The translations under genes were made by a program, and so were the position numbers. Under the pieces are notes generated by a model, which worked only from the letters and a program-made list of their open reading frames with translations, did not search any database and had not been told where the DNA came from. Of a DNA stretch of 59,183 bases, positions 1-59,183 are shown piece after piece (positions within the stretch are counted from its first letter, which is position 1; each line of letters starts with the position of its first letter). This DNA is from an uncultured Bacilli bacterium. Its GTDB lineage: Bacteria; Bacillota_I; Bacilli_A; RF39; UBA660. The stretch covers positions 1 to 59,183 of the forward strand of contig CALVRH010000006.1 in assembly GCA_944358535.1 (NCBI GenBank). The letters are read 5' to 3'.

Positions 1-127
1 GAGTCTTTTGGCGTGGGATTATTTCCATTTATGACAAAACTATTAAAAAGTGCTTGACTTTTTATAGTTAGCCTCCTAGTATAAAAATAAATATTTTATT
101 TTTAAAAACTTTACTTAAATTTCTCAT
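1..127 (-). pseudogene. possible leftward gene start, frame-disrupted, cut by window edge
   Basis: A leftward reading starts with ATG at 125-127 after a GGGAGGAG ribosome site (about 135-141) and encodes 19 residues, MRNLSKVFKNKIFIFILGG, before TAA. This resembles the start of the surface-protein family in this window (compare MKEKVREIFKSYFPGFILG at 6664). After the stop, a second frame (TIKSQALFNSF...) stays open to the window edge. A plausible reading is a surface-protein gene broken by a frameshift, divergent from the Xre gene at 243. A genuine short leader peptide is an alternative. On the plus strand the first 57 bases could also be the tail of another gene (ending LLKSA, TGA). Evidence is thin. 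Confidence 0.3.
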
Positions 128-158
128 AAACAAACTCCTCCCATTTATTATCGATTAC

Positions 159-188
159 ATTATAACATCAACATGGACAATCTGTCCA
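159..188 (-). promoter_or_regulatory. leftward promoter overlapping the palindrome
   Basis: Read on the minus strand, TGGACA (183-188) and TATAAT (159-164) are 18 bases apart, a good sigma-A promoter for the leftward reading starting at 127. The -35 hexamer is one arm of the 173-189 palindrome, so binding there would block it. Confidence 0.5.
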
Positions 189-189
189 T
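173..189. promoter_or_regulatory. palindromic operator candidate
   Basis: ATGGACA-ATC-TGTCCAT is a perfect inverted repeat with 7-base arms and a 3-base centre, 54 bases before the Xre gene start and over the -35 of the leftward promoter. Such a site fits autorepression and repression of the divergent gene by the adjacent Xre protein. Confidence 0.55.
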
Positions 190-242
190 ATATAAGAATG
201 AAAAATTTAGAGATAATAAATATGGACTGGTGGTGCATGTTT

Positions 243-476
243 ATGAAACACGATGATAATTACTACTATAATTTAATTAGACAAAATATAAAAAAATACC
301 GAGAAAAAGCAAACTTAACCCAACAACAACTTGCTGATAAAGCGGGAATAAGTATGAACTATATCGCAAAAATAGAAAGTAAAAAAATGCAAAGAGGTTT
401 TACAATTGTCGTCTTAGGGCGTATAGCCGATGCCTTAAATATCGACATTAGATTACTATTCGATGAAATAAAATAA
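243..476 (+). CDS. Xre-family HTH transcriptional regulator
   Basis: A 77-residue single-domain DNA-binding protein. Residues about 10-70 form a Cro/C1-type helix-turn-helix (IRQNIKKYREKANLTQQQLA, then ISMNYIAKIES), ending in a helix typical of small Xre regulators (IADALNIDIRLLF). I chose ATG 243, which follows GGTGGT at suitable spacing, over ATG 198, which has no ribosome site. The palindrome at 173-189 is the likely operator. It is divergent from a leftward reading that resembles the surface-protein family, the same arrangement as at 6.5, 32.8 and 39.5 kb. The gene-specific target is inferred. Confidence 0.8.
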   Translation: MKHDDNYYYNLIRQNIKKYREKANLTQQQLADKAGISMNYIAKIESKKMQRGFTIVVLGRIADALNIDIRLLFDEIK

Positions 477-529
477 ATTTTCTTTCAAATTTCACAGAAT
501 TTATAGTATAATGGAAATAGGTGATAAAC

Positions 530-847
530 ATGGATATGATATGGCAATATGTAATTATAATTGTAGTACTATTAATAGTAGCTTTGGCCATCTTAAAAGC
601 TAAAAGTAAAGATTTTAAACTAGAAGCCAATAAATTAATTGAATATTTAGGTGGTACTGCCAACATAATTAATTATGAAGTTAATAACTCTAGATTTGTC
701 GTTAATCTTCATAACATAGAACTCGTAAATAAAGAAGCTATTCAAAAAATGGGAGCTCAAGGTATCGTCGAAATAGATAATCAATTAAAAATAATATTTG
801 GTGATGATGCAAAACAATTAAAGAAAAATATTGATGATTTAAAATAA
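530..847 (+). CDS. membrane-anchored PTS EIIB-like protein lacking the phosphorylation cysteine
   Basis: A 105-residue protein: one N-terminal membrane helix (WQYVIIIVVLLIVALAIL), then a domain resembling glucose-family PTS EIIB (IEYLGGTANI, then KMGAQGIVEI and IIFGDDA). In the family the phosphorylated cysteine lies in a [C]xTRLR motif; here the matching stretch reads N-N-S-R-F, so the cysteine is Asn and phosphotransfer is not expected. Start ATG 530 follows AGGTGAT; the GTG at 521 lies inside that ribosome site. Promoter TTCAAA (484-489)/TATAAT (507-512). It precedes a pyruvate-kinase-like gene and may be a sensor or scaffold; that role is inference. Confidence 0.7.
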   Translation: MDMIWQYVIIIVVLLIVALAILKAKSKDFKLEANKLIEYLGGTANIINYEVNNSRFVVNLHNIELVNKEAIQKMGAQGIVEIDNQLKIIFGDDAKQLKKNIDDLK

Positions 848-875
848 GATGTAGAGTAAAAACTACATCTTTTAA
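846..875 (+). terminator. intrinsic terminator after EIIB-like gene
   Basis: AAGATGTAG (846-854) pairs with CTACATCTT (863-871), followed by T residues. Confidence 0.75.
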
Positions 876-881
876 ATTTCA

Positions 882-910
882 TTGACTTTGAAAACCATAT
901 CCATTATAAT
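882..910 (+). promoter_or_regulatory. sigma-A promoter of the pyruvate-kinase-like gene
   Basis: TTGACT (882-887), 17-base spacer, TATAAT (905-910), 24 bases ahead of the ATG at 934. Confidence 0.8.
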
Positions 911-933
911 TTATATAGAATAGGGTGGTAAAC

Positions 934-2346
934 ATGGAAAAAACTAAATTAATTGCAACTGTATGTGAAGGTAAAAATGAACAAAAACAAATAGAAGAAT
1001 TCATTAAAAGTGGTATTGATGTTATAAGATTAAACATGAGTTATACCTCGCAAAATGTTTGCCGCAGACTTATAAATATAATTGATGAAACCAATAAAAA
1101 ACTAGGGACTAATACAGCCGTAATGTTGGATTTAGAAGGCCCATGTGTTAGAACAGACACCTTTATAGGTGGCAAAGCCTACCTAAATACAGGTGATAAA
1201 ATTAGAATTTATATGAACGAAATAAGAGGTAACATGACGGGCTTTTCTGTCAACTATAAAAACTTAGTTAACGATTTAAAATATCATACTAAAATAAAAC
1301 TAAGTAAAGGAAATGTCATTCTTCAAGTAATTGAAAAAGGATTAGATTATGTAGTATGTGATGTTCTAAAAGGTGGCGAAGTTACTGATCATTCTAAAAT
1401 ATATTTGCCAGAAACTAGAATGAACCGTAAATTCTTAACTAACCAAGACTATAATGATATATTATTTGCCAATGAAATGAATATTGACTTTATCGGTGTA
1501 TCTTCCATATCTTCTGCAGAAGATGTTTTAGAAATCAATGATTTATTAATCGAGTTAAAAAATGAACACATCGGTCTTTTGGCCAAAATTGAAAATAAAA
1601 GAGCCGTCGACGATATTGATAACATTATTAATATCGCAGATGGAATCATTTTAGATAGGGGAGATTTAGGTATTGAAATGCCTATCGAAATAGTCCCAAG
1701 CATTCAAAAGAAAATAATACATAAATGCTATGAAGAAGGCTGTCTAATGATTATAACCGCTGAATTCAATAGTTTCTTAACTAAAAAAGCTGTTCCAAAC
1801 CGTGCCGAAGTCTCAGATCTTTCAACCTTAGTTTCTGATGCTATCGATGCTATTATGCTTACAAGTGAAACCACAGTTGGAGCTCATCCAATTGACACCG
1901 TCAGAATAGTCAGTAAAATCATTAGAGAATCGGAAGATAGTATTGACTATGGATACTTCTTCCGTAATTCACTAAATGAAAAACAAAAAAGTATAACAGC
2001 CACTGTTTCATCCAGCGTTGTTTTAGGCGCTAATGAATTAGACTGTAAAGCCATATTAGTCGCAACCAACTTTGGTAAAACAGCTAGACGAATCAGCCAA
2101 TTAAAACCTCCATGTCCAATTATTGCTGCCGCTTCTAATCCAAGTGTTGTTAAAAGCCTGCAATTACACTTTGGCGTACTTCCAGTCAATGCTGAGGGAA
2201 ATACTTTAGATGAATTAACCGAAAATGTCAAAAACCGCATATCTACAAACCTAAAATTAAATAAAGGTGACAAAATAATAATAACAGGAGGTTATCCATT
2301 TAAAAAAGTAAAACATACAAACTTTATGCAAATAGATGAAATATAA
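934..2346 (+). CDS. pyruvate-kinase-like protein with altered active site
   Basis: A 470-residue protein alignable to pyruvate kinase along its length: IRLNMSY (family ARLNFSH), MLDLEGPCVRT (LLDTKGPEIRT), LLAKIENKRAV (the Lys and Glu of KIENxxGV are kept), DRGDLGIEMP (ARGDLGVEIP) and NRAEVSDL (TRAEASDV). Two active-site positions differ. The family TATQM motif reads TAEFN, replacing the catalytic Thr with Glu, and the potassium-site Thr in LDTKGP is Leu. There is no extra C-terminal phosphohistidine domain. Start ATG 934 follows AGGGTGG. It is possibly a non-canonical or regulatory paralogue; whether a normal pyk exists elsewhere cannot be seen here. Confidence 0.8.
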   Translation: MEKTKLIATVCEGKNEQKQIEEFIKSGIDVIRLNMSYTSQNVCRRLINIIDETNKKLGTNTAVMLDLEGPCVRTDTFIGGKAYLNTGDKIRIYMNEIRGNMTGFSVNYKNLVNDLKYHTKIKLSKGNVILQVIEKGLDYVVCDVLKGGEVTDHSKIYLPETRMNRKFLTNQDYNDILFANEMNIDFIGVSSISSAEDVLEINDLLIELKNEHIGLLAKIENKRAVDDIDNIINIADGIILDRGDLGIEMPIEIVPSIQKKIIHKCYEEGCLMIITAEFNSFLTKKAVPNRAEVSDLSTLVSDAIDAIMLTSETTVGAHPIDTVRIVSKIIRESEDSIDYGYFFRNSLNEKQKSITATVSSSVVLGANELDCKAILVATNFGKTARRISQLKPPCPIIAAASNPSVVKSLQLHFGVLPVNAEGNTLDELTENVKNRISTNLKLNKGDKIIITGGYPFKKVKHTNFMQIDEI

Positions 2347-2366
2347 AAGAATAAGGAGAGATGCTC

Positions 2367-4769
2367 ATGTATAATTTGGGAGAGCAATTTAAAATCGATA
2401 AACAAAGAGCTATCGCAAATAAAAAAAATATAATTCAAGGACCTAATTATCGTTTTACAGTTTTAACCGAAAGATTAATTAGACTAGAATATAATGATAA
2501 TGGTCATTTTGTCGATGATCCAACTGAACTTGTTTTATATCGAGACTTAAAAACCCCTGAATTTAATCTTAAAGAAGATACCAACTTCATAGTCATTACT
2601 ACTAAATACTTTAAATTAACTTATATTAAAGGAAAATCATTTTTAGGCGGTAAAGCCAACCCATCAGCCAATTTAAAAGTTGACTTGTTAAACACCGATC
2701 GTTATTGGTATTATGGCCATCCAGAAGTTAGAAACTTCGGTCTTCCCAATTCCTCTTTAGCTGAAGGCGGATTAAAAGGCAAAGGTATATATTCGGCCGA
2801 AGGATTAGCTAGTATTGATGATACTAACTCATTAATTCTTCATGAAGATGGTACTGTCTCAAAAAATAATGAACTAAGAGTAGATACTTATCTATTCATG
2901 TATAACAATGATTTTGAAGAAGCACTAAAAGACTATTACCAAATAACCGGTTTTCCAGCCCTAATTCCTAGATATGCCCTAGGCAATTGGTGGAGTAGTA
3001 ATGAAAATTATAATGATTTAGAATTAAAAACTTTAATTGATAATTTTGAAAGAAATGAAATACCACTTTCTATTATTGTTCTAGATAAAGATTGGCATAA
3101 ACGAATCAACATAAAAAATAAAAACTTAAGAACCGGTTTTACTTTCAATGATAAATATTTCACTAATCCTAAAGCCATGATTGATTATCTTCATAGTAAA
3201 AATATTAGAATTGGTTTAAGTGTTGACCCAACCTCTGGAATATATAATATAGATACATATTATAATGAAGCCTTAAAATATCTTAAGGCCGATCAAAGTG
3301 GTAAAATTCCATATAATGTATTAGATCCAAAATTTATAGATGTTTACTTAAAACTATTTATTCACCCATTAGATACTTTGGGAATTGACTTCTATTGGTT
3401 AGATTTAGAAAATCCGCAAACTATAGAGGAATTAACACTATTTAAACATTATCAATTTTATGACATGCAAAGAGACTTTAAAAGAAGACCATTATTACTT
3501 TCTGAAGGAAAAACCATTGCTCCTCATCGTTATCCAGTTCTTTATTCTGGTAAAACTGAAGTTAGCTGGAATACACTAAGAAAAATTCCATTTTATAACA
3601 ACAATACCTTTAATAATGGCGCACCATTTGTAGCTCACGATGTCAGTGGTTATTTTAAAGGCACAGAAGATAATGAATTATATTTAAGATCAATCCAATT
3701 AGGTGTCTTTTCTCCAATCTTAAAATTCGGTGTTGATAAAGGTCATTACTATAAAAGAGAACCTTGGAGATGGGATATTAAAACCCACACTATCGCTAAA
3801 GATTATTTAAATCTAAGACATAAACTAATACCTTATATTTATAGTGAAGCTTATAAATATCATAAATTTGGTGATCAATTAATCAAACCGCTTTATTATA
3901 TAAAGCCAAGCTTTTATGATGACGTTTTGTATCGTAATGAATATTTCTTTGGCTCATCACTATTTATCGCTCCAATAATCACTCAAAAAGATGAAGTCAT
4001 GAACCGTGTTGTTCATAACTTCTATCTTCCAAATGGTACATGGTACGATTATGTCACTGGTAAAAAATTTCCAGGTGGTAAAAGCTATATTAGTTTCTTC
4101 CGTGATGAAGACTATCCCGTATTTGCTAAATCAGGTTCCATTATTCCATTAAGTAATAATAAAAACATCAATGATACAACACCCCCAACCGATATGGAAA
4201 TAAACATATTCCCAGGCCAAAGTAATTCATATACTTTATTTGAAGATGATGGCGAAAGTGATTTGTACCGTAAAGATTACTATCTATTAACTCAAATAGA
4301 TTATACATATATGCCAAATAATTATAGTGTCGTCATTAGAGCTATTAAAGGTAAAAGCGGTATTATCCCAGAAAAACGTAACTATAAAATTGTCTTTAGA
4401 AACACAAAAAGAACTGATGAAGTAAGCGCTTATATAAATGAAACTTCACTTTCTTTAAAAACATATGTTGATGGTCCAAACTTTATCCTTGAAATTAAAG
4501 ATGTTCCAACAGTTGGACAGCTTACTATAAGTTGTAAAGGTAAAGATATTGAAATTGATGCCCTAAGATTAATCAATGAAGACATCGAAAGAATCATTAG
4601 TGATTTAAAAATATCTACTGAAATGAAAGAAAAAATAGATTCAATATTATTTGGTAAAGATCCTATTAAGAAAAAAAGAATTGCTATCCGTAAACTAGGC
4701 AAAAATGGTTTAGATAAAAAATTCATTAGAATGTTCTTAAAATTACTTGAATATATTGGTGAAATTTAA
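2367..4769 (+). CDS. GH31-family alpha-glucosidase-like protein, acid/base residue replaced
   Basis: An 800-residue cytoplasmic-looking protein with GH31 architecture: N-terminal beta-sandwich, TIM barrel from about residue 190 (ALGNWWSSNENY), then C-terminal beta domains (FLPNGTWYDYVTGKKF, the typical GH31 distal region) and a short helical tail. The nucleophile Asp346 is kept in FYWLDLEN. In the related subfamily the acid/base Asp sits in YPxxFSGDT; here the sequence is YPVLYSGKT, with Lys396 in place of Asp. The wall SHDIGG motif reads AHDVSG. Start ATG 2367 has AAGGAGAG at good spacing; ATG 2361 is too close. It probably shares transcripts with the pyruvate-kinase-like gene 20 bases upstream. 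Confidence 0.85.
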   Translation: MYNLGEQFKIDKQRAIANKKNIIQGPNYRFTVLTERLIRLEYNDNGHFVDDPTELVLYRDLKTPEFNLKEDTNFIVITTKYFKLTYIKGKSFLGGKANPSANLKVDLLNTDRYWYYGHPEVRNFGLPNSSLAEGGLKGKGIYSAEGLASIDDTNSLILHEDGTVSKNNELRVDTYLFMYNNDFEEALKDYYQITGFPALIPRYALGNWWSSNENYNDLELKTLIDNFERNEIPLSIIVLDKDWHKRINIKNKNLRTGFTFNDKYFTNPKAMIDYLHSKNIRIGLSVDPTSGIYNIDTYYNEALKYLKADQSGKIPYNVLDPKFIDVYLKLFIHPLDTLGIDFYWLDLENPQTIEELTLFKHYQFYDMQRDFKRRPLLLSEGKTIAPHRYPVLYSGKTEVSWNTLRKIPFYNNNTFNNGAPFVAHDVSGYFKGTEDNELYLRSIQLGVFSPILKFGVDKGHYYKREPWRWDIKTHTIAKDYLNLRHKLIPYIYSEAYKYHKFGDQLIKPLYYIKPSFYDDVLYRNEYFFGSSLFIAPIITQKDEVMNRVVHNFYLPNGTWYDYVTGKKFPGGKSYISFFRDEDYPVFAKSGSIIPLSNNKNINDTTPPTDMEINIFPGQSNSYTLFEDDGESDLYRKDYYLLTQIDYTYMPNNYSVVIRAIKGKSGIIPEKRNYKIVFRNTKRTDEVSAYINETSLSLKTYVDGPNFILEIKDVPTVGQLTISCKGKDIEIDALRLINEDIERIISDLKISTEMKEKIDSILFGKDPIKKKRIAIRKLGKNGLDKKFIRMFLKLLEYIGEI

Positions 4770-4770
4770 A

Positions 4771-4799
4771 AAAACTATAGAAATCTAATCTATAGTTTT
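4771..4799. terminator. bidirectional terminator
   Basis: AAAACTATAGA (4771-4781) and TCTATAGTTTT (4789-4799) form an 11-bp stem with A and T runs on each side, between two convergent genes. Confidence 0.8.
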
Positions 4800-6177
4800 A
4801 TTTTTGCTTTTCAAAAATAAGCCCCTTATAGTATTTCCAAGCAATAACTCTAAAAGCCAATTTATCAATTAAACTCTCATCAATAGTCTTGTTACTAATA
4901 GCTTTTTTTATAGAATTAAAACTACTTTCATAATCAGTCGTCATAATTAAATCATTACCAGCCAAAATAGCCTTAACTGTCGCATCAGGTATATTTGTAA
5001 CCGCTCCCATAGCTAAATCATCAGTCATAATAATTCCTGTAAAACCAGCCTCATTACGAAGTAAATTGTGTACGCTAGGGGAAAGTGATGCAGGATTTTC
5101 ATCATCAATACTCTTAACAATATTGTGACTCACTAAAACAGCCTCCGCCCCCTTATTAATTCCAGCTTTAAATGGTGGAATATCATTTTTTAAAATATCC
5201 TCATAACTTCTCTCATCAACCACTTCACCAGTATGAGTATCTTTATTATTCCCATAACCAGGAAAATGTTTTAATGTATAAGAAACACCATGACCTTTAC
5301 TAGCATCAATAACAGTTTCCGCATATTTAGAAGTTATATCAGTATTTTCACCTAAAGCTCTATCATACATATAATCATTAGGATCAGTAGATACATCGAC
5401 AACCGGTGCTAAATTAACATTAATTCCCAAACTGTAAAGTAAAATACTTTTATTAGTTGTATCTTCTTTAATTGCCTCAAAACCACCAGATTTGTATAAT
5501 TCTTTAGATGACTTAAAAGGTGTACTTGCTAACTGTGGATTACTACTAATTCTAACCACTTTACCGCCTTCTTCATCAGTTGCTGTAAGTATTGGAATAT
5601 TTGAAACATCTTGTAATCTGTTAATCATTTTTTTAACATCATCCACACTTTTATCTTTAAAATCTTTCGCAAAAAATACATATCCACCAAATTGGTTTTC
5701 CGATAGTATTCCATCACCATTACTATCAGGATAACGAACTAATAATATTTGATTAATCTTTTCATCTAAACTAAGTTCCTTAAGTTTGTCATATGCTTGT
5801 TTGTAATAATCTTTAAAAATACCATTATCTAGAAAATTCATTGGAATGCCATTTGAATTTTCCGTAACATTTTTACTTGTATAACTAATAATATTATTGC
5901 CTTGTAAATCCAAATTTTTATTTAAATCACCAGTATATTCAATCTTTATAAAATCACCAATATGAATATCATCACCATCCATTCCAAAAGTGTAAATAAT
6001 ATTGTCACTATCTTGTATAGTTATAGAATCACCCTCAACACTTATAACCTTCGCCTTAAGTTCCTTAGTATCTTCTTCATAAGCCATATTTTCAACCTTC
6101 AAGCTAATTAATATTCCACTTACTAAAATAGTTACAAATACAATCAATAAAAGTATTAAAATATTCTTCTTATTCAC
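4798..6177 (-). CDS. nagZ: GH3 beta-N-acetylhexosaminidase (NagZ-like), membrane anchored
   Basis: About 459 residues. An N-terminal membrane helix (ILILLLIVFVTILVSGILI) is followed by a small beta-rich region (about residues 40-100, VISVEGDSITIQ) and a GH3 barrel. NagZ signatures are clear: TATDEEGGKV, NLAPVVDV, KHFPGYGNNKDTHTG (the His/Asp dyad motif of NagZ) and IIMTDDLAMGAV, which carries the nucleophile Asp. The family removes GlcNAc from peptidoglycan fragments; the anchor suggests it acts outside the membrane. Start GTG 6177 follows GGAGGTGG; the ATG 18 bases earlier encodes that ribosome site. Confidence 0.9.
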   Translation of the reverse strand: MNKKNILILLLIVFVTILVSGILISLKVENMAYEEDTKELKAKVISVEGDSITIQDSDNIIYTFGMDGDDIHIGDFIKIEYTGDLNKNLDLQGNNIISYTSKNVTENSNGIPMNFLDNGIFKDYYKQAYDKLKELSLDEKINQILLVRYPDSNGDGILSENQFGGYVFFAKDFKDKSVDDVKKMINRLQDVSNIPILTATDEEGGKVVRISSNPQLASTPFKSSKELYKSGGFEAIKEDTTNKSILLYSLGINVNLAPVVDVSTDPNDYMYDRALGENTDITSKYAETVIDASKGHGVSYTLKHFPGYGNNKDTHTGEVVDERSYEDILKNDIPPFKAGINKGAEAVLVSHNIVKSIDDENPASLSPSVHNLLRNEAGFTGIIMTDDLAMGAVTNIPDATVKAILAGNDLIMTTDYESSFNSIKKAISNKTIDESLIDKLAFRVIAWKYYKGLIFEKQK

Positions 6178-6246
6178 TTTACCACCTCCTAACATATTAT
6201 ATATAAAAATAAATCGTAAAATATGTCAAAAAAAACACTAAGTGAT

Positions 6247-6522
6247 TTATTTCTTTTTCTCATCAATTCTTGAAAAATGAGTAATATGTGATTTGTTATA
6301 AATAACTAAATCTTCTGATTTTAACTTAGCTTTTTTATCAAACTTATTTATATTACAAGCAAACTTGTCAATCGTTGAACACTTAACATCTATTTTACTA
6401 TTTTCAATCTGATTTAAATAAGATAGTGTTGTACCAAGAATTTCTGCAAATTTTTCTTGTGATAAATGATATTTCATTCGAAAATATTTTAAATTTATTG
6501 CCAAACTTTCACATAATTTCAT
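6247..6522 (-). CDS. Xre-family HTH regulator
   Basis: A 91-residue protein with a Cro/C1 helix-turn-helix at about residues 10-60 (LKYFRMKYHLSQEKFAEILG, then LSYLNQIENSKIDV) and a lysine-rich tail. Start ATG 6522 follows GGGGAGG; the longer open frame upstream has no ribosome site. It is divergent from the surface protein at 6664, and the intergenic region carries three CGAAAG repeats, which makes it a probable local repressor (inference). Confidence 0.75.
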   Translation of the reverse strand: MKLCESLAINLKYFRMKYHLSQEKFAEILGTTLSYLNQIENSKIDVKCSTIDKFACNINKFDKKAKLKSEDLVIYNKSHITHFSRIDEKKK

Positions 6523-6565
6523 AACCTTTACCTCCCCAAAATATCTTAAAATTATTTTATATTTT

Positions 6566-6655
6566 AGCGAAAGTAAAGTCTTTACTATTAAAACGAAAGA
6601 AAATGTAGACAATCAAACAAAAATATAGTATATTTATTATAGTAAAGCGAAAGGA
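6566..6655. promoter_or_regulatory. divergent promoter region with repeated GCGAAAG boxes
   Basis: Three related boxes occur: AGCGAAAGTAAAG (near 6566), AACGAAAGAAAA (near 6591) and AGCGAAAGGAAA (near 6645). A rightward promoter lies between the second and third: TAGACA (6606-6611), 17 bases, TATATT (6629-6634). The arrangement suits an operator for the adjacent Xre regulator. Confidence 0.45.
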
Positions 6656-6663
6656 AATGAGAT

Positions 6664-7593
6664 ATGAAAGAAAAAGTAAGAGAAATTTTTAAAAGTTATT
6701 TTCCAGGTTTCATATTAGGAATAATATCTGTTAGTATTATAACTGTGTATGCTGAAACATTTTTCCCAAGTAATCAAACAACATATGATAATAGTGTAAG
6801 TGGACTAAAATCAGAAAATGTCCAAGATGCCATAGATGAATTATATGGAGTATGTTTTCCACCTAAAGCCGGTGACCAAATACTCGAAAATGCAGGACTT
6901 GAAAAAGACCCATACGAGTGCAGGTATTTCTTTACCGGAGCTAACCCAAATAACTATATCACCTTTAATAATGAAAAAGCAGGTTGGCGTATAATATCAA
7001 TCGAGTGTGATGGGACAATAAAAATAATTAAAGAAGAAGATATTAATAGTAATGATGGTTGTACAGGAGAATGGGATGATAAATCATATAGCAATACATG
7101 GGACAAAACAACATTAAATAAATATTTAAACGAAACGTATTATAATAGTTTTACTGAAGAAACAAAAGCTCAAATCGTGTTACATGATTGGAATATAGGA
7201 ATAATGGAAAGTGATTATGAAAATATGTTAGATCAAATAAATGCTGAAAATAGTACCAAATGGCAAGCTAAAATAGCATTAATAACAGTGAGCGAATATT
7301 TACGCACGAATAGTGATAATAATTGTTTACCAGTTAATAAATATAATTCAAATTTTCGACCTTATAATGATAACTTATGTTTAGATACTACTTGGATATC
7401 TGATCATAGAGGTAGCTGGTCATTAACTAAAAAGGTAGATCCTTATAATCAAAGTCTTCCGATTTATTATTCCACAACCATTAGTACAGAGGTAATATCA
7501 ATGTTTATTCATCCTACTCTTTACCTTTCACCAGATATCAAAATCACTGGCGGAAATGGCAGTCAATCTAATCCATTCGAGCTTTCCCTATAA
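6664..7593 (+). CDS. anchored surface protein with variable C-terminal domain
   Basis: A 309-residue protein of the window's main accessory family. An N-terminal hydrophobic segment (FILGIISVSIITVYAE) acts as signal or anchor. It is followed by the FFPSNQTTYDN and NVQDAIDELYGVC motif, a GANPNNYITFNNE/WRIISIE region, a TVSEYLRTNS block and the C-terminal ITGGNGSQSNPFELS end. The stretch between the Trp of GSWSLT and PTLYLS (DNA 7417-7530) differs completely from the other copies, and it lacks their WW pair. No enzymatic residues are recognisable. It is divergent from an Xre regulator. The domain looks like the DUF6273-type found in gut Bacillota surface proteins; the exact family is not certain. 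Confidence 0.75.
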   Translation: MKEKVREIFKSYFPGFILGIISVSIITVYAETFFPSNQTTYDNSVSGLKSENVQDAIDELYGVCFPPKAGDQILENAGLEKDPYECRYFFTGANPNNYITFNNEKAGWRIISIECDGTIKIIKEEDINSNDGCTGEWDDKSYSNTWDKTTLNKYLNETYYNSFTEETKAQIVLHDWNIGIMESDYENMLDQINAENSTKWQAKIALITVSEYLRTNSDNNCLPVNKYNSNFRPYNDNLCLDTTWISDHRGSWSLTKKVDPYNQSLPIYYSTTISTEVISMFIHPTLYLSPDIKITGGNGSQSNPFELSL

Positions 7594-7596
7594 TAT

Positions 7597-7630
7597 AAAA
7601 TAGTCAGAAATGAATAAACTGACTATTTTT
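7597..7630 (+). terminator. intrinsic terminator
   Basis: AAAATAGTCAG (7597-7607) pairs with CTGACTATTTT (7619-7629), with T run. Confidence 0.85.
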
Positions 7631-7698
7631 CTATATAATAAAAAATAATCTTTATAAAAATCATTAAAAATGATATACTTATAAAAAGGAGGAATTAA

Positions 7699-8346
7699 AT
7701 GACAAATAAAATATTGCCAAAAGTATTTGGTTGGATGTTCGTAGGACTTTTAATAACCTTTTTCACAGGATACTATGTTTCACTTCATCCAGAAACAATG
7801 TTAAAACTATTTGGTGGTTGGGCTTTTATTGTAATAATTATAATTGAATTTGCTTTAGTTATTTTCTTATCAGCTAGAATTACTAGAATGAAACCATCGA
7901 CAGCTATAATCAGCTTTATAATTTATTCGGCTGTAAGTGGACTTACATTTTCATCAATCTTTGTAACATATGAATTAGGTTCAATTATGTATGTATTCTT
8001 ACTTGCCGCAATTATATTTGCTGTATTTGCTTTAATAGGAGCTACAACAAAAACTGATTTTACTAAAGTTGGACCATATCTTCTAATAGGTTTAATTGCT
8101 ATTATAATCTGTGGAATAATTAATATATTTATTAATAATTCAACATTTGATTTAATTATATCAGTAGCCGGAGTAGGCATATTTGTTATCTATACCGCTT
8201 ATGATGTTCAGCAAATAATTAAATTAAACCAACTTAGCGTAATTCCAGAAGATAACATGGCTATTTATGGAGCCCTAGAACTATATTTAGATTTTATTAA
8301 CTTGTTCTTAAGACTACTTCAACTATTTGGTAGAAGCGATGATTAA
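7699..8346 (+). CDS. Bax inhibitor-1 (BI-1/YccA/TMBIM) family membrane protein
   Basis: 215 residues with about seven membrane helices. The family pattern is present: N-terminal VFGWMFVGLLITFFTGYYVS, central SAVSGLTFSSIF, GATTKTDFTKVGPYLLIG, and C-terminal TAYDVQQI followed by GALELYLDFINLFLRLLQLFG. Bacterial members are proposed pH-sensitive calcium leak channels or membrane-stress proteins; the role here is unknown. Start ATG 7699 follows AAGGAGG. It appears monocistronic, between a terminator and the leucine T-box promoter. Confidence 0.9.
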   Translation: MTNKILPKVFGWMFVGLLITFFTGYYVSLHPETMLKLFGGWAFIVIIIIEFALVIFLSARITRMKPSTAIISFIIYSAVSGLTFSSIFVTYELGSIMYVFLLAAIIFAVFALIGATTKTDFTKVGPYLLIGLIAIIICGIINIFINNSTFDLIISVAGVGIFVIYTAYDVQQIIKLNQLSVIPEDNMAIYGALELYLDFINLFLRLLQLFGRSDD

Positions 8347-8350
8347 ACAC

Positions 8351-8379
8351 TTGAACAATATAAAAAAATATAATATAAT
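8351..8379 (+). promoter_or_regulatory. promoter of the leucine T-box operon
   Basis: TTGAAC (8351-8356), 17 bases, TATAAT (8374-8379). Confidence 0.75.
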
Positions 8380-8386
8380 ATTAAAA

Positions 8387-8602
8387 GTTAAAAGCAAGGA
8401 ATAAGAGTAGTAGTAATGAAAAGTTATTTAGAGAGAAAGTGGCTGGTGAAAACTTTCTAACCAAAATTATGAACTTACTTATGAGCTTCTTATATGATAA
8501 GTATAAGACGGATTTGCCCGTTATCGCACTAGAGATAATCAAAGTATTATAAAATAAGGTGGTACCGCGTTCAAAACGCCCTTATATTTATAATACTTTT
8601 TT
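8387..8602 (+). ncRNA. T-box leader, leucine (UUA specifier)
   Basis: A T-box riboswitch read by uncharged tRNA. Seen: the AGAGA-type stem I element with GGCTGGTGAAA (near 8440-8450), a GAAC preceding the specifier TTA (near 8470), the conserved AAGGTGGTACCGCG (8556-8569), and a terminator in which AAAGTATTATAAA (8541-8553) pairs with TTTATAATACTTT ending near 8601. UUA specifies Leu, which matches leuS in the operon. Uncharged tRNA-Leu would favour the antiterminator. Confidence 0.93.
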
Positions 8603-8623
8603 AATAAAAAAAAAGGAGGACTT

Positions 8624-8968
8624 ATGGAGTATTTATTTACATTTTTATTTTGTTTTATCATAGTTTATCTGTGCTATAGCTTAATTGTCGTATACCGAAA
8701 AAAAGGATTTGAAAAATTCAAAACTAGTAAACAATTAATTTACTTTGAAAAAGCATATAACATCAAACCAGAAAAAATAAATTTAAAACATTTCGCACAA
8801 TCTCTAGCTTTAACAAATGCTTTTATCATCGCACTTACATGTACCATCATTGAAATATTTGATAATCTAATTTTAAAATTAATGGTCGGTTTTATCATCT
8901 TAGTTCCACTCATGCTTTTAATGTATAAAATACTAGGTACAATTTACAAAAAGAAAGAAGGAAAATAA
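8624..8968 (+). CDS. small membrane protein between leucine T-box and leuS
   Basis: 114 residues, not recognised. One N-terminal helix (FTFLFCFIIVYLCYSLIVV), a basic amphipathic stretch (about residues 27-60), then two further helices (FIIALTCTIIEIF and LMVGFIILVPLMLLMY). Start ATG 8624 follows AAGGAGG and its stop is 1 base before leuS, so it is co-expressed with leuS under T-box control. A leucine-related transport or envelope role is only suggested by that context. Confidence 0.7.
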   Translation: MEYLFTFLFCFIIVYLCYSLIVVYRKKGFEKFKTSKQLIYFEKAYNIKPEKINLKHFAQSLALTNAFIIALTCTIIEIFDNLILKLMVGFIILVPLMLLMYKILGTIYKKKEGK

Positions 8969-8969
8969 A

Positions 8970-11357
8970 ATGTATAATCATAAACAAATAGAAAAAAAAT
9001 GGCAAAATTATTGGCAGAAGCACCAAACCTTTGCTGCTAAAAATGGTGACAAAAAAGAAAAATATTATCTATTAGTAGAATTTCCATACCCATCAGGAGC
9101 TGGTCTTCATGTTGGACACGCTAGAAGTTATACCGCTTTAGATACAGTAGCTAGACAAAAAAGAATGGAAGGATATAATGTGCTATTTCCAATGGGATGG
9201 GATGCCTTTGGCGCACCTGCTGAACAATATGCTATAAAAAACCATATTCATCCCAAAGATGCTGTTAGAGAAAATATAAAAACATTTAAAGGCCAAATAG
9301 AAGAGTTAGGTATATCATTTGATTGGAATAGAGAATTTGCAACAACTGATCCAGATTATTATAAATGGACTCAGTGGCAATTTTTAAAATTCTATGAACA
9401 TGGTATGGCTTATAAAGCTAAAAAGAATATTAACTGGTGTCCAACATGTAAAACAGGTTTATCTAATGAAGATTCAGCTGGCGGAGTATGTGAAAGATGT
9501 GGTTCTAAAGTAGTTCAAAAAGAAAAAGAACAATGGATGCTTAAAATGAGTGATTATGCAGAAGACTTACTAAAAGGACTAGATAATACTAATTTTAGTA
9601 AAAGGGTTAAGTTGGGTCAAATAAATTGGATTGGTAAATCTACTGGAGCTGAAATTGATTTTGAAATTCAAGACACAAACGAAAAACTAAAAGTATATAC
9701 TACTAGACCAGATACTATTTATGGCGCAACATTCATGGTAATTGCTCCAGAACATCCAATTATAGAAAAACTAAAAAACAAAATAACCAACATGGATGAA
9801 ATAAATAAATATAAGGAATATGCGAAAACAAAAACTGAATTTGAAAGAACTGAACTAGCTAAAGAAAAAACCGGTGTAAAAATAGAAGGAATTAATGCCA
9901 TTAATCCATTTACAAATAAAGAAATTCAAATTTGGACCGCAGATTATGTTATGATGAATTATGGAACAGGAGCTATCATGGCTGTACCTGCTCATGATGA
10001 TAGAGACTATGAATTTGCTACTAAATTTAATATTGAAATTATTCCTGTAATCGAAGGAGATAGATTACCATACATAGGTGAAGGAAAATATATTAATTCA
10101 GAAATTTTAAATGGTATGACAAACAAAGAAGAAGCCATCCAAAAAATGATAGACGAAATCACCAAAAGAAAAATAGGTAATAGTAAAGTAAATTACCGCC
10201 TTCAAGATTGGATTTTCTCAAGACAAAGATTTTGGGGAGAACCAATCCCACTAGTTTATTGTGAGCATTGTGGTTGGCAGCCAGTTCCTGAAAAAGAGCT
10301 TCCAGTATTACTTCCAGATGTTGCAAACTATGAACCTACAGATGATGGTGAAAGCCCACTTGCTAATATCGAAGATTGGGTAAATACTACTTGTCCAAAA
10401 TGTGGTAGAAAAGCAAGAAGAGAAACTGATACTATGCCTAACTGGGCTGGCTCATCATGGTATTTCTTGAGATATATGGATCCGCATAATGATAAAGAAT
10501 TTGTCTCAAAAGAAGCTTTAAATTATTGGGGCAAAGTAGACTGGTATGATGGTGGTATGGAGCACACCGCCCGTCACTTACTATACGCAAGATTTTGGAA
10601 TCAATTCTTATATAATATTGGTCTAGTTCCAAATAAAGAGCCAATAGATATCAGAACATCTCATGGTATGATTTTAGGCCCTGATGGCGAAAAAATGAGT
10701 AAATCAAAAGGTAATGTCATTAACCCACACGATATAGTAGAAGAGTATGGTGCCGATGCTTTAAGACTTTATGAAATGTTTATTGGTGACTATGAAAAAG
10801 ATGCCGCATGGAGTACTAATAGTCTAAAAGGGTGTAGGAGATTTCTAGATAGAGTTTGGAATGCTGGAGAAAAATTAAACAATAAAACCGGATATACAAA
10901 TGAATCACTAGTTCATAAAACAATTAAAAAAGTTACAAATGATATTAAAAACATGAAATTTAATACTGCTATTTCAGCTCTAATGATTTTAATGAATGCT
11001 TACGATGATTTGGAAACAATTAGCAAAGAAGATCTAAGAGTATTACTTCATTTGTTAAACCCATTTGCTCCACATATCACTGAAGAGATAAATGAGAAAT
11101 ATAAATTAGGTAACCCGCTATGTGAATCTATGTGGCCTGATTATGACGAAGATAAAACTATTGATAACACATATGAACTAGTCTTCCAAGTAAATGGTAA
11201 AGTTAGAGGTAAAGAAACAGTAAATACTGATACCTCTAAAGAAGAAATGGAAAAATTAGCTAAAGAAAATACCAATGTTCAAAAATTTATAGCAGGAAAA
11301 ACTATTGTTAAAGTAATAGCTATTCCAGGAAAATTAGTAAACATTGTTGTTAAATAA
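8970..11357 (+). CDS. leuS: leucyl-tRNA synthetase
   Basis: A class I aminoacyl-tRNA synthetase of 795 residues, near the bacterial LeuRS length. HIGH box LHVGHARS (near residue 47), zinc-type ligands CPTCKTG and CERCGSK, an inserted editing domain (TTRPDTIYGATFMV, then YGTGAIMAVPAHDDRD), KMSKS box (KMSKSKGNV, near residue 575) and a C-terminal tRNA-binding end (FQVNGKVRGKE). It charges tRNA-Leu in the cytoplasm. Expression is controlled by the upstream leucine T-box, and ATG 8970 follows AGAAGGA. Confidence 0.98.
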   Translation: MYNHKQIEKKWQNYWQKHQTFAAKNGDKKEKYYLLVEFPYPSGAGLHVGHARSYTALDTVARQKRMEGYNVLFPMGWDAFGAPAEQYAIKNHIHPKDAVRENIKTFKGQIEELGISFDWNREFATTDPDYYKWTQWQFLKFYEHGMAYKAKKNINWCPTCKTGLSNEDSAGGVCERCGSKVVQKEKEQWMLKMSDYAEDLLKGLDNTNFSKRVKLGQINWIGKSTGAEIDFEIQDTNEKLKVYTTRPDTIYGATFMVIAPEHPIIEKLKNKITNMDEINKYKEYAKTKTEFERTELAKEKTGVKIEGINAINPFTNKEIQIWTADYVMMNYGTGAIMAVPAHDDRDYEFATKFNIEIIPVIEGDRLPYIGEGKYINSEILNGMTNKEEAIQKMIDEITKRKIGNSKVNYRLQDWIFSRQRFWGEPIPLVYCEHCGWQPVPEKELPVLLPDVANYEPTDDGESPLANIEDWVNTTCPKCGRKARRETDTMPNWAGSSWYFLRYMDPHNDKEFVSKEALNYWGKVDWYDGGMEHTARHLLYARFWNQFLYNIGLVPNKEPIDIRTSHGMILGPDGEKMSKSKGNVINPHDIVEEYGADALRLYEMFIGDYEKDAAWSTNSLKGCRRFLDRVWNAGEKLNNKTGYTNESLVHKTIKKVTNDIKNMKFNTAISALMILMNAYDDLETISKEDLRVLLHLLNPFAPHITEEINEKYKLGNPLCESMWPDYDEDKTIDNTYELVFQVNGKVRGKETVNTDTSKEEMEKLAKENTNVQKFIAGKTIVKVIAIPGKLVNIVVK

Positions 11358-11372
11358 TTTGTCATAAAACAT

Positions 11373-11402
11373 TTGACAAACATAAAAACTTTGTGTTATA
11401 GT
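11373..11402 (+). promoter_or_regulatory. promoter of the tyrosine T-box operon
   Basis: TTGACA (11373-11378), 18 bases, TATAGT (11397-11402). Confidence 0.75.
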
Positions 11403-11407
11403 CTTAT

Positions 11408-11614
11408 TAATTGATGTGGACAAATAATTTAGTAGTTATTTAATTAGTAATTAGAAAGTTAGTGGTAGATGAAAACTAACCAAGGTTAAATAATGAATTA
11501 CACTATTTATAGTCAAACCGGCTAATCACCGTTATCAGATAAAGAAGCATAGATACTATGAAATAAGGTGGTACCGCGGGGAAACCTCGTCCTTATAACT
11601 CATAGTATCTTTTT
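11408..11614 (+). ncRNA. T-box leader, tyrosine (UAC specifier)
   Basis: A T-box riboswitch with the GTGGTAGATGAAAAC stem I element (near 11462-11476), specifier TAC after TGAAT (near 11494), AAGGTGGTACCGCGG (11565-11579) and a terminator stem AGATACTATGA (11551-11561)/TCATAGTATCT (11600-11610) followed by T residues. UAC is a Tyr codon and tyrS is the second gene downstream. It shares layout with the leucine leader at 8387. Confidence 0.93.
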
Positions 11615-11633
11615 ATTGAAGGAGGAATAAAAA

Positions 11634-12329
11634 ATGGAAATAGGAAAATACATTGACCACACAAATTTAAAAATGGATGCGAAAGAAGAAGACATTGCTA
11701 AACTATGTCATGAAGCAATAGAATATGGCTTTGAAACAGTATGTGTCCATCCATATTATGTAACTTTAGCCAAAGACTTACTTAAAGATACTAATATTGG
11801 AGTATGTACAGTTGTTGGGTTTCCACTTGGAATGAACACCCCAAAAGTAAAAGCTTATGAAGCTATTGAAGCTACCGAAAATGGTGCCGATGAAATAGAC
11901 ATGGTTATCAATGTAGGAGCTTTAAAAGACAAAGATTATGATTATGTAAAGTCAGAAATCGAAGAAATTAGAGATCAAATCGATGGTAAAACATTAAAAG
12001 TAATCATTGAAACATCTTTACTCACAAAAGAAGAAATAATAAAAATGACTGAAATCTGTAATGAAACCTTTGTTAACTTCATAAAAACAAATACTGGTTT
12101 TGGAAACCGTGGAGTAAGCTTAGAAGATGTTGAACTAATAAACAAACATAAAAACGAAGTATTAGAAATAAAAGCTAGTGGTGGTATAAAAACATTTAAA
12201 CAAATGAATGAATTAATTAAAGCAGGAGCAACTAGAATAGGCACTAGTAATAGTGTAGAAATAGTAACTCATATGAACTGTGATTGCAATGAAAAATGTG
12301 ACCACTGCCACTGTGAGGAGGATAAATAA
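11634..12329 (+). CDS. deoC: deoxyribose-phosphate aldolase with Cys/His-rich tail
   Basis: 231 residues. It cleaves 2-deoxyribose-5-phosphate to glyceraldehyde-3-phosphate and acetaldehyde. Class I aldolase features: DEIDMVINVG (Asp89), Schiff-base Lys151 in NFIKTNTGF, and Lys180 in EIKASGGIKT. The core ends near residue 210. A tail follows with Cys216, 218, 222, 225 and 227 plus His224 and His226 (CDCNEKCDHCHC), which is not part of the family and looks metal-binding. It sits between the tyrosine T-box and tyrS and overlaps tyrS by 1 base, so tyrosine starvation should induce it. Start ATG 11634 follows GGAGGA. Confidence 0.93.
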   Translation: MEIGKYIDHTNLKMDAKEEDIAKLCHEAIEYGFETVCVHPYYVTLAKDLLKDTNIGVCTVVGFPLGMNTPKVKAYEAIEATENGADEIDMVINVGALKDKDYDYVKSEIEEIRDQIDGKTLKVIIETSLLTKEEIIKMTEICNETFVNFIKTNTGFGNRGVSLEDVELINKHKNEVLEIKASGGIKTFKQMNELIKAGATRIGTSNSVEIVTHMNCDCNEKCDHCHCEEDK

Positions 12330-13558
12330 TGAAACTATATGATGAATTAAAATGGAGAGGTCTAATTAAAGATGAAGCCGGAGAAGATTTAGAAGAAAAA
12401 TTAAATAATGGTGGATTAACTTTCTATATCGGAACAGATCCAACTGCCGATAGTCTACACCTTGGCCATTTATCAACCTTCTTAATCAGTAAAAGATTAG
12501 AAAAAGCTGGACATCATCCAATTTTATTAGTTGGCGGAGCAACCGGTAGAATAGGAGATCCTAGACCAACCGAAGAAAGACAAATGGAGCCAGTAGAAGT
12601 AATTGAACACAACTATGAATGTTTAAAAAAACAAGTAGAAGATTTATTTGGATTTGAAGTAGTTAATAACTATGACTGGTCTAAAGATATTAATTTTATT
12701 GACTTTTTAAGAGATTATGGAAAATATTTTAATATAAATTATATGCTAGATAAAGATATAATTAGAAGAAGATTAGATACTGGAATTACTTATACAGAAT
12801 TTTCATATATGATAATGCAAGCTTTAGATTATCTTCACCTTTATCAAACTAGAAACTGTACACTAGAATGTGCTGGTTCTGATCAGTGGGGTAACATCAC
12901 TGCTGGTATTGATTTAATCAGAAAAAAAACAGGACATGAAGTATATGGATTTACAATGCCATTAGTCACCGATAAAAATGGAAAAAAATTTGGTAAATCA
13001 GAAGGAAATGCCTTTTGGCTTGATAAAAACAAAACATCTAGCTATGAAATATATCAATATCTATTAAATAGTGATGATGAAAAAGTTATTGAATACTTAA
13101 AAATATTTACATTCTTAACTAAAGAAGAAATTGAAGATATCGAGAAACAGCAAACCGCTCATCCAGAAACTAGAATTGCCCAAAAAACTCTAGCTAAAGA
13201 AGTTGTTACTTTCCTACACGGTGAAAAAGAAGCTGAAAAAGCCAAAGAGATGAGTGAAGCTCTATTTAGTGGATATGTTAAAAATCTAACTAAAAAAGAA
13301 ATAGAAGATGTCTTTAAAGGAGTACCAACATTTGAAACAAATAACAATATAAATATCATTGATATGCTTGTTAATAATAAAATAGCTTCTAGTAAAAGAG
13401 AAGCTAGAGAATTTGTAAATGCTGGAAGTATCACCATTAATGAAGAAAAAATAACCGATGAAAATTATACAGTAACTAAAGATATTGCCATAGAAAGTGA
13501 AATCTTAGTGTTAAGAAGAGGTAAAAAGAAATACTTTATTGGAAAAATAGGACTATAA
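12329..13558 (+). CDS. tyrS: tyrosyl-tRNA synthetase
   Basis: 409 residues. A class I synthetase: HIGH-type SLHLGHLSTF (near residue 48), substrate motifs GGATGRIGDP and QALDYLHLYQ, GSDQWGN, the KFGKS variant of the KMSKS loop (KKFGKSEGNAFWLD, near residue 228) and a C-terminal S4 RNA-binding domain (KIASSKREAREFVNAGSITI). It charges tRNA-Tyr. Translationally coupled to deoC (TAATG overlap), with the ribosome site GAGGAGGAT inside the deoC tail codons, and controlled by the tyrosine T-box. Confidence 0.98.
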   Translation: MKLYDELKWRGLIKDEAGEDLEEKLNNGGLTFYIGTDPTADSLHLGHLSTFLISKRLEKAGHHPILLVGGATGRIGDPRPTEERQMEPVEVIEHNYECLKKQVEDLFGFEVVNNYDWSKDINFIDFLRDYGKYFNINYMLDKDIIRRRLDTGITYTEFSYMIMQALDYLHLYQTRNCTLECAGSDQWGNITAGIDLIRKKTGHEVYGFTMPLVTDKNGKKFGKSEGNAFWLDKNKTSSYEIYQYLLNSDDEKVIEYLKIFTFLTKEEIEDIEKQQTAHPETRIAQKTLAKEVVTFLHGEKEAEKAKEMSEALFSGYVKNLTKKEIEDVFKGVPTFETNNNINIIDMLVNNKIASSKREAREFVNAGSITINEEKITDENYTVTKDIAIESEILVLRRGKKKYFIGKIGL

Positions 13559-13584
13559 AAAATTACAATTTTATAGTTTTTTTT
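13553..13584 (+). terminator. intrinsic terminator after tyrS
   Basis: CTATAAAA (13553-13560) pairs with TTTTATAG (13569-13576), then eight T. The stop codon is inside the stem. Confidence 0.85.
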
Positions 13585-13642
13585 ATAAATAAGAAGGAAA
13601 TAAGGAATAAATAATCGTATGTTATATATAGAAGGAGGTAAA

Positions 13643-14554
13643 ATGGCAAATCAAGTTCAAGTAAAAAATAGATTAATCCCTACAATGTTTGATCCTGTTT
13701 TCAAATCGCTTTTTCAAAATAAAAACTTTAGAAAAACATTATCTTATTTTTTAAGTAAATTAACAAAATATTCTGAAAACTATATTTATGAACACTTGAT
13801 ATTTCTAAATCCAGAAATACCAATAGAAAATTATGATGAAAAGAAAAAAATAACTGATTTAATTATAAAAATTGATGAAGATATTATAAATATCGAAGCT
13901 AATAGAAATAACAATAAAAGTACAATCCTTAAAAATAATTCTTATCATCATAAATTAGCTTATGAAAAAAATCATGTTGGACAAGATTTAAATGCTGGTG
14001 ATGTTTTACAAGTTAACATCAATAGTAAAAAACGATTTCAAAATACTTTACTTTCAGATAATTATAAAATGAGAAACAAAGATGGTACAAGTACTGATGA
14101 AGAAAATTTTAAAAGATTACACATAAATATAGAATTTGCCTCTCAAAAGTATTATACTAAAGGTAAAGAAAAAATGACAAAGTTTGAAAAGATAGTAGCC
14201 ATGCTTAATATTACTAATCTAAAAGATTTAAAAGATATATCGAAGGGAGATGAAGACTTAATGGCTATGGAAAAAATAATTAAAGATTTAAATGAGGATA
14301 AACACATGATAGGCTTATATGACAAAGATGAAATGTATGCCTGGATGAACAAAATTGACCGCGAAGAAGCAATAGCTAAAGGTCAAAAAATTGGTCAAAA
14401 AATTGGTCAAAAGCTTGGTGAAAAGCGTGGCGAAAAAGCTGGAATTTTAAGTGTTGCTAGAAATATGTTAAAAGCCAATATGAACATTGATGAAATAGCT
14501 AAACTAACTGGCTTACATCAAAATGAAATTATCAAACTTAGTAATAATCTATAA
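13643..14554 (+). CDS. Rpn/PD-(D/E)XK nuclease-family transposase-like protein
   Basis: 303 residues. The N-terminal two thirds resemble the PD-(D/E)XK family (PF12784 type; Rpn relatives): FDPVFKSLFQNKNFRKTL, then ITDLIIKIDEDIINIEANRNN, where the Asp and Glu would be nuclease ligands; the usual third residue (Gln/Lys) is Asn. The C-terminus has the family's charged repeat (GQKIGQKIGQKLGEKRGEK) and ends ITGL-like (KLTGLHQNEIIKL). Start ATG 13643 follows GGAGG. Two damaged relatives lie at 40639 and 45691, suggesting a mobile or rapidly decaying family. Nuclease activity is known for Rpn proteins but not shown here. Confidence 0.85.
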   Translation: MANQVQVKNRLIPTMFDPVFKSLFQNKNFRKTLSYFLSKLTKYSENYIYEHLIFLNPEIPIENYDEKKKITDLIIKIDEDIINIEANRNNNKSTILKNNSYHHKLAYEKNHVGQDLNAGDVLQVNINSKKRFQNTLLSDNYKMRNKDGTSTDEENFKRLHINIEFASQKYYTKGKEKMTKFEKIVAMLNITNLKDLKDISKGDEDLMAMEKIIKDLNEDKHMIGLYDKDEMYAWMNKIDREEAIAKGQKIGQKIGQKLGEKRGEKAGILSVARNMLKANMNIDEIAKLTGLHQNEIIKLSNNL

Positions 14555-14584
14555 TTAAAACTAGACTCAAAAGTCTAGTTTTAA
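14555..14584. terminator. bidirectional terminator
   Basis: A perfect 13-bp stem, TTAAAACTAGACT (14555-14567) with AGTCTAGTTTTAA (14572-14584), 4-base loop, between convergent genes. Confidence 0.85.
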
Positions 14585-15038
14585 TGTGTCATAATTTTAA
14601 TATTCTTATCATCAGTTTTACCCATTAAATAATCTAAAGAAATATTAAACTCTTTCGCAACTAAATAAAGTTTAGAAAAAGGAATTAACACTTTTCCAGA
14701 TTCATATCTACACCAGTTCATTTGCCCAAATCCTAATTTACTGCCAATTTCAAATTGTGATAAATTATTTTCCTTGCGTAATCTTTTAAGTCTAATAAAC
14801 ATCTCTTCACTGTTAAAATAATTAATGAAAACACCGCAATAATTAGAAAGCCCAGTTAAATAATCTATAGAACAATTATAAAACTTAGATAATTTATCAA
14901 ACATATCAATAGGTATTTCATACATTCCATTTTTAGTGGGTAAGTATTAACGTTAACTTTTAATATAGAAGCAATATCCTTTTGCTTCAAATCATTATCT
15001 ACTCTTAAATCATGAATTCTTTTAAAAATATTACTAAT
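14581..15038 (-). pseudogene. double-HTH Xre regulator broken by frameshift and start loss
   Basis: The intact relative at 32401-32838 has two Xre domains in 145 residues (RFHDIRVDNDLSQKK...). Here the matching N-terminal half (RIHDLRVDNDLKQKDIASIL) and the C-terminal half (LKRLRKENNLSQFEIGSKLG, FNISLDYLMG) are in different frames; the break lies near 14930-14945, consistent with a 1-base deletion. Where the relative has its ATG, this copy has ATT (15036-15038), preceded by a GGTAACA remnant of a ribosome site. The C-terminal half alone (14581-14925) is open and could still make a single-HTH protein. Confidence 0.7.
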
Positions 15039-15129
15039 TGTTACCGCATCGTACTCACTGTACAAAGGTTTATGGCAGCATCTCATAAATTGTCACTTAA
15101 CGTTTTAAAAAATAGATTATAACAAAAAA

Positions 15130-15146
15130 AGAGAAATATATTCTCT
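15130..15146 (-). terminator. rpsD terminator
   Basis: On the minus strand AGAGAA and TTCTCT form a stem (15130-15135 with 15141-15146) followed by a seven-T run (complement of 15124-15130). Confidence 0.75.
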
Positions 15147-15750
15147 AATTTCTGTTGTAGTATTCGATAATTAATGCTTCATCAATATCCGCACTAAGTT
15201 CACTACGTTCTGGTAATCTAACATATGTAGCTTCCATTTTCTTATCGTCATAAGAAATAAATTCTACTCTATTATGTAAGGCCTCTAAAGAAGCTTTAAC
15301 AATAGCCATTTCTTTATCATTTTCCATTAAACTGATAACATCACCAGGTTTAACTTGATAAGATGGAATATCAACTCTTTTGCCATTAACAGTAATGTGT
15401 CCGTGATTAACTAATTGTCTAGCACCTTTTCTAGTAGTAGCAAATCCAATACGGTAAACTAAATTATCTAAACGACTTTCTAGTAACTTAAGTAAGTTTT
15501 CGCCATTGACACCTTTCATTTTAACAGCTTTTTCAAAAGTTTTCTTCATTTGTTTTTCACTAAGACCATACATAAATTTAACCTTTTGTTTTTCTTGTAA
15601 TTGAATACCATAGTTAGATAATTTTTTTCTGCGGTCTTGTCCGTGCTCACCAGGAGCATATGGTCTTTTAGCAAGTTCCTTTCCACTTTCTAAAATAGAA
15701 AAACCAAAACGTCTAGACTTTTTGTAAGTTGGGCCAAGATATCTTGACAT
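15145..15750 (-). CDS. rpsD: 30S ribosomal protein S4
   Basis: 201 residues. A primary 16S rRNA-binding protein and, in Firmicutes, a repressor of its own synthesis. Standard S4 layout: N-terminal [37 protein letters not shown], central helical domain with [15 protein letters not shown], and the S4 RNA-binding motif [19 protein letters not shown]. It has no N-terminal zinc cysteines. Start ATG 15750 follows GGAAGGAGG; the ATG 18 bases upstream encodes that ribosome site. It is a single gene with its own promoter, long leader and terminator. Confidence 0.98.
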
Positions 15751-15898
15751 ATTTTTTCCTCCTTCCACTAGCGCGAAAGGTTATTTTGCCAAACTATAGG
15801 GTGGAATATATCAATACTTAATTTCGCAGCCAAACAAGTAACCCCTTTAGGGAATATCCACATTACAATTTCCAAAATAACGCTGCTTTAACACGCTG
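15751..15898 (-). ncRNA. probable rpsD (S4) autoregulatory leader
   Basis: About 148 bases of untranslated leader lie between the promoter and rpsD, with paired segments such as ATTCCC/AGGGGTT and GCGAAA/TTTCGC visible. Firmicute rpsD leaders form a pseudoknot bound by S4. The position and length fit, but I did not fold it, so the assignment rests mainly on context. Confidence 0.5.
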
Positions 15899-15904
15899 TC
15901 ATTA

Positions 15905-15933
15905 ATTATATATGCAATTAACCTTAAAGTCAA
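15905..15933 (-). promoter_or_regulatory. rpsD promoter
   Basis: Minus strand TTGACT (15928-15933), 17 bases, TATAAT (15905-15910). Confidence 0.8.
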
Positions 15934-15959
15934 TACTTTTGCTTATAAAATAAGGTTAA

Positions 15960-16155
15960 AACCCCATAAATATTAAAAAAGTATAAACACCTCAAAAATT
16001 ATAGCACAAAAATAGTAATAATTTGTGAAAAATAGTTAATATTAAATAAAAAAGTAATTTTTGCGTCAATTAGTGTAAATAAAGTATTTTAAACATATTT
16101 GACCAAAAATAAAATCACAAAATGTGCTATCATGATAATATAAGGAGGATATGAA
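15960..16155 (+). promoter_or_regulatory. arc operon upstream region
   Basis: About 200 bases without a gene, very AT-rich. TTGACC (near 16101) precedes an extended -10-like TGCTATCAT (near 16126) at rather long spacing. CACA-AAA-TGTG (near 16117) and TTTGTGAAAAAT (near 16021) resemble half sites for Crp-type regulators such as ArcR. I see no clear ArgR box. No single site is convincing. Confidence 0.35.
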
Positions 16156-17397
16156 ATGAGTGCAATTGATGTCACAAGTGAAATAAAACCCTTAAAAGAA
16201 GTATTACTCCATAGACCAGGAAAAGAATTATTAAACTTAACACCTGACACCTTAGAAAGATTACTTTTTGATGATATTCCATATCTTGAAGTTGCTCAAA
16301 AAGAACACGATGAATTTGCGGGCATCTTAAAAGAAAATGGAGTAAAAGTGTTTTATCTCGAAGATTTGATGACTGAAGTCTTAGACCAAAGACCAGACAT
16401 CAAAGAAAAATTTATCGAACAGTTTATAACTGAAGCCGGGGTTGATACACCTAAATATAAACACCTAGTATTAGAATATTTAAATAGTATCGAAAACAAT
16501 AAAGACCTAGTCTTAAAAACAATGGAAGGAATCAGAATCAGTGAACTAGATTATGAAAAAAGAAGACTAGATAAATCGCTAGTTGACTTAGTAAGCGAAG
16601 ATTCAGATTTTATCACTGATCCAATGCCAAACCTATACTTTACAAGAGATAATTTTGCTAGTGTTGGGGAAGGTATAACCTTAAATAAAATGTATTCCGT
16701 AACTAGAAATAGAGAGACAATTTACGCTGAATATATTTTTAATTACCATCCAAAATTTAAAGGACAAGTTCCAAAATATTATGACCGCTATGAAGAATGC
16801 CATATCGAAGGTGGAGATGTTTTAAACCTAAACGATCACGTTTTAGCTGTTGGAATCTCTCAAAGAACCGAAGCTGGAGCTATCGATCAATTAGCCAAAA
16901 ACATTTTCAAAGATAAAGAAAGTAAAATTGATACAATCTTAGCCTTTGACATTCCAGTGTCAAGAGCATTCATGCACCTAGACACCGTATTTACACAAGT
17001 TGATTATGATAAATTTACTTATCACCCAGGAATCATGGAAACATTAAAAGTATATGAAATCAAAGAGGGAAATGACCCAGATAGTGATGAAGACTTAAAC
17101 GTTAAAGAAATGACCGGTTCTCTAGAAGAAATATTAGAAAAATATTTAGGACTAGACATAACTTTAATTCCATGTGCTGGAGGAGATGAAGTAGCATCTC
17201 AAAGAGAGCAGTGGAACGATGGTAGTAATACTCTCGCAATCGCTCCAGGAGTAGTAGTTGTCTATAATAGAAATACTGAAACCAATAGAGTATTAAGAGA
17301 ATATGGCCTTAAAGTAATTGAAATGAGTAGTGCCGAACTTTCAAGAGGTCGTGGTGGCCCAAGATGTATGAGTATGCCATTAGTTAGAGAAAAATAA
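16156..17397 (+). CDS. arcA: arginine deiminase
   Basis: 413 residues. It converts arginine to citrulline and ammonia, the first step of the arginine deiminase pathway. Guanidino-modifying enzyme signatures: [49 protein letters not shown] (catalytic His) and, at the C-terminus, [13 protein letters not shown] with catalytic Cys404. First gene of arcABC plus transporter; ATG 16156 follows AAGGAGG. The pathway yields one ATP per arginine and ammonia for acid resistance. Confidence 0.98.
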
Positions 17398-17411
17398 GAA
17401 AGGAACATAAC

Positions 17412-18410
17412 ATGAATTTACAAGGAAGAAACTTTTTAAAACTATTAGATTATTCAAAAGAAGAAATTAGATACTTACTAGATCTATCTAAAGACTTCAA
17501 AAACAAAAAGAAACAAGGAATTCCTCATCGTTACCTAGATGGTAAAAACATCGTTTTACTATTTGAAAAAACCTCAACAAGAACAAGATGTGCTTTTGAA
17601 GTTGCCGGACATGACCTAGGAATGGGTGTAACCTACCTAGATCCAGGAAGTTCTCAAATGGGTAAAAAAGAAAGTATCGAAGATACCGCAAGAGTTTTAG
17701 GCCGTATGTATGATGGAATCGAATATCGTGGTTTCGATCAATCACTAGTTGAAACCTTAGGCGCCTATGCTGGCGTCCCAGTTTGGAATGGCTTGACTAA
17801 TGAATTTCATCCAACCCAAATGCTAGCAGATATGCTTACTATTGAAGAAAATTTTGGACACCTAGAAGGCATTAACTTTGTCTTCATGGGTGATGCTAGA
17901 AATAATGTTGCAAATTCATTAATGGTCGCATCAGCTAAAATGGGAATGAACTTCACTTGCTGCGCTCCAAAAGATTTATGGCCAAATAAAGAACTAATAG
18001 ATACTTGTCAAAAAATAGCCAAAACAAGTGGTAGTCATTTAACCTTTGAAGAAAATGTCAAAGAAGCTACTAAAAATGCCGATGTTATTTATACTGACGT
18101 TTGGGTATCTATGGGTGAACCTGATGAAGTATGGAATGAAAGAATAAAACTTCTAAAACCATACCAAGTCACTAAAGAAGTTTTAAATAATGCAAATCCT
18201 AATGCAATCTTCTTACACTGCCTTCCATCATTTCACGATTTAAAAACCACAATTGGTAAAGAAATTTATGAAAAATTTGGCTTACCAGAAATGGAAGTAA
18301 CCAATGAAGTTTTTGAATCAAGTCACTCTAAAGTTTTTGATGAAGCTGAAAACCGTATGCATACAATCAAAGCTGTAATGTATGCCACAATGAAGGATAA
18401 AAATGAGTAA
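17412..18410 (+). CDS. arcB: ornithine carbamoyltransferase, catabolic
   Basis: 332 residues. In this operon it should act catabolically, splitting citrulline into ornithine and carbamoyl phosphate. Signatures: carbamoyl-phosphate motif STRTR (residues 55-59), FHPTQMLAD, and the ornithine-site HCLPSFHD. The C-terminal [19 protein letters not shown] is typical. It lies 14 bases after arcA with ribosome site AAAGGAAC and overlaps arcC by 8 bases. Confidence 0.97.
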
Positions 18411-19302
18411 AATTGTTATTGCCTTAGGAGGTAATGCTTTAGGAAATAATGCTAAAGAGCAACAAACTAAAATAGAATTAATCGCTCCAATGCTTGCTGA
18501 ATTAACCAAAAATAATAATATTATTTTAACTCATGGTAATGGCCCACAAGTAGGAGAAATATTCAATCACATGGAAATGCCATTCCCAGAATGCGGTGGC
18601 ATGAGCCAAGGATATATTGGCTATCAGCTTCAGCAGTCACTTCAAGATGAATTAAATAAAAAACATATAAAAAAAACATGCCTAACCGTTATTACCCAAA
18701 CACTTGTAGATAAAAACGATGAAGCATTTAAACATCCAACAAAACCAATCGGAACTTTTTACACCAAAGAAGAATCCGAAAAAATGACCAAAGAAAAAGG
18801 CTATACTTTCATTGAAGATGCCGGTAGGGGATATAGAAGAGTCGTTCCATCACCAAAACCTATAAAAATAATCGAAGAAGAAGTTATTAAAAGATTAAAT
18901 GATGATGGATACCTTGTCATCGCCCTAGGAGGCGGTGGTGTACCTGTCATAAATGATGAAGAAAAAGGTCTAGAAGGGGTTGACGCTGTTATTGATAAAG
19001 ATAAATCTGCCGCTCTTTTAGCCGGAAACATCGGAGCTGATATTTTACTAATCTTAACCGCTGTCGATAAAGTCTGCTTAAACTATGGTAAAGAAAATGA
19101 AATAACTCTAGATAAACTTACCACCTCTGAAGCACATAAATATATAAAAGAAGGACATTTTGCTAAAGGAAGTATGCTTCCAAAAATTGAAGCTTGCCTA
19201 GATTTTGCCGAAAAGCATCATGGCACAGCTATTATCGCCTCATTAGAAAACGCTAATGCTGCTTTAAACGGAAAAGCTGGGACTGTTATTAAGGAGGGAT
19301 AA
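18403..19302 (+). CDS. arcC: carbamate kinase
   Basis: 299 residues of the amino-acid-kinase fold. It transfers phosphate from carbamoyl phosphate to ADP, the ATP-yielding step. Signatures: N-terminal [22 protein letters not shown], the [13 protein letters not shown] loop, [21 protein letters not shown] and the C-terminal [14 protein letters not shown]. It starts inside the end of arcB and is 2 bases from the transporter gene, so all four are one unit. Confidence 0.97.
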
Positions 19303-19304
19303 TA

Positions 19305-20750
19305 ATGACAGAAACCAAAAAAACAAAAAACAATACAATGTTATCGGCTTTTTCAATTATTTTAATACTAATATTTGCTTTAGGAGTTCTTTCATATATT
19401 TTACCAATCGCTCAGTTTAATGGTGATGCTATTATTAACGGTAGTGGAGTCGTTAGAGCCAAAATATCAGATATTTTAATGGCACCAATATTAGGCTTTG
19501 AAAACGCCATAGATGTTTGTATATTTGTAATCATTTTAGGTGGTTTCCTAGCCATTGTAACAAAAACCGGAGCCTTAGAAACCGGTATCAAAGTTTTAGT
19601 TCAAAAATTAAAAGGTAGAGAAACAATATTAATTCCAATTTTGATGTTTATTTTCTCATTAGGTGGTACAACCTATGGAATGCTTGAAGAAACAGTTGGA
19701 TTTTATGCTTTACTAGCTGCTACCATGGTTGCCGCTAGAATGGACACATTAGTAGGAGCCTCAGTCATCTTGCTCGGTGCTGGATCTGGAGTATTAGGTT
19801 CAACCATCAATCCATTTGCCGTTGGCGCCGCCGTCAGTGCCTTACCAGCTGGCATTGAAGTCAATCAAGGAATTATAATAGGCTTAGGTGTTTTACTTTG
19901 GTTAACAACTTTAGGCATATCTATCTTCTTCGTTATGCGTTACGCAAAAAAAGTTCAAAAAGATAAAGGATCAACCTTCCTATCACTTCAAGAACAAAAA
20001 GCCATGGAAGAAACATATGGTAAAGAAAAAGAACAAACAAAAGCCAAATTAACAAATAAACAAAAATTAACTCTTATAATATTTGCTTTAACATTCTTAG
20101 TTATGATTGTTGGCTTCATTCCTTGGGGTGAATTTGGTATAACCATATTTGATAAATTCACAGGTTGGTTAACCGGAACTCCACTTGGTGGTTGGTACTT
20201 CTATGAAGCAGCTCTATGGTTCTTAATAATTTCTATCATAATAGCTATTATAAATGAATATACCGAACATGAATTTGTCGAAACCTTTGTAAATGGTACT
20301 AAAGATATGATGAGTGTAGTCTTAGTAATTGCTATTGCTAGAGGAGCTAGTGTCTTAATGCAAACAACACACCTAGATAATTATATTATCTATAACACAT
20401 CAGAAGCTTTAAAAAACATGCCAGCAGTTATCTTTGGACCAGCCAATTATATACTTCATATTATTTTATCAGTTCTAGTTCCATCTAGTTCAGGTCTTGC
20501 AACCTTGTCAACTCCAATCATTGGACCACTCGCATCTAACCTAGGTTATAGTGTTGAAGCAACAATCATGACTCTAGTAGCCGCTAACGGATTAGTTAAT
20601 CTAATCACTCCAACCTGCGGTGCAATCATGGGAGGTTTAGCTTTAGCTAAAGTTGAATATGGAACCTGGTTTAAATGGGCTATTAAAGTAGTCACAACAA
20701 TTGCTATTGTAAATATTTTAATCCTAACATTTGCCATGGTAATACTTTAA
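19305..20750 (+). CDS. YfcC/ArcD-type arginine-ornithine transporter
   Basis: 481 residues with about 12 membrane helices, of the YfcC/DcuC-like family (PF03606) often found in arc operons instead of the APC-type ArcD. Visible: LSAFSIILILIFALGVLSYI, FSLGGTTYGMLEETVGFYAL, GSTINPFAVGAA and a C-terminal VPSSSGLATLSTPIIGPLAS. Its place directly after arcC suggests arginine-ornithine exchange; substrate is inferred. RBS AAGGAGGG. Confidence 0.9.
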   Translation: MTETKKTKNNTMLSAFSIILILIFALGVLSYILPIAQFNGDAIINGSGVVRAKISDILMAPILGFENAIDVCIFVIILGGFLAIVTKTGALETGIKVLVQKLKGRETILIPILMFIFSLGGTTYGMLEETVGFYALLAATMVAARMDTLVGASVILLGAGSGVLGSTINPFAVGAAVSALPAGIEVNQGIIIGLGVLLWLTTLGISIFFVMRYAKKVQKDKGSTFLSLQEQKAMEETYGKEKEQTKAKLTNKQKLTLIIFALTFLVMIVGFIPWGEFGITIFDKFTGWLTGTPLGGWYFYEAALWFLIISIIIAIINEYTEHEFVETFVNGTKDMMSVVLVIAIARGASVLMQTTHLDNYIIYNTSEALKNMPAVIFGPANYILHIILSVLVPSSSGLATLSTPIIGPLASNLGYSVEATIMTLVAANGLVNLITPTCGAIMGGLALAKVEYGTWFKWAIKVVTTIAIVNILILTFAMVIL

Positions 20751-20776
20751 ACTGCTTAAAAATAAGCAGTTTTTAA
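20749..20776 (+). terminator. arc operon terminator
   Basis: AAACTGCTTA (20749-20758) pairs with TAAGCAGTTT (20763-20772), 4-base loop, T run. Confidence 0.85.
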
Positions 20777-20820
20777 ATACCTAAAAATATGTTATAATCA
20801 TAAATGAAAGAGTGATTAAA

Positions 20821-21792
20821 ATGAATTTATTTAAACCAAATATATATAAACAAATCTATAAAAAAATAAAAAATGCAGATACTATCATCATCGCAAGACA
20901 CATCGGACCAGACCCTGATGCCTTAGGAAGTTCCTTAGGTCTTAAACAAATCATTAATGATAATTTTCCGGATAAAAAAGTCTATTGTATAGGTAGTCCA
21001 GCTGCCAAATTTAGATTTATTGGAGAATTAGATAAACTTCCAGAAACAATTGATAATGCCTTATTAATCGTCACCGACACCCCAGACCATAAAAGAGTAG
21101 ATGGAATTGATCCAAGAAGAATAAAAAATTCTATTAAAATAGATCATCATCCATATGTTGAAACCATGTGTGAACTTGAATGGATAGATGATAAATCATC
21201 AAGTGCTTCACAAATGGTTTTAGAATTAGCTTTCAATACTAATTTAAAACTAACAAAAGAAGCCGGGGAAAAACTTTATATCGGATTAGTTGCTGATACT
21301 AATAGATTTATGTTCTCTTATAGTAACGCCAAAACTTTCGCTTTAGTAAGTAAACTATTAGAAAAAACAGACATTGATATCACTAAAATATATAATGAAT
21401 TATATTTAAGACCATATAAAGAAATAAAATTCCAAGGTTATATGTCACAAAACTATCAAATAACTGAAAATAAAGTAGGGTATTTGATAATCCATGATGA
21501 AACCTTAAAAGAATTTAATGTAGACGCTGCCACACCCGGCAATATGATAAATAGTTTTAACCATATAAACGAAATGTTAGTTTGGGTAACCGCAACCGAA
21601 GATAAAGATTTAGGTTCATATAGAATTTCAATTAGATCAAGAGGGCCTATTATTAATGAAATTGCCGCAAATCATGGCGGTGGAGGTCATATGTTTGCTA
21701 GTGGAACTAGATTAAAAACCGAAGATGAAATCATGAAATTAATAAAAGACTTAGATGAAGTATCTAAAAATTATATTCAAAAAAACCTCTAA
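20821..21792 (+). CDS. DHH-family phosphoesterase, NrnA-like
   Basis: About 323 residues. DHH domain motifs: IARHIGPDPDALGSSLGL, VTDTPDHKRV, IKIDHHPYVE (metal ligands) and VADTNRFMFSYS; a C-terminal DHHA1 domain ends with NHGGGGHMFASG. Relatives are oligoribonucleases/pAp phosphatases (NrnA) that finish RNA turnover or degrade cyclic-dinucleotide products. Start ATG 20821 follows GAGTGATT; TATAAT at 20793-20798 is a likely -10. The choice between NrnA and a related c-di-AMP/pApA phosphodiesterase is open. Confidence 0.9.
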   Translation: MNLFKPNIYKQIYKKIKNADTIIIARHIGPDPDALGSSLGLKQIINDNFPDKKVYCIGSPAAKFRFIGELDKLPETIDNALLIVTDTPDHKRVDGIDPRRIKNSIKIDHHPYVETMCELEWIDDKSSSASQMVLELAFNTNLKLTKEAGEKLYIGLVADTNRFMFSYSNAKTFALVSKLLEKTDIDITKIYNELYLRPYKEIKFQGYMSQNYQITENKVGYLIIHDETLKEFNVDAATPGNMINSFNHINEMLVWVTATEDKDLGSYRISIRSRGPIINEIAANHGGGGHMFASGTRLKTEDEIMKLIKDLDEVSKNYIQKNL

Positions 21793-21804
21793 ACGAGGTT
21801 TTTT
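21780..21804. terminator. bidirectional terminator
   Basis: AAAAAACCTC (21780-21789) pairs with GAGGTTTTTT (21795-21804), loop TAAAC, between convergent genes. Confidence 0.85.
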
Positions 21805-21805
21805 C

Positions 21806-22045
21806 TTAACGATAAAATGGATAAGGTCCATAATAAGGTGGATAGTAAGGATAATATATAGGGCGGTTATTACCCCAAAAAAGTGGTGAAATAAGTCCCC
21901 CAGTAATTCCACCTAAAATAAATGGACCTAAAAATCTTCCTTGATTAAGGCCAGGTGGTCTTGAAGGACCTGGTCTTAAAGGACGTGGGCCATTAGGTCT
22001 CATAGGTTGTCTATTAATATTATAACTATAATACTGTCCATTCAT
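21806..22045 (-). CDS. small Pro/Tyr-rich protein
   Basis: 79 residues, not assigned. It begins MNGQYYSYNINRQPMRP, continues with Pro/Arg/Gly-rich sequence, has one glycine-rich hydrophobic stretch (FLGPFILGGITGGLISPLFW) and ends in a Tyr/Pro-rich tail (YYPYYPPYYGPYPFYR). Such composition is common in spore-coat-like or surface peptides of Bacillota, and this genome carries sporulation genes, but no function is shown. Start ATG 22045 follows AAGGGG; a longer frame upstream lacks a ribosome site. Confidence 0.6.
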   Translation of the reverse strand: MNGQYYSYNINRQPMRPNGPRPLRPGPSRPPGLNQGRFLGPFILGGITGGLISPLFWGNNRPIYYPYYPPYYGPYPFYR

Positions 22046-22145
22046 ATAGATTACCCCTTTCATAGTATAATATGATAAATAAACAAAAGCGTGAAAATAA
22101 AAGCATATACCCAAAATAAAATCATATAATTCCATAGGTGAGAGT

Positions 22146-22991
22146 ATGAAAAAATTCTTTCAAATAGTTGGCCTTCTGACATTAATGATAGGCAGTTTTA
22201 TTTATACTGAAAAAGTTGGTACGACCGCTAAACTAAGTGATACCTTACTTACCGAAATTAAAAGCAAAAAAGACGGATATAAAGAAAATGCCATTGAACC
22301 AATCATTAAAGATGATACCATTATTCCAGGAATTAACGGTAAAGAAGTTGACGTTCAAAAAAGCTATGAAGCCATGAGCAAAATAGGTTACTTTGACGAT
22401 AAACTATTAGTATATAAACCTTTAAAAGTAAAAGAAACTCTCGACAAAAATAAAGATAAATACGTCATTAACGGTAATAATACAAAAATGGATATCACAT
22501 TACTTTTTAAAACGGGTCCAAACGATGATCTTACAAGCATCATAAACACCTTAAACCAAAAAAAAATTAAAGCTACTTTTTTTATCGAAAGTAAATATTT
22601 AGAAAAGCACCATAACCAAATCATTAACCTTATTCAAAATGGTCATACTGTTGGTAACCTTAGTAATAATGAAAACTATAACGATAGCGACTTTGTTTGG
22701 ATAAAAACTATTGTTACCAACATTGGCCCGCAAATATATAATTATTGCTATACCGAAAAGCCGAATAAAAATACTCTAAAAATATGTACCATTCAAAACT
22801 CAATTACCATCATGCCCGAAATAATCATCAAAAAAAATCCTCTTTTAAAATTAAAACAATCAATCCTTCCAGGAGCCATTATATCCTTAGACGTTAATAA
22901 ACAACTAAATAATGAATTAATAGCCATATTAAATTATATAACTTCCAAAGGATATCAAATAAAACCATTAGAAGAACTCTTAAAAGAATAG
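22146..22991 (+). CDS. secreted NodB-like polysaccharide deacetylase homologue without metal ligands
   Basis: 281 residues. N-terminal hydrophobic signal/anchor (FFQIVGLLTLMIGSFIYTE), an extracellular linker with IIPGINGKEVDVQKSY, then a deacetylase-like fold (DITLLFKTGPNDDLTSII, IKATFFIESKYLEKH, LIQNGHTVGNLSNN, ISLDVNK, GYQIKPLEELL). The family's catalytic Asp pair (TFDDG) reads LFKTG and the HSxxH zinc motif reads HTVGN, so no metal site is expected. It is probably a binding or structural member of the cell envelope. ATG 22146 follows AGGTGAG. Confidence 0.7.
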   Translation: MKKFFQIVGLLTLMIGSFIYTEKVGTTAKLSDTLLTEIKSKKDGYKENAIEPIIKDDTIIPGINGKEVDVQKSYEAMSKIGYFDDKLLVYKPLKVKETLDKNKDKYVINGNNTKMDITLLFKTGPNDDLTSIINTLNQKKIKATFFIESKYLEKHHNQIINLIQNGHTVGNLSNNENYNDSDFVWIKTIVTNIGPQIYNYCYTEKPNKNTLKICTIQNSITIMPEIIIKKNPLLKLKQSILPGAIISLDVNKQLNNELIAILNYITSKGYQIKPLEELLKE

Positions 22992-23009
22992 TAAACTCTA
23001 TTCTTTTTT
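22982..23009 (+). terminator. intrinsic terminator
   Basis: AAAAGAATAG (22982-22991) pairs with CTATTCTTTT (22998-23007), T run. The following 160 bases to 23169 hold a CAATATATTG palindrome, TTGACA near 23096 and TATAAT near 23123, and a doubtful 20-codon reading at 23038. Confidence 0.75.
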
Positions 23010-23169
23010 ACATTTATTTTTTAAAGGAAAAAGTAATATGCTTGCATTACCTCCATTAATAGTTTATAATTATTGTAGGAAAATAGATAATAGATTTTGA
23101 CAATATATTGTATTAAGTAAAACTATAATAGAAAATAACCATTAAAATACAAAAATGTAGGTGAGAATA

Positions 23170-24894
23170 ATGAATAAAAAAGGATTTACTCTAGCAGAAA
23201 TATTAGGAGTAATAGTAATTATTGCCTTACTTCTTTTATTACTCATGCCGACAATAATCGACAAAATGGCTCAAAATGGAGATAAGGCCGGCGAAATTAA
23301 TGATAGTTTAATTTATGATGCTGTCGATAATTACATTGAAGAAAACATTGATAAAAATAAACCAGGAAATTACTGTATTCCAATACAAGATTTAGTCGAT
23401 GATGGAAAACTTGTTGACCCAGTTATTGATGTAACGACAGGCGAAGATATAACAGATAAAACTATATACGTTACAATTGATAGCGATGGTAATATTACTC
23501 ACCAAATAGTCGAAAAAGATGAATGTGATGCCAATTCAAGCATTTACAAAATAGATTTCATAATAAATCCTAATAATAACAATTGGGTTCATGAACGAAA
23601 AGTCATCATTAAATATCCTGAAATGGGTAGTGGTTATACTTATGAATATAAAATTGATAATGGCCAGTGGCAAACAGCACAAGAAGGTAATTTTGAATTA
23701 CCAACATTTACTCAAATTTCAACTCTTCAAGCTAGAGTAACTGGTGCTAGTATAATAACAAATAGTATTGATATTATTAATATAGATAATGAAACCCCAA
23801 CCATAACTAGTGTTACTGTTGATCAAAACTCAAAAATAAACGTCAAAGCCATTGATAATGTCAGTGGAATAACTGGTTATTATATTAGTAACCAGAACTT
23901 AACACCAGACCCAAATTCAACAGGTTGGGTAACAACAAATATAAAAGCTGGGCAGGAAGGAAATATCAGCATATCTAAATCAGAAGGAACTTACTACATA
24001 TGGGTTAAAGATAAAGCGGGTAATGTTTCATCTCAAGATGGTTCCGGTGGTGGTAGTAGTATTACTATACAAAATAAAGTTGTTACAGCAACATTCGTTA
24101 AAGGAGAAAATGTCACTTCTATAGGTAGCTCCACAAAAAGCTGTACTATCGAAGCTGGTAAAAATAGCTGTAAAATATCCCTCCCATCAATTACACCAAA
24201 CGAAGGATATTTATTAGATGGTTGGTATAATGGAAACAATAAAGTTGGTAATCCAAATGATGAATATACTATTAGTAATAATGTAACTTTAACATCTAAA
24301 GTAAATGAAGATACTGCCACTTTATCGGTATCAACTAGAGCAACAACAAATACCATAACTGCCATTGCCGGTGCTAATGCTACTAGTGAAATAACTAAGT
24401 ATGAATTTTCAAATGATGGTGGCCGTACTTGGGAAGAAAGCGACACTAATATCTATGTCTTCGAAGGACTAACTCAAGGAACAACCTATGAAATTTTTGC
24501 TAGAATAACAACTAAAACAGGAAAAGTAGTTACTGCAAATAGAAGCGAAACAACCCTAAGCATTACAACTCCATCATTTGAAGAAGAAGGCGTTTGGCCA
24601 AAAACTGTAACTATAACATATCCAGATGGGTGTGGCAGCAATCTAACATGTACATATCAAAAAGATAATGGAAATACCGTTATCGTAAATAGTAAAACAA
24701 TCGAAGTTCCATTCGACTATCACGGTTCAGTTGTCGCGAACGCTACAGATGGCAATAATAACGCTAATAATACATATAACGTTGTAATTAAGCTTAAAGC
24801 TGCTGATTTAATATACAAAAATGAAAAAACAGAATTGCCTTGTGAAGACGCTCAGTGTGCCATAGATGAACTTAAAAAAATGCTAAAAGATTAA
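23170..24894 (+). CDS. large prepilin-like surface protein with Fn3-type repeats
   Basis: 574 residues. Type IV prepilin leader MNKKG|FTLAEILGVIVIIALLLL with the Phe after the cleavage Gly and Glu at +5. The body contains Ig/Fn3-like beta modules (EYKIDNGQWQTAQEG; AIDNVSGITGYYIS; YEFSNDGGRTWEES), an InlB-repeat-like ATFVKGEN...GYLLDGWYNG stretch, and a terminal module with paired cysteines (DGCGSNLTCTYQ). It ends with a YKNEKTELPCEDAQCAIDEL motif that mirrors the YDN..SGL..NVQ.AIDELY motif of the surface family. Start ATG 23170 follows AGGTGAG. It pairs with 24914. Probably a pilus-associated adhesin. Confidence 0.75.
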   Translation: MNKKGFTLAEILGVIVIIALLLLLLMPTIIDKMAQNGDKAGEINDSLIYDAVDNYIEENIDKNKPGNYCIPIQDLVDDGKLVDPVIDVTTGEDITDKTIYVTIDSDGNITHQIVEKDECDANSSIYKIDFIINPNNNNWVHERKVIIKYPEMGSGYTYEYKIDNGQWQTAQEGNFELPTFTQISTLQARVTGASIITNSIDIINIDNETPTITSVTVDQNSKINVKAIDNVSGITGYYISNQNLTPDPNSTGWVTTNIKAGQEGNISISKSEGTYYIWVKDKAGNVSSQDGSGGGSSITIQNKVVTATFVKGENVTSIGSSTKSCTIEAGKNSCKISLPSITPNEGYLLDGWYNGNNKVGNPNDEYTISNNVTLTSKVNEDTATLSVSTRATTNTITAIAGANATSEITKYEFSNDGGRTWEESDTNIYVFEGLTQGTTYEIFARITTKTGKVVTANRSETTLSITTPSFEEEGVWPKTVTITYPDGCGSNLTCTYQKDNGNTVIVNSKTIEVPFDYHGSVVANATDGNNNANNTYNVVIKLKAADLIYKNEKTELPCEDAQCAIDELKKMLKD

Positions 24895-24913
24895 TATAGA
24901 AAAGAGGGTAAAC

Positions 24914-27139
24914 ATGAAAAATGAAAAAGGATTCTTACTAGCTGAATCTTTAATAGTTTCAACTTTTGTCTTAACCATACTAATTATCCTATTTATTCAG
25001 TTCAGCAATTTAACCAATAATTATAAAAATAGTTATAGCCATAATAATGTCGAATCAATTTATGATTTATCCTCTGTTGCCACTTATTTAACTACAAATC
25101 AATATGACTTGTCTGAATATCTTACCGTCGAAAAACCATATGTTTTAGTTTATAAAGATGATAGTTGTAATCTCGAAATCGGGTTAGCTGATTCCTTCTG
25201 TGATACTCTAATGAATGAAATGGGTGCAAAAACAATTATATATACAAGTTCAGATGTTAAAGCTATTCAGTACTACGTCAATAATAATGAAGACAGGAAC
25301 ATCAGTCAAAAATTCAGAGAATTTATATCTAAAATAGATGCTAAGCCAATTCAAAATAAAGGTAGACTCTTCGCTGAATTTAGTAATGGTACTTTTTCTA
25401 CCATTGCCTTTGATTCAAAATCTGTAAATGACTCTTCTTCATCATTAGAATGTATCCCTGAAAATGTTGTTACTTCAGGATCAGGTATGTATTTTGATGA
25501 CATAGAAGATGGTAAGTGTATCTTTAAAGGCGCCAATCCAAATAACTATATTAGATTTAATGATGAACTATGGAGAATAATCTCTCTAGAATCAGATGGT
25601 ACTATTAAAATAATTCGTAGTGAAACCGAAAGTAATAATGCTTTCGATAACACTGGTGAAAGAGACCAAAATAGTAATGGTTCAGGAGGAACTTACTGTG
25701 CAAATGGTACTTCTGGCTGTAATGCATGGTCAAAAAACGATAACTTTACAAATGGTAGCATTGCCGGTAATGTACTAAAAGACGCATCATTAAATACCTA
25801 TTTAAATAATAATTATCTAAATAAAATAACCACTAATAAAGCTAATATAATCTCTCACGCTTGGAACGTCGGACCAATAACCGCTAATAATGATAATATA
25901 AATAATCAAGTGAATGATGAAAAAGCCATCCAATGGAATGGTAAAATAGGCCTAATTACAGCCTCAGAGTTTATTAGGGCAAACTCAAATACAAATCAAT
26001 GTGGAACTTTAAGTTTAAACAATAATAACTCAAACACCTGTGTAAACACAAACTGGATTTATAATACTGTTCCAGAAACTGGTTACATGTGGACAATAAC
26101 TCCAAATATCAACAATAATAACCAAGTCTTCAGCATAGATAATACACAAAATCAAGGCGTTGTAACTTATAACATAGCTTCTAATAGCCAAAATGCCTAT
26201 GTTACTCCAGTCTTATACCTTTCAGATAGTACAGTCATTACTGGTGGAACTGGAACTAGAGAAGATCCATATTTAATTGATATTGAAAGTATAAAAATAG
26301 AATTAAAAGAACCAACATTTACAGAAGAAGGTATTAATCCAAAAACCATAACAATTCACTTCCAAGAAGAATGTAAAGACACATTAACATGTACATATCA
26401 AGTAAATGGAGGAAGCCCAGTCACAGTAAAAGATACAGAGGCTAAAGTCGATTTTACTGAAAGCGGTAGTATTCTAGCTACAGTATCAGATGGTGAAAGC
26501 ATGCTAAGTAATAGTTATGATGTTGATATAGAAGAACTCGATGATAGTATTACACTTGAAATCTCAACAAGCGCAACTTCTCATAGTATCAATATAGTCG
26601 CTAATGCTAATTCTAACTTTGATATAACAAAATATGAATACTCTAACGATGGCGGTCAAACTTGGCAAAATGGTGGTACTAAAAACACCTATACCTTTGA
26701 AAATCTAACTCAAGGTAAAACTTATAATATCATGGTTCGTGTAACCAATGAAAAAGATGTTCAAGCAACTGAAAGTAGACAAGTAACTACTACTAGCTTT
26801 ACAGTTCCAACCTTTAAAGAAGATGGTATCTATCCAAAAACAGTTATCATCACTTATCCAGAAGGTTGCGGAACAACTTTAACTTGTAGCTATCAAAAAG
26901 ATAATGAACCAGCTGTAGAAGTAAAAACGAATACAGAAGATGTTGGATTTGACTATCATGGTTCAATAGTAGCTACTGTAACTGATGGCACAAATACATT
27001 AAGTAGTTCATATAATGTTAGAATTACATTAAGAGCTGTTGACCTATCTTATGATAATACTAAAACAGGTATGAATTGTGTAGATGCTCAGTGCGCCCTA
27101 GATGAAATTAAAAAGCTTATAGATAAAGAAGGAAATTAA
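24914..27139 (+). CDS. prepilin-like protein fused to the variable surface domain
   Basis: 741 residues. The leader MKNEKG|FLLAESLIVSTFVL is prepilin-like with Glu at +5. Residues about 185-455 carry the domain shared with the 6664, 39614 and 41218 proteins (FKGANPNNYIRFNDELWRII, ..., SEFIRANS, MWTITP, TPVLYLSDSTVITGGTGT). Its variable stretch is DNA 26090-26223 and is Asn-codon rich. Two cysteine-paired modules (ECKDTLTCTYQ; EGCGTTLTCSYQ) flank an Fn3-like SNDGGQTWQN module, and the end (YDNTKTGMNCVDAQCALDEI) matches that of 23170. Likely a pilus-tip or surface-exposed receptor; that is inference. Confidence 0.75.
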   Translation: MKNEKGFLLAESLIVSTFVLTILIILFIQFSNLTNNYKNSYSHNNVESIYDLSSVATYLTTNQYDLSEYLTVEKPYVLVYKDDSCNLEIGLADSFCDTLMNEMGAKTIIYTSSDVKAIQYYVNNNEDRNISQKFREFISKIDAKPIQNKGRLFAEFSNGTFSTIAFDSKSVNDSSSSLECIPENVVTSGSGMYFDDIEDGKCIFKGANPNNYIRFNDELWRIISLESDGTIKIIRSETESNNAFDNTGERDQNSNGSGGTYCANGTSGCNAWSKNDNFTNGSIAGNVLKDASLNTYLNNNYLNKITTNKANIISHAWNVGPITANNDNINNQVNDEKAIQWNGKIGLITASEFIRANSNTNQCGTLSLNNNNSNTCVNTNWIYNTVPETGYMWTITPNINNNNQVFSIDNTQNQGVVTYNIASNSQNAYVTPVLYLSDSTVITGGTGTREDPYLIDIESIKIELKEPTFTEEGINPKTITIHFQEECKDTLTCTYQVNGGSPVTVKDTEAKVDFTESGSILATVSDGESMLSNSYDVDIEELDDSITLEISTSATSHSINIVANANSNFDITKYEYSNDGGQTWQNGGTKNTYTFENLTQGKTYNIMVRVTNEKDVQATESRQVTTTSFTVPTFKEDGIYPKTVIITYPEGCGTTLTCSYQKDNEPAVEVKTNTEDVGFDYHGSIVATVTDGTNTLSSSYNVRITLRAVDLSYDNTKTGMNCVDAQCALDEIKKLIDKEGN

Positions 27140-27150
27140 TCCTTCTTTTT
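27125..27150 (+). terminator. intrinsic terminator
   Basis: AAAGAAGGA (27125-27133) pairs with TCCTTCTTT (27140-27148), loop AATTAA. Confidence 0.75.
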
Positions 27151-27196
27151 AGTATGAAAAAATAAAGCGCTATTTCACATAATTTGACGTTTTCAT

Positions 27197-27225
27197 TTGT
27201 TTTTCTAAGCCTTTTATGTTACAAT
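27197..27225 (+). promoter_or_regulatory. parE promoter
   Basis: TTGTTT (27197-27202), 17 bases, TACAAT (27220-27225). Confidence 0.6.
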
Positions 27226-27241
27226 TCTATATGGTGATGAT

Positions 27242-29149
27242 ATGGCAAAATATGATGAACATTCAATAAAAATATTAGAAGGTCTAGAAGCTGTCAGAAA
27301 AAGACCAGGTATGTATATAGGTTCAACTGATAAAAGAGGCCTCCATCATTTAGTATGGGAAATTGTCGATAATAGTATAGATGAAGCCATCAATGGTTTT
27401 GGAAATAAAATAAATATAACTATCCACAAAGACGGTAGTGTAAGTGTTGAAGACTTTGGTAGAGGTATTCCAACAGGAATGCATGAAAGTGGTAAATCAA
27501 CTCCAGAAGTAATATATACTGTTCTTCATGCAGGTGGAAAATTTGAAACCTCAGGCTATAAGGTATCTGGTGGTCTTCATGGTGTTGGAGCTTCTGTTGT
27601 CAATGCTTTAAGTAAATGGATGGAAGTTACTATCAAAAGAGATGGGGAAGAATACTTTATCAGTTTTAAAAATGGTGGTCACTTAGATAAACCATTAAAA
27701 AAAATCGGTAAAACAAATAAAACAGGCGTAAAAGTTAGATTTATGCCTGATGATGAAATATTTTCAGTAACCACATTTTCATTTTCGACAATATGTGAAA
27801 GAATGCAAGAAAGTGCTTTCTTACTAAAAAATATAACCATAGATATTTATGATGAACAAACAGGTAGAAAAGAATCTTATCACTATGAAAAAGGTTTAAA
27901 CTCATTTGTCGAATATCTAAATACCGATAAAAAAGTTCTTCATAAACCATATGACTTTCATGGAATCAAAGATGGTATTAATGTAGAAATAGCTTTCCAA
28001 TATACTGAAAGTTATTCAGAAAACATAATCTCTTTCGTAAACAATGTTAAAACATCTGATGGTGGTACTCATGAAGTTGGATTTAAAACAGCTTTAACTA
28101 GAGTATTTAATGACTATGCGAGAAATAATGGTTATTTAAAAGCTAAAGATAAAAACTTTGAAGGCCCAGATACTAGAGAAGGATTAACCGCTATCATAAG
28201 CCTTCAAATACCAGAAAAATTGCTTCAGTTCGAAGGCCAAACTAAAGGTAAACTAGGCTCTCCAGCTGCTAGAACAGCTGTCGATAATGTTACCACAGAA
28301 CACCTTCAATTCTTCTTAGAAGAAAATAAAGAAATAGCCACTAAAATCTTAGAAAAAATGGTCAAATCAAAACAAGTTAGAGAAGCCGCTAGAAAAGCTA
28401 GAGACGAAGCTAGAAATGGTAAAGGAAAAAATAGAAAAGAAAAATCAATCAGCGATAAATTCACCCCAGCTCAATCTAAAAACCCTAAAATAAATGAGCT
28501 ATTCTTAGTCGAAGGAGATTCAGCCGGTGGTTCAGCAAAACAAGGTAGAGATAGAAAATTTCAAGCCATATTGCCTTTGAGAGGTAAAGTTATAAACACA
28601 GAAAAAGCTTCATTAACAGATGTTTTAGCCAATAACGAAATAAATACCATGATTCAAACAATTGGAGCCGGAATTGGGAGTGACTTTAAAATCGAAGACT
28701 GTAACTATGATAAAGTAATAATCATGACCGATGCCGATGACGATGGCGCACATATTGCCATATTACTTCTAACTTTCTTCTATAGATTCATGAAACCTCT
28801 AATTGAAAATGGTCATCTATATATAGCTATGCCTCCACTTTATGCCCTAAAAAACGGAAACAAAGTCTATGGCTATGCTTGGACTGATGAACAGGCAGAA
28901 GAAATTAGAAAACAAAATAAAATAAAACTTGAAAAACAAAGATATAAAGGTTTAGGTGAAATGAATGCCGAACAACTATGGGAAACAACCATGGATCCAA
29001 GCAAACGAAATTTAATAAAAGTAAACTTAACCGACGCCACCTTAGCTGAAAGAAGAGTCAGTGTCTTAATGGGCGATAACGTCGAACCTCGTAAAAAATG
29101 GATTGAAGAAAACGTTGAATTTACCCTTGAAGATAATTACGCAAAGTAG
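27242..29149 (+). CDS. parE: DNA topoisomerase IV subunit B
   Basis: 635 residues. The GHKL ATPase half of topoisomerase IV: VDNSIDEAINGFG, DFGRGIPTGMH and GGLHGVGASVVNALS bind ATP; the TOPRIM part has EGDSAGGSAKQGRDR and MTDADDDGAHI. PLRGKVINTEKA and EINTMIQTIGAGIG favour ParE over GyrB. ATG 27242 follows GGTGATG. parC begins 10 bases after the stop. Confidence 0.93.
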   Translation: MAKYDEHSIKILEGLEAVRKRPGMYIGSTDKRGLHHLVWEIVDNSIDEAINGFGNKINITIHKDGSVSVEDFGRGIPTGMHESGKSTPEVIYTVLHAGGKFETSGYKVSGGLHGVGASVVNALSKWMEVTIKRDGEEYFISFKNGGHLDKPLKKIGKTNKTGVKVRFMPDDEIFSVTTFSFSTICERMQESAFLLKNITIDIYDEQTGRKESYHYEKGLNSFVEYLNTDKKVLHKPYDFHGIKDGINVEIAFQYTESYSENIISFVNNVKTSDGGTHEVGFKTALTRVFNDYARNNGYLKAKDKNFEGPDTREGLTAIISLQIPEKLLQFEGQTKGKLGSPAARTAVDNVTTEHLQFFLEENKEIATKILEKMVKSKQVREAARKARDEARNGKGKNRKEKSISDKFTPAQSKNPKINELFLVEGDSAGGSAKQGRDRKFQAILPLRGKVINTEKASLTDVLANNEINTMIQTIGAGIGSDFKIEDCNYDKVIIMTDADDDGAHIAILLLTFFYRFMKPLIENGHLYIAMPPLYALKNGNKVYGYAWTDEQAEEIRKQNKIKLEKQRYKGLGEMNAEQLWETTMDPSKRNLIKVNLTDATLAERRVSVLMGDNVEPRKKWIEENVEFTLEDNYAK

Positions 29150-29159
29150 GTGAAACAAA

Positions 29160-31724
29160 TTGGAAGAAGCAGTAAAAAGAATATATGACTATTCACTAGA
29201 ATATATCATGGGAGATAGCTTTAGTAGATACGCTAAAGCCATCATTCAAGATAGAGCTCTCCCTGACGTAAGAGATGGTTTAAAACCAGTTCAAAGAAGA
29301 ATATTATATGGCATGTATAAAGATGGTAATACCTATGATAAACCAACTAAAAAATCTGCCAAAGCAGTCGGAAACATCATGGGTTTCTACCACCCACATG
29401 GCGACTCTAGTATTTATGATGCCTTAGTTAGAATGAGTCAGTGGTGGAAAAATAATCTGTGTTATGTCGAAATGCAAGGAAATAACGGTTCCATGGATGG
29501 CGATGGCGCTGCCGCCATGCGTTATACCGAAGCAAGACTAACTAAAGTTGCCGGTGAACTATTAAAAGATATAGGTAAAGATACCGTCTTAATGAGCTTA
29601 AACTATGATGATACCTTATTAGAACCAACAGTCTTACCAGCTAGATTTCCAAATCTGCTAGTTAATGGTGCCACTGGTATCTCTGCTGGCTATGCCACAA
29701 ATATTCCACCACATAACTTAGGCGAAATCATCGACGCTACTATTAAACGAATTGATAGTCCAAATTGTAAATTAGAAACCATCTTAGATATTGTAAAAGG
29801 ACCAGACTTTCCAACTGGTGGAGTTGCTGAAGGTCTAAATGGTATCAAAGAAGCCTTCGCCACTGGTAAAGGTAAAATAAATGTCAGGTGTAAATATGAA
29901 ATAACTGGCCCTAAATCAAAAAGACAAATCATCATCACTGAAATACCATATGAAGTTAATAAAGCCGCCTTAGTAAAAAAAATTGATGATATTAGAATCG
30001 AAAAGAAAATTGATGGCATCGCTGAAATCAGAGATGAAACCGATAGAAATGGCCTTCAAATAGCCATTGATTTAAAAAAAGATGCTAATGAAGATTTAAT
30101 CATAAACTATCTACTAAAAAATACTGATATGATGATATCATATAACTATAATATGGTCGCTATCGTAAATAGAAGACCGATGATCTTAGGAATCTTAGAC
30201 ATCTTAGATGCTTATATAGCTCATCAAAAAGAAGTCATAACAAGAAGAACTGAATTTGATCTAAAAGTTGCTAAAGCTAGAATGCATATCTTAGAAGGAT
30301 TAATCAAAGCTTTATCTATTTTAGATGAAGTAATTAAAGTAATTAGAAGTTCTAAAAATAAAGCTAATGCCATTGAAAACTTGCAAATGGAATTCGACTT
30401 CACCAAAGAGCAAGCCGAAGCTATTGTAAACTTACAACTATATAAATTAACCAACACAGACGTTACTGAATTAAAAAAAGAAATGGAAGAAAAAGCAAAA
30501 GAAATAAACATCTGGACGGGGATTCTAGAAAACGAAGAAGCCTTAAAACACGTCATGAAAACAGAACTTAAAATGATAAAAAAAGAATATGCTACTGAAA
30601 GAAAAACCGAAATAAAAGATGAAGTAACTGAAATTAAAATTAGTGCAACCTCACTAATTCCAAAAGAAGACTGTATTGTTGTCGTAACAAATGAAGGCTA
30701 TGTAAAAAGAGTATCGCTAAGAAGCTATGCTGCCTCTAATAATGATGAAACTGGTCTTAAAGATAAAGACTTTAAAACAGCTATATATGAAGCAAATACC
30801 ATGGATACTTTACTACTATTCACATCACTAGGTAATTTCCTTTACGTTCCAGTTTACGAACTACCAGACTTAAAATGGAAAGACATGGGTAAACATATCA
30901 GCAATATCATTAAAATAAGTAGTGATGAAGACATCATTGCCTCTTACTTAACTAAAAACTTTAAAGAAAATGTAAACTTCCTTTCTTTCACTAAAAATGG
31001 TATGGTTAAACAAACAAGTATCCAAGACTTAAAAATTCAAAGATACTCTAAACCAGTAACTTTAATGAAATTAAAACCAAAAGATAAAGTTGTTTCAGTA
31101 GTCAAAGCAAAAAATGAGGTTTTCCTCTCAACCCATAATGGTCTTGCTTTAAGATACCTAACAAATGAAATACCACTTACAGGTCTAAGAGGTAGTGGAG
31201 TCAAAGCTATTAACTTAAAAGATGATTATGTTATTAGTGGTGGGTCATTTAACGAAACAGGATATGCTTTATTTATAACCGATAAAGGTACTGGCAAAAG
31301 AGTTAAACTAGAAGAATTTGATTTAATGACAAGAGCCAGAAAAGGATTACTTGCTATTAGAGATGTTAAAACAAATCCTTATAAATTAATAAGCGCTTTA
31401 ATCATTAATCATAAAAAAGAAATAGGAATTTTAACAAATGAAATAACCTACCATAAATCATCAGAATTTCCAATTTGTGACCGTTATCAAACAGGTTCTA
31501 TAGTAACTAAAGATAAAATCAAAAAAGTGTTCATTCAAACAGATTTACTTTCCTCTAAAGACTTAGAAAATGCAAGTAATCAAATAAATGAAACTAAAGA
31601 GGAAATAGCTAATGATGAACCTAAAGAAACAAAAACATCTAAAAAACAAATTAAAGTTTCTTTAGATAAAATTGATAAACAAATACTAACTATTGATGAT
31701 TTCCTAGATGATTTTGATAAATAA
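29160..31724 (+). CDS. parC: DNA topoisomerase IV subunit A
   Basis: 854 residues. It cuts and rejoins DNA, working with ParE to decatenate chromosomes. N-terminal RALPDVRDGLKPVQRRILYG, the quinolone-determining loop YHPHGDSSIYDALVRM, catalytic Tyr in AAMRYTEARL, FPNLLVNGATGISAGYAT, and a C-terminal beta-pinwheel region (YVKRVSLRSYA, GYALFITDKGTGKRVKL). It lacks a clear GyrA-box, consistent with ParC. It appears to start at TTG 29160 after AGGTGAA. The last 50 residues are Lys/Glu/Asp rich. Confidence 0.93.
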   Translation: MEEAVKRIYDYSLEYIMGDSFSRYAKAIIQDRALPDVRDGLKPVQRRILYGMYKDGNTYDKPTKKSAKAVGNIMGFYHPHGDSSIYDALVRMSQWWKNNLCYVEMQGNNGSMDGDGAAAMRYTEARLTKVAGELLKDIGKDTVLMSLNYDDTLLEPTVLPARFPNLLVNGATGISAGYATNIPPHNLGEIIDATIKRIDSPNCKLETILDIVKGPDFPTGGVAEGLNGIKEAFATGKGKINVRCKYEITGPKSKRQIIITEIPYEVNKAALVKKIDDIRIEKKIDGIAEIRDETDRNGLQIAIDLKKDANEDLIINYLLKNTDMMISYNYNMVAIVNRRPMILGILDILDAYIAHQKEVITRRTEFDLKVAKARMHILEGLIKALSILDEVIKVIRSSKNKANAIENLQMEFDFTKEQAEAIVNLQLYKLTNTDVTELKKEMEEKAKEINIWTGILENEEALKHVMKTELKMIKKEYATERKTEIKDEVTEIKISATSLIPKEDCIVVVTNEGYVKRVSLRSYAASNNDETGLKDKDFKTAIYEANTMDTLLLFTSLGNFLYVPVYELPDLKWKDMGKHISNIIKISSDEDIIASYLTKNFKENVNFLSFTKNGMVKQTSIQDLKIQRYSKPVTLMKLKPKDKVVSVVKAKNEVFLSTHNGLALRYLTNEIPLTGLRGSGVKAINLKDDYVISGGSFNETGYALFITDKGTGKRVKLEEFDLMTRARKGLLAIRDVKTNPYKLISALIINHKKEIGILTNEITYHKSSEFPICDRYQTGSIVTKDKIKKVFIQTDLLSSKDLENASNQINETKEEIANDEPKETKTSKKQIKVSLDKIDKQILTIDDFLDDFDK

Positions 31725-31738
31725 AGGAGTAATCATTC

Positions 31739-32389
31739 ATGAATCAAGAATTACTTGAAGAACTTATAACTATATATGATGAAGTCCTTCACACCGGTAG
31801 TTTTGATAAATATTATCATAACCATATGCATGATAATAACTTAAAAATCTTAAAAGAAAAACTAAACATATTAAAAAAATTAGAAGAAAGTGATTATTTA
31901 ATAACCAAAATAAGTCTAGGCGAACTTTTAAACAAAATCTCTAAAATAGATAAAGTTCCAATATCATTTATAAAAACAAAAATAGATATCAATAACTCAT
32001 CTTACTGTCCACCACTAACAATTGATAAATATATCGAACTTATTAAAAAAAGATTAAAAAATCCTTATATGAGTGTATCTATTCACTATAATCATTCAAA
32101 ATATAATCATACCTTCGATTTAGAATTGTATTCTATAATTGATTTAAATGGTCTAGATACTAAAGGTCAACCAATCATAAATCATCTCACAACAAAAATA
32201 GTTGACGAACAAGAACCAACTAGTATTCTAGGCTTAAACAATGAAATAGAAACTCTTCCTTTAAACATCACCTTCAAAACATTTAATGATGTCTATTATA
32301 CTTCATTTAGTGAAGATAACTTAAACACCTTTTATAAAGCTATAATGGATTGCTTAGATAAAAAACATCAGAAAGTCAAAAAAAAGTGA
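31739..32389 (+). CDS. hypothetical protein downstream of parC
   Basis: 216 residues, not recognised. No signal or membrane segment. The first half is helical and charged (KILKEKLNILKKLEESDYL), the second has alternating hydrophobic sequence suggesting beta strands (SVSIHYNHSKYNHTFDLELY, TFKTFNDVYYTSF), ending in a basic tail (KKHQKVKKK). ATG 31739 follows AAGGAG, 14 bases after parC, so it is likely cotranscribed with parEC. Confidence 0.6.
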   Translation: MNQELLEELITIYDEVLHTGSFDKYYHNHMHDNNLKILKEKLNILKKLEESDYLITKISLGELLNKISKIDKVPISFIKTKIDINNSSYCPPLTIDKYIELIKKRLKNPYMSVSIHYNHSKYNHTFDLELYSIIDLNGLDTKGQPIINHLTTKIVDEQEPTSILGLNNEIETLPLNITFKTFNDVYYTSFSEDNLNTFYKAIMDCLDKKHQKVKKK

Positions 32390-32410
32390 CATAACAAATG
32401 TCATTTTTTT
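32380..32410. terminator. bidirectional terminator
   Basis: TGACAT (32387-32392) pairs with ATGTCA (32398-32403), extended by A-run/T-run, between convergent genes. Confidence 0.75.
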
Positions 32411-32838
32411 CTTCCTGTTAAATAATCAATTGAAACCTTAAAATTAATCGAAAAATTAAATAAAAACTCTAATGGAATAGTCCTATCACCATGTTCATAA
32501 CTACTATAAGTTCTTTGAGGAATATTGAGTAAACTAGAAATCTGTTCCTGAGATATTTTCTTATCCAAACGAACTTTCTTTAATCTAAAACTAGTCTCTA
32601 AACCATTATATGCAATATTACACTTTAAATTTCTAACATTACTAATACCCAGTAAATAATCTAAACTAACTCCAAAATAATTTGCAAACCTAACCGCAGT
32701 ATCTACTGACATATTACTTCGTCCATTTTCTTGATTGCTGTAAATATCCTCAGATATACCCAAAATATAACTCATTTTCTTTTGTGATAAATCATTATCA
32801 ACTCTGATATCGTGAAACCTTTTAAGATTAAATACCAT
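32401..32838 (-). CDS. Xre regulator with two HTH domains
   Basis: 145 residues with two Cro/C1-type domains: residues about 5-60 (RFHDIRVDNDLSQKKMSYIL, ending VSLDYLLG) and about 80-142 (FRLKKVRLDKKISQEQISSL, ending VSIDYLTG). ATG 32838 follows AGAGGTG. Divergent from a broken copy of the surface-protein family. An inverted repeat AAATACCAT (32830-32838)/ATGGTATTT (32864-32872) surrounds its start and could be an operator. A frameshifted relative is at 14581-15038. Confidence 0.8.
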   Translation of the reverse strand: MVFNLKRFHDIRVDNDLSQKKMSYILGISEDIYSNQENGRSNMSVDTAVRFANYFGVSLDYLLGISNVRNLKCNIAYNGLETSFRLKKVRLDKKISQEQISSLLNIPQRTYSSYEHGDRTIPLEFLFNFSINFKVSIDYLTGRKK

Positions 32839-32879
32839 AATTACACCTCTATATTGATTGTAAATGGTATTTTTTTTAA

Positions 32880-33812
32880 TATTGTCTTTTCCTATCTGTC
32901 TATTTTAATGGGTACAGTTCATTTTACTTTATTTTAGTTGCTTTAATCTTTGGAACCATAGGCGTATCCGCTGCCACATACTTTCCATCTAATGATGTCA
33001 CATATGATAATAAAGAAAGTGGTCTCAAAAGTACTAATGTTCAAGGAGCCATTGATGAACTATATAGTACATGTAAAATACCCGACCAATTAAAGGGAAC
33101 ACCTTTAGAAGACGTACCTATTGTAACAGAAGGAGATGGATTATATAAAGATGAATATGAATATGGAAAATATATATTTAAAGGAGCAAACCCTAATAAT
33201 TATATAACTTTTAATAATGAAAAAGCTGGCTGGCGAATAATTTCAATAGAGTATGACGGTAGAATAAAAATAATGAAAATAACTAGTATAGGTAATATGC
33301 AGTGGCATGATTCCATAATTTATGATTGGGCGACATCAGATTTAAATATATATTTAAATAAAACATATTATAATCAGTTAAATAAGGATGCCAAAAATCA
33401 AATAATCTTTAGTGGTTTTAGTATAGGAGCAGTGGAATATTTAAATAATGATATGAGTACATTAATAAGTAATGAAAACTCTATTATACGGAGTAGCAAT
33501 ATAGCTTTACCAACAGTATCAGAGTATATACGAACAAATAGAAATAAAAATAATTGTGGAACAATGAGATTATTTAATAATAATTATAGAAGTTGTGGAA
33601 GTACGGGATGGATGGATAACAATAATGATTGGTGGGCTATAACGCCTGTTTACGATTCCCCTTCCGACATATACTCTATATCATCGAACGATGCTATCGA
33701 CCGTCGGAATGCTATTTACAATTGTTCTGTATTTCCAGTCCTTTATCTTTCATCAGATACCCAAATCACAGGAGGAACAGGTACTAAATCAGATCCATAT
33801 ACCATCGAATAA
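32880..33812 (+). pseudogene. surface-protein family copy with lost start
   Basis: From about 32937 the frame encodes the family in full: VALIFGTIGVSAATYFPS, SNDVTYDN, TNVQGAIDELY, FKGANPNNYITFNNE, PTVSEYIRTNR, DWWAITP, FPVLYLSSDTQITGGTGT. In this frame there is no ATG, GTG or TTG from the preceding stop (32877) to 33272. The only ATG at the right place (32908) is in another frame, has no ribosome site and stops at TAG 32935. It therefore looks 5'-damaged or a silent cassette. Translation from ATG 33273 would give only the C-terminal 179 residues. The variable stretch is 33630-33753. Confidence 0.75.
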
Positions 33813-33837
33813 GAAGAAATTTTTCTTCTTTTTTTCT
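33811..33837 (+). terminator. intrinsic terminator
   Basis: AAGAAGAAA (33811-33819) pairs with TTTCTTCTT (33822-33830), very short loop, T run. Confidence 0.6.
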
Positions 33838-33870
33838 ATGCAAATAAATATAATTAATAGGAGGCGAAAT

Positions 33871-34461
33871 ATGTATAATGTAATTAACTTGCCATACCCT
33901 TATTATGCTCTAGAACCAATCATTGATGAGAAAACCGTTAATATTCACTATAATAAACACCATAAAAAATATATGGAAAATTTAAATAAACTTACAAATT
34001 ATATCATGCCTTTAGAAGAAATACCCAAAAGAATTAATGAATTTCCAATAAAAGATAGAGGAGACATACTATATAATGCTGGCGGTATCTTAAACCATAA
34101 TCTGTACTGGCAAAGTCTAAATCCAAATTCCGCATTACCTAAAGGAAAACTTTTAAATAAAATAAATGAAACCTATGGTAATTTTAATAACTTTAAAAAT
34201 GAATTTATAACCAAATCAAAAAAACTAGTTGGTTCTGGTTATACTTTTTTAGTAACCGATAATGATGGTAATCTATCCATAATCAATATGGCCAACCAAG
34301 AAACTCCACTTTCTTATAACTTAACCCCACTATTTACCATTGACCTTTGGGAACATGCTTACTACCTAAAATATCAAAATAATAAAAACACCTATATCGA
34401 AAACATTTGGAACAAAACAAACTTCGACCATGCTAGCAGGATATATCAATCATTATTTTAA
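33871..34461 (+). CDS. superoxide dismutase, Fe/Mn family
   Basis: 196 residues. It dismutes superoxide to peroxide and oxygen. Family features: INLPYPYYALEPIID, first ligand His in HYNKHHKKYMENLN, second His in GGILNHNLYW, GSGYTFLVTD and the DLWEHAYYLKYQN motif carrying the last Asp and His ligands. Start ATG 33871 follows AGGAGG; an overlapping upstream frame has no ribosome site. I cannot tell iron from manganese specificity by eye. Somewhat divergent in the central region. Confidence 0.9.
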   Translation: MYNVINLPYPYYALEPIIDEKTVNIHYNKHHKKYMENLNKLTNYIMPLEEIPKRINEFPIKDRGDILYNAGGILNHNLYWQSLNPNSALPKGKLLNKINETYGNFNNFKNEFITKSKKLVGSGYTFLVTDNDGNLSIINMANQETPLSYNLTPLFTIDLWEHAYYLKYQNNKNTYIENIWNKTNFDHASRIYQSLF

Positions 34462-34496
34462 ATCATTTAACATATATTTATTTAGGAGGCGATACC

Positions 34497-35171
34497 ATGA
34501 AAAAAATAATACCATTTCGAAAAGAATTAAGCTTTGATTCTAAAATTTATGAAATAAGTAGTATTTCACTTGAACACACCCTAAAACTAAAAGAAGATAA
34601 TCAAATATCAGGAGAATTCATCATAAGCGGTACTTATAAATTAACCGAAGCTAGTATTAATGTCGACCCATTTGAATACATATTACCATTTTCCATAAGT
34701 ATTGATAAAAAATATGATACTAAAAACATCGATGTCGACATTAATGACTTCTATTATGAACTAAGTAGTAACCAAATATTGTCTGTTAATATTGAAGTCG
34801 TTATCGACGGATTAGAAGAAAAGGAGGAAACCTTTGTGACAAAAGAAAAAACCGTCATTCCAAATGAGACAGAAGACGATAGAGAAGAATTAGAAACTGA
34901 AGAAAAAATAGAAACCAAAGAAAATATAGAACCAGTAGCTAAAACTGAGCAAATAGAAGAACCTAGAGATGAAAGCACTAAATCAATATTTGAAAACTTA
35001 GACGAAAACGAAAGATACTCTGTATATAAAGTTCACGTTGTAACCGAAAATGATACTGTAGAATCAATCTTACAAAACTACCAAATAACAAAAGATCAAC
35101 TAGAAGCTTACAATGACTTAAACGATTTGCAAGTAGGTAGTAAATTAATCATTCAGGCCAATGAAAATTAA
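34497..35171 (+). CDS. SpoVID-like spore protein with C-terminal LysM domain
   Basis: 224 residues. The N-terminal domain (about 1-105) is beta-rich and resembles the SpoVID/SPOCS-type (ISSISLEHTLKLKEDNQISG, FIISGTYKLTEAS). It is followed by an acidic low-complexity linker of Glu/Thr/Lys (about 108-160) and a LysM-like repeat (YKVHVVTENDTVESILQNYQ, LEAYNDLNDLQVGSKLII). Known SpoVID organises the spore coat around the forespore. It overlaps the YsxE-like gene by 11 bases, the same order as spoVID-ysxE in Bacillus. RBS TAGGAGGCG. Confidence 0.75.
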   Translation: MKKIIPFRKELSFDSKIYEISSISLEHTLKLKEDNQISGEFIISGTYKLTEASINVDPFEYILPFSISIDKKYDTKNIDVDINDFYYELSSNQILSVNIEVVIDGLEEKEETFVTKEKTVIPNETEDDREELETEEKIETKENIEPVAKTEQIEEPRDESTKSIFENLDENERYSVYKVHVVTENDTVESILQNYQITKDQLEAYNDLNDLQVGSKLIIQANEN

Positions 35172-36054
35172 TGAAATTCTAAAAAGCAAAGGCCTTATTG
35201 CTAGAGGTTACAGAAAACAAGGAAAAATAACCGTTATTGAGACCAGTGATGGTAAATATATTTATAAAGAAGGACAGTTAAACCCGCAAATTTTAAACTA
35301 TTTAAAATCGCGCAGTTTTGATTACTTGCCCTTTTTTTTAAACAATCCAAATGACCCATATCAACTAGAAAATTATATAGATAGTTTAGATATACCAAAA
35401 GAGCAAAAAATCTTAGATTTAGTTAGACTAGTTGGATTACTTCATAGTAAAACCACTCACTATAAAGAAATAGACTTAGACTATTATGAAAAAATATATG
35501 AAGATTTAGATAATAATCTAAATTATCTTTATTTATACTATACTGATTTAATAACTCTAATTGAAACAAAAGTATATATGAGTCCTTCAGAGCAACTACT
35601 AGCTAGAAACATCTCTAAAATATATGATACCATAAGTAGCACTAAACAAAAATTAGATAAATGGCATACCAACATTAAAGAAAAAAGAAAAGAAAGGCGA
35701 GTAGTTTTACATAATAATCTAAAACTTGACCACTTTCTAGAGTCCGATATTCCATATCTTATAAGTTGGGATAAATCCAAAATAGGAAGCCCTGTTTTTG
35801 ATCTATATAAACTGTATCAAAATCATGCTTTAGACTTCGACTTTGAAACCGTTCTTAATGAATATGAAAATCAATATCCATTAAAAAAAGATGAAAAAGA
35901 ATTACTATTTATCTTAATTTCCTTGCCAGATTTAATAAACTTTCAAAATACTGAATATCAAAATTGTAAAGAAATAAGTAAAATGATAGATAAAATATAT
36001 AAAACCGAAAACTTAATCTCACCAAAAGAGTCTAAAGATCGAGCAAAACAGTAA
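35161..36054 (+). CDS. YsxE/CotS-like spore coat kinase-fold protein
   Basis: 297 residues. An aminoglycoside-phosphotransferase-like fold: N-lobe VIETSDGKYIYKEG, helical DLVRLVGLLHSKTTH, catalytic-loop-like VVLHNNLKLDHFL and a metal-loop-like YLISWDKSKIGSPVFDLYKL. The usual catalytic Asp of HGD is Asn here (HNN), so activity is doubtful. In Bacilli, YsxE follows SpoVID and is a coat protein; order and overlap here match. Confidence 0.75.
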   Translation: MKINEILKSKGLIARGYRKQGKITVIETSDGKYIYKEGQLNPQILNYLKSRSFDYLPFFLNNPNDPYQLENYIDSLDIPKEQKILDLVRLVGLLHSKTTHYKEIDLDYYEKIYEDLDNNLNYLYLYYTDLITLIETKVYMSPSEQLLARNISKIYDTISSTKQKLDKWHTNIKEKRKERRVVLHNNLKLDHFLESDIPYLISWDKSKIGSPVFDLYKLYQNHALDFDFETVLNEYENQYPLKKDEKELLFILISLPDLINFQNTEYQNCKEISKMIDKIYKTENLISPKESKDRAKQ

Positions 36055-36192
36055 AAGCATAAATATAAAAATCAAAAACACATTAAACCTTGTCACTATG
36101 AAAATTGTAATAAATATTTGATATAAAAGAATAATCATGCAAATAAGACAAATAAGTGACCACTTACCACGACCACACCAAAAATTACGCAT
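36019..36192 (-). CDS. 57-residue membrane peptide
   Basis: A short minus-strand frame with ribosome site AGGTGAT 5 bases before ATG 36192. It encodes MRNFWCGRGKWSLICLICMI then a hydrophobic helix (ILLYQIFITIFIV), a short polar turn (TRFN) and a second helix (VFLIFIFMLLLF), ending at TGA 36019. The frame overlaps the 3' end of the YsxE-like gene by 36 bases on the opposite strand. Function unknown. The good ribosome site and two clean helices support it; the AT-rich context could produce such a frame by chance. Confidence 0.5.
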   Translation of the reverse strand: MRNFWCGRGKWSLICLICMIILLYQIFITIFIVTRFNVFLIFIFMLLLFCSIFRLFW

Positions 36193-36254
36193 AATATCAC
36201 CTATAATATTCTATTCAAACCATAATTAAAAGCACATGATGTAAACCCAACCCC

Positions 36255-36283
36255 TTGCACACAAAAAATAAATCATGTATAAT
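36255..36283 (+). promoter_or_regulatory. promoter of the prepilin gene at 36310
   Basis: TTGCAC (36255-36260), 17 bases, TATAAT (36278-36283). Confidence 0.75.
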
Positions 36284-36309
36284 TTAATTAAGAATAGGGG
36301 ATGTGGCCA

Positions 36310-36819
36310 ATGAAACAAAATGGTTTTATCACTTCAGCACTCTTATATGGCATATTATCTTTGTTTTTAATATTAATTCTAGGAACAGTCTCAATTCTAG
36401 CAAACCGAAAACTTGCTAATGATAAAATAAAAGAAAGTGTCTTAAATGATGTTCAAAAGATTGAAACAAGTCCTAAATGCTTTGAAACAGACACTAGTAA
36501 TTTAGATAATAATAACTTGCAAATAATAGGCTATGATTCAACATGTGAAAAAACTGTTTATATACCCGCAACCATTTATGGTCAAACCGTTGATTCGATT
36601 GGCAAAAATGCCTTTGCTAATAAAAGATTAATAAATGTAACTATTCCAAACACCATCAAACAAATACATGTAACCGCTTTTAATAATAATGACGACATGG
36701 AATTTTATATAAGAAATACTAGTGACCAAATAAAAGGAGTAGGCACTGATGAAGAAATAGAAAATGCCGCAGGCACTACTTGGGGAGCTAAAGACGCTAC
36801 CGTATATTGGGATGATTAA
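36310..36819 (+). CDS. prepilin-like protein with BspA-type leucine-rich segment
   Basis: About 169 residues. N-terminus MKQNGFITSALLYGILSLFL resembles a prepilin leader (Gly-Phe junction, hydrophobic helix), without the usual Glu at +5. A polar region then leads to an LRR_5/BspA-like stretch (YIPATIYGQTVDSIGKNAF, LINVTIPNTIKQIHVTAF). Start ATG 36310 is better spaced from AGGGG than ATG 36301. It has its own promoter and terminator. Probably surface-exposed; ligand unknown. Confidence 0.7.
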   Translation: MKQNGFITSALLYGILSLFLILILGTVSILANRKLANDKIKESVLNDVQKIETSPKCFETDTSNLDNNNLQIIGYDSTCEKTVYIPATIYGQTVDSIGKNAFANKRLINVTIPNTIKQIHVTAFNNNDDMEFYIRNTSDQIKGVGTDEEIENAAGTTWGAKDATVYWDD

Positions 36820-36830
36820 TCCCTTTTTTT
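36809..36830 (+). terminator. intrinsic terminator
   Basis: GGGAT (36809-36813) pairs with ATCCC (36819-36823), then seven T. Confidence 0.7.
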
Positions 36831-36831
36831 C

Positions 36832-36860
36832 TTGTTATAAACCTTTAAATAATGTATAAT
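36832..36860 (+). promoter_or_regulatory. obg promoter
   Basis: TTGTTA (36832-36837), 17 bases, TATAAT (36855-36860). Confidence 0.7.
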
Positions 36861-36883
36861 AAACTTAAGAAATGAGTGATTGT

Positions 36884-38152
36884 ATGTTTATAGATGAAGC
36901 AGTAGTCGAATTAGTTGCTGGTAGCGGTGGAAATGGTTGTCTAGCCTTTAGAAGAGAAAAATATGTTGCTATGGGCGGACCTTTTGGTGGAAATGGTGGT
37001 AAAGGTTCTGATATTATCTTCAAAGTAGATCCTGGTCTAAATACCCTAATAGACTTTAAATATAAAAAAATAATCAAAGGTCATAAAGGGGAAAATGGTT
37101 TAGGTAAAGGCATGCATGGTAAAAATGCCGAAGATATAGTAATCCCTGTACCTCCAGGAACTGTAGTTACTGATTATGATACCAATCTAGTTATTGCTGA
37201 CCTAACTAAAGATAGTGAAGAATATATAATTGCTAAAGGAGGCCGCGGCGGAAGAGGTAACATGGCCTTTGCTACCCAGTCTAATCCTGCCCCTCATTAT
37301 GCTGAAAATGGTGAGCCTGGCGAAAAAGTCAAAGTAAAACTAGAACTAAAATTAATGGCCGATGTTGGATTAGTTGGTATGCCAAGCGTTGGTAAATCTA
37401 CCTTTATCTCTAAAATATCCGCATCAAAACCTAAAATAGCTGATTACCCATTCACAACCCTAAAACCTAACCTAGGTGTCGTCAAAACTAGCGATAATCG
37501 TAGCTTTGTCGTAGCTGACCTTCCAGGTTTAATCGAAGGAGCTTCTTTAGGTCATGGATTAGGTGATAAATTCTTAAAACATATCGAAAGAACTAGAGTA
37601 ATTGCCCATATTATAGATATGAGTGGCTATACTAATAATCCTTATCAAGATTATATAACTATCAATAAAGAACTAGAAAACTTTGATAAATCATTAATGA
37701 ACAAACCACAAATAATAATTGCTAATAAAATGGATATGCCTTCTTCTAAAGAAAATCTCAAACAATTTAGGAAAAAAGTTGATAAAAAAATTTACGAAAT
37801 GTCAGCTATAAATGGTGAAGGAATTAACCAAATAATCTTAAAATTAGCCGACATGCTAGATGAAATACCAAAAGAAAACCTATATAAAGATGAAAAATTT
37901 GAAAGCCATGTTATCTATAAATTCAAAGAAGAAAAACCTTATAAAATCACTAACGAAAATGGCACTTGGGTCATCAGCGGTAAAGAAGTTGAAAAATTAA
38001 TTATTATGAGCCGCTTAGATACCGATGAAGCTATATTGCGTTTCTCAAATAAACTAAGAAAAATGGGAATTGATGATGAACTAAGAACCTTAGGCGCTAA
38101 AGATGGTGATCCAATTAGAATTATGGAATATGAATTTGAATTTAAAGAATAA
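36884..38152 (+). CDS. obgE: GTPase Obg
   Basis: 422 residues. A ribosome-associated GTPase needed for 50S maturation and, in sporulating Bacilli, for stress and sporulation signalling. Glycine-rich Obg fold at the N-terminus ([31 protein letters not shown]), P-loop GMPSVGKST (165-173), Switch/G3 [13 protein letters not shown]4 NKMDMP, G5 MSAINGEG, then the C-terminal OCT domain. Start ATG 36884 follows GAGTGATT; the ATG at 36872 lies upstream of that site. Confidence 0.97.
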
Positions 38153-38172
38153 AAGTAGTAGGAGGAAGTAAA

Positions 38173-38796
38173 ATGAAAAAATACCAATGCACAATATGCG
38201 GTTACATCTATGATGACTCAAAAGAAAAAGTAAAATTCGAAGATTTACCAGATGATTGGACCTGCCCAATATGTGGTGCTCCAAAATCAGTCTTCGAAGA
38301 AATAAAAGAAGAAACAGAAAAAGAATCCAAATCATTAGAAGAAACAGAAGAAAAATTAACTGAATTATCTAACTCTGAAATAGCTTATATTTGTTCCAAC
38401 CTAGCTAAAGCCTGTGAAAAACAATACCTTGAAGAAGAAAAAAATCTTTTTCAAGAACTATATACTCATTATATTAGTAAAGAAGAAAATCAAAATGGGA
38501 ATTTAACTGATATTCAAAACAATGTAAAAAATGATACCGAAGAATTTAAAAAAGCTATGGATATAGCTGATAAATACCAAGATAGAGGAGCCAAAAGAGT
38601 CATAAACTGGGCTTCCAAAGCTACTAATATGATGAATGTAATTTTAAATAATTATGATGAAAAAGGAATTGATTATATCAAAAACACTAAAATTTGGGTC
38701 TGTGACATATGTGGATTCATCTATATAGGAGATATCCCTCCAAAAACTTGTCCAATTTGTAAAGTTCCAAGCTTCAAAATATTGGAGGTGAAATAA
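38173..38796 (+). CDS. rubredoxin-rubrerythrin-like fusion with two rubredoxin ends
   Basis: 207 residues. An N-terminal rubredoxin domain ([12 protein letters not shown] ... [12 protein letters not shown], four Cys), a charged linker and helical middle (about 55-170), and a C-terminal rubredoxin-like knuckle ([13 protein letters not shown] ... [14 protein letters not shown]) as in rubrerythrin. The middle resembles rubrerythrin in length but lacks obvious ExxH di-iron ligands, so peroxidase activity is uncertain. RBS TAGGAGG. It is 1 base from the ferredoxin-like gene, suggesting an electron-transfer pair for oxidative stress. Confidence 0.8.
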
Positions 38797-38797
38797 C

Positions 38798-39286
38798 ATG
38801 ACTAAATTTCATGCATATAGAAATTTAAAAATTTGTTCTAAAGATTGCCTATGTTTGTTTGTCTGTCCAACTGGAGCTGCTAATAATGAAACAGGCCAAA
38901 TAGACTTTGAGAAATGTATTGGTTGTGGAGCCTGCGCTAATGCCTGTCCTGCCAAAGCCATATCTATTATTCCAAATAAAATGCCACCTCAACAACCTAA
39001 AAATGAAAAAGTAATAACCGAACTATTTAAAATTGCTAATCAAAAAATAACTGAAATAAAAATATTAAAACAAATGTTAAATGATAATAAGGAAGATGAA
39101 AAACTACTAAAAGCCTTAATCCACTCTAATAAAGTCATGATAGAAGATATCTTAAGAGAAGCTGGATATATGCTTCCACAAAGTAAAAATACTAATAAAC
39201 TTTTAAATGATATTAAACAAAATGGCGATAAAAAAACTAAAGAAATTGCAAGTAGACTATTAGATAAAATAGAAGTAAATGAATAA
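38798..39286 (+). CDS. 4Fe-4S ferredoxin-domain protein with helical C-terminal domain
   Basis: 162 residues. One canonical cluster motif, [15 protein letters not shown] (residues about 47-61), and a second set [15 protein letters not shown] (about 13-27) with unusual spacing, together enough for two 4Fe-4S clusters. The rest (about 80-160) is helical ([31 protein letters not shown]). RBS TTGGAGGTG overlaps the end of the rubredoxin fusion, so the two are translationally coupled and probably exchange electrons. Confidence 0.8.
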
Positions 39287-39317
39287 AAGCCTGAAATATA
39301 AACAATTTCAGACTTTT
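39285..39317. terminator. bidirectional terminator
   Basis: AAAAG-C-CTGAAAT (39285-39297) pairs with ATTTCAG-A-CTTTT (39305-39317), one mismatch. Confidence 0.75.
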
Positions 39318-39327
39318 TATATAAAAA

Positions 39328-39495
39328 TCACTCTTTTTTTAAACACTCCTCAATCATACTTATCACCACATTGTTAAAAGACGTATTATTTTCCTTCGCA
39401 ATTTTTTCTACCTCCTTTACAAGTTCTTCCTTAATATATATAGACTTGTAAACAGCGGCTACTTTAGCTTTCGTAGGTTTTGGTTTAAAAGCCAT
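39328..39495 (-). CDS. ribbon-helix-helix regulator
   Basis: 55 residues: basic start (MAFKPKPTKAKVAAVYKS), then a strand and two helices in the Arc/CopG pattern (IYIKEELVKEVEKIAKENNT, SFNNVVISMIEECLK). Start ATG 39495 follows AGGTGATGAT. It is divergent from the surface protein at 39614, and a perfect 24-base palindrome lies between them at 39538-39561, a plausible operator. Confidence 0.75.
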   Translation of the reverse strand: MAFKPKPTKAKVAAVYKSIYIKEELVKEVEKIAKENNTSFNNVVISMIEECLKKE

Positions 39496-39537
39496 ATCAT
39501 CACCTACAAACATTTTAATATATTAGACTAATAAATG

Positions 39538-39561
39538 ATATATCAGAAATTTCTGATATAT
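39538..39561. promoter_or_regulatory. perfect 24-base palindrome, operator candidate
   Basis: ATATATCAGAAA is followed directly by its reverse complement, with no loop. It lies between the divergent RHH gene and the 39614 gene and ends where the -35 of the rightward promoter (TATAAT at 39582-39587) should be. The T run after it could also make it a weak terminator, but its place between two divergent starts favours an operator. Confidence 0.6.
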
Positions 39562-39613
39562 TTTTTTCAAAATAAACTCTTTATAATAAAAGTAAAAGTA
39601 GGGAGGAAATCAA

Positions 39614-40537
39614 ATGAAAGAGAGAATAAAGAAAATTATGATTGGATATTTACCAGGATTTATAACAGGATTAATAATTTGTGGAGCAGTAAGTGTAATA
39701 GCAGCTACATATTTTCCAAGTAAAGATGTGACATATGATAATACAGAAAGTGGACTTGAAAGCACAAATGTTCAAGGGGCAATAGATGAGCTTTATGGAG
39801 TATGTACAGCTGAACCACCAGCAGGTGACCAAATAATAGAAGATAATGGCTTAGAAAAAGATCCGTATGAATGTAGATATTTCTTTACAGGTGCAAATCC
39901 AAATAATTATGTAACATTTAATAATGAACCAGCAGGCTGGAGAATTATTTCTGTAGGTTGTGATGGAACAATAAAAATAATGAAAACAGCAAATATTAAT
40001 ACTAGCAATACTTTAGCATGGGATTCATCAAATAGCAATAATTGGGCACGCCCAGCTACATTAAATACATATTTAAATGGAACATATTTAAATAGTTTAA
40101 GTAGTGAAGCTAAAAGTCAAATAGTTGCATCTAATTATAGTATAGGTGCAGTAACATATAATAATAATGATTTAGCGGGTCAAGTAAATGCAGAAAATAG
40201 TAAAACATGGAATGGAAAAATAGCCTTACCAACAGTAAGTGAATATCTAAGAACGAATTCAAATTCAAACTGTAAAACATTCAGGTTGAACAATAATAAT
40301 GATAGTACATGTAAAAATACAACGTGGATGTATGCATCAAATATTAGTGATTGGTGGACCTTGCCGTCTAATTCTGGCAACTCTAAGATCGTGTTCACTG
40401 TGCTTAGCAGTGGCTACTTGAACTACTCCAACGCGCACTATACGAGCACTGCGGTTAGGCCTGCCATAACTCTTTCTTCTGAAGTCCAAATCACAGGAGG
40501 AACAGGAACAGAGTCAGATCCTTACACTTTGAGTTAA
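39614..40537 (+). CDS. anchored surface protein, variable C-terminus with composition jump
   Basis: 307 residues. Hydrophobic anchor (YLPGFITGLIICGAVSVIAA), YFPSKDVTYDN and TNVQGAIDELYGVC motif, FTGANPNNYVTFNNE, WNGKIALPTVSEYLRTNS, then SDWWTLPSNSG and, after a unique stretch, VRPAITLSSEVQITGGTGT. DNA 40352-40478 is about half G+C by hand count, while a sample just upstream (40201-40260) is 19 of 60. Codons there switch to C/G endings. It matches a hypervariable region pasted into an AT-rich gene. RBS GGGAGGAA; divergent from an RHH regulator. Confidence 0.8.
   Translation: MKERIKKIMIGYLPGFITGLIICGAVSVIAATYFPSKDVTYDNTESGLESTNVQGAIDELYGVCTAEPPAGDQIIEDNGLEKDPYECRYFFTGANPNNYVTFNNEPAGWRIISVGCDGTIKIMKTANINTSNTLAWDSSNSNNWARPATLNTYLNGTYLNSLSSEAKSQIVASNYSIGAVTYNNNDLAGQVNAENSKTWNGKIALPTVSEYLRTNSNSNCKTFRLNNNNDSTCKNTTWMYASNISDWWTLPSNSGNSKIVFTVLSSGYLNYSNAHYTSTAVRPAITLSSEVQITGGTGTESDPYTLS
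40352..40506 (+). other. candidate hypervariable region with conserved 3' block
   Basis: Begins at the TGGTGG (Trp-Trp) codons and ends with a 21-base block (40486-40506) identical to 33761-33781 in the broken copy. Between them the sequence has no similarity to other copies. This resembles a variable region plus 3' boundary of a diversity-generating retroelement, but no template repeat or reverse transcriptase is present in the window. Confidence 0.4.
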
Positions 40538-40566
40538 GTATAAAACAGAAGGTAGAACAATTTCGC

Positions 40567-40607
40567 AAACTCCTATAGGAGTTTGGTAGCGGGGCGAATG
40601 CCTCGCC
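40567..40607 (+). repeat. palindrome and hairpin downstream of the variable gene
   Basis: AAACTCCTATAGGAGTTT (40567-40584) is a perfect 18-base palindrome. It is followed by a hairpin GGCGA-ATGCC-TCGCC (40593-40607), unusually GC-rich here, and an imperfect ACCGAAAAAT/ATTTTTTGGT pair (40611-40632). No long T run follows the first two. They lie 30-70 bases after the stop of the 39614 gene. Confidence 0.6.
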
Positions 40608-40638
40608 ATGACCGAAAAATTTATTTTTTGGTAGTATA

Positions 40639-41097
40639 TTGAGTAATACTGGATTAAAGACTCATAGGATATATAATTCGAATAGGCATACATTAACTAA
40701 ATCGCTTGAACTTTATAAAAATTTATATTACAATGAAAATAACCAAGAACCAGAAGTTATATGGTACACATTACTTATAGCAGAAACATTTAGTGAGTTA
40801 TATAAACTAGCTAAAAAAGTACTTGATGAAAAGAAAGTACAAAAATTAATGGAGGCGGTTATCAATATGAGTAAAGATGAATTTATTATTCATGAGTGGC
40901 AGAAAGATAAGATGGATGCTTTAGTTAAACATAACGAACTTGAAGGAGCAAAAAAAGCAGGAAGGCTTGAAGGAATTAAAGAAAAAGAACTCGAAATAGC
41001 AAAAAATATGCTTATAGAAAAAATAGATGAAAAGGTTATTTCAAGAGTTACTGGTCTAACTGAAGAAGATATTCAAAAACTAAAAAGTACTGAATAG
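40639..41097 (+). pseudogene. C-terminal fragment of an Rpn/PD-(D/E)XK gene
   Basis: About 152 codons open from a TTG with no ribosome site. The end (EGAKKAGRLEGIKEKELEIA, VISRVTGLTEEDIQKL) matches the C-termini of the 13643 and 46148 readings, and the middle (VIWYTLLIAETFSELYKLAK) matches the family's central helices. The nuclease part is absent. It is a remnant between two surface-protein copies. Confidence 0.7.
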
Positions 41098-41116
41098 TAA
41101 TATTTAGTGCTTTTTT
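41082..41116 (+). terminator. intrinsic terminator
   Basis: AAAAAGTACTGAATA (41082-41096) pairs with TATTTAGTGCTTTTT (41101-41115) with two G-T pairs, loop GTAA. Confidence 0.75.
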
Positions 41117-41217
41117 CATAATAGTAGAATTGGTCTAAAAGAAAATAAATTATCTAACAAAAATATTACTTGTTTTTTTGTGATATCTTGAATATGGATA
41201 AGATAGGAGAGGTATAA

Positions 41218-42129
41218 ATGAAAGAAAAAATAAAGAAAATAATGTTTGAATATTTACCAGGATTTATATTAGGAGTAATAACAGCAATTAGTATAAGTGT
41301 AATAGCAACGACATATTTTCCAAGTGGAGATGTGACATATGATAATACTGCGAGTGGCTTACAATCAACCAATGTTCAAGGAGCAATAGATGAGCTTTAT
41401 GGAGTATGTACTGCTGAACCACCGGTAGCTGATCAAATAATAGAAAATGCTGGTTTAGAAAAAGATCCATATGAATGTAGGTATTTCTTTACAGGAGCCA
41501 ACCCAAATAATTATATAACTTTTAATAATGAATTATGGCGGATACTTTCGGTAGAGTGTGATGGTTCGATTAAAATAATAAAAAATGAAAGTATAGGAGA
41601 GCATTATTAGGCATCAAATGGCAGTAATAATTGGGCAAGACCAGCTACATTAAATACATATTTAAATGAAACATATTTAAGTGGTCTAAGTAGTAAGACC
41701 CAAAGTCAGATTATTGCCAAAGATTTTAGCATAGGTGGAGTAGCAGAAAATGATACAAATTTAGCTAATACAATTAATAACGAAAATAGTAAAACATGGA
41801 ATGGAAAGATAGCTTTACCAACAGTAAGTGAATATATAAGAACTAACAGCAATAAAAATAGTTGTGGAACAACACAAAAGGTATTCAGCAGTACGTCATG
41901 TGGTAATACATCATGGATGAGCAATAATACTGAATGGTGGACCTTAACACCTTACAGTACGGAGCTTGCAAAGTATGATGGTGTATATGCTGTAACTATA
42001 GAAGGAGCTTTAAATAATTATCCCTTTGTTTCAACATCGAAATATGGTGTTCGTCCAACTCTTTATCTAAACTCTAGTGTCAAACTATCCGGCAGTGGAA
42101 CATCTTCTGACCCATACATCATTTCATAA
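41218..42129 (+). pseudogene. surface-protein family copy interrupted by TAG
   Basis: A 304-codon frame with one in-frame TAG at 41608-41610. Upstream: anchor, YFPSGDVTYDN, TNVQGAIDELYGVC, FTGANPNNYITFNNELWRIL. Downstream, in the same frame: ASNGSNNWARPATLNTYLNE, PTVSEYIRTNS, EWWTLTP, VRPTLYLNSSVKLSGSGTSS. In the 39614 protein the matching position is Trp (LAWDSSN), so TGG to TAG is the simplest explanation. TAG ends parE and other genes here, so it is a real stop. The product may be a truncated 130-residue protein. Variable stretch 41935-42072. Confidence 0.8.
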
Positions 42130-42137
42130 AAATAAGC

Positions 42138-42156
42138 GTAAAATATACTATTTTAC
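42138..42156. terminator. hairpin between surface pseudogene and ezrA
   Basis: GTAAAATA-TAC-TATTTTAC is a perfect 8-bp hairpin, without a T run. A TTTTACAAAAA motif occurs at 42151 and again near 42173. Confidence 0.4.
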
Positions 42157-42221
42157 AAAAACTAGTCAAAATTTTACAAAAAAAGACAAAATTATGGTAA
42201 AATTATACTAGGGTGATATAC

Positions 42222-43952
42222 ATGGATAACATTGTAGTAATTATAGGTGCCTCTGTTGGAACGACATTATTAGTTGTCCTAATCGTCTTAGGTATCCTAA
42301 AAAGCCGCAAAAAACAAAAATATAAAAAATTAATTGAAAACCTAGATTATAAAAAAAATCAGCTTGACACTTCACCTGTTGGGCCAGAACTTGCTAAAGT
42401 TGAAAGCTATATAGGTAATGATAAATTAGAAGTTTTATACAATAACTGGAAAGAAAGACTAAACGACATCAAAGAAATTAAAATACCAAAAATAACTGAC
42501 ATGTTAATTGAAGCTGAATATTCTTTATCTCAAAAAGATTATAAAAGTACCATGTATAAAATAGCTAAACTAGAAATGGAAATATATAAAGTAAGAGCTT
42601 CATCTGCCTTTCTATTAAACGAAATAAAAGATATTACCAATAGTGAAGAGAGAAATAGGGGAAGCATTACTAAATTAAAAGCCAAATATCGTGAATTATA
42701 TGAAAGATTTGAAGAAACTAGAAACGAATTTGGTGAATTTAAACAAACAGTTGCTATGCAATTTGAAAACATAACTAAAAGATTTGAAGATTTTGAAGTT
42801 CTAATGGAAAATAACGAATATACCGAAGTTCCAACCATTTTAAAAGCCATCGATGATTTATTAAAACACATGGAAGTAGTTATCGATGAACTACCATCAA
42901 TTGTTTTAATTTCCAAAGGAATACTCCCTAAAAAAATGGAAGAAATATATAATATATATCAAAAAATGGTCGCTGCTGGTTATCCATTAGACTATCTAAA
43001 CGTCGAATATAACATCGAAGAAGCTCAGAAGAAAATCGCTGATATCTTAGATAGGGCTAAAGTCTTAAATCTAGAAGATAGCTTATTTGACCTAAAAGTT
43101 CTAACAGAATATTTCGAAAACCTATTTACCGATTTTGAAAAAGAAAAAGTCATCAAAGCTGATTATGATGAAGCTAACAAAACCCTACAAACAAAATTAA
43201 GAAAAATAAACACTTTAATTAAAGACATTTTTGAACAAATGGATGACTTAAAACACATGTATAGTTTATCAGAAGATAACATAAAAGCTTTATACGAAGT
43301 AAAAGATGAGTTACAAAAACTAAATGAAGACTATAATACCTTAATCAGTCATGCCAGTAATCATAGCTTCGCTTATTCAAAACTAACAGAAGAAATAGAA
43401 ACCTTAGTAATAAGATTATCTAATATTGAAAATAAACTAGATAATACCTTAAACATCATTGGTAACATGCACGATGATGAAATGCGTGCCCGTCAACAAC
43501 TAGGGGAAGTAGAAGACCTACTTAAAAATTCTCAAAACCAAATTAGATCATTTAACTTACCAATCATTCCTAATCGCTATTATGTTGAACTAAAAGAAGC
43601 AAAAGATGCCATGAAAGAAATTATAAAAGAATTAGAAAAAAAGCCAATTACCATTGAAACACTAAATACTAGAGTTGATACCGCTAGAGATTTAGCTTTA
43701 AAACTATATGGTAAAACTAAAGATATGATGAAAACTGCTATGTTTGCCGAATTAGCCATTGTTTATGGTAATAGATATCGCTCTTCTGAAAAAGACTTAG
43801 ACCGAACTTTAACATACTCAGAAATGTTATTTAATAAAGGTGATTATAAAAAATCACTAGAATTAACAATAAACTCATTAAATAAAATAGAACCAGGAAT
43901 TTATGATAAACTTTTAAAATTATATGGTGGAAAAAAACGAATGAGTGAATAA
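42222..43952 (+). CDS. ezrA: septation ring regulator EzrA
   Basis: About 576 residues. One N-terminal membrane helix (VVIIGASVGTTLLVVLIVLG) with the rest cytoplasmic and almost entirely coiled coil in spectrin-like repeats, as in EzrA, which controls FtsZ ring position and links to cell-wall synthesis. Matches include NWKERLNDIKEIKIPKITDM, AEYSLSQKDY and the C-terminal ELAIVYGNRYRSSEKDLDRT. Start ATG 42222 follows AGGGTGAT. EzrA is characteristic of Bacilli. Confidence 0.93.
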   Translation: MDNIVVIIGASVGTTLLVVLIVLGILKSRKKQKYKKLIENLDYKKNQLDTSPVGPELAKVESYIGNDKLEVLYNNWKERLNDIKEIKIPKITDMLIEAEYSLSQKDYKSTMYKIAKLEMEIYKVRASSAFLLNEIKDITNSEERNRGSITKLKAKYRELYERFEETRNEFGEFKQTVAMQFENITKRFEDFEVLMENNEYTEVPTILKAIDDLLKHMEVVIDELPSIVLISKGILPKKMEEIYNIYQKMVAAGYPLDYLNVEYNIEEAQKKIADILDRAKVLNLEDSLFDLKVLTEYFENLFTDFEKEKVIKADYDEANKTLQTKLRKINTLIKDIFEQMDDLKHMYSLSEDNIKALYEVKDELQKLNEDYNTLISHASNHSFAYSKLTEEIETLVIRLSNIENKLDNTLNIIGNMHDDEMRARQQLGEVEDLLKNSQNQIRSFNLPIIPNRYYVELKEAKDAMKEIIKELEKKPITIETLNTRVDTARDLALKLYGKTKDMMKTAMFAELAIVYGNRYRSSEKDLDRTLTYSEMLFNKGDYKKSLELTINSLNKIEPGIYDKLLKLYGGKKRMSE

Positions 43953-43976
43953 AAACAACCTCAAAAAGGTTGTTTT
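43952..43976 (+). terminator. intrinsic terminator after ezrA
   Basis: AAAACAACCT (43952-43961) pairs with AGGTTGTTTT (43967-43976). Confidence 0.8.
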
Positions 43977-43979
43977 ACT

Positions 43980-44007
43980 TTGAAAAAAGTCAAAAACATA
44001 GTATAAT
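43980..44007 (+). promoter_or_regulatory. thiI promoter
   Basis: TTGAAA (43980-43985), 16 bases, TATAAT (44002-44007). Confidence 0.6.
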
Positions 44008-44026
44008 TACAGAGGTGGTGAGATGT

Positions 44027-45193
44027 ATGAACGAATTAATCATGATTAAATATGGTGAACTAACAACAAAAAAAGCTAATCGAAAAATTTTCATAAACAT
44101 ATTGACACAAAATGTTGAAAAAGCCTTAAAAAATGAAAATATAGAAATTAAGAAAGATCAAGTTAGAATGTTTATAAAATGTAATAATGCAAGTATAATT
44201 GCTAGAAAATTACAGAAAATATTTGGTATACATAGTATAGTTATTGCCTATAAAGTAAATAATAATATCGAAGATGTTTTAAAAAAATCATTAGAAATAA
44301 TGGATAAAAATAAATATACTTTTAAAGTAATCACCAAACGTGCCGATAAAAATTATCCCATTCATTCCATGGATTATAGTAGAAAGTTGGGCGGATTAAT
44401 TTTAAAAAACTCAAATTTTAAAGTTGATGTTCATAATCCAGACATTACCTTAACTGTCGAAATAAGAAGTGAGGGAACTTTTGTATATACAAATGAAATA
44501 AAAGGTGCCGGTGGATATCCTGTAGGTGTTCAGGGTAAAGGCTTACTAATGTTAAGCGGTGGAATAGATAGTCCAGTTGCGGGATATTTGACATTAAAAA
44601 GAGGCGTCAATGTTGAATGCATGTACTTTGAATCTCCACCACATACTAGCATAGAAGCAAAAAATAAAGTTCTTAAACTTGCCAGCATACTAAATGAATA
44701 TTCTGGAAAAGTAAAGGTTCACGTTGTACCATTTACTTTAATTCAAGAAGCTATTTTTAAAAATTGCCCTGACATTTATATGATAACCATTATGAGAAGA
44801 ATGATGTATCGGATTGCTACACTTTATGCGGAAAAAATTGGTGCTAAAATATTAATTAATGGTGAAAGTATTGGCCAAGTTGCTAGTCAAACATTAGATA
44901 GTATGGTATGTATAAATAATGTCACTAACATGCCAGTAATAAGACCAGTTGCTTGCTTTGATAAACTAGAAATAATTGACATTGCAAAAAAAATAAACAC
45001 CTATGAAACAAGCATTTTACCATATGAAGATTGCTGTACAATTTTTGTTCCAAAACATCCAGTCATTAACCCAGAACTAGAAAAATGTATTAAATATGAA
45101 AACAGCTTTGACTATCATACCTTAATTGAAAATGCTATAAATAACATTCAAACAATAACTAATTTTCAAGAAGAATTTGAAGACCTTCTTTAA
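44027..45193 (+). CDS. thiI: tRNA 4-thiouridine synthetase ThiI
   Basis: 388 residues. It adenylates U8 of tRNA and inserts sulfur; in some bacteria it also supplies thiazole sulfur. N-terminal ferredoxin-like and THUMP domains (IMIKYGELTTKKANRKIF), then a PP-loop ATPase with SGGIDSPVAGYL (177-188) and MYFESPPHTS. It ends shortly after YEDCCTIFVPKHP, so it lacks the C-terminal rhodanese domain, as in most Bacilli. A cysteine desulfurase partner is not adjacent. Start ATG 44027 follows AGAGGTGGTGAG. Confidence 0.95.
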   Translation: MNELIMIKYGELTTKKANRKIFINILTQNVEKALKNENIEIKKDQVRMFIKCNNASIIARKLQKIFGIHSIVIAYKVNNNIEDVLKKSLEIMDKNKYTFKVITKRADKNYPIHSMDYSRKLGGLILKNSNFKVDVHNPDITLTVEIRSEGTFVYTNEIKGAGGYPVGVQGKGLLMLSGGIDSPVAGYLTLKRGVNVECMYFESPPHTSIEAKNKVLKLASILNEYSGKVKVHVVPFTLIQEAIFKNCPDIYMITIMRRMMYRIATLYAEKIGAKILINGESIGQVASQTLDSMVCINNVTNMPVIRPVACFDKLEIIDIAKKINTYETSILPYEDCCTIFVPKHPVINPELEKCIKYENSFDYHTLIENAINNIQTITNFQEEFEDLL

Positions 45194-45216
45194 CAAAAAT
45201 TACCAATAAAAAAAAT

Positions 45217-45245
45217 GCATTAATTCATCAAATGTACACAATATA
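45217..45245 (+). promoter_or_regulatory. candidate forespore (sigma-F/G) promoter
   Basis: GCATTA (45217-45222), 16 bases, CAATATA (45239-45245) resembles the GCATR/CATAnTA pattern of forespore promoters and precedes the SASP gene. Confidence 0.4.
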
Positions 45246-45269
45246 TAAATGTACAGGAGGTGAAAATGT

Positions 45270-45473
45270 ATGACTAACAATAGTAATCGTTTAGTAGTTC
45301 CTGGCGCTAAACAAGCAATTGAACAAATGAAATATGAAATTGCTAACGAATTAGGCGTTAAAATGGGACCAGATGCAACTAGTAGAGCTAATGGTTCAGT
45401 AGGTGGAGAAATTACTAAAAGACTTGTACAAATGGGTCAACAACAAATTTCAGGTTCTAATTATAGCAAATAA
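45270..45473 (+). CDS. small acid-soluble spore protein, alpha/beta type
   Basis: 67 residues. It coats and protects DNA in dormant spores. Clear family signatures: [24 protein letters not shown], which includes the GPR protease cleavage region, and [23 protein letters not shown] 45270 follows AGGAGGTG. It is preceded by a forespore-like promoter, followed by a terminator and monocistronic, as SASP genes usually are. Strong evidence that this lineage makes or recently made spores. Confidence 0.95.
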
Positions 45474-45492
45474 TTAACCTATATTTTATAGA

Positions 45493-45518
45493 GACAGTTA
45501 ATTTACACTGTCTTTTTT
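45493..45518 (+). terminator. SASP gene terminator
   Basis: GACAGT (45493-45498) pairs with ACTGTC (45507-45512), six T. The next 170 bases to 45690 are AT-rich with TATAAT near 45646 and no further feature. Confidence 0.8.
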
Positions 45519-45690
45519 CATAAAAATTATAAAAAAAACCAAATTGAAATAAAAAAATAAAACAATTCACCTAAACCCATATAAACAAAACACCTAAATT
45601 AGTAAATAAAATATTACTAAAATATCATTTTAATCATTTGTCTTATATAATAAAATCAACTATATTATCTTAATCGAAAGGAGATAATAT

Positions 45691-46513
45691 ATGAAAAAAT
45701 ATTTTACAGCTAAATCAGATCTTATCTTCCAGCAAGCCCTTTGCCTAGAAAAAGATAAAGATATCCTATCATGGTTTATTGGAAAATGCTTTAATCAAAA
45801 AGTGACCGATTTAAAAATTGAAACCCCAGTACTACCAATAGGTAAAGTAGTAGAAAAAAGTAAAACAGTAGATTTATTAGTCACCTTTGATAAAAGAAAA
45901 GTCAATCTAGAAGTAAATAGCTGTCACTATAAATATCTAAATGATAGAAACTTCTCTTACATCTCAGATGTATATAGTTCTTTATTTAAAAGGGGACAAG
46001 GCTTAAGAAATAGAAATGAAGTCATCCAGTTAAATTTCACTTGGGGCTTACCTAAAAAATTTGAAAATATTGACTACTTTGAATATGAAGTCTATGATAA
46101 AAAACATAAAGTAAAATACATCGATAACCTAAAAATCATAGTCTAACATGTACTATTATAGAAAAAAATATTATAATAAAGAAGGAACATTAAAAAAAGA
46201 CGCTCCAAAACATTTACTAATGTTAGATGCAAATAGTAAAGAATTAAAAGAACTATGTAAAGGAGATAAAATAATGGAAAAATTTAGAGACAATGTAGAA
46301 AAACTAAACGATGACCAAACAGTAATTGACTTTTTAACCAAAGAAGAGGAAGATGAAATAAAGAAAAATTCTTATTATGCTGAAGGCAAAGAAACTGGAA
46401 AACTGGAAGAAAAATTAGATTTAGCTAAAAAAATGATTCAAAACAGTATTAACTTAGAAACTATTTCTAAAATAACAGGATTAACAAAAAAAGAACTTGA
46501 ATCATTGAAATAA
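45691..46513 (+). pseudogene. Rpn/PD-(D/E)XK gene split by frameshift
   Basis: The first reading (45691-46146) has the nuclease domain (TAKSDLIFQQALCLEKDKDI, TVDLLVTFDKRKVNLEVNS with the Asp and Glu ligands, FEYEVYDKKHKVKYIDNL) and ends at TAA in NLKIIV. The second (46148-46513), in another frame, continues with MYYYRKKYYNKEG and ends with the usual charged C-terminus (KETGKLEEKLDLAKKM, ISKITGLTKKELESL). Relatives read through this point, so 1 base gained or 2 lost near 46144 explains it. RBS AAAGGAG precedes the first part. Confidence 0.75.
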
Positions 46514-46548
46514 GTGATTTATAAAATCAAATATAAATCACTTTTATT
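46512..46548 (+). terminator. intrinsic terminator
   Basis: AAGTGATTTATA (46512-46523) pairs with TATAAATCACTT (46532-46543), then T-rich. Confidence 0.75.
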
Positions 46549-46575
46549 TACCTCATAATTTACTATCAAATACAA

Positions 46576-46604
46576 TTGACTTTACAAATTTAAACCTTTA
46601 TAAT
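46576..46604 (+). promoter_or_regulatory. promoter of the secreted protein at 46628
   Basis: TTGACT (46576-46581), 17 bases, TATAAT (46599-46604). Confidence 0.8.
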
Positions 46605-46627
46605 TATATTAAAGGTAGGTAAAGAAT

Positions 46628-47131
46628 ATGAAAATCAATAAAAACCAAAGAAATTGGATAATTATAGGATTATGCCTAATTGTACTTTTTATGTCCATTG
46701 GTTATGCTAGTTTTTCTTCTAAGCTAACCATTACTGGAACTTCAATAGTCACTAGTACTTTTAATATTCAAATAACTGATATACAAGAAAAAGAAATTGT
46801 AGGTAGTGCCAAAGCTGAAGAATCTTCTATCACTAGTACTACTGCTACATTTAATACCAATTTATCAGTTCCAGGTGATAGTATAACCTATGAAGTCAAA
46901 ATAGAAAATAAAGGTGATATTGATGCCAACCTAGAACAAATGACCATTGAAGATGAAAATAATCCCGCAATCTTATATCAAATAATTGGAATTAGTGAAA
47001 ATGATGTCGTCGGTGGCCATTCGAATAAAACCTTTGATGTTAAAGTTACTTATAACCAAGAAGTCACAACTCAGCCAGAAAACTTAAATAGTAAATTAAC
47101 CGTTAAATTACATTTCAATCAAAATAAATAA
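46628..47131 (+). CDS. secreted single-domain surface protein
   Basis: 167 residues. Signal or anchor helix (WIIIGLCLIVLFMSIGYASF) and then a beta-sandwich-like domain (KLTITGTSIVTSTFNIQITD, LSVPGDSITYEVKIENKGDI, HSNKTFDVKVTYNQEV, SKLTVKLHF). The pattern resembles SipW/TasA-type or DUF11-like secreted modules common in Bacillota, but I do not recognise the exact family. Strong promoter, ribosome site AAAGGTAGG and its own terminator suggest high expression. Confidence 0.65.
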   Translation: MKINKNQRNWIIIGLCLIVLFMSIGYASFSSKLTITGTSIVTSTFNIQITDIQEKEIVGSAKAEESSITSTTATFNTNLSVPGDSITYEVKIENKGDIDANLEQMTIEDENNPAILYQIIGISENDVVGGHSNKTFDVKVTYNQEVTTQPENLNSKLTVKLHFNQNK

Positions 47132-47158
47132 GTTTCCAAAAAAGAAACTTATTTTTTA
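47127..47158 (+). terminator. intrinsic terminator
   Basis: AATAAGTTTC (47127-47136) pairs with GAAACTTATT (47144-47153), T run. Confidence 0.85.
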
Positions 47159-47305
47159 TATACCAGGAATCTGCTTTGCAAAAGGTAAAAGATTTAAAGC
47201 TAAGGAAATGGGAATGCCCAGTATGTCATACAAAGCACACTCGTGATTATAATGCAGCACTTAATATAATGTTTAAAGGTTTAGAAAAATAGAGGTAAGC
47301 TAATC
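47153..47305 (+). mobile_element. IS200/IS605-type remnant: left end joined to tnpB 3' end
   Basis: From about 47153 the sequence closely matches the 58713-58755 region upstream of the tnpB at 58819 (AGGAATxTGCTTTGxAAAAG shared). It then jumps to the last 33 codons of a TnpB: LKLRKWECPVCHTKHTRDYN, then AALNIMFKGLEK and TAG at 47290-47292. The CPVC and the RDxNAALNI tail are the TnpB zinc-finger/RuvC end. The middle of the gene is deleted, so this is a dead internal-deletion derivative; the clpP gene follows immediately. Confidence 0.75.
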
Positions 47306-47310
47306 AAAAT

Positions 47311-47895
47311 TTATTTTGACTTTTGTCCAATAACTTTATCTATAATCCCGTACTCTAAAGCTTCATTTGCTGATAAAAAATAATCACGCTCCGTATCATT
47401 TTGAATTTTCTCTAAACTTTGTCCAGTATTAGAACTTAAAATTTTATTAAGTTTAGATTTTAACTTTAAAATGCGTTCCGCCGCAATTTGAATTTCTGTA
47501 GCTTGACCTTTCGCTCCACCTAAAGGCTGGTGAATCATCACCTCACTATTTGGTAAACAAAAACGCATGCCACGCTCACCTGATGAAAGTAAAAATGCAG
47601 CCATACTTGCGGCCATACCAATACAAATCGTTGATACCTTACTCTTAATATAATTCATCGTATCATAAATAGCCATTCCAGACGTAATACTTCCACCAGG
47701 AGAATTAATATATAAATTAATTGCATCGTGGTTAATTGAATCTAAATATAGTAATTGAGCTACAACCGAATTTGCTAAACCATCATCAATCTCTCCACTT
47801 AAAATAACAATCCTGTCCTTAAGTAACCTTGAATATATATCATAAACCCTCTCACCATCACTATTTTTCTCAACCACACTCGGTATTAAATTCAT
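47311..47895 (-). CDS. clpP: ATP-dependent Clp protease proteolytic subunit
   Basis: 194 residues. It forms the tetradecameric serine protease chamber used with ClpX/ClpC. Triad Ser97 (GMAASMAAF), His122 (VMIHQPLGG) and Asp171 (RDYFLSA), plus [19 protein letters not shown]. Mature N-terminus begins near LIPSVVEK. Start ATG 47895 follows GGGAGGG; the longer frame upstream lacks a ribosome site. Monocistronic; I see no clear CtsR box upstream. Confidence 0.97.
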
Positions 47896-48012
47896 AAAAA
47901 TCCCTCCCATAAATATAATAGGTGTAAAGCACAAATATTATTCAGTAAAAAACATGACAAAATATCCTATTTGTGTTAAGCTAAAATATAGAAAATAAAG
48001 GAGGCTAACATC

Positions 48013-49674
48013 ATGAGAAATCTAAAACTAAAATATAAAAATATTTACTTAGAAGATATTCCTGAAGATACAACCTTATATGAAATATCTAAAAAAGTTA
48101 AATCAGACTTTAAATATCCCATTGTTGGAGCAAGACTAGGAGCTTTTCTAGTTGGTTTAAACACTAAAGTCACTAATAATGATAAAGTTGAATTCTATGA
48201 CCTATCTAGTCAAATAGGAAACCGTATATATTCTAGAAGCCTAGAATTCCTAGTAACAGTTGCCACAAAAAAACTTCTAGGCGATGACACTGATATTCTA
48301 ATCAATTACTCCTTAGAAAATGGTATTTACTGTGAAATAATTGGCCAAAAAATAACTAAAGTAACCGCTGAAAAAATAGAAAATAAAATGCATGAAATGG
48401 TAGAACAAAAATTCACCTTTAAAGAAATGCTTGTCGATAGATTTGACGCCATCAACTACTTTAAAAAACATAACCAAATGGATAAAGTAAATAGCTTTAG
48501 ATATATGACCAATAGAACCGTAACCCTTTACTCACTAGATGGCATATATGATTACTTCTATGGTCCACTAGTCTATAACACAGGTCTTTTAGATAAATTT
48601 GGTATGATATACCTAAAAGAAAATAGCTTTATATTGACCTATCCAAGCGTCAAAGATCCAAACACCGTCGAAAAATATGTTCACCATAAACTAACTTTCG
48701 ATACATATAAAAATTTTCAAGAGTGGGGAAGAACAATAAACATTTCTACCGCTCCAGATTTAAATGCCATATGCACCAAAGGAAAGTATGTTGATATGCT
48801 AAGACTATTTGAAACCCATTATGAAGATCAATTATCTCTCCTAGCTGAAGAAATATATAAAAAGAAAGATAAAATAAAAATAATCTTACTAGCCGGCCCA
48901 TCATCTAGTGGAAAAACAACCACAGCAAAAAAACTATCTTTATACCTAAAAGTAAAAGGCATAAACTCCCATAAAATATCATTAGATGATTACTTTGTAG
49001 ATAGAATAAATGCCCCAAGAGATGAAAATGGCCAGTTAGACTTTTCAAGCATTGAATCAATAGATACTACCTTATTTAATAACCACCTAAATAAATTGTT
49101 AAACGGTCATAAAGTTTTAATGCCAACATTTGACTTTATTACAGGTAAAAAAGAATTCAAAGATAATTATTTAAAACTAGAAGATGGAGAAATTCTCATC
49201 ATCGAAGGAATTCATACCCTCAATGAGAAATTAACCCAAAACATTCCTAGAGAAAATAAATTTAAAATATTCATGAGTCCACTCATTCATTTAAAACTTG
49301 ATAACCATAATAGAGTTCATACAACTGACGTTAGAAAAATTAGAAGAATAGTTAGAGATAATTTATTTAGAGGAACAGGAGCCGAAGCCACTTTAACTAT
49401 GTGGCCTAACGTCGATAAAGAAGCTAGACTTAGTATCTATCCATATCAAGATGACGCTGATGCCATGATAAATTCCTCATTAGGTTATGAATTAAGCGTC
49501 CTTAGAATATATGCTGAACCATTGTTATACGGTATAGATAGTACTAGTCCTCAGTATCCAGAAGCCATGAGACTAATAAATTTACTAAGAAACTTCTTAC
49601 CAATAACTAGTGAAGTTGTTCCTAAAGATTCAATTTTAAGAGAATTTATTGGTGGAAGCATATTTGAAGAATAA
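48013..49674 (+). CDS. TGS/SAD-domain nucleoside kinase (uridine-kinase-like)
   Basis: 553 residues. N-terminal TGS-like domain (about 1-60) and a threonyl-tRNA-synthetase-like second domain (about 70-190), followed by a phosphoribulokinase/uridine-kinase P-loop domain: LAGPSSSGKTTTAKKLSLYL (near 293-312), SLDDYFVDR, MPTFDFITGKKEF and IIEGIHTLN. This architecture is a recognised fused nucleoside kinase of Firmicutes; the exact substrate is not established. RBS AAGGAGG; promoter lies in the gap to the divergent clpP. Confidence 0.88.
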   Translation: MRNLKLKYKNIYLEDIPEDTTLYEISKKVKSDFKYPIVGARLGAFLVGLNTKVTNNDKVEFYDLSSQIGNRIYSRSLEFLVTVATKKLLGDDTDILINYSLENGIYCEIIGQKITKVTAEKIENKMHEMVEQKFTFKEMLVDRFDAINYFKKHNQMDKVNSFRYMTNRTVTLYSLDGIYDYFYGPLVYNTGLLDKFGMIYLKENSFILTYPSVKDPNTVEKYVHHKLTFDTYKNFQEWGRTINISTAPDLNAICTKGKYVDMLRLFETHYEDQLSLLAEEIYKKKDKIKIILLAGPSSSGKTTTAKKLSLYLKVKGINSHKISLDDYFVDRINAPRDENGQLDFSSIESIDTTLFNNHLNKLLNGHKVLMPTFDFITGKKEFKDNYLKLEDGEILIIEGIHTLNEKLTQNIPRENKFKIFMSPLIHLKLDNHNRVHTTDVRKIRRIVRDNLFRGTGAEATLTMWPNVDKEARLSIYPYQDDADAMINSSLGYELSVLRIYAEPLLYGIDSTSPQYPEAMRLINLLRNFLPITSEVVPKDSILREFIGGSIFEE

Positions 49675-49691
49675 AGAAAGGATTTGATAAA

Positions 49692-50693
49692 ATGATAAAA
49701 GTTGCAATTAATGGATTTGGTCGTATCGGCCGTTTAGTATTCAGAATAATGGAAGAAGACCCAGAAATAGAAATTGTTGCCATCAACGATTTAACTGATC
49801 CAGAACAACTAGCTTACCTTCTTAAATATGATACCTCTCATAGAAGATATCTAAAAGATGAAATAACTTATAATGAAGATAGCATCATCGTCAAAGACCG
49901 TAAAATAAAAATCTATAAAGAAATGGACCCAATTAATTTACCTTGGAAAGAACTAAATATTGATGCTGTATTTGAATGTACTGGTAAATTCACTAGTAAA
50001 GAAAAAGCCATAGCTCATATCAACGCAGGCGCTAAAAAAGTTATCATATCCGCGCCCGCAAAAGGTGACTTAAAAACCATAGTCTATGGTGTCAATGAAA
50101 ACACCTTAGATGGCAGCGAAAACATCATAAGTGCGGCCTCATGCACCACCAACTGTCTAGCCCCAGTCGCAAACATCATAAATAACGCATTTGGTATAAA
50201 AAAAGGCTATATGACAACCGTCCATGCATATACTAATGACCAAACCGTATTAGATGTTCCACATAAAAAAGGTGCGAAATCAAGAAGAGGAAGAGCCGCC
50301 GCTGCTAATATCATCCCAACATCAACAGGTGCTGCTAGTGCTCTAGGTAAAGTCATACCAGACTTAAATGGTAAACTAGATGGTAATGCTATTAGAGTAC
50401 CAGTAACTACCGGTTCAGTTGTCGACTTAACATTAGAATTAAATAAAAAAGTCACCAAAGAAGAAATAAACGAAGTCTTCAAACAAAACCAAAATGAAAC
50501 CATAGCCTATACTGAAGACCCAATCGTCTCAAGTGATGTCATTGGTGAAACTCATGGTGCCATTGTCGATGGCCTATTAACCGATGTTCTAGAAACAGAA
50601 AATGGTGAGTTAGTTAAAATAGTAGCTTGGTATGATAATGAAATGAGTTATTCCGCTCAAATGGTCAGAACTGCTAAATATCTATGTAGGTAA
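49692..50693 (+). CDS. gap: glyceraldehyde-3-phosphate dehydrogenase
   Basis: 333 residues. It oxidises glyceraldehyde-3-phosphate with NAD and phosphate in glycolysis. Rossmann start VAINGFGRIGRLVFR, Asp33 in INDLTD favouring NAD, catalytic Cys151 in SAASCTTNCLAP with His178 (TTVHAYTNDQ), and C-terminal WYDNEMSYSAQMV. ATG 49692 follows AAAGGATT, 17 bases after the nucleoside kinase gene. Other glycolytic genes, pgk and tpiA, lie within 6 kb on the same strand. Confidence 0.98.
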   Translation: MIKVAINGFGRIGRLVFRIMEEDPEIEIVAINDLTDPEQLAYLLKYDTSHRRYLKDEITYNEDSIIVKDRKIKIYKEMDPINLPWKELNIDAVFECTGKFTSKEKAIAHINAGAKKVIISAPAKGDLKTIVYGVNENTLDGSENIISAASCTTNCLAPVANIINNAFGIKKGYMTTVHAYTNDQTVLDVPHKKGAKSRRGRAAAANIIPTSTGAASALGKVIPDLNGKLDGNAIRVPVTTGSVVDLTLELNKKVTKEEINEVFKQNQNETIAYTEDPIVSSDVIGETHGAIVDGLLTDVLETENGELVKIVAWYDNEMSYSAQMVRTAKYLCR

Positions 50694-50715
50694 ATCGAAA
50701 AAGATTTACCTTTTA
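50688..50715 (+). terminator. gap terminator
   Basis: AGGTAAATC (50688-50696) pairs with GATTTACCT (50703-50711), then TTT. Confidence 0.8.
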
Positions 50716-50770
50716 TAATGGATTTGTAAAAAATCATAAAAAGGTTATAATATTCATGTGAGGTGGTATT

Positions 50771-51574
50771 ATGTATTGTCCAAAATGTGGAATAGAAAAT
50801 GATGAAGATTCATTATTCTGTAAAAGATGTGGCTTTCCTTTAGATGAAGACCCAAATAATTATAATGGAATAAATAATGCAAGTGCCAAACAAAAAAGAG
50901 GTAAAACAAAAACTAAATACAAAACCAAAACTAAAGTAAAATATAAAAAAAATAATGATAAACAAAAAGGAAAAATGAGTTTCTTCCAAAGCTTTATGAT
51001 GTTCTTCTTTATCTTGCTTAGTATCTGTGCTTTAGCTATAGCCGCCTTCTTAGGCTATTATATATATCAAAATAGTAACATTCCCGTCCCAGACGTTACT
51101 GGCTATACCTATAATGAAGCCGCACAAATATTAAAAGATGATAAATTACAAGCTCAAAAAATCGAAAAAACCACCAATAACGAAAATGAAGTTGGAATAG
51201 TAATAAGTCAAAATAAAAAAGAAGGCTCAAAAGTCATGGAAAACACTGTCATCAAATTAACAGTTGGTATCCTAGACACTAAAGTAACCGTCCCAGATGT
51301 TGAAAACCTAACTCTAGATGAAGCCTTAACTAAATTAAATAAAAACAATGTAAAATACAAAATAAAATATGAAATATCTGATAAAGAAGAAAATATTATT
51401 CTAAAACAAAGCATAAAACCAAATAAAAAAATTGAAAATACTGAAACTGTAATCATCACCGTTTCTAAAAAAGATGAAACCAAAAATGACCCCCAAGAAG
51501 ATATAACTGAAGATAATAAAAATGAAGAAAATAATCTTGAAAATAGTGATACAAATAATCAAACAAATAATTAA
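50771..51574 (+). CDS. zinc-ribbon, membrane and PASTA-domain protein
   Basis: 267 residues. An N-terminal zinc ribbon (YCPKCGIENDEDSLFCKRCG), a basic Lys/Thr-rich cytoplasmic linker (KTKTKYKTKTKVKYKK), one membrane helix (FFILLSICALAIAAFLGYYI) and two extracellular PASTA repeats (PVPDVTGYTYNEAAQILKDD and TVPDVENLTLDEALTKLNKN), ending in an acidic Asn/Glu-rich tail. PASTA modules bind muropeptides or beta-lactam-like ligands in PrkC-type kinases and PBPs; here no kinase is attached. A peptidoglycan-sensing adaptor is an inference. RBS AGGTGG. Confidence 0.85.
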   Translation: MYCPKCGIENDEDSLFCKRCGFPLDEDPNNYNGINNASAKQKRGKTKTKYKTKTKVKYKKNNDKQKGKMSFFQSFMMFFFILLSICALAIAAFLGYYIYQNSNIPVPDVTGYTYNEAAQILKDDKLQAQKIEKTTNNENEVGIVISQNKKEGSKVMENTVIKLTVGILDTKVTVPDVENLTLDEALTKLNKNNVKYKIKYEISDKEENIILKQSIKPNKKIENTETVIITVSKKDETKNDPQEDITEDNKNEENNLENSDTNNQTNN

Positions 51575-51598
51575 AATCTGCTTTAAACAGATTTTTTT
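51573..51598 (+). terminator. intrinsic terminator
   Basis: AAAATCTG (51573-51580) pairs with CAGATTTT (51588-51595), T run. Confidence 0.8.
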
Positions 51599-51700
51599 CT
51601 ATACTAAAAATGTAAATAGTGATTAAGATATAATCCATTAACCCAAAATAAACTTGTTAATATTGAAAAAATAGTATAAAATAAAAAATAGGTGATAAGA

Positions 51701-52066
51701 ATGAAAAAAGGGTTTACATTAATTGAACTATTAGCTATTCTAGCCCTATTAGGGGTCATAATTTTAGTATCTGTTCCAAGTATAATTTCAACAAACCAAA
51801 CATCACAAGAAAACAATTATAAACAGTATATTGCAAATATTCAAAATGCCTCTGAAATATATATTGAAACACATGCTGATAACTATGAAACCTTAAAAAC
51901 TAAACCAGGCACTACCGAAACAATTCAAATAGAAGATTTAATAAAAGGTGACTATATTCAAGGCTCTTTAAAAAATCCTAAAACAAATGAAACATTAAGC
52001 GATGAAAAAGGTACCGTAACAGTTACCAATCAAGATGGAAAATTAACCTATACATATAATCCATAA
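51701..52066 (+). CDS. type IV pilin-like protein
   Basis: About 121 residues. Classical prepilin leader MKKG|FTLIELLAILALLGVII with Glu at +5; the remainder is a small polar domain (YIANIQNASEIYIETHADNY, IQIEDLIKGDYIQGSLKNP). Start ATG 51701 follows AGGTGAT. It lies upstream of pgk (11 bases) and could be cotranscribed with it. Prepilin peptidase and assembly genes are not in the window. Confidence 0.88.
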   Translation: MKKGFTLIELLAILALLGVIILVSVPSIISTNQTSQENNYKQYIANIQNASEIYIETHADNYETLKTKPGTTETIQIEDLIKGDYIQGSLKNPKTNETLSDEKGTVTVTNQDGKLTYTYNP

Positions 52067-52077
52067 GGAGGAAAATC

Positions 52078-53262
52078 ATGAAAAAAACTATCAAAGACTA
52101 TAACTTAAATGGTAAAAAAGTCATCATTAGATGTGATTTTAATGTTCCGATCGAAAATGGAATCATTAAAGATGAAACAAGATTAAAGAAAAGTCTAAGA
52201 ACCATTAGATATGCTAGAAAAAATAACGCTAAAGTAATTTTAATGTCTCATCTTGGACGTATAAATAAAGAAGAAGATAAACAAAAATATACCCTAAAAC
52301 CTGTTGCTGAAAGACTATCAAAACTTCTAAGAAAAAAAGTAACTTTCATAGACCAAACTAGAGGTGAAAAACTAGAAAAAGCTATTAATAACATGAAAGA
52401 TAAAGATGTCATCTTAATAGAAAACACCAGATTCGAAGATCTAGATGGAAAAAAAGAAAGTTCTAACGATAAAATGCTTGGTAAATATTGGGCAAGTTTA
52501 GGAGACATATTCATAAACGATGCCTTTGGAACCATCCATCGTGCACACGCTTCTAACTTAGGTATTGCTAGTAACTTGCCAAATGGGCTTGGTTTTCTAG
52601 TCGAAAATGAAATAAAAAAACTAACTAAACTAATTGATAAACCAAAAAAGCCATACACCATAATTTTAGGTGGCTCTAAAGTAGAAGATAAAATAGGTGT
52701 CATCAGTAATTTAATCACTAAAGCCGACTATCTCTTAATCGGTGGTGGTATGGCCTTTACATTCTTAAAAGCTGCTGGCTTTAATATTGGAAGTTCCCTA
52801 TGTGAACGTGAAAAACTATCTTATTGTAAAGACTTATTAAATAAATATGAAGAAAAAATCGTCTTACCAATCGATATTATAACCGCCAAAGAAATTAATG
52901 AAAACGCTAAAACAACCGAAAGATTCTTAGGCGAAATAGAAGAAGATGAAATTGGACTCGATATCGGTCCAAAAACCACCGAAGTCTTTAAACAATACTT
53001 AGATGACTGTAAAACAATTTTTTGGAATGGGCCACTTGGATACTTCGAACTAAAACCATTTCAAAATGGCACAAAAACAATATTAGATATTATAACTAAA
53101 ACTAAAGCCTATACAGTTGTCGGTGGAGGAGATACCATAAGAGCAGCTACTGATTTTAATTATCAAGATAAAATCAGTCATATATCTACCGGCGGTGGAG
53201 CAAGCCTAGCCTTTCTAGAAGAAAAGCCTTTGCCCGCACTGGATATTATCGATGAAAAATAA
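52078..53262 (+). CDS. pgk: phosphoglycerate kinase
   Basis: 394 residues. It makes ATP and 3-phosphoglycerate in glycolysis. Signatures: VIIRCDFNVPIENGIIKDET, LMSHLGR, NDAFGTIHRAHAS, the IIGGSKVEDK-like ILGGSKVEDK, GPLGYFE and TVVGGGDTIRA with the C-terminal HISTGGGASLAFLE. ATG 52078 follows AAGGAGG. It overlaps the next gene by 11 bases. Confidence 0.98.
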   Translation: MKKTIKDYNLNGKKVIIRCDFNVPIENGIIKDETRLKKSLRTIRYARKNNAKVILMSHLGRINKEEDKQKYTLKPVAERLSKLLRKKVTFIDQTRGEKLEKAINNMKDKDVILIENTRFEDLDGKKESSNDKMLGKYWASLGDIFINDAFGTIHRAHASNLGIASNLPNGLGFLVENEIKKLTKLIDKPKKPYTIILGGSKVEDKIGVISNLITKADYLLIGGGMAFTFLKAAGFNIGSSLCEREKLSYCKDLLNKYEEKIVLPIDIITAKEINENAKTTERFLGEIEEDEIGLDIGPKTTEVFKQYLDDCKTIFWNGPLGYFELKPFQNGTKTILDIITKTKAYTVVGGGDTIRAATDFNYQDKISHISTGGGASLAFLEEKPLPALDIIDEK

Positions 53263-54250
53263 TAAAAGAAATTTTATCATCATCATATTAATCACCGCCA
53301 TAATCTTATATTTTGCTCTAAAAGATAACTTTGCTGAAAAAGTGCAGTACCTTTTTTCATTTGATATCAAATGGTTAGTATTATCTTTCCTTTTAATATT
53401 AGCTTACTGGTTTTTAAAAGGCTTAGTTCTGTATTACTGCACATCAAAAGTAAAAAAAGACTACACAGAAAAACAAGGTATCATGCTCATGATCACCACC
53501 CAATTCTTTCATGCCATAACCCCTTTTGCCGCCGGTGGTCAGCCTTGGCAAATATATAAATTAAAAAAGGACGGACTATCCTTAGGTGAATCAACTAATA
53601 TTGTCATTCAAGATTTTATCGCTTATCAAATCGCTTTAGTCTTCTTGGGTGGTATAGCCATTATATCTAACTATGTATTTCACATATTCCCAAGTGATTC
53701 ACTACTAAAAAAATTAGTCACAATTGGTTTTATTATAAACACCTCAGTCGTCATAATTTTATTTCTAGTAGCTTTTAGTAAAAAATGGAATAAAAAACTT
53801 ATTGACGGTTCCATTAATATCTTATCAAAATTAAAAATTATAAAAAATAAAGAAAAATGGCTTAATAAATCCGAAACATTTATTCATAACTTTCATAGTA
53901 GTGCAATTATTTTATTTAAAAGTAAGTTTAATCTATTTAGAATTATCCTTTTAAACTTTATTGCTTTAACTGGACAGTATTTAATACCATTTACCCTTTT
54001 AATGGGGTTAGGCATATACATAAATCCATTAATTGTAATCGTAACTTCAGCTTACGTCATGTTAATTGGCTCCATGGTCCCAATTCCTGGTGGCACAGGT
54101 GGTTTGGAATTTAGCTTTATGGCCTTTTTCAAAAACTTTATAAACGGTCCTGAACTTTCTATCATCATGATTGTTTGGCGAATTGTCACATACTACTTTG
54201 GTATAATCGTTGGTGGCATTGCCTTAAACTTTAATAAGGAGGGAAAATAA
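53252..54250 (+). CDS. LPG-synthase-TM/flippase-like membrane protein
   Basis: 332 residues with about 8 membrane helices, matching the flippase-like domain of MprF and AglD-type proteins (PF03706): GGQPWQIYKLKKDGLSLGES, FIAYQIALVFLGG, and the late MVPIPGGTGGLEFSFMAFF. The MprF synthase domain is absent. It overlaps pgk by 11 bases and the GT4 gene by 1 base, suggesting a partner in glycolipid or lipid translocation; that is context-based. Confidence 0.88.
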   Translation: MKNNKRNFIIIILITAIILYFALKDNFAEKVQYLFSFDIKWLVLSFLLILAYWFLKGLVLYYCTSKVKKDYTEKQGIMLMITTQFFHAITPFAAGGQPWQIYKLKKDGLSLGESTNIVIQDFIAYQIALVFLGGIAIISNYVFHIFPSDSLLKKLVTIGFIINTSVVIILFLVAFSKKWNKKLIDGSINILSKLKIIKNKEKWLNKSETFIHNFHSSAIILFKSKFNLFRIILLNFIALTGQYLIPFTLLMGLGIYINPLIVIVTSAYVMLIGSMVPIPGGTGGLEFSFMAFFKNFINGPELSIIMIVWRIVTYYFGIIVGGIALNFNKEGK

Positions 54251-55473
54251 TGCGTATTGGAATTTTTACCGAAACATATACTCCGTATATTAGTGGCCTT
54301 GTAACTAGTGAACTAATGCTTAAAAAAGCTCTAGAAAAAAAAGGACACGAAGTATACGTTGTAACTGCGAATTTAACTAACTTTCACTATGAATATGATG
54401 AAAAAGAAAAAGTTCTAAGAATTCCCGGAATTCCAACTGGTATCTATGATTCCAGATTAACCAGTATATATCCTATTAAAGCCATAAATAAAATAAAATC
54501 ATGGAATCTCGATGTCATTCATTCACAAACTGAATTTGCCATCGGAACCTTTGCTAGACTGTTTGCTAAACAATATAATATACCAATTGTTCATACATAT
54601 CACACCATGTATGAAGATTATGTTCACTATATAACTAAAGGACATTTTGATAAATCAAGTAAAAAACTTGTTGAATATCTAACTAAATTCTATTGCGATA
54701 AAACCATCACTGAACTTATCGTTCCAACCAAAAAAGCCTATGATTTGTTTAAGAAAAAATATAATGTTGAAAGAAACATTCATATAATTCCAACCGGTAT
54801 TGAAGTAGAAAGATTTTATAAAGAAAAAATCGATCCTAAAAAAATAAACAAATTAAAAAAACAGTATAACATTTCCAAAAAAGACTTCATCACTATATTC
54901 GTTGGTCGTATAGCTGAAGAAAAAAACATTCCATTTTTAATAAACATCACCGAAGACCTAATTAAAACTAAATCAAACTTTAAACTATTAATAATAGGCG
55001 ATGGACCAGATAAAGAAGCCTACGAAAAACTTACTAAAGAAAAACACTGTGAAAATAATATTATTTTTACCGGCAAAGTTCCTTGGGAGGATATTCCAGC
55101 TTATTATCAGCTTGCCAGCGCATTCATATCTGCTTCTCAAAGTGAAACCCAAGGTCTAACCATTATTGAAGCTATGGCCGCCTCACTTCCAGCTCTATGC
55201 ATAGATGATGAAAGCTTTAGAGATACCGTTGTCGATGACTTAAATGGCTACCTATTTAAAAATGAACAAGAATGTAAAAACATCATCTTAAAAATCATGG
55301 ATGATAAAAAACTTTTAATCCAGCTTCAAAATGGCGCTCGAAATAGTGCCGAACTGCACTCATCAAAATACTTTGCTGAAAAAGTTTTAGATGTTTATAA
55401 ACTAGCCATCAAAAATCGTAAACCAGGTTATAAAGAAAAAATAACAAACTTCTTTAGAAAGGTCTTCTCATGA
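54250..55473 (+). CDS. GT4 glycosyltransferase, diacylglycerol glucosyltransferase-like
   Basis: 407 residues, GT-B fold. N-terminal MRIGIFTETYTPYISGLVTS, VIHSQTEFAIGTFARLFAK, HTYHTMYEDYVHYI; C-terminal IFVGRIAEEKNIPFL, SASQSETQGLTIIEAMAASL with the ExxxxxE-type nucleotide-sugar motif. The pattern resembles 1,2-diacylglycerol 3-alpha-glucosyltransferases of Bacilli and Acholeplasma, which make membrane glucolipids. The 1-base overlap with the flippase-like gene supports a lipid role. The sugar donor is not provable here. Confidence 0.88.
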   Translation: MRIGIFTETYTPYISGLVTSELMLKKALEKKGHEVYVVTANLTNFHYEYDEKEKVLRIPGIPTGIYDSRLTSIYPIKAINKIKSWNLDVIHSQTEFAIGTFARLFAKQYNIPIVHTYHTMYEDYVHYITKGHFDKSSKKLVEYLTKFYCDKTITELIVPTKKAYDLFKKKYNVERNIHIIPTGIEVERFYKEKIDPKKINKLKKQYNISKKDFITIFVGRIAEEKNIPFLINITEDLIKTKSNFKLLIIGDGPDKEAYEKLTKEKHCENNIIFTGKVPWEDIPAYYQLASAFISASQSETQGLTIIEAMAASLPALCIDDESFRDTVVDDLNGYLFKNEQECKNIILKIMDDKKLLIQLQNGARNSAELHSSKYFAEKVLDVYKLAIKNRKPGYKEKITNFFRKVFS

Positions 55474-56159
55474 AAAAATTAATTTTAGTAAATTTAAAAA
55501 TGTATTTAAATAATAAAAAAGAAGTAGATAGTTATATAGAAAGTCTTGAAAAAAACAAAAAAAACTTCATCGTTTTTCCACCAGCTATTTATCTATCAAA
55601 ATTTATTCAAAACGGTTTTATATCTGGCATTCAAAACATATCAGCCTATATAAATGGCGCCCATACTGGAGAAATATCTGCTACTTCAGTTAAAGATCTA
55701 GGTGCCAGTCATGTTTTACTAGGTCATAGTGAAATAAGAAAAAATATAAATGAAAGCGATGAATTAATTAATCAAAAAATTAAATCCGCCTTAAATAATC
55801 ATTTAAAAGTCATCTTGTGCGTAGGCGAAGATTATGAATCTTATAATCAAAATAAAACTAAAGAAATCATCAAAAATCAAATTCAAAAAGCCTTAAAAAA
55901 TGTTCAAGAAGAAATCATAATATCTTATGAACCCGTTTGGGCCATTGGAACTGGCAAAACCCCAACCAATGAAGAAATTGAAGATATTGTTCAATATATT
56001 AAAAATATGTTTAATTATAAAGTAAAAGTATTATATGGTGGTAGTGTATCAGAAAATAACATCACTAAATTAAACCAAATCAAAAACATTGATGGTTTTC
56101 TAATTGGAAAAGCTGGAGTCACTCCAGAAAACTTAAAAAAAATTATAGAAGTTGTGTAA
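55470..56159 (+). CDS. tpiA: triosephosphate isomerase
   Basis: 229 residues, shorter than the usual ~250. It interconverts dihydroxyacetone phosphate and glyceraldehyde-3-phosphate. Active-site residues are kept: Asn8 and Lys10 (LVNLKMY), His86 (LLGHSEIR), Glu154 (SYEPVWAIGTGKTP) and the phosphate loop LYGGSVSENN. The end IGKAGVTPENLKKII differs from the usual GGASL. It overlaps the glycosyltransferase by 4 bases. Divergent but probably active. Confidence 0.95.
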   Translation: MKKLILVNLKMYLNNKKEVDSYIESLEKNKKNFIVFPPAIYLSKFIQNGFISGIQNISAYINGAHTGEISATSVKDLGASHVLLGHSEIRKNINESDELINQKIKSALNNHLKVILCVGEDYESYNQNKTKEIIKNQIQKALKNVQEEIIISYEPVWAIGTGKTPTNEEIEDIVQYIKNMFNYKVKVLYGGSVSENNITKLNQIKNIDGFLIGKAGVTPENLKKIIEVV

Positions 56160-56178
56160 AATAACTTCTATTTTTTTT
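56145..56178 (+). terminator. tpiA terminator
   Basis: ATAGAAGTT (56145-56153) pairs with AACTTCTAT (56163-56171), T run. Confidence 0.8.
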
Positions 56179-56188
56179 CTAAAACACG

Positions 56189-56197
56189 TTCGACAAA
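56189..56197 (-). promoter_or_regulatory. 0A box upstream of spo0A
   Basis: TTCGACAAA is the reverse complement of TTTGTCGAA, a match to the Spo0A-binding consensus. It lies about 40-50 bases upstream of the -10 (TATAAT at 56239-56244; possible -35 TAGAAA at 56216-56221), a position suited to activation. Confidence 0.65.
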
Positions 56198-56267
56198 ATT
56201 AGCTATTTTTTACTCTAGAAAACCATGTCAATCTTTTGTATAATTTTTATAGTAAAGGAGAATAAAA

Positions 56268-57032
56268 ATGGAAAAAATAAATATTTTAATGATTGATGAT
56301 AACATAAACTTAATAGGAATGGTTAAAGAATACTTTAAAGGAAATGAAGATATAAACATTGTTTTCGAAGCTCATGATGGCGAAGAAGGAATAAATGAAA
56401 TCACCAAAAATAGCGATAAAATAGATTTAATTATTTTAGATCTAATTATGCCTAATAAAGATGGAATTTACGTATTAAAAGAAATGAAAAAACGCGGTCT
56501 AAATAAGAAAGTCATCGTGGCTACTAGTTATAATGCCGCCGAAGTAATCAGAGAAGTATCTGAATTTGGAGTTAGTTACTATATCTTAAAACCTTTTGAT
56601 CTGTCAGACTTAGAAAAAAGAATTTACGATATTACTAAAAAAGAGAAAAATAATAAAGATATTGATTTCTATACCAGTAATCTTCAAGTGTCAATTACCA
56701 AAATGCTTCATGAATTAGGTATACCTTCACATATTAAAGGCTATCAATATATTAGAGAAGCAGTCAATATAATTTTTGAAAACCCATCAGTAATTGGTGG
56801 CATTACTAAAGAATTATATCCAGAACTCGCCAAAAAATTTAATACCACTACCTCTAGAGTTGAAAGAGCAATTAGACACGCTATAGAAGTTAGCTGGAAT
56901 AGAGGAAACTTAGATTTCATGGAAGAAATTTTTGGATATAGTGTTGATATCGATAAAGCAAAACCTACTAACTCTGAATTTATGGTCACCATAGCTGATA
57001 AATTAAGATTAGATTTCCACCAAGTAAACTAA
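56268..57032 (+). CDS. spo0A: sporulation master regulator Spo0A
   Basis: 254 residues. Receiver domain with Asp10, Asp11, phosphoacceptor Asp58 ([12 protein letters not shown]), Ser87 (VATSYNA) and Lys108 (ILKPFDL); then the Spo0A DNA-binding domain ([41 protein letters not shown], with the recognition helix). When phosphorylated it activates sporulation genes at 0A boxes. ATG 56268 follows AAAGGAG. An upstream 0A box suggests autoregulation. The C-terminal end ([16 protein letters not shown]) is typical. Confidence 0.96.
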
Positions 57033-57088
57033 TCTTTTTTCTTTTAAAAAAAAATCATTCATGTTATAATTAAAGAGTAGGTGAGAAT

Positions 57089-57493
57089 ATGAATAAAAAA
57101 GGTTTTACTTTAGTCGAATTATTAGGAACCATTATTTTATTATCAATTATTGCTTTAATTGCTTTGCCATCGGTTATATCACTTCTTACAACATCCCAAG
57201 AAGAAATTAATAACTCTTATAGAAGTGCAGCTATAAGCGCTGCTAGAAATTATGTCAACGATAATATGGACTCATTTCCTAAAGCTTTAGAAAGCGCTAC
57301 TGAAAAAAAAGAATATGGCGAAAATGGTAACATCAAAATGCAAACTCTTTTAGATGAAGGTTATTTAACTGACTCTAGTATAAATAAAGAAAAAACATGT
57401 GAAATGATGAATGACTATATTAAAGTAACTAGTGACTACAAAAAATATGACTTTGAATATATCGAAGTTTCCGATGAAGGAGTGTGTAACTAA
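57089..57493 (+). CDS. type IV pilin-like protein
   Basis: 134 residues. Leader MNKKG|FTLVELLGTIILLSIIAL with Glu at +5, then a small domain with two cysteines (KTCEMMNDYIKV ... EGVCN). ATG 57089 follows AGGTGAG, the same ribosome site sequence as at 23170. It overlaps the next pilin gene by 1 base. Confidence 0.88.
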   Translation: MNKKGFTLVELLGTIILLSIIALIALPSVISLLTTSQEEINNSYRSAAISAARNYVNDNMDSFPKALESATEKKEYGENGNIKMQTLLDEGYLTDSSINKEKTCEMMNDYIKVTSDYKKYDFEYIEVSDEGVCN

Positions 57494-57972
57494 TGAAACA
57501 AAAAGGTTTTACCCTCGTCGAACTATTAGCTGTTATTGCAATTATTGCCATTATAGCCACAATAACTACCCCAATCATTTTAGATGTTCTTACAGACTCT
57601 AGAGCAAATGCCTTTAAAGATAATGCTATGGCTTTAGATAGAGCTGCTCAAAATTACTATTCGGGTACATATATTAGTAATAATGTTAAATTGCCACTTT
57701 TAGTAACCTTTAATCAAAATAAAGAAACAAATAAATATATAGATAACAAAACCAATACATGTGAAACAACAAATGACAGAATAATAGAATATGGTGGTGA
57801 AACACCTGATAGTGGTAATATCTTTATTGATAAAAATGGTGATATTTATATGGCTATTTATAATGAAGAAATATCTACATGTGCCACTAAAAACCCAGGA
57901 GATAAAACTGTTACTATGGAAAAAACGGATGCTGAAAACTGTGTTTTAGATAATGATCCTTGTAGTAACTAA
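57493..57972 (+). CDS. type IV pilin-like protein
   Basis: 159 residues. Leader MKQKG|FTLVELLAVIAIIAIIAT with Glu at +5, then a domain with four cysteines (NTCETTND, STCATKN, ENCVLDNDPCSN). Translationally coupled to 57089 through TAATG. Past its TAA (57970-57972) the same frame stays open for 44 more codons and ends in a sorting-signal-like tail; see the next entry. Confidence 0.88.
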   Translation: MKQKGFTLVELLAVIAIIAIIATITTPIILDVLTDSRANAFKDNAMALDRAAQNYYSGTYISNNVKLPLLVTFNQNKETNKYIDNKTNTCETTNDRIIEYGGETPDSGNIFIDKNGDIYMAIYNEEISTCATKNPGDKTVTMEKTDAENCVLDNDPCSN

Positions 57973-58104
57973 AACCAAAATAAAACAGATTATAGAAGTT
58001 ATTTAACGGTTGAAGAAAATCCAAAAACTTCAGATGGTATTAACATTAGTGCATTAGTTGCTAGTGGAACAATTGCCATTATAGCTAAGAAAAAATTATC
58101 TTAA
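57973..58104 (+). other. in-frame extension encoding an NPKTSD sorting-signal-like tail
   Basis: Directly after the TAA of the pilin gene, the same frame encodes YLTVEENPKTSDGINI, a hydrophobic stretch (SALVASGTIAIIA) and a basic end (KKKLS), then TAA. This is the layout of a sortase sorting signal of the NPKTSD type. No start codon with a ribosome site precedes it. It is either a remnant of a sortase-anchored protein or a tail lost or gained by a stop mutation. Confidence 0.5.
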
Positions 58105-58106
58105 TA

Positions 58107-58135
58107 AAAAAAGGAATTTTTAAAGTTCCTTTTTT
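58107..58135. terminator. bidirectional terminator
   Basis: AAAAAAGGAA (58107-58116) pairs with TTCCTTTTTT (58126-58135), between convergent genes. Confidence 0.8.
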
Positions 58136-58593
58136 AATGTTTTTTGACGTACCGAACCATTAATAATAGCTTTTTTGATATTTTCATCATAAAACTTAGA
58201 ATCAGCAAAATCTTTTAAATCAAATTTACATATAATATTTTTTTGTGATTCTTTAGGTATTATAATATATGTTCTATCCCAGTCGGCTCCTTTGTCTTTT
58301 AAACAATGTTTTTTCATAATCCTCGCATGATCATATAAAGAAATACCATCAGCTTGTAATTCATTTAAGTCACTTATAAACGAGTAATTTAAAGCTATTT
58401 CTTTAGAAACAATACTTAAAGTTAATTTTTCGGGAATATTCTTATGCAATATATCATCTTTTTCATGAATTCCATATATAAAATTAGGTAAAAACTCCAA
58501 ACTAAAATCCATTTCATCAATATCAATGCCTGTAACCTGTGATATTTCTTCTAATAGATTTTCAAAAGCTATTGAAATAATTTCTTCCTTCAT
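58120..58593 (-). CDS. hypothetical protein
   Basis: 157 residues, not recognised. No signal or membrane helix; acidic start (MKEEIISIAFENLLEEISQV), a central SLYDHARIMKKHCLKDKGAD stretch, and predicted strands (RTYIIIPKESQKNIICKFDL). Start ATG 58593 follows AAGGGGG. It has a strong minus-strand promoter. Sits between the pilin pair and a tnpB, so may be accessory. Confidence 0.6.
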   Translation of the reverse strand: MKEEIISIAFENLLEEISQVTGIDIDEMDFSLEFLPNFIYGIHEKDDILHKNIPEKLTLSIVSKEIALNYSFISDLNELQADGISLYDHARIMKKHCLKDKGADWDRTYIIIPKESQKNIICKFDLKDFADSKFYDENIKKAIINGSVRQKTLKKEL

Positions 58594-58618
58594 ATTTTTC
58601 CCCCTTTAAGGTTTAATT

Positions 58619-58648
58619 ATTATAAAACTTTATCACTTATATTGTCAA
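58619..58648 (-). promoter_or_regulatory. promoter of the 58593 gene
   Basis: Minus strand TTGACA (58643-58648), 18 bases, TATAAT (58619-58624). Confidence 0.8.
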
Positions 58649-58712
58649 TCCCATATTTTTGAAAAATATGAAAGACATTTAAACTAGTAATAATTAACTA
58701 AAAAACTTTTTT

Positions 58713-59183
58713 TATTTACTAGGAATTTGCTTTGTAAAAGGTAAAAGTTTGCAAAAAGTTATTTACAAATATAACTATTCGTGATATATTGATTGCAATA
58801 AAGATTGAGGGTGATGTTATGAAAATACTAAAAGGTTATGTATTTAGAATGTATCCTAATGAAAAGCAAGAAGAGTTAATTAATAAAACTATTGGCTGCT
58901 CTAGATTTGTATATAATTATTTTTTGGATGATAAAATAAAAGAATATAAAGAAACTGGAAAAAGTAAATCAGCTTATGATCAAATGAAATTAATACCATC
59001 ACTTTCTAAAGAGTATCCGTTTTTAAAAGAAGTCGATAGCTGCGCACTTCGAAATAGTTTATTTAATTTAGAAGATGCTTATAAAAGATTTTTTAATGGA
59101 AATGGATATCCTAAATTTAAAGCAAAAGGAGTACATGAAAGTTATAAAACTAATAATATTAAAAGTAGTTATAAAGGAAATAA
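58713..59183 (+). mobile_element. IS200/IS605-family element, left end and partial tnpB
   Basis: The left boundary is set by similarity to the remnant at 47153. No tnpA lies between it and tnpB, so this is a tnpB-only (IS1341-type) element. A promoter TTTACA (58762-58767), 17 bases, TATATT (58785-58790) drives tnpB. The element runs past the window end. Confidence 0.7.
58819..59183 (+). CDS. tnpB: TnpB N-terminal part (RNA-guided nuclease family), partial
   Basis: At least 121 residues, cut by the window end. Start ATG 58819 follows GGGTGATG. Typical TnpB beginning: MKILKGYVFRMYPNEKQEEL, IGCSRFVYNYFL, LKEVDSCALRNSLFNLEDAY, RFFNGNGYPKFKAKG. The family cuts DNA next to a transposon-associated motif with a guide RNA made from the element's right end; here that end is outside the window. 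Confidence 0.9.
   Translation, partial: MKILKGYVFRMYPNEKQEELINKTIGCSRFVYNYFLDDKIKEYKETGKSKSAYDQMKLIPSLSKEYPFLKEVDSCALRNSLFNLEDAYKRFFNGNGYPKFKAKGVHESYKTNNIKSSYKGN

Follow-up and report, generated by a model that had tools for sequence, protein, structure and literature searches.

Dispersed or multiple targets have been described for several diversity-generating retroelements (DGRs). The DGR of the TvpA family in Treponema denticola has remote targets, up to 7 of them (PMC4891356), Thiohalocapsa PB-PSB1 carries 9 DGR loci and 15 targets, cyanobacterial DGRs are accompanied by CLec paralogues (PMC7517822, PMC10907252), and larger counts of variable repeats (VRs) are on record for atypical elements (PMC6642488). 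The domain DUF6273 has itself been published as a target of phage DGRs, the VR being located at the C-terminal end in Faecalibacterium prophages (PMC11792537), and has a C-type-lectin-like fold (PMC10743442). Here, we analyzed a 59,183-nucleotide stretch of DNA from an uncultured Bacilli bacterium (hereafter “the window”), in which the segment at 40358–40465 (plus strand) of a DUF6273 gene is almost certainly the VR of such a retroelement. As in T. denticola, a single reverse transcriptase (RT) and template repeat (TR) would serve dispersed targets with a CLec fold, with changes concentrated at template adenines; unlike in T. denticola, the system targets DUF6273 proteins of a Bacilli bacterium, the accessory genes are MutS_I-like and bAvd, and 13 VRs can be assigned to two templates among ~45 paralogues in 1.33 Mb. 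The proteins of the Faecalibacterium prophages and the tentaclins (PMC11792537, PMC10743442) share the Pfam domain and the CLec-like fold, and the former also the C-terminal position of the VR, but they belong to phages, in which one or two targets occur, whereas the targets described here are dispersed in a bacterial genome and have an N-terminal helix compatible with a membrane anchor. Closer in organization are the cyanobacterial and Thiohalocapsa systems, with several DGRs and remote targets per cellular genome and traces of duplication and mobile elements, although no kinase or NTPase domains were seen here and the genome is only 1.3 Mb. The mechanism is already known, and what is notable is the number of targets relative to the small size of the genome.

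The target gene (39614–40537, plus strand) is an open reading frame for a 307-aa protein that matches DUF6273 over the cut-off (PF19789, E=4.9e-9), and the VR ends 72 bases ahead of the end of the gene. In an AlphaFold model based on 39 aligned sequences (mean pLDDT 84.7), the C-terminal CLec domain is well predicted, while a low-confidence N-terminal helix fits a membrane anchor; the modeled protein is probably an N-terminally anchored surface protein. Structure matches of the model are dominated by CLec domains, including many C-type lectins, and the T. denticola DGR protein TvpA (2y3c) is among them with a middling score (Z 6.2). The best Foldseek match (9qa6, Z 17) is with an IgA peptidase, in its N-terminal domain; we took it as evidence of a common fold only and not of a protease function.

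An earlier note, made from the letters of the sequence, had singled out an abrupt GC-rich and codon-shifted segment between conserved landmarks near the end of this gene, and the composition bears this out. G+C content is 51.9% at 40358–40465 against 30.6% in the preceding part of the gene (39614–40351), and third-codon-position G+C rises from 0.13 to 0.69. Across the window, only 0.08% of 108-base stretches reach this level, all of them at two sites, namely the VR segment and 19723–19871. The 5' edge is abrupt and falls at two Trp codons (TGG TGG, 40352–40357, plus strand), located where the note had placed them and common to set-A paralogues (defined below), whereas the 3' edge is formed by RPAITLSSEVQITGG, which is common to paralogues, as is the conserved C-terminal tail that follows (ITLSSEVQITGGTGTESDPYTLS and stop, 40466–40537, plus strand). 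The excess of G+C stands, although the count over 127 bases (40358–40484) is 62 rather than 63, and a variable segment is indeed present but narrower than the proposed 40352–40506, since the variable part proper, with the mutable codons, spans ~40364–40455.

The genome of the window (G000; 1.33 Mb in 55 contigs, the window being on contig C6) contains a large family of related genes. A protein search with the target yielded 50 matching places, or ~45 distinct gene copies, and a DUF6273 profile search gave 35 matches. Once aligned, the C-termini of the paralogues fell into two sets, each with positions that are fixed and others that vary: eight VRs in set A (the window VR on C6, C1, C31 twice, C7, C9, C48, and C11) and VRs at five loci in set B (C21, C14, C34, C22, and C7). 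Many further paralogues lie outside both sets, with mostly AT-rich C-termini. Differences between VRs fall mainly at first and second codon positions (198 and 203, vs 69 at third positions), and in the set-A alignment of the window VR with its seven paralogues and the TR sequence, changes cluster at template adenines. That the segment is simply a conserved GC-rich domain of the ordinary kind, whose codon usage reflects selection, is barely credible: it does encode part of a compact CLec domain, but it ranks among the most variable parts of the family, which refutes this reading, and the abundance of paralogues with AT-rich C-termini also speaks against it.

Further members of the family occur within the window, all on the plus strand: a paralogue with an AT-rich C-terminus (6664–7590), a target-like domain (25499–26278) within a 741-aa open reading frame, another paralogue (32928–33809), and a neighboring paralogue (41218–42129) with an in-frame TAG at ~41608 and a GC shift of lesser degree. 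Between the latter and the target gene lies an open reading frame (40639–41097) ending in EGIKEKELEIAKNMLIEK, which matched no Pfam family over the cut-off and whose C-terminus resembles those of Rpn-family nucleases. DNA resembling this region is also found downstream of the C1 target.

If the segment is a VR as we propose, its formation would start from the RNA of a template repeat in which AAC and AAT codons stand between fixed GC-rich codons. During reverse transcription of this RNA copy, random bases would be placed across from adenines, and the resulting cDNA would then be substituted for the homologous 3' segment of a target gene, altering ~15–20 probably ligand-facing residues on the CLec-fold domain. 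One set of genes (RT, bAvd, and MutS_I-like protein) would then serve many dispersed paralogues in trans. We infer retrohoming in trans, the surface role, and the identity of the RT acting on family A.

A PF00078 search of the genome identified three RTs, on C21, C33, and C42. The C21 RT displays the motifs IGGLSSQ and YMDD, and is of the DGR type under the rule that IGxxxSQ takes the place of QGxxxSP; the earlier note had foreseen such an enzyme elsewhere in the genome. The C42 RT belongs to a different family, the group II intron type, and has no target beside it on its contig. Next to the C21 RT are a template repeat, a target gene, a relative of the MutS_I-like protein, and a bAvd gene. 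This template (TR-B) lies at C21:9025–9134 on the minus strand, 596 bases downstream of the adjacent VR, and matches VRs at five loci of the genome. In a comparison of TR-B with five different VR sequences (four of this genome, the fifth being that of a near relative, G020), 71 of 150 adenine cells were changed as opposed to 10 of 350 others (p=7e-33, which like the other pooled p-values counts related VRs as independent and is indicative). The near relative encodes an RT 99% identical to that of C21 and also has this TR-B, there next to another VR, with an insertion-sequence-like stretch between the VR gene and the template (L114:3100–4560). The bAvd gene on C21 includes an in-frame TAA (L025:8140–8440), and the copy of the near relative (L114) is open there.

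The C21 template was ruled out as a direct source of the window VR by poor alignment, and the sequences point to two template families in this genome, i.e., B, with an intact TR on C21 and five loci, and A, which includes the window VR. The set-A template was first inferred from the VRs and then searched for in genomes. Only left halves were detected in the window’s genome, at C31:1019–1086 and C11:101–167; an intact family-A TR was not found in this assembly, which is 90.5% complete, nor was an A-type RT beyond an N-terminally truncated frame on C33 (64% identical to the A-type RT). An exact-pattern search of viral contigs for TR-A gave no match. A right half was identified in a congener (G042), 96% identical to the VR-inferred template over 69 bases; because it stands in front of a target-gene tail, it may itself have been copied from the template and not be the working template locus. 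When set-A VRs were compared to a composite physical TR, joined from the left half of G000 and the right half of G042, 93 of 210 adenine cells but only 41 of 420 others were changed (p=3e-22, again indicative). Adenines in the complete related template of another congener (G002) predict which columns vary among six VRs of the window’s genome, with 33 of 36 adenine columns variable vs 23 of 72 others (p=2e-9), in line with the kind of system that the earlier note had proposed.

Taken alone, the window VR shows a modest bias against the composite TR (13 of 35 adenine vs 9 of 70 other cells changed, p=0.006), and 6 of its 19 changes relative to the inferred template are at non-adenine positions. 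These two features suggest that it has drifted or recombined since it was last rewritten, or else that its exact template differed. The bias is not significant for the C7 VR of set A (p=0.2). The assignment of the window VR to a DGR hence draws on the templates of relatives and on its seven sister VRs. A genome-wide check for templates, as the note had advised, was successful to the extent that the C21 TR differs from its VRs almost only at adenines, but it did not recover an intact template of the window VR itself. Adenine-directed mutagenesis had also been put forward as the origin of the high G+C content, which holds in kind but not in amount. Both templates are already at ~48% G+C and VRs at 52–60%, so that mutagenesis adds 4–11 points, and most of the jump from 31% is inherited from the fixed codons and positions of the template (AAC, GTG, GCG, and GGC).

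Some sequence exchange between these genes does seem to occur. The VRs and 3' flanks of the C21 and C14 targets (L025:9555–10478 and L091:1435–2394) are identical, which suggests recent conversion or duplication. Modules composed of a hairpin, a template start, either unmutated template or VR, and a target tail were also observed 3' of target genes, on C31 (L057:1019–1227) and in G002 (L165 and L166; G002:C4:31753–31889 and G002:C1:53204–53340). The C31 module was considered as an intact TR and rejected, as its first 39 template positions are template-like and the remainder VR-like. By their sequence, these hybrids look as if a VR–hairpin–TR cassette had been converted into another target via TR–VR recombination. 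Both observations would be expected if gene conversion or recombination between paralogues, or the horizontal acquisition of a cassette rich in G+C, had created the segment without any retroelement. We nevertheless consider such an origin very improbable: recombination cannot by itself restrict changes to template adenines, so that the adenine bias largely refutes it, and it leaves the RT, TR, and bAvd genes unexplained.

Complete A-type cassettes were identified in relatives of this bacterium. In G002, the complete template is followed by MutS_I-like, bAvd, and RT genes, while G020 encodes another complete related template beside its own target and MutS_I-like, bAvd, and RT genes. The RT of the G020 cassette is 43% identical to the C21 RT, and its best match (PDB 8ub7, E=3.9e-33), the DGR RT of Bordetella phage BPP-1, is far above group II and other RTs. 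The bAvd (PF22296) and MutS_I proteins of this cassette are over Pfam cut-offs, and their C21 homologues align to them at 38–41%. Among known DGR accessories is MSL (PF01624, MutS domain I; PMC10053308). A prophage origin of the A cassette obtained no support from the viral collection, in which the nearest RTs (IMG/VR) are only ~36% identical to the cassette RT. At the place in G020 syntenic to that of the window gene, the target copy is absent and only the neighboring paralogue was found.

Downstream of the stop codon of the target gene are two hairpins, the inverted repeat CAAACTCCTATAGGAGTTTG (40566–40585, plus strand) and the GC-rich GCGGGGCGAATGCCTCGCC (40589–40607, plus strand). The CAAACTCCTATAGGAGTTTG unit also occurs downstream of several other set-A targets and of the complete cassette of G020, and strong hairpins lie ~100 bases past the VR in the window, C31a, C11, G002, and G020, but not in C48, C31b, and C7. 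In four genomes (G000, G020, G004, and G042), the end of a tyrosine-recombinase (RIT-like) element abuts the set-A template, or sequence resembling it, at one and the same ACGTGTT site, with the left or right half of the template remaining beside it (G000:C11:101–167, i.e., L076, minus strand; L162:1–1145; L171:1–2190; L263:1–217). The recombinase genes themselves were seen at the junctions of G020 and G004. The set-A template hence appears to have been split by this element in G000 and relatives. In G004, the A-type RT adjoining the split template is shortened (293 aa vs 377; L171:3208–4089).

These junctions bear on the present activity of the system rather than on the DGR origin of the VR. 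We give about even chances to the A system being dead in this genome, with a mobile element having interrupted its template and the RT either truncated or gone, in which case the DGR-made VR would now only drift and recombine with paralogues. Consistent with this, the TR-A start on C11 runs for 38 bases up to the palindromic end of an element, a junction shared by G020 where it adjoins tyrosine-recombinase genes, the sole A-type RT of the assembly is the truncated C33 frame, and the window VR includes non-adenine changes. Conversely, repeat-rich loci, DGR cassettes among them, can drop out of metagenome-assembled genomes, and complete cassettes of the A type are present in both G002 and G020. 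Most fixed GC-rich positions are also preserved in the window VR, and its third positions are still far from the 13% G+C of the gene. A more speculative and rather unlikely extension of the DGR reading is that the retroelement feeds a repertoire of dozens of CLec surface proteins among which VR, hairpin, and TR pieces are gene-converted, and that the RIT-like element, by repeatedly entering one template site, acts as a possibly reversible off-switch.

Across the first-listed 12 genomes of the genus, G000 included, the expansion of DUF6273 accompanies the retroelement, although these genomes are few and incomplete and the numbers small. Between 17 and 35 DUF6273 matches were counted in G000, G002, G004, and G007, and 5 to 9 in G005, G006, G008, and G011, all of which encode DGR-type RTs. 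Conversely, G003, G009, and G010 displayed 1 or 2 DUF6273 matches and no RT match was found there, while G001 had none, along with only RT remnants full of stops. Overall, these results add a cellular DGR system with many targets in very small genomes of gut Bacilli, a setting with many related genomes in which to compare in-trans diversification, competition between templates, and the loss of DGRs. Provided that the target proteins are surface-exposed, which their anchors suggest, this points to strong selection for variation in what the cell presents to phages, competitors, or the animal host.
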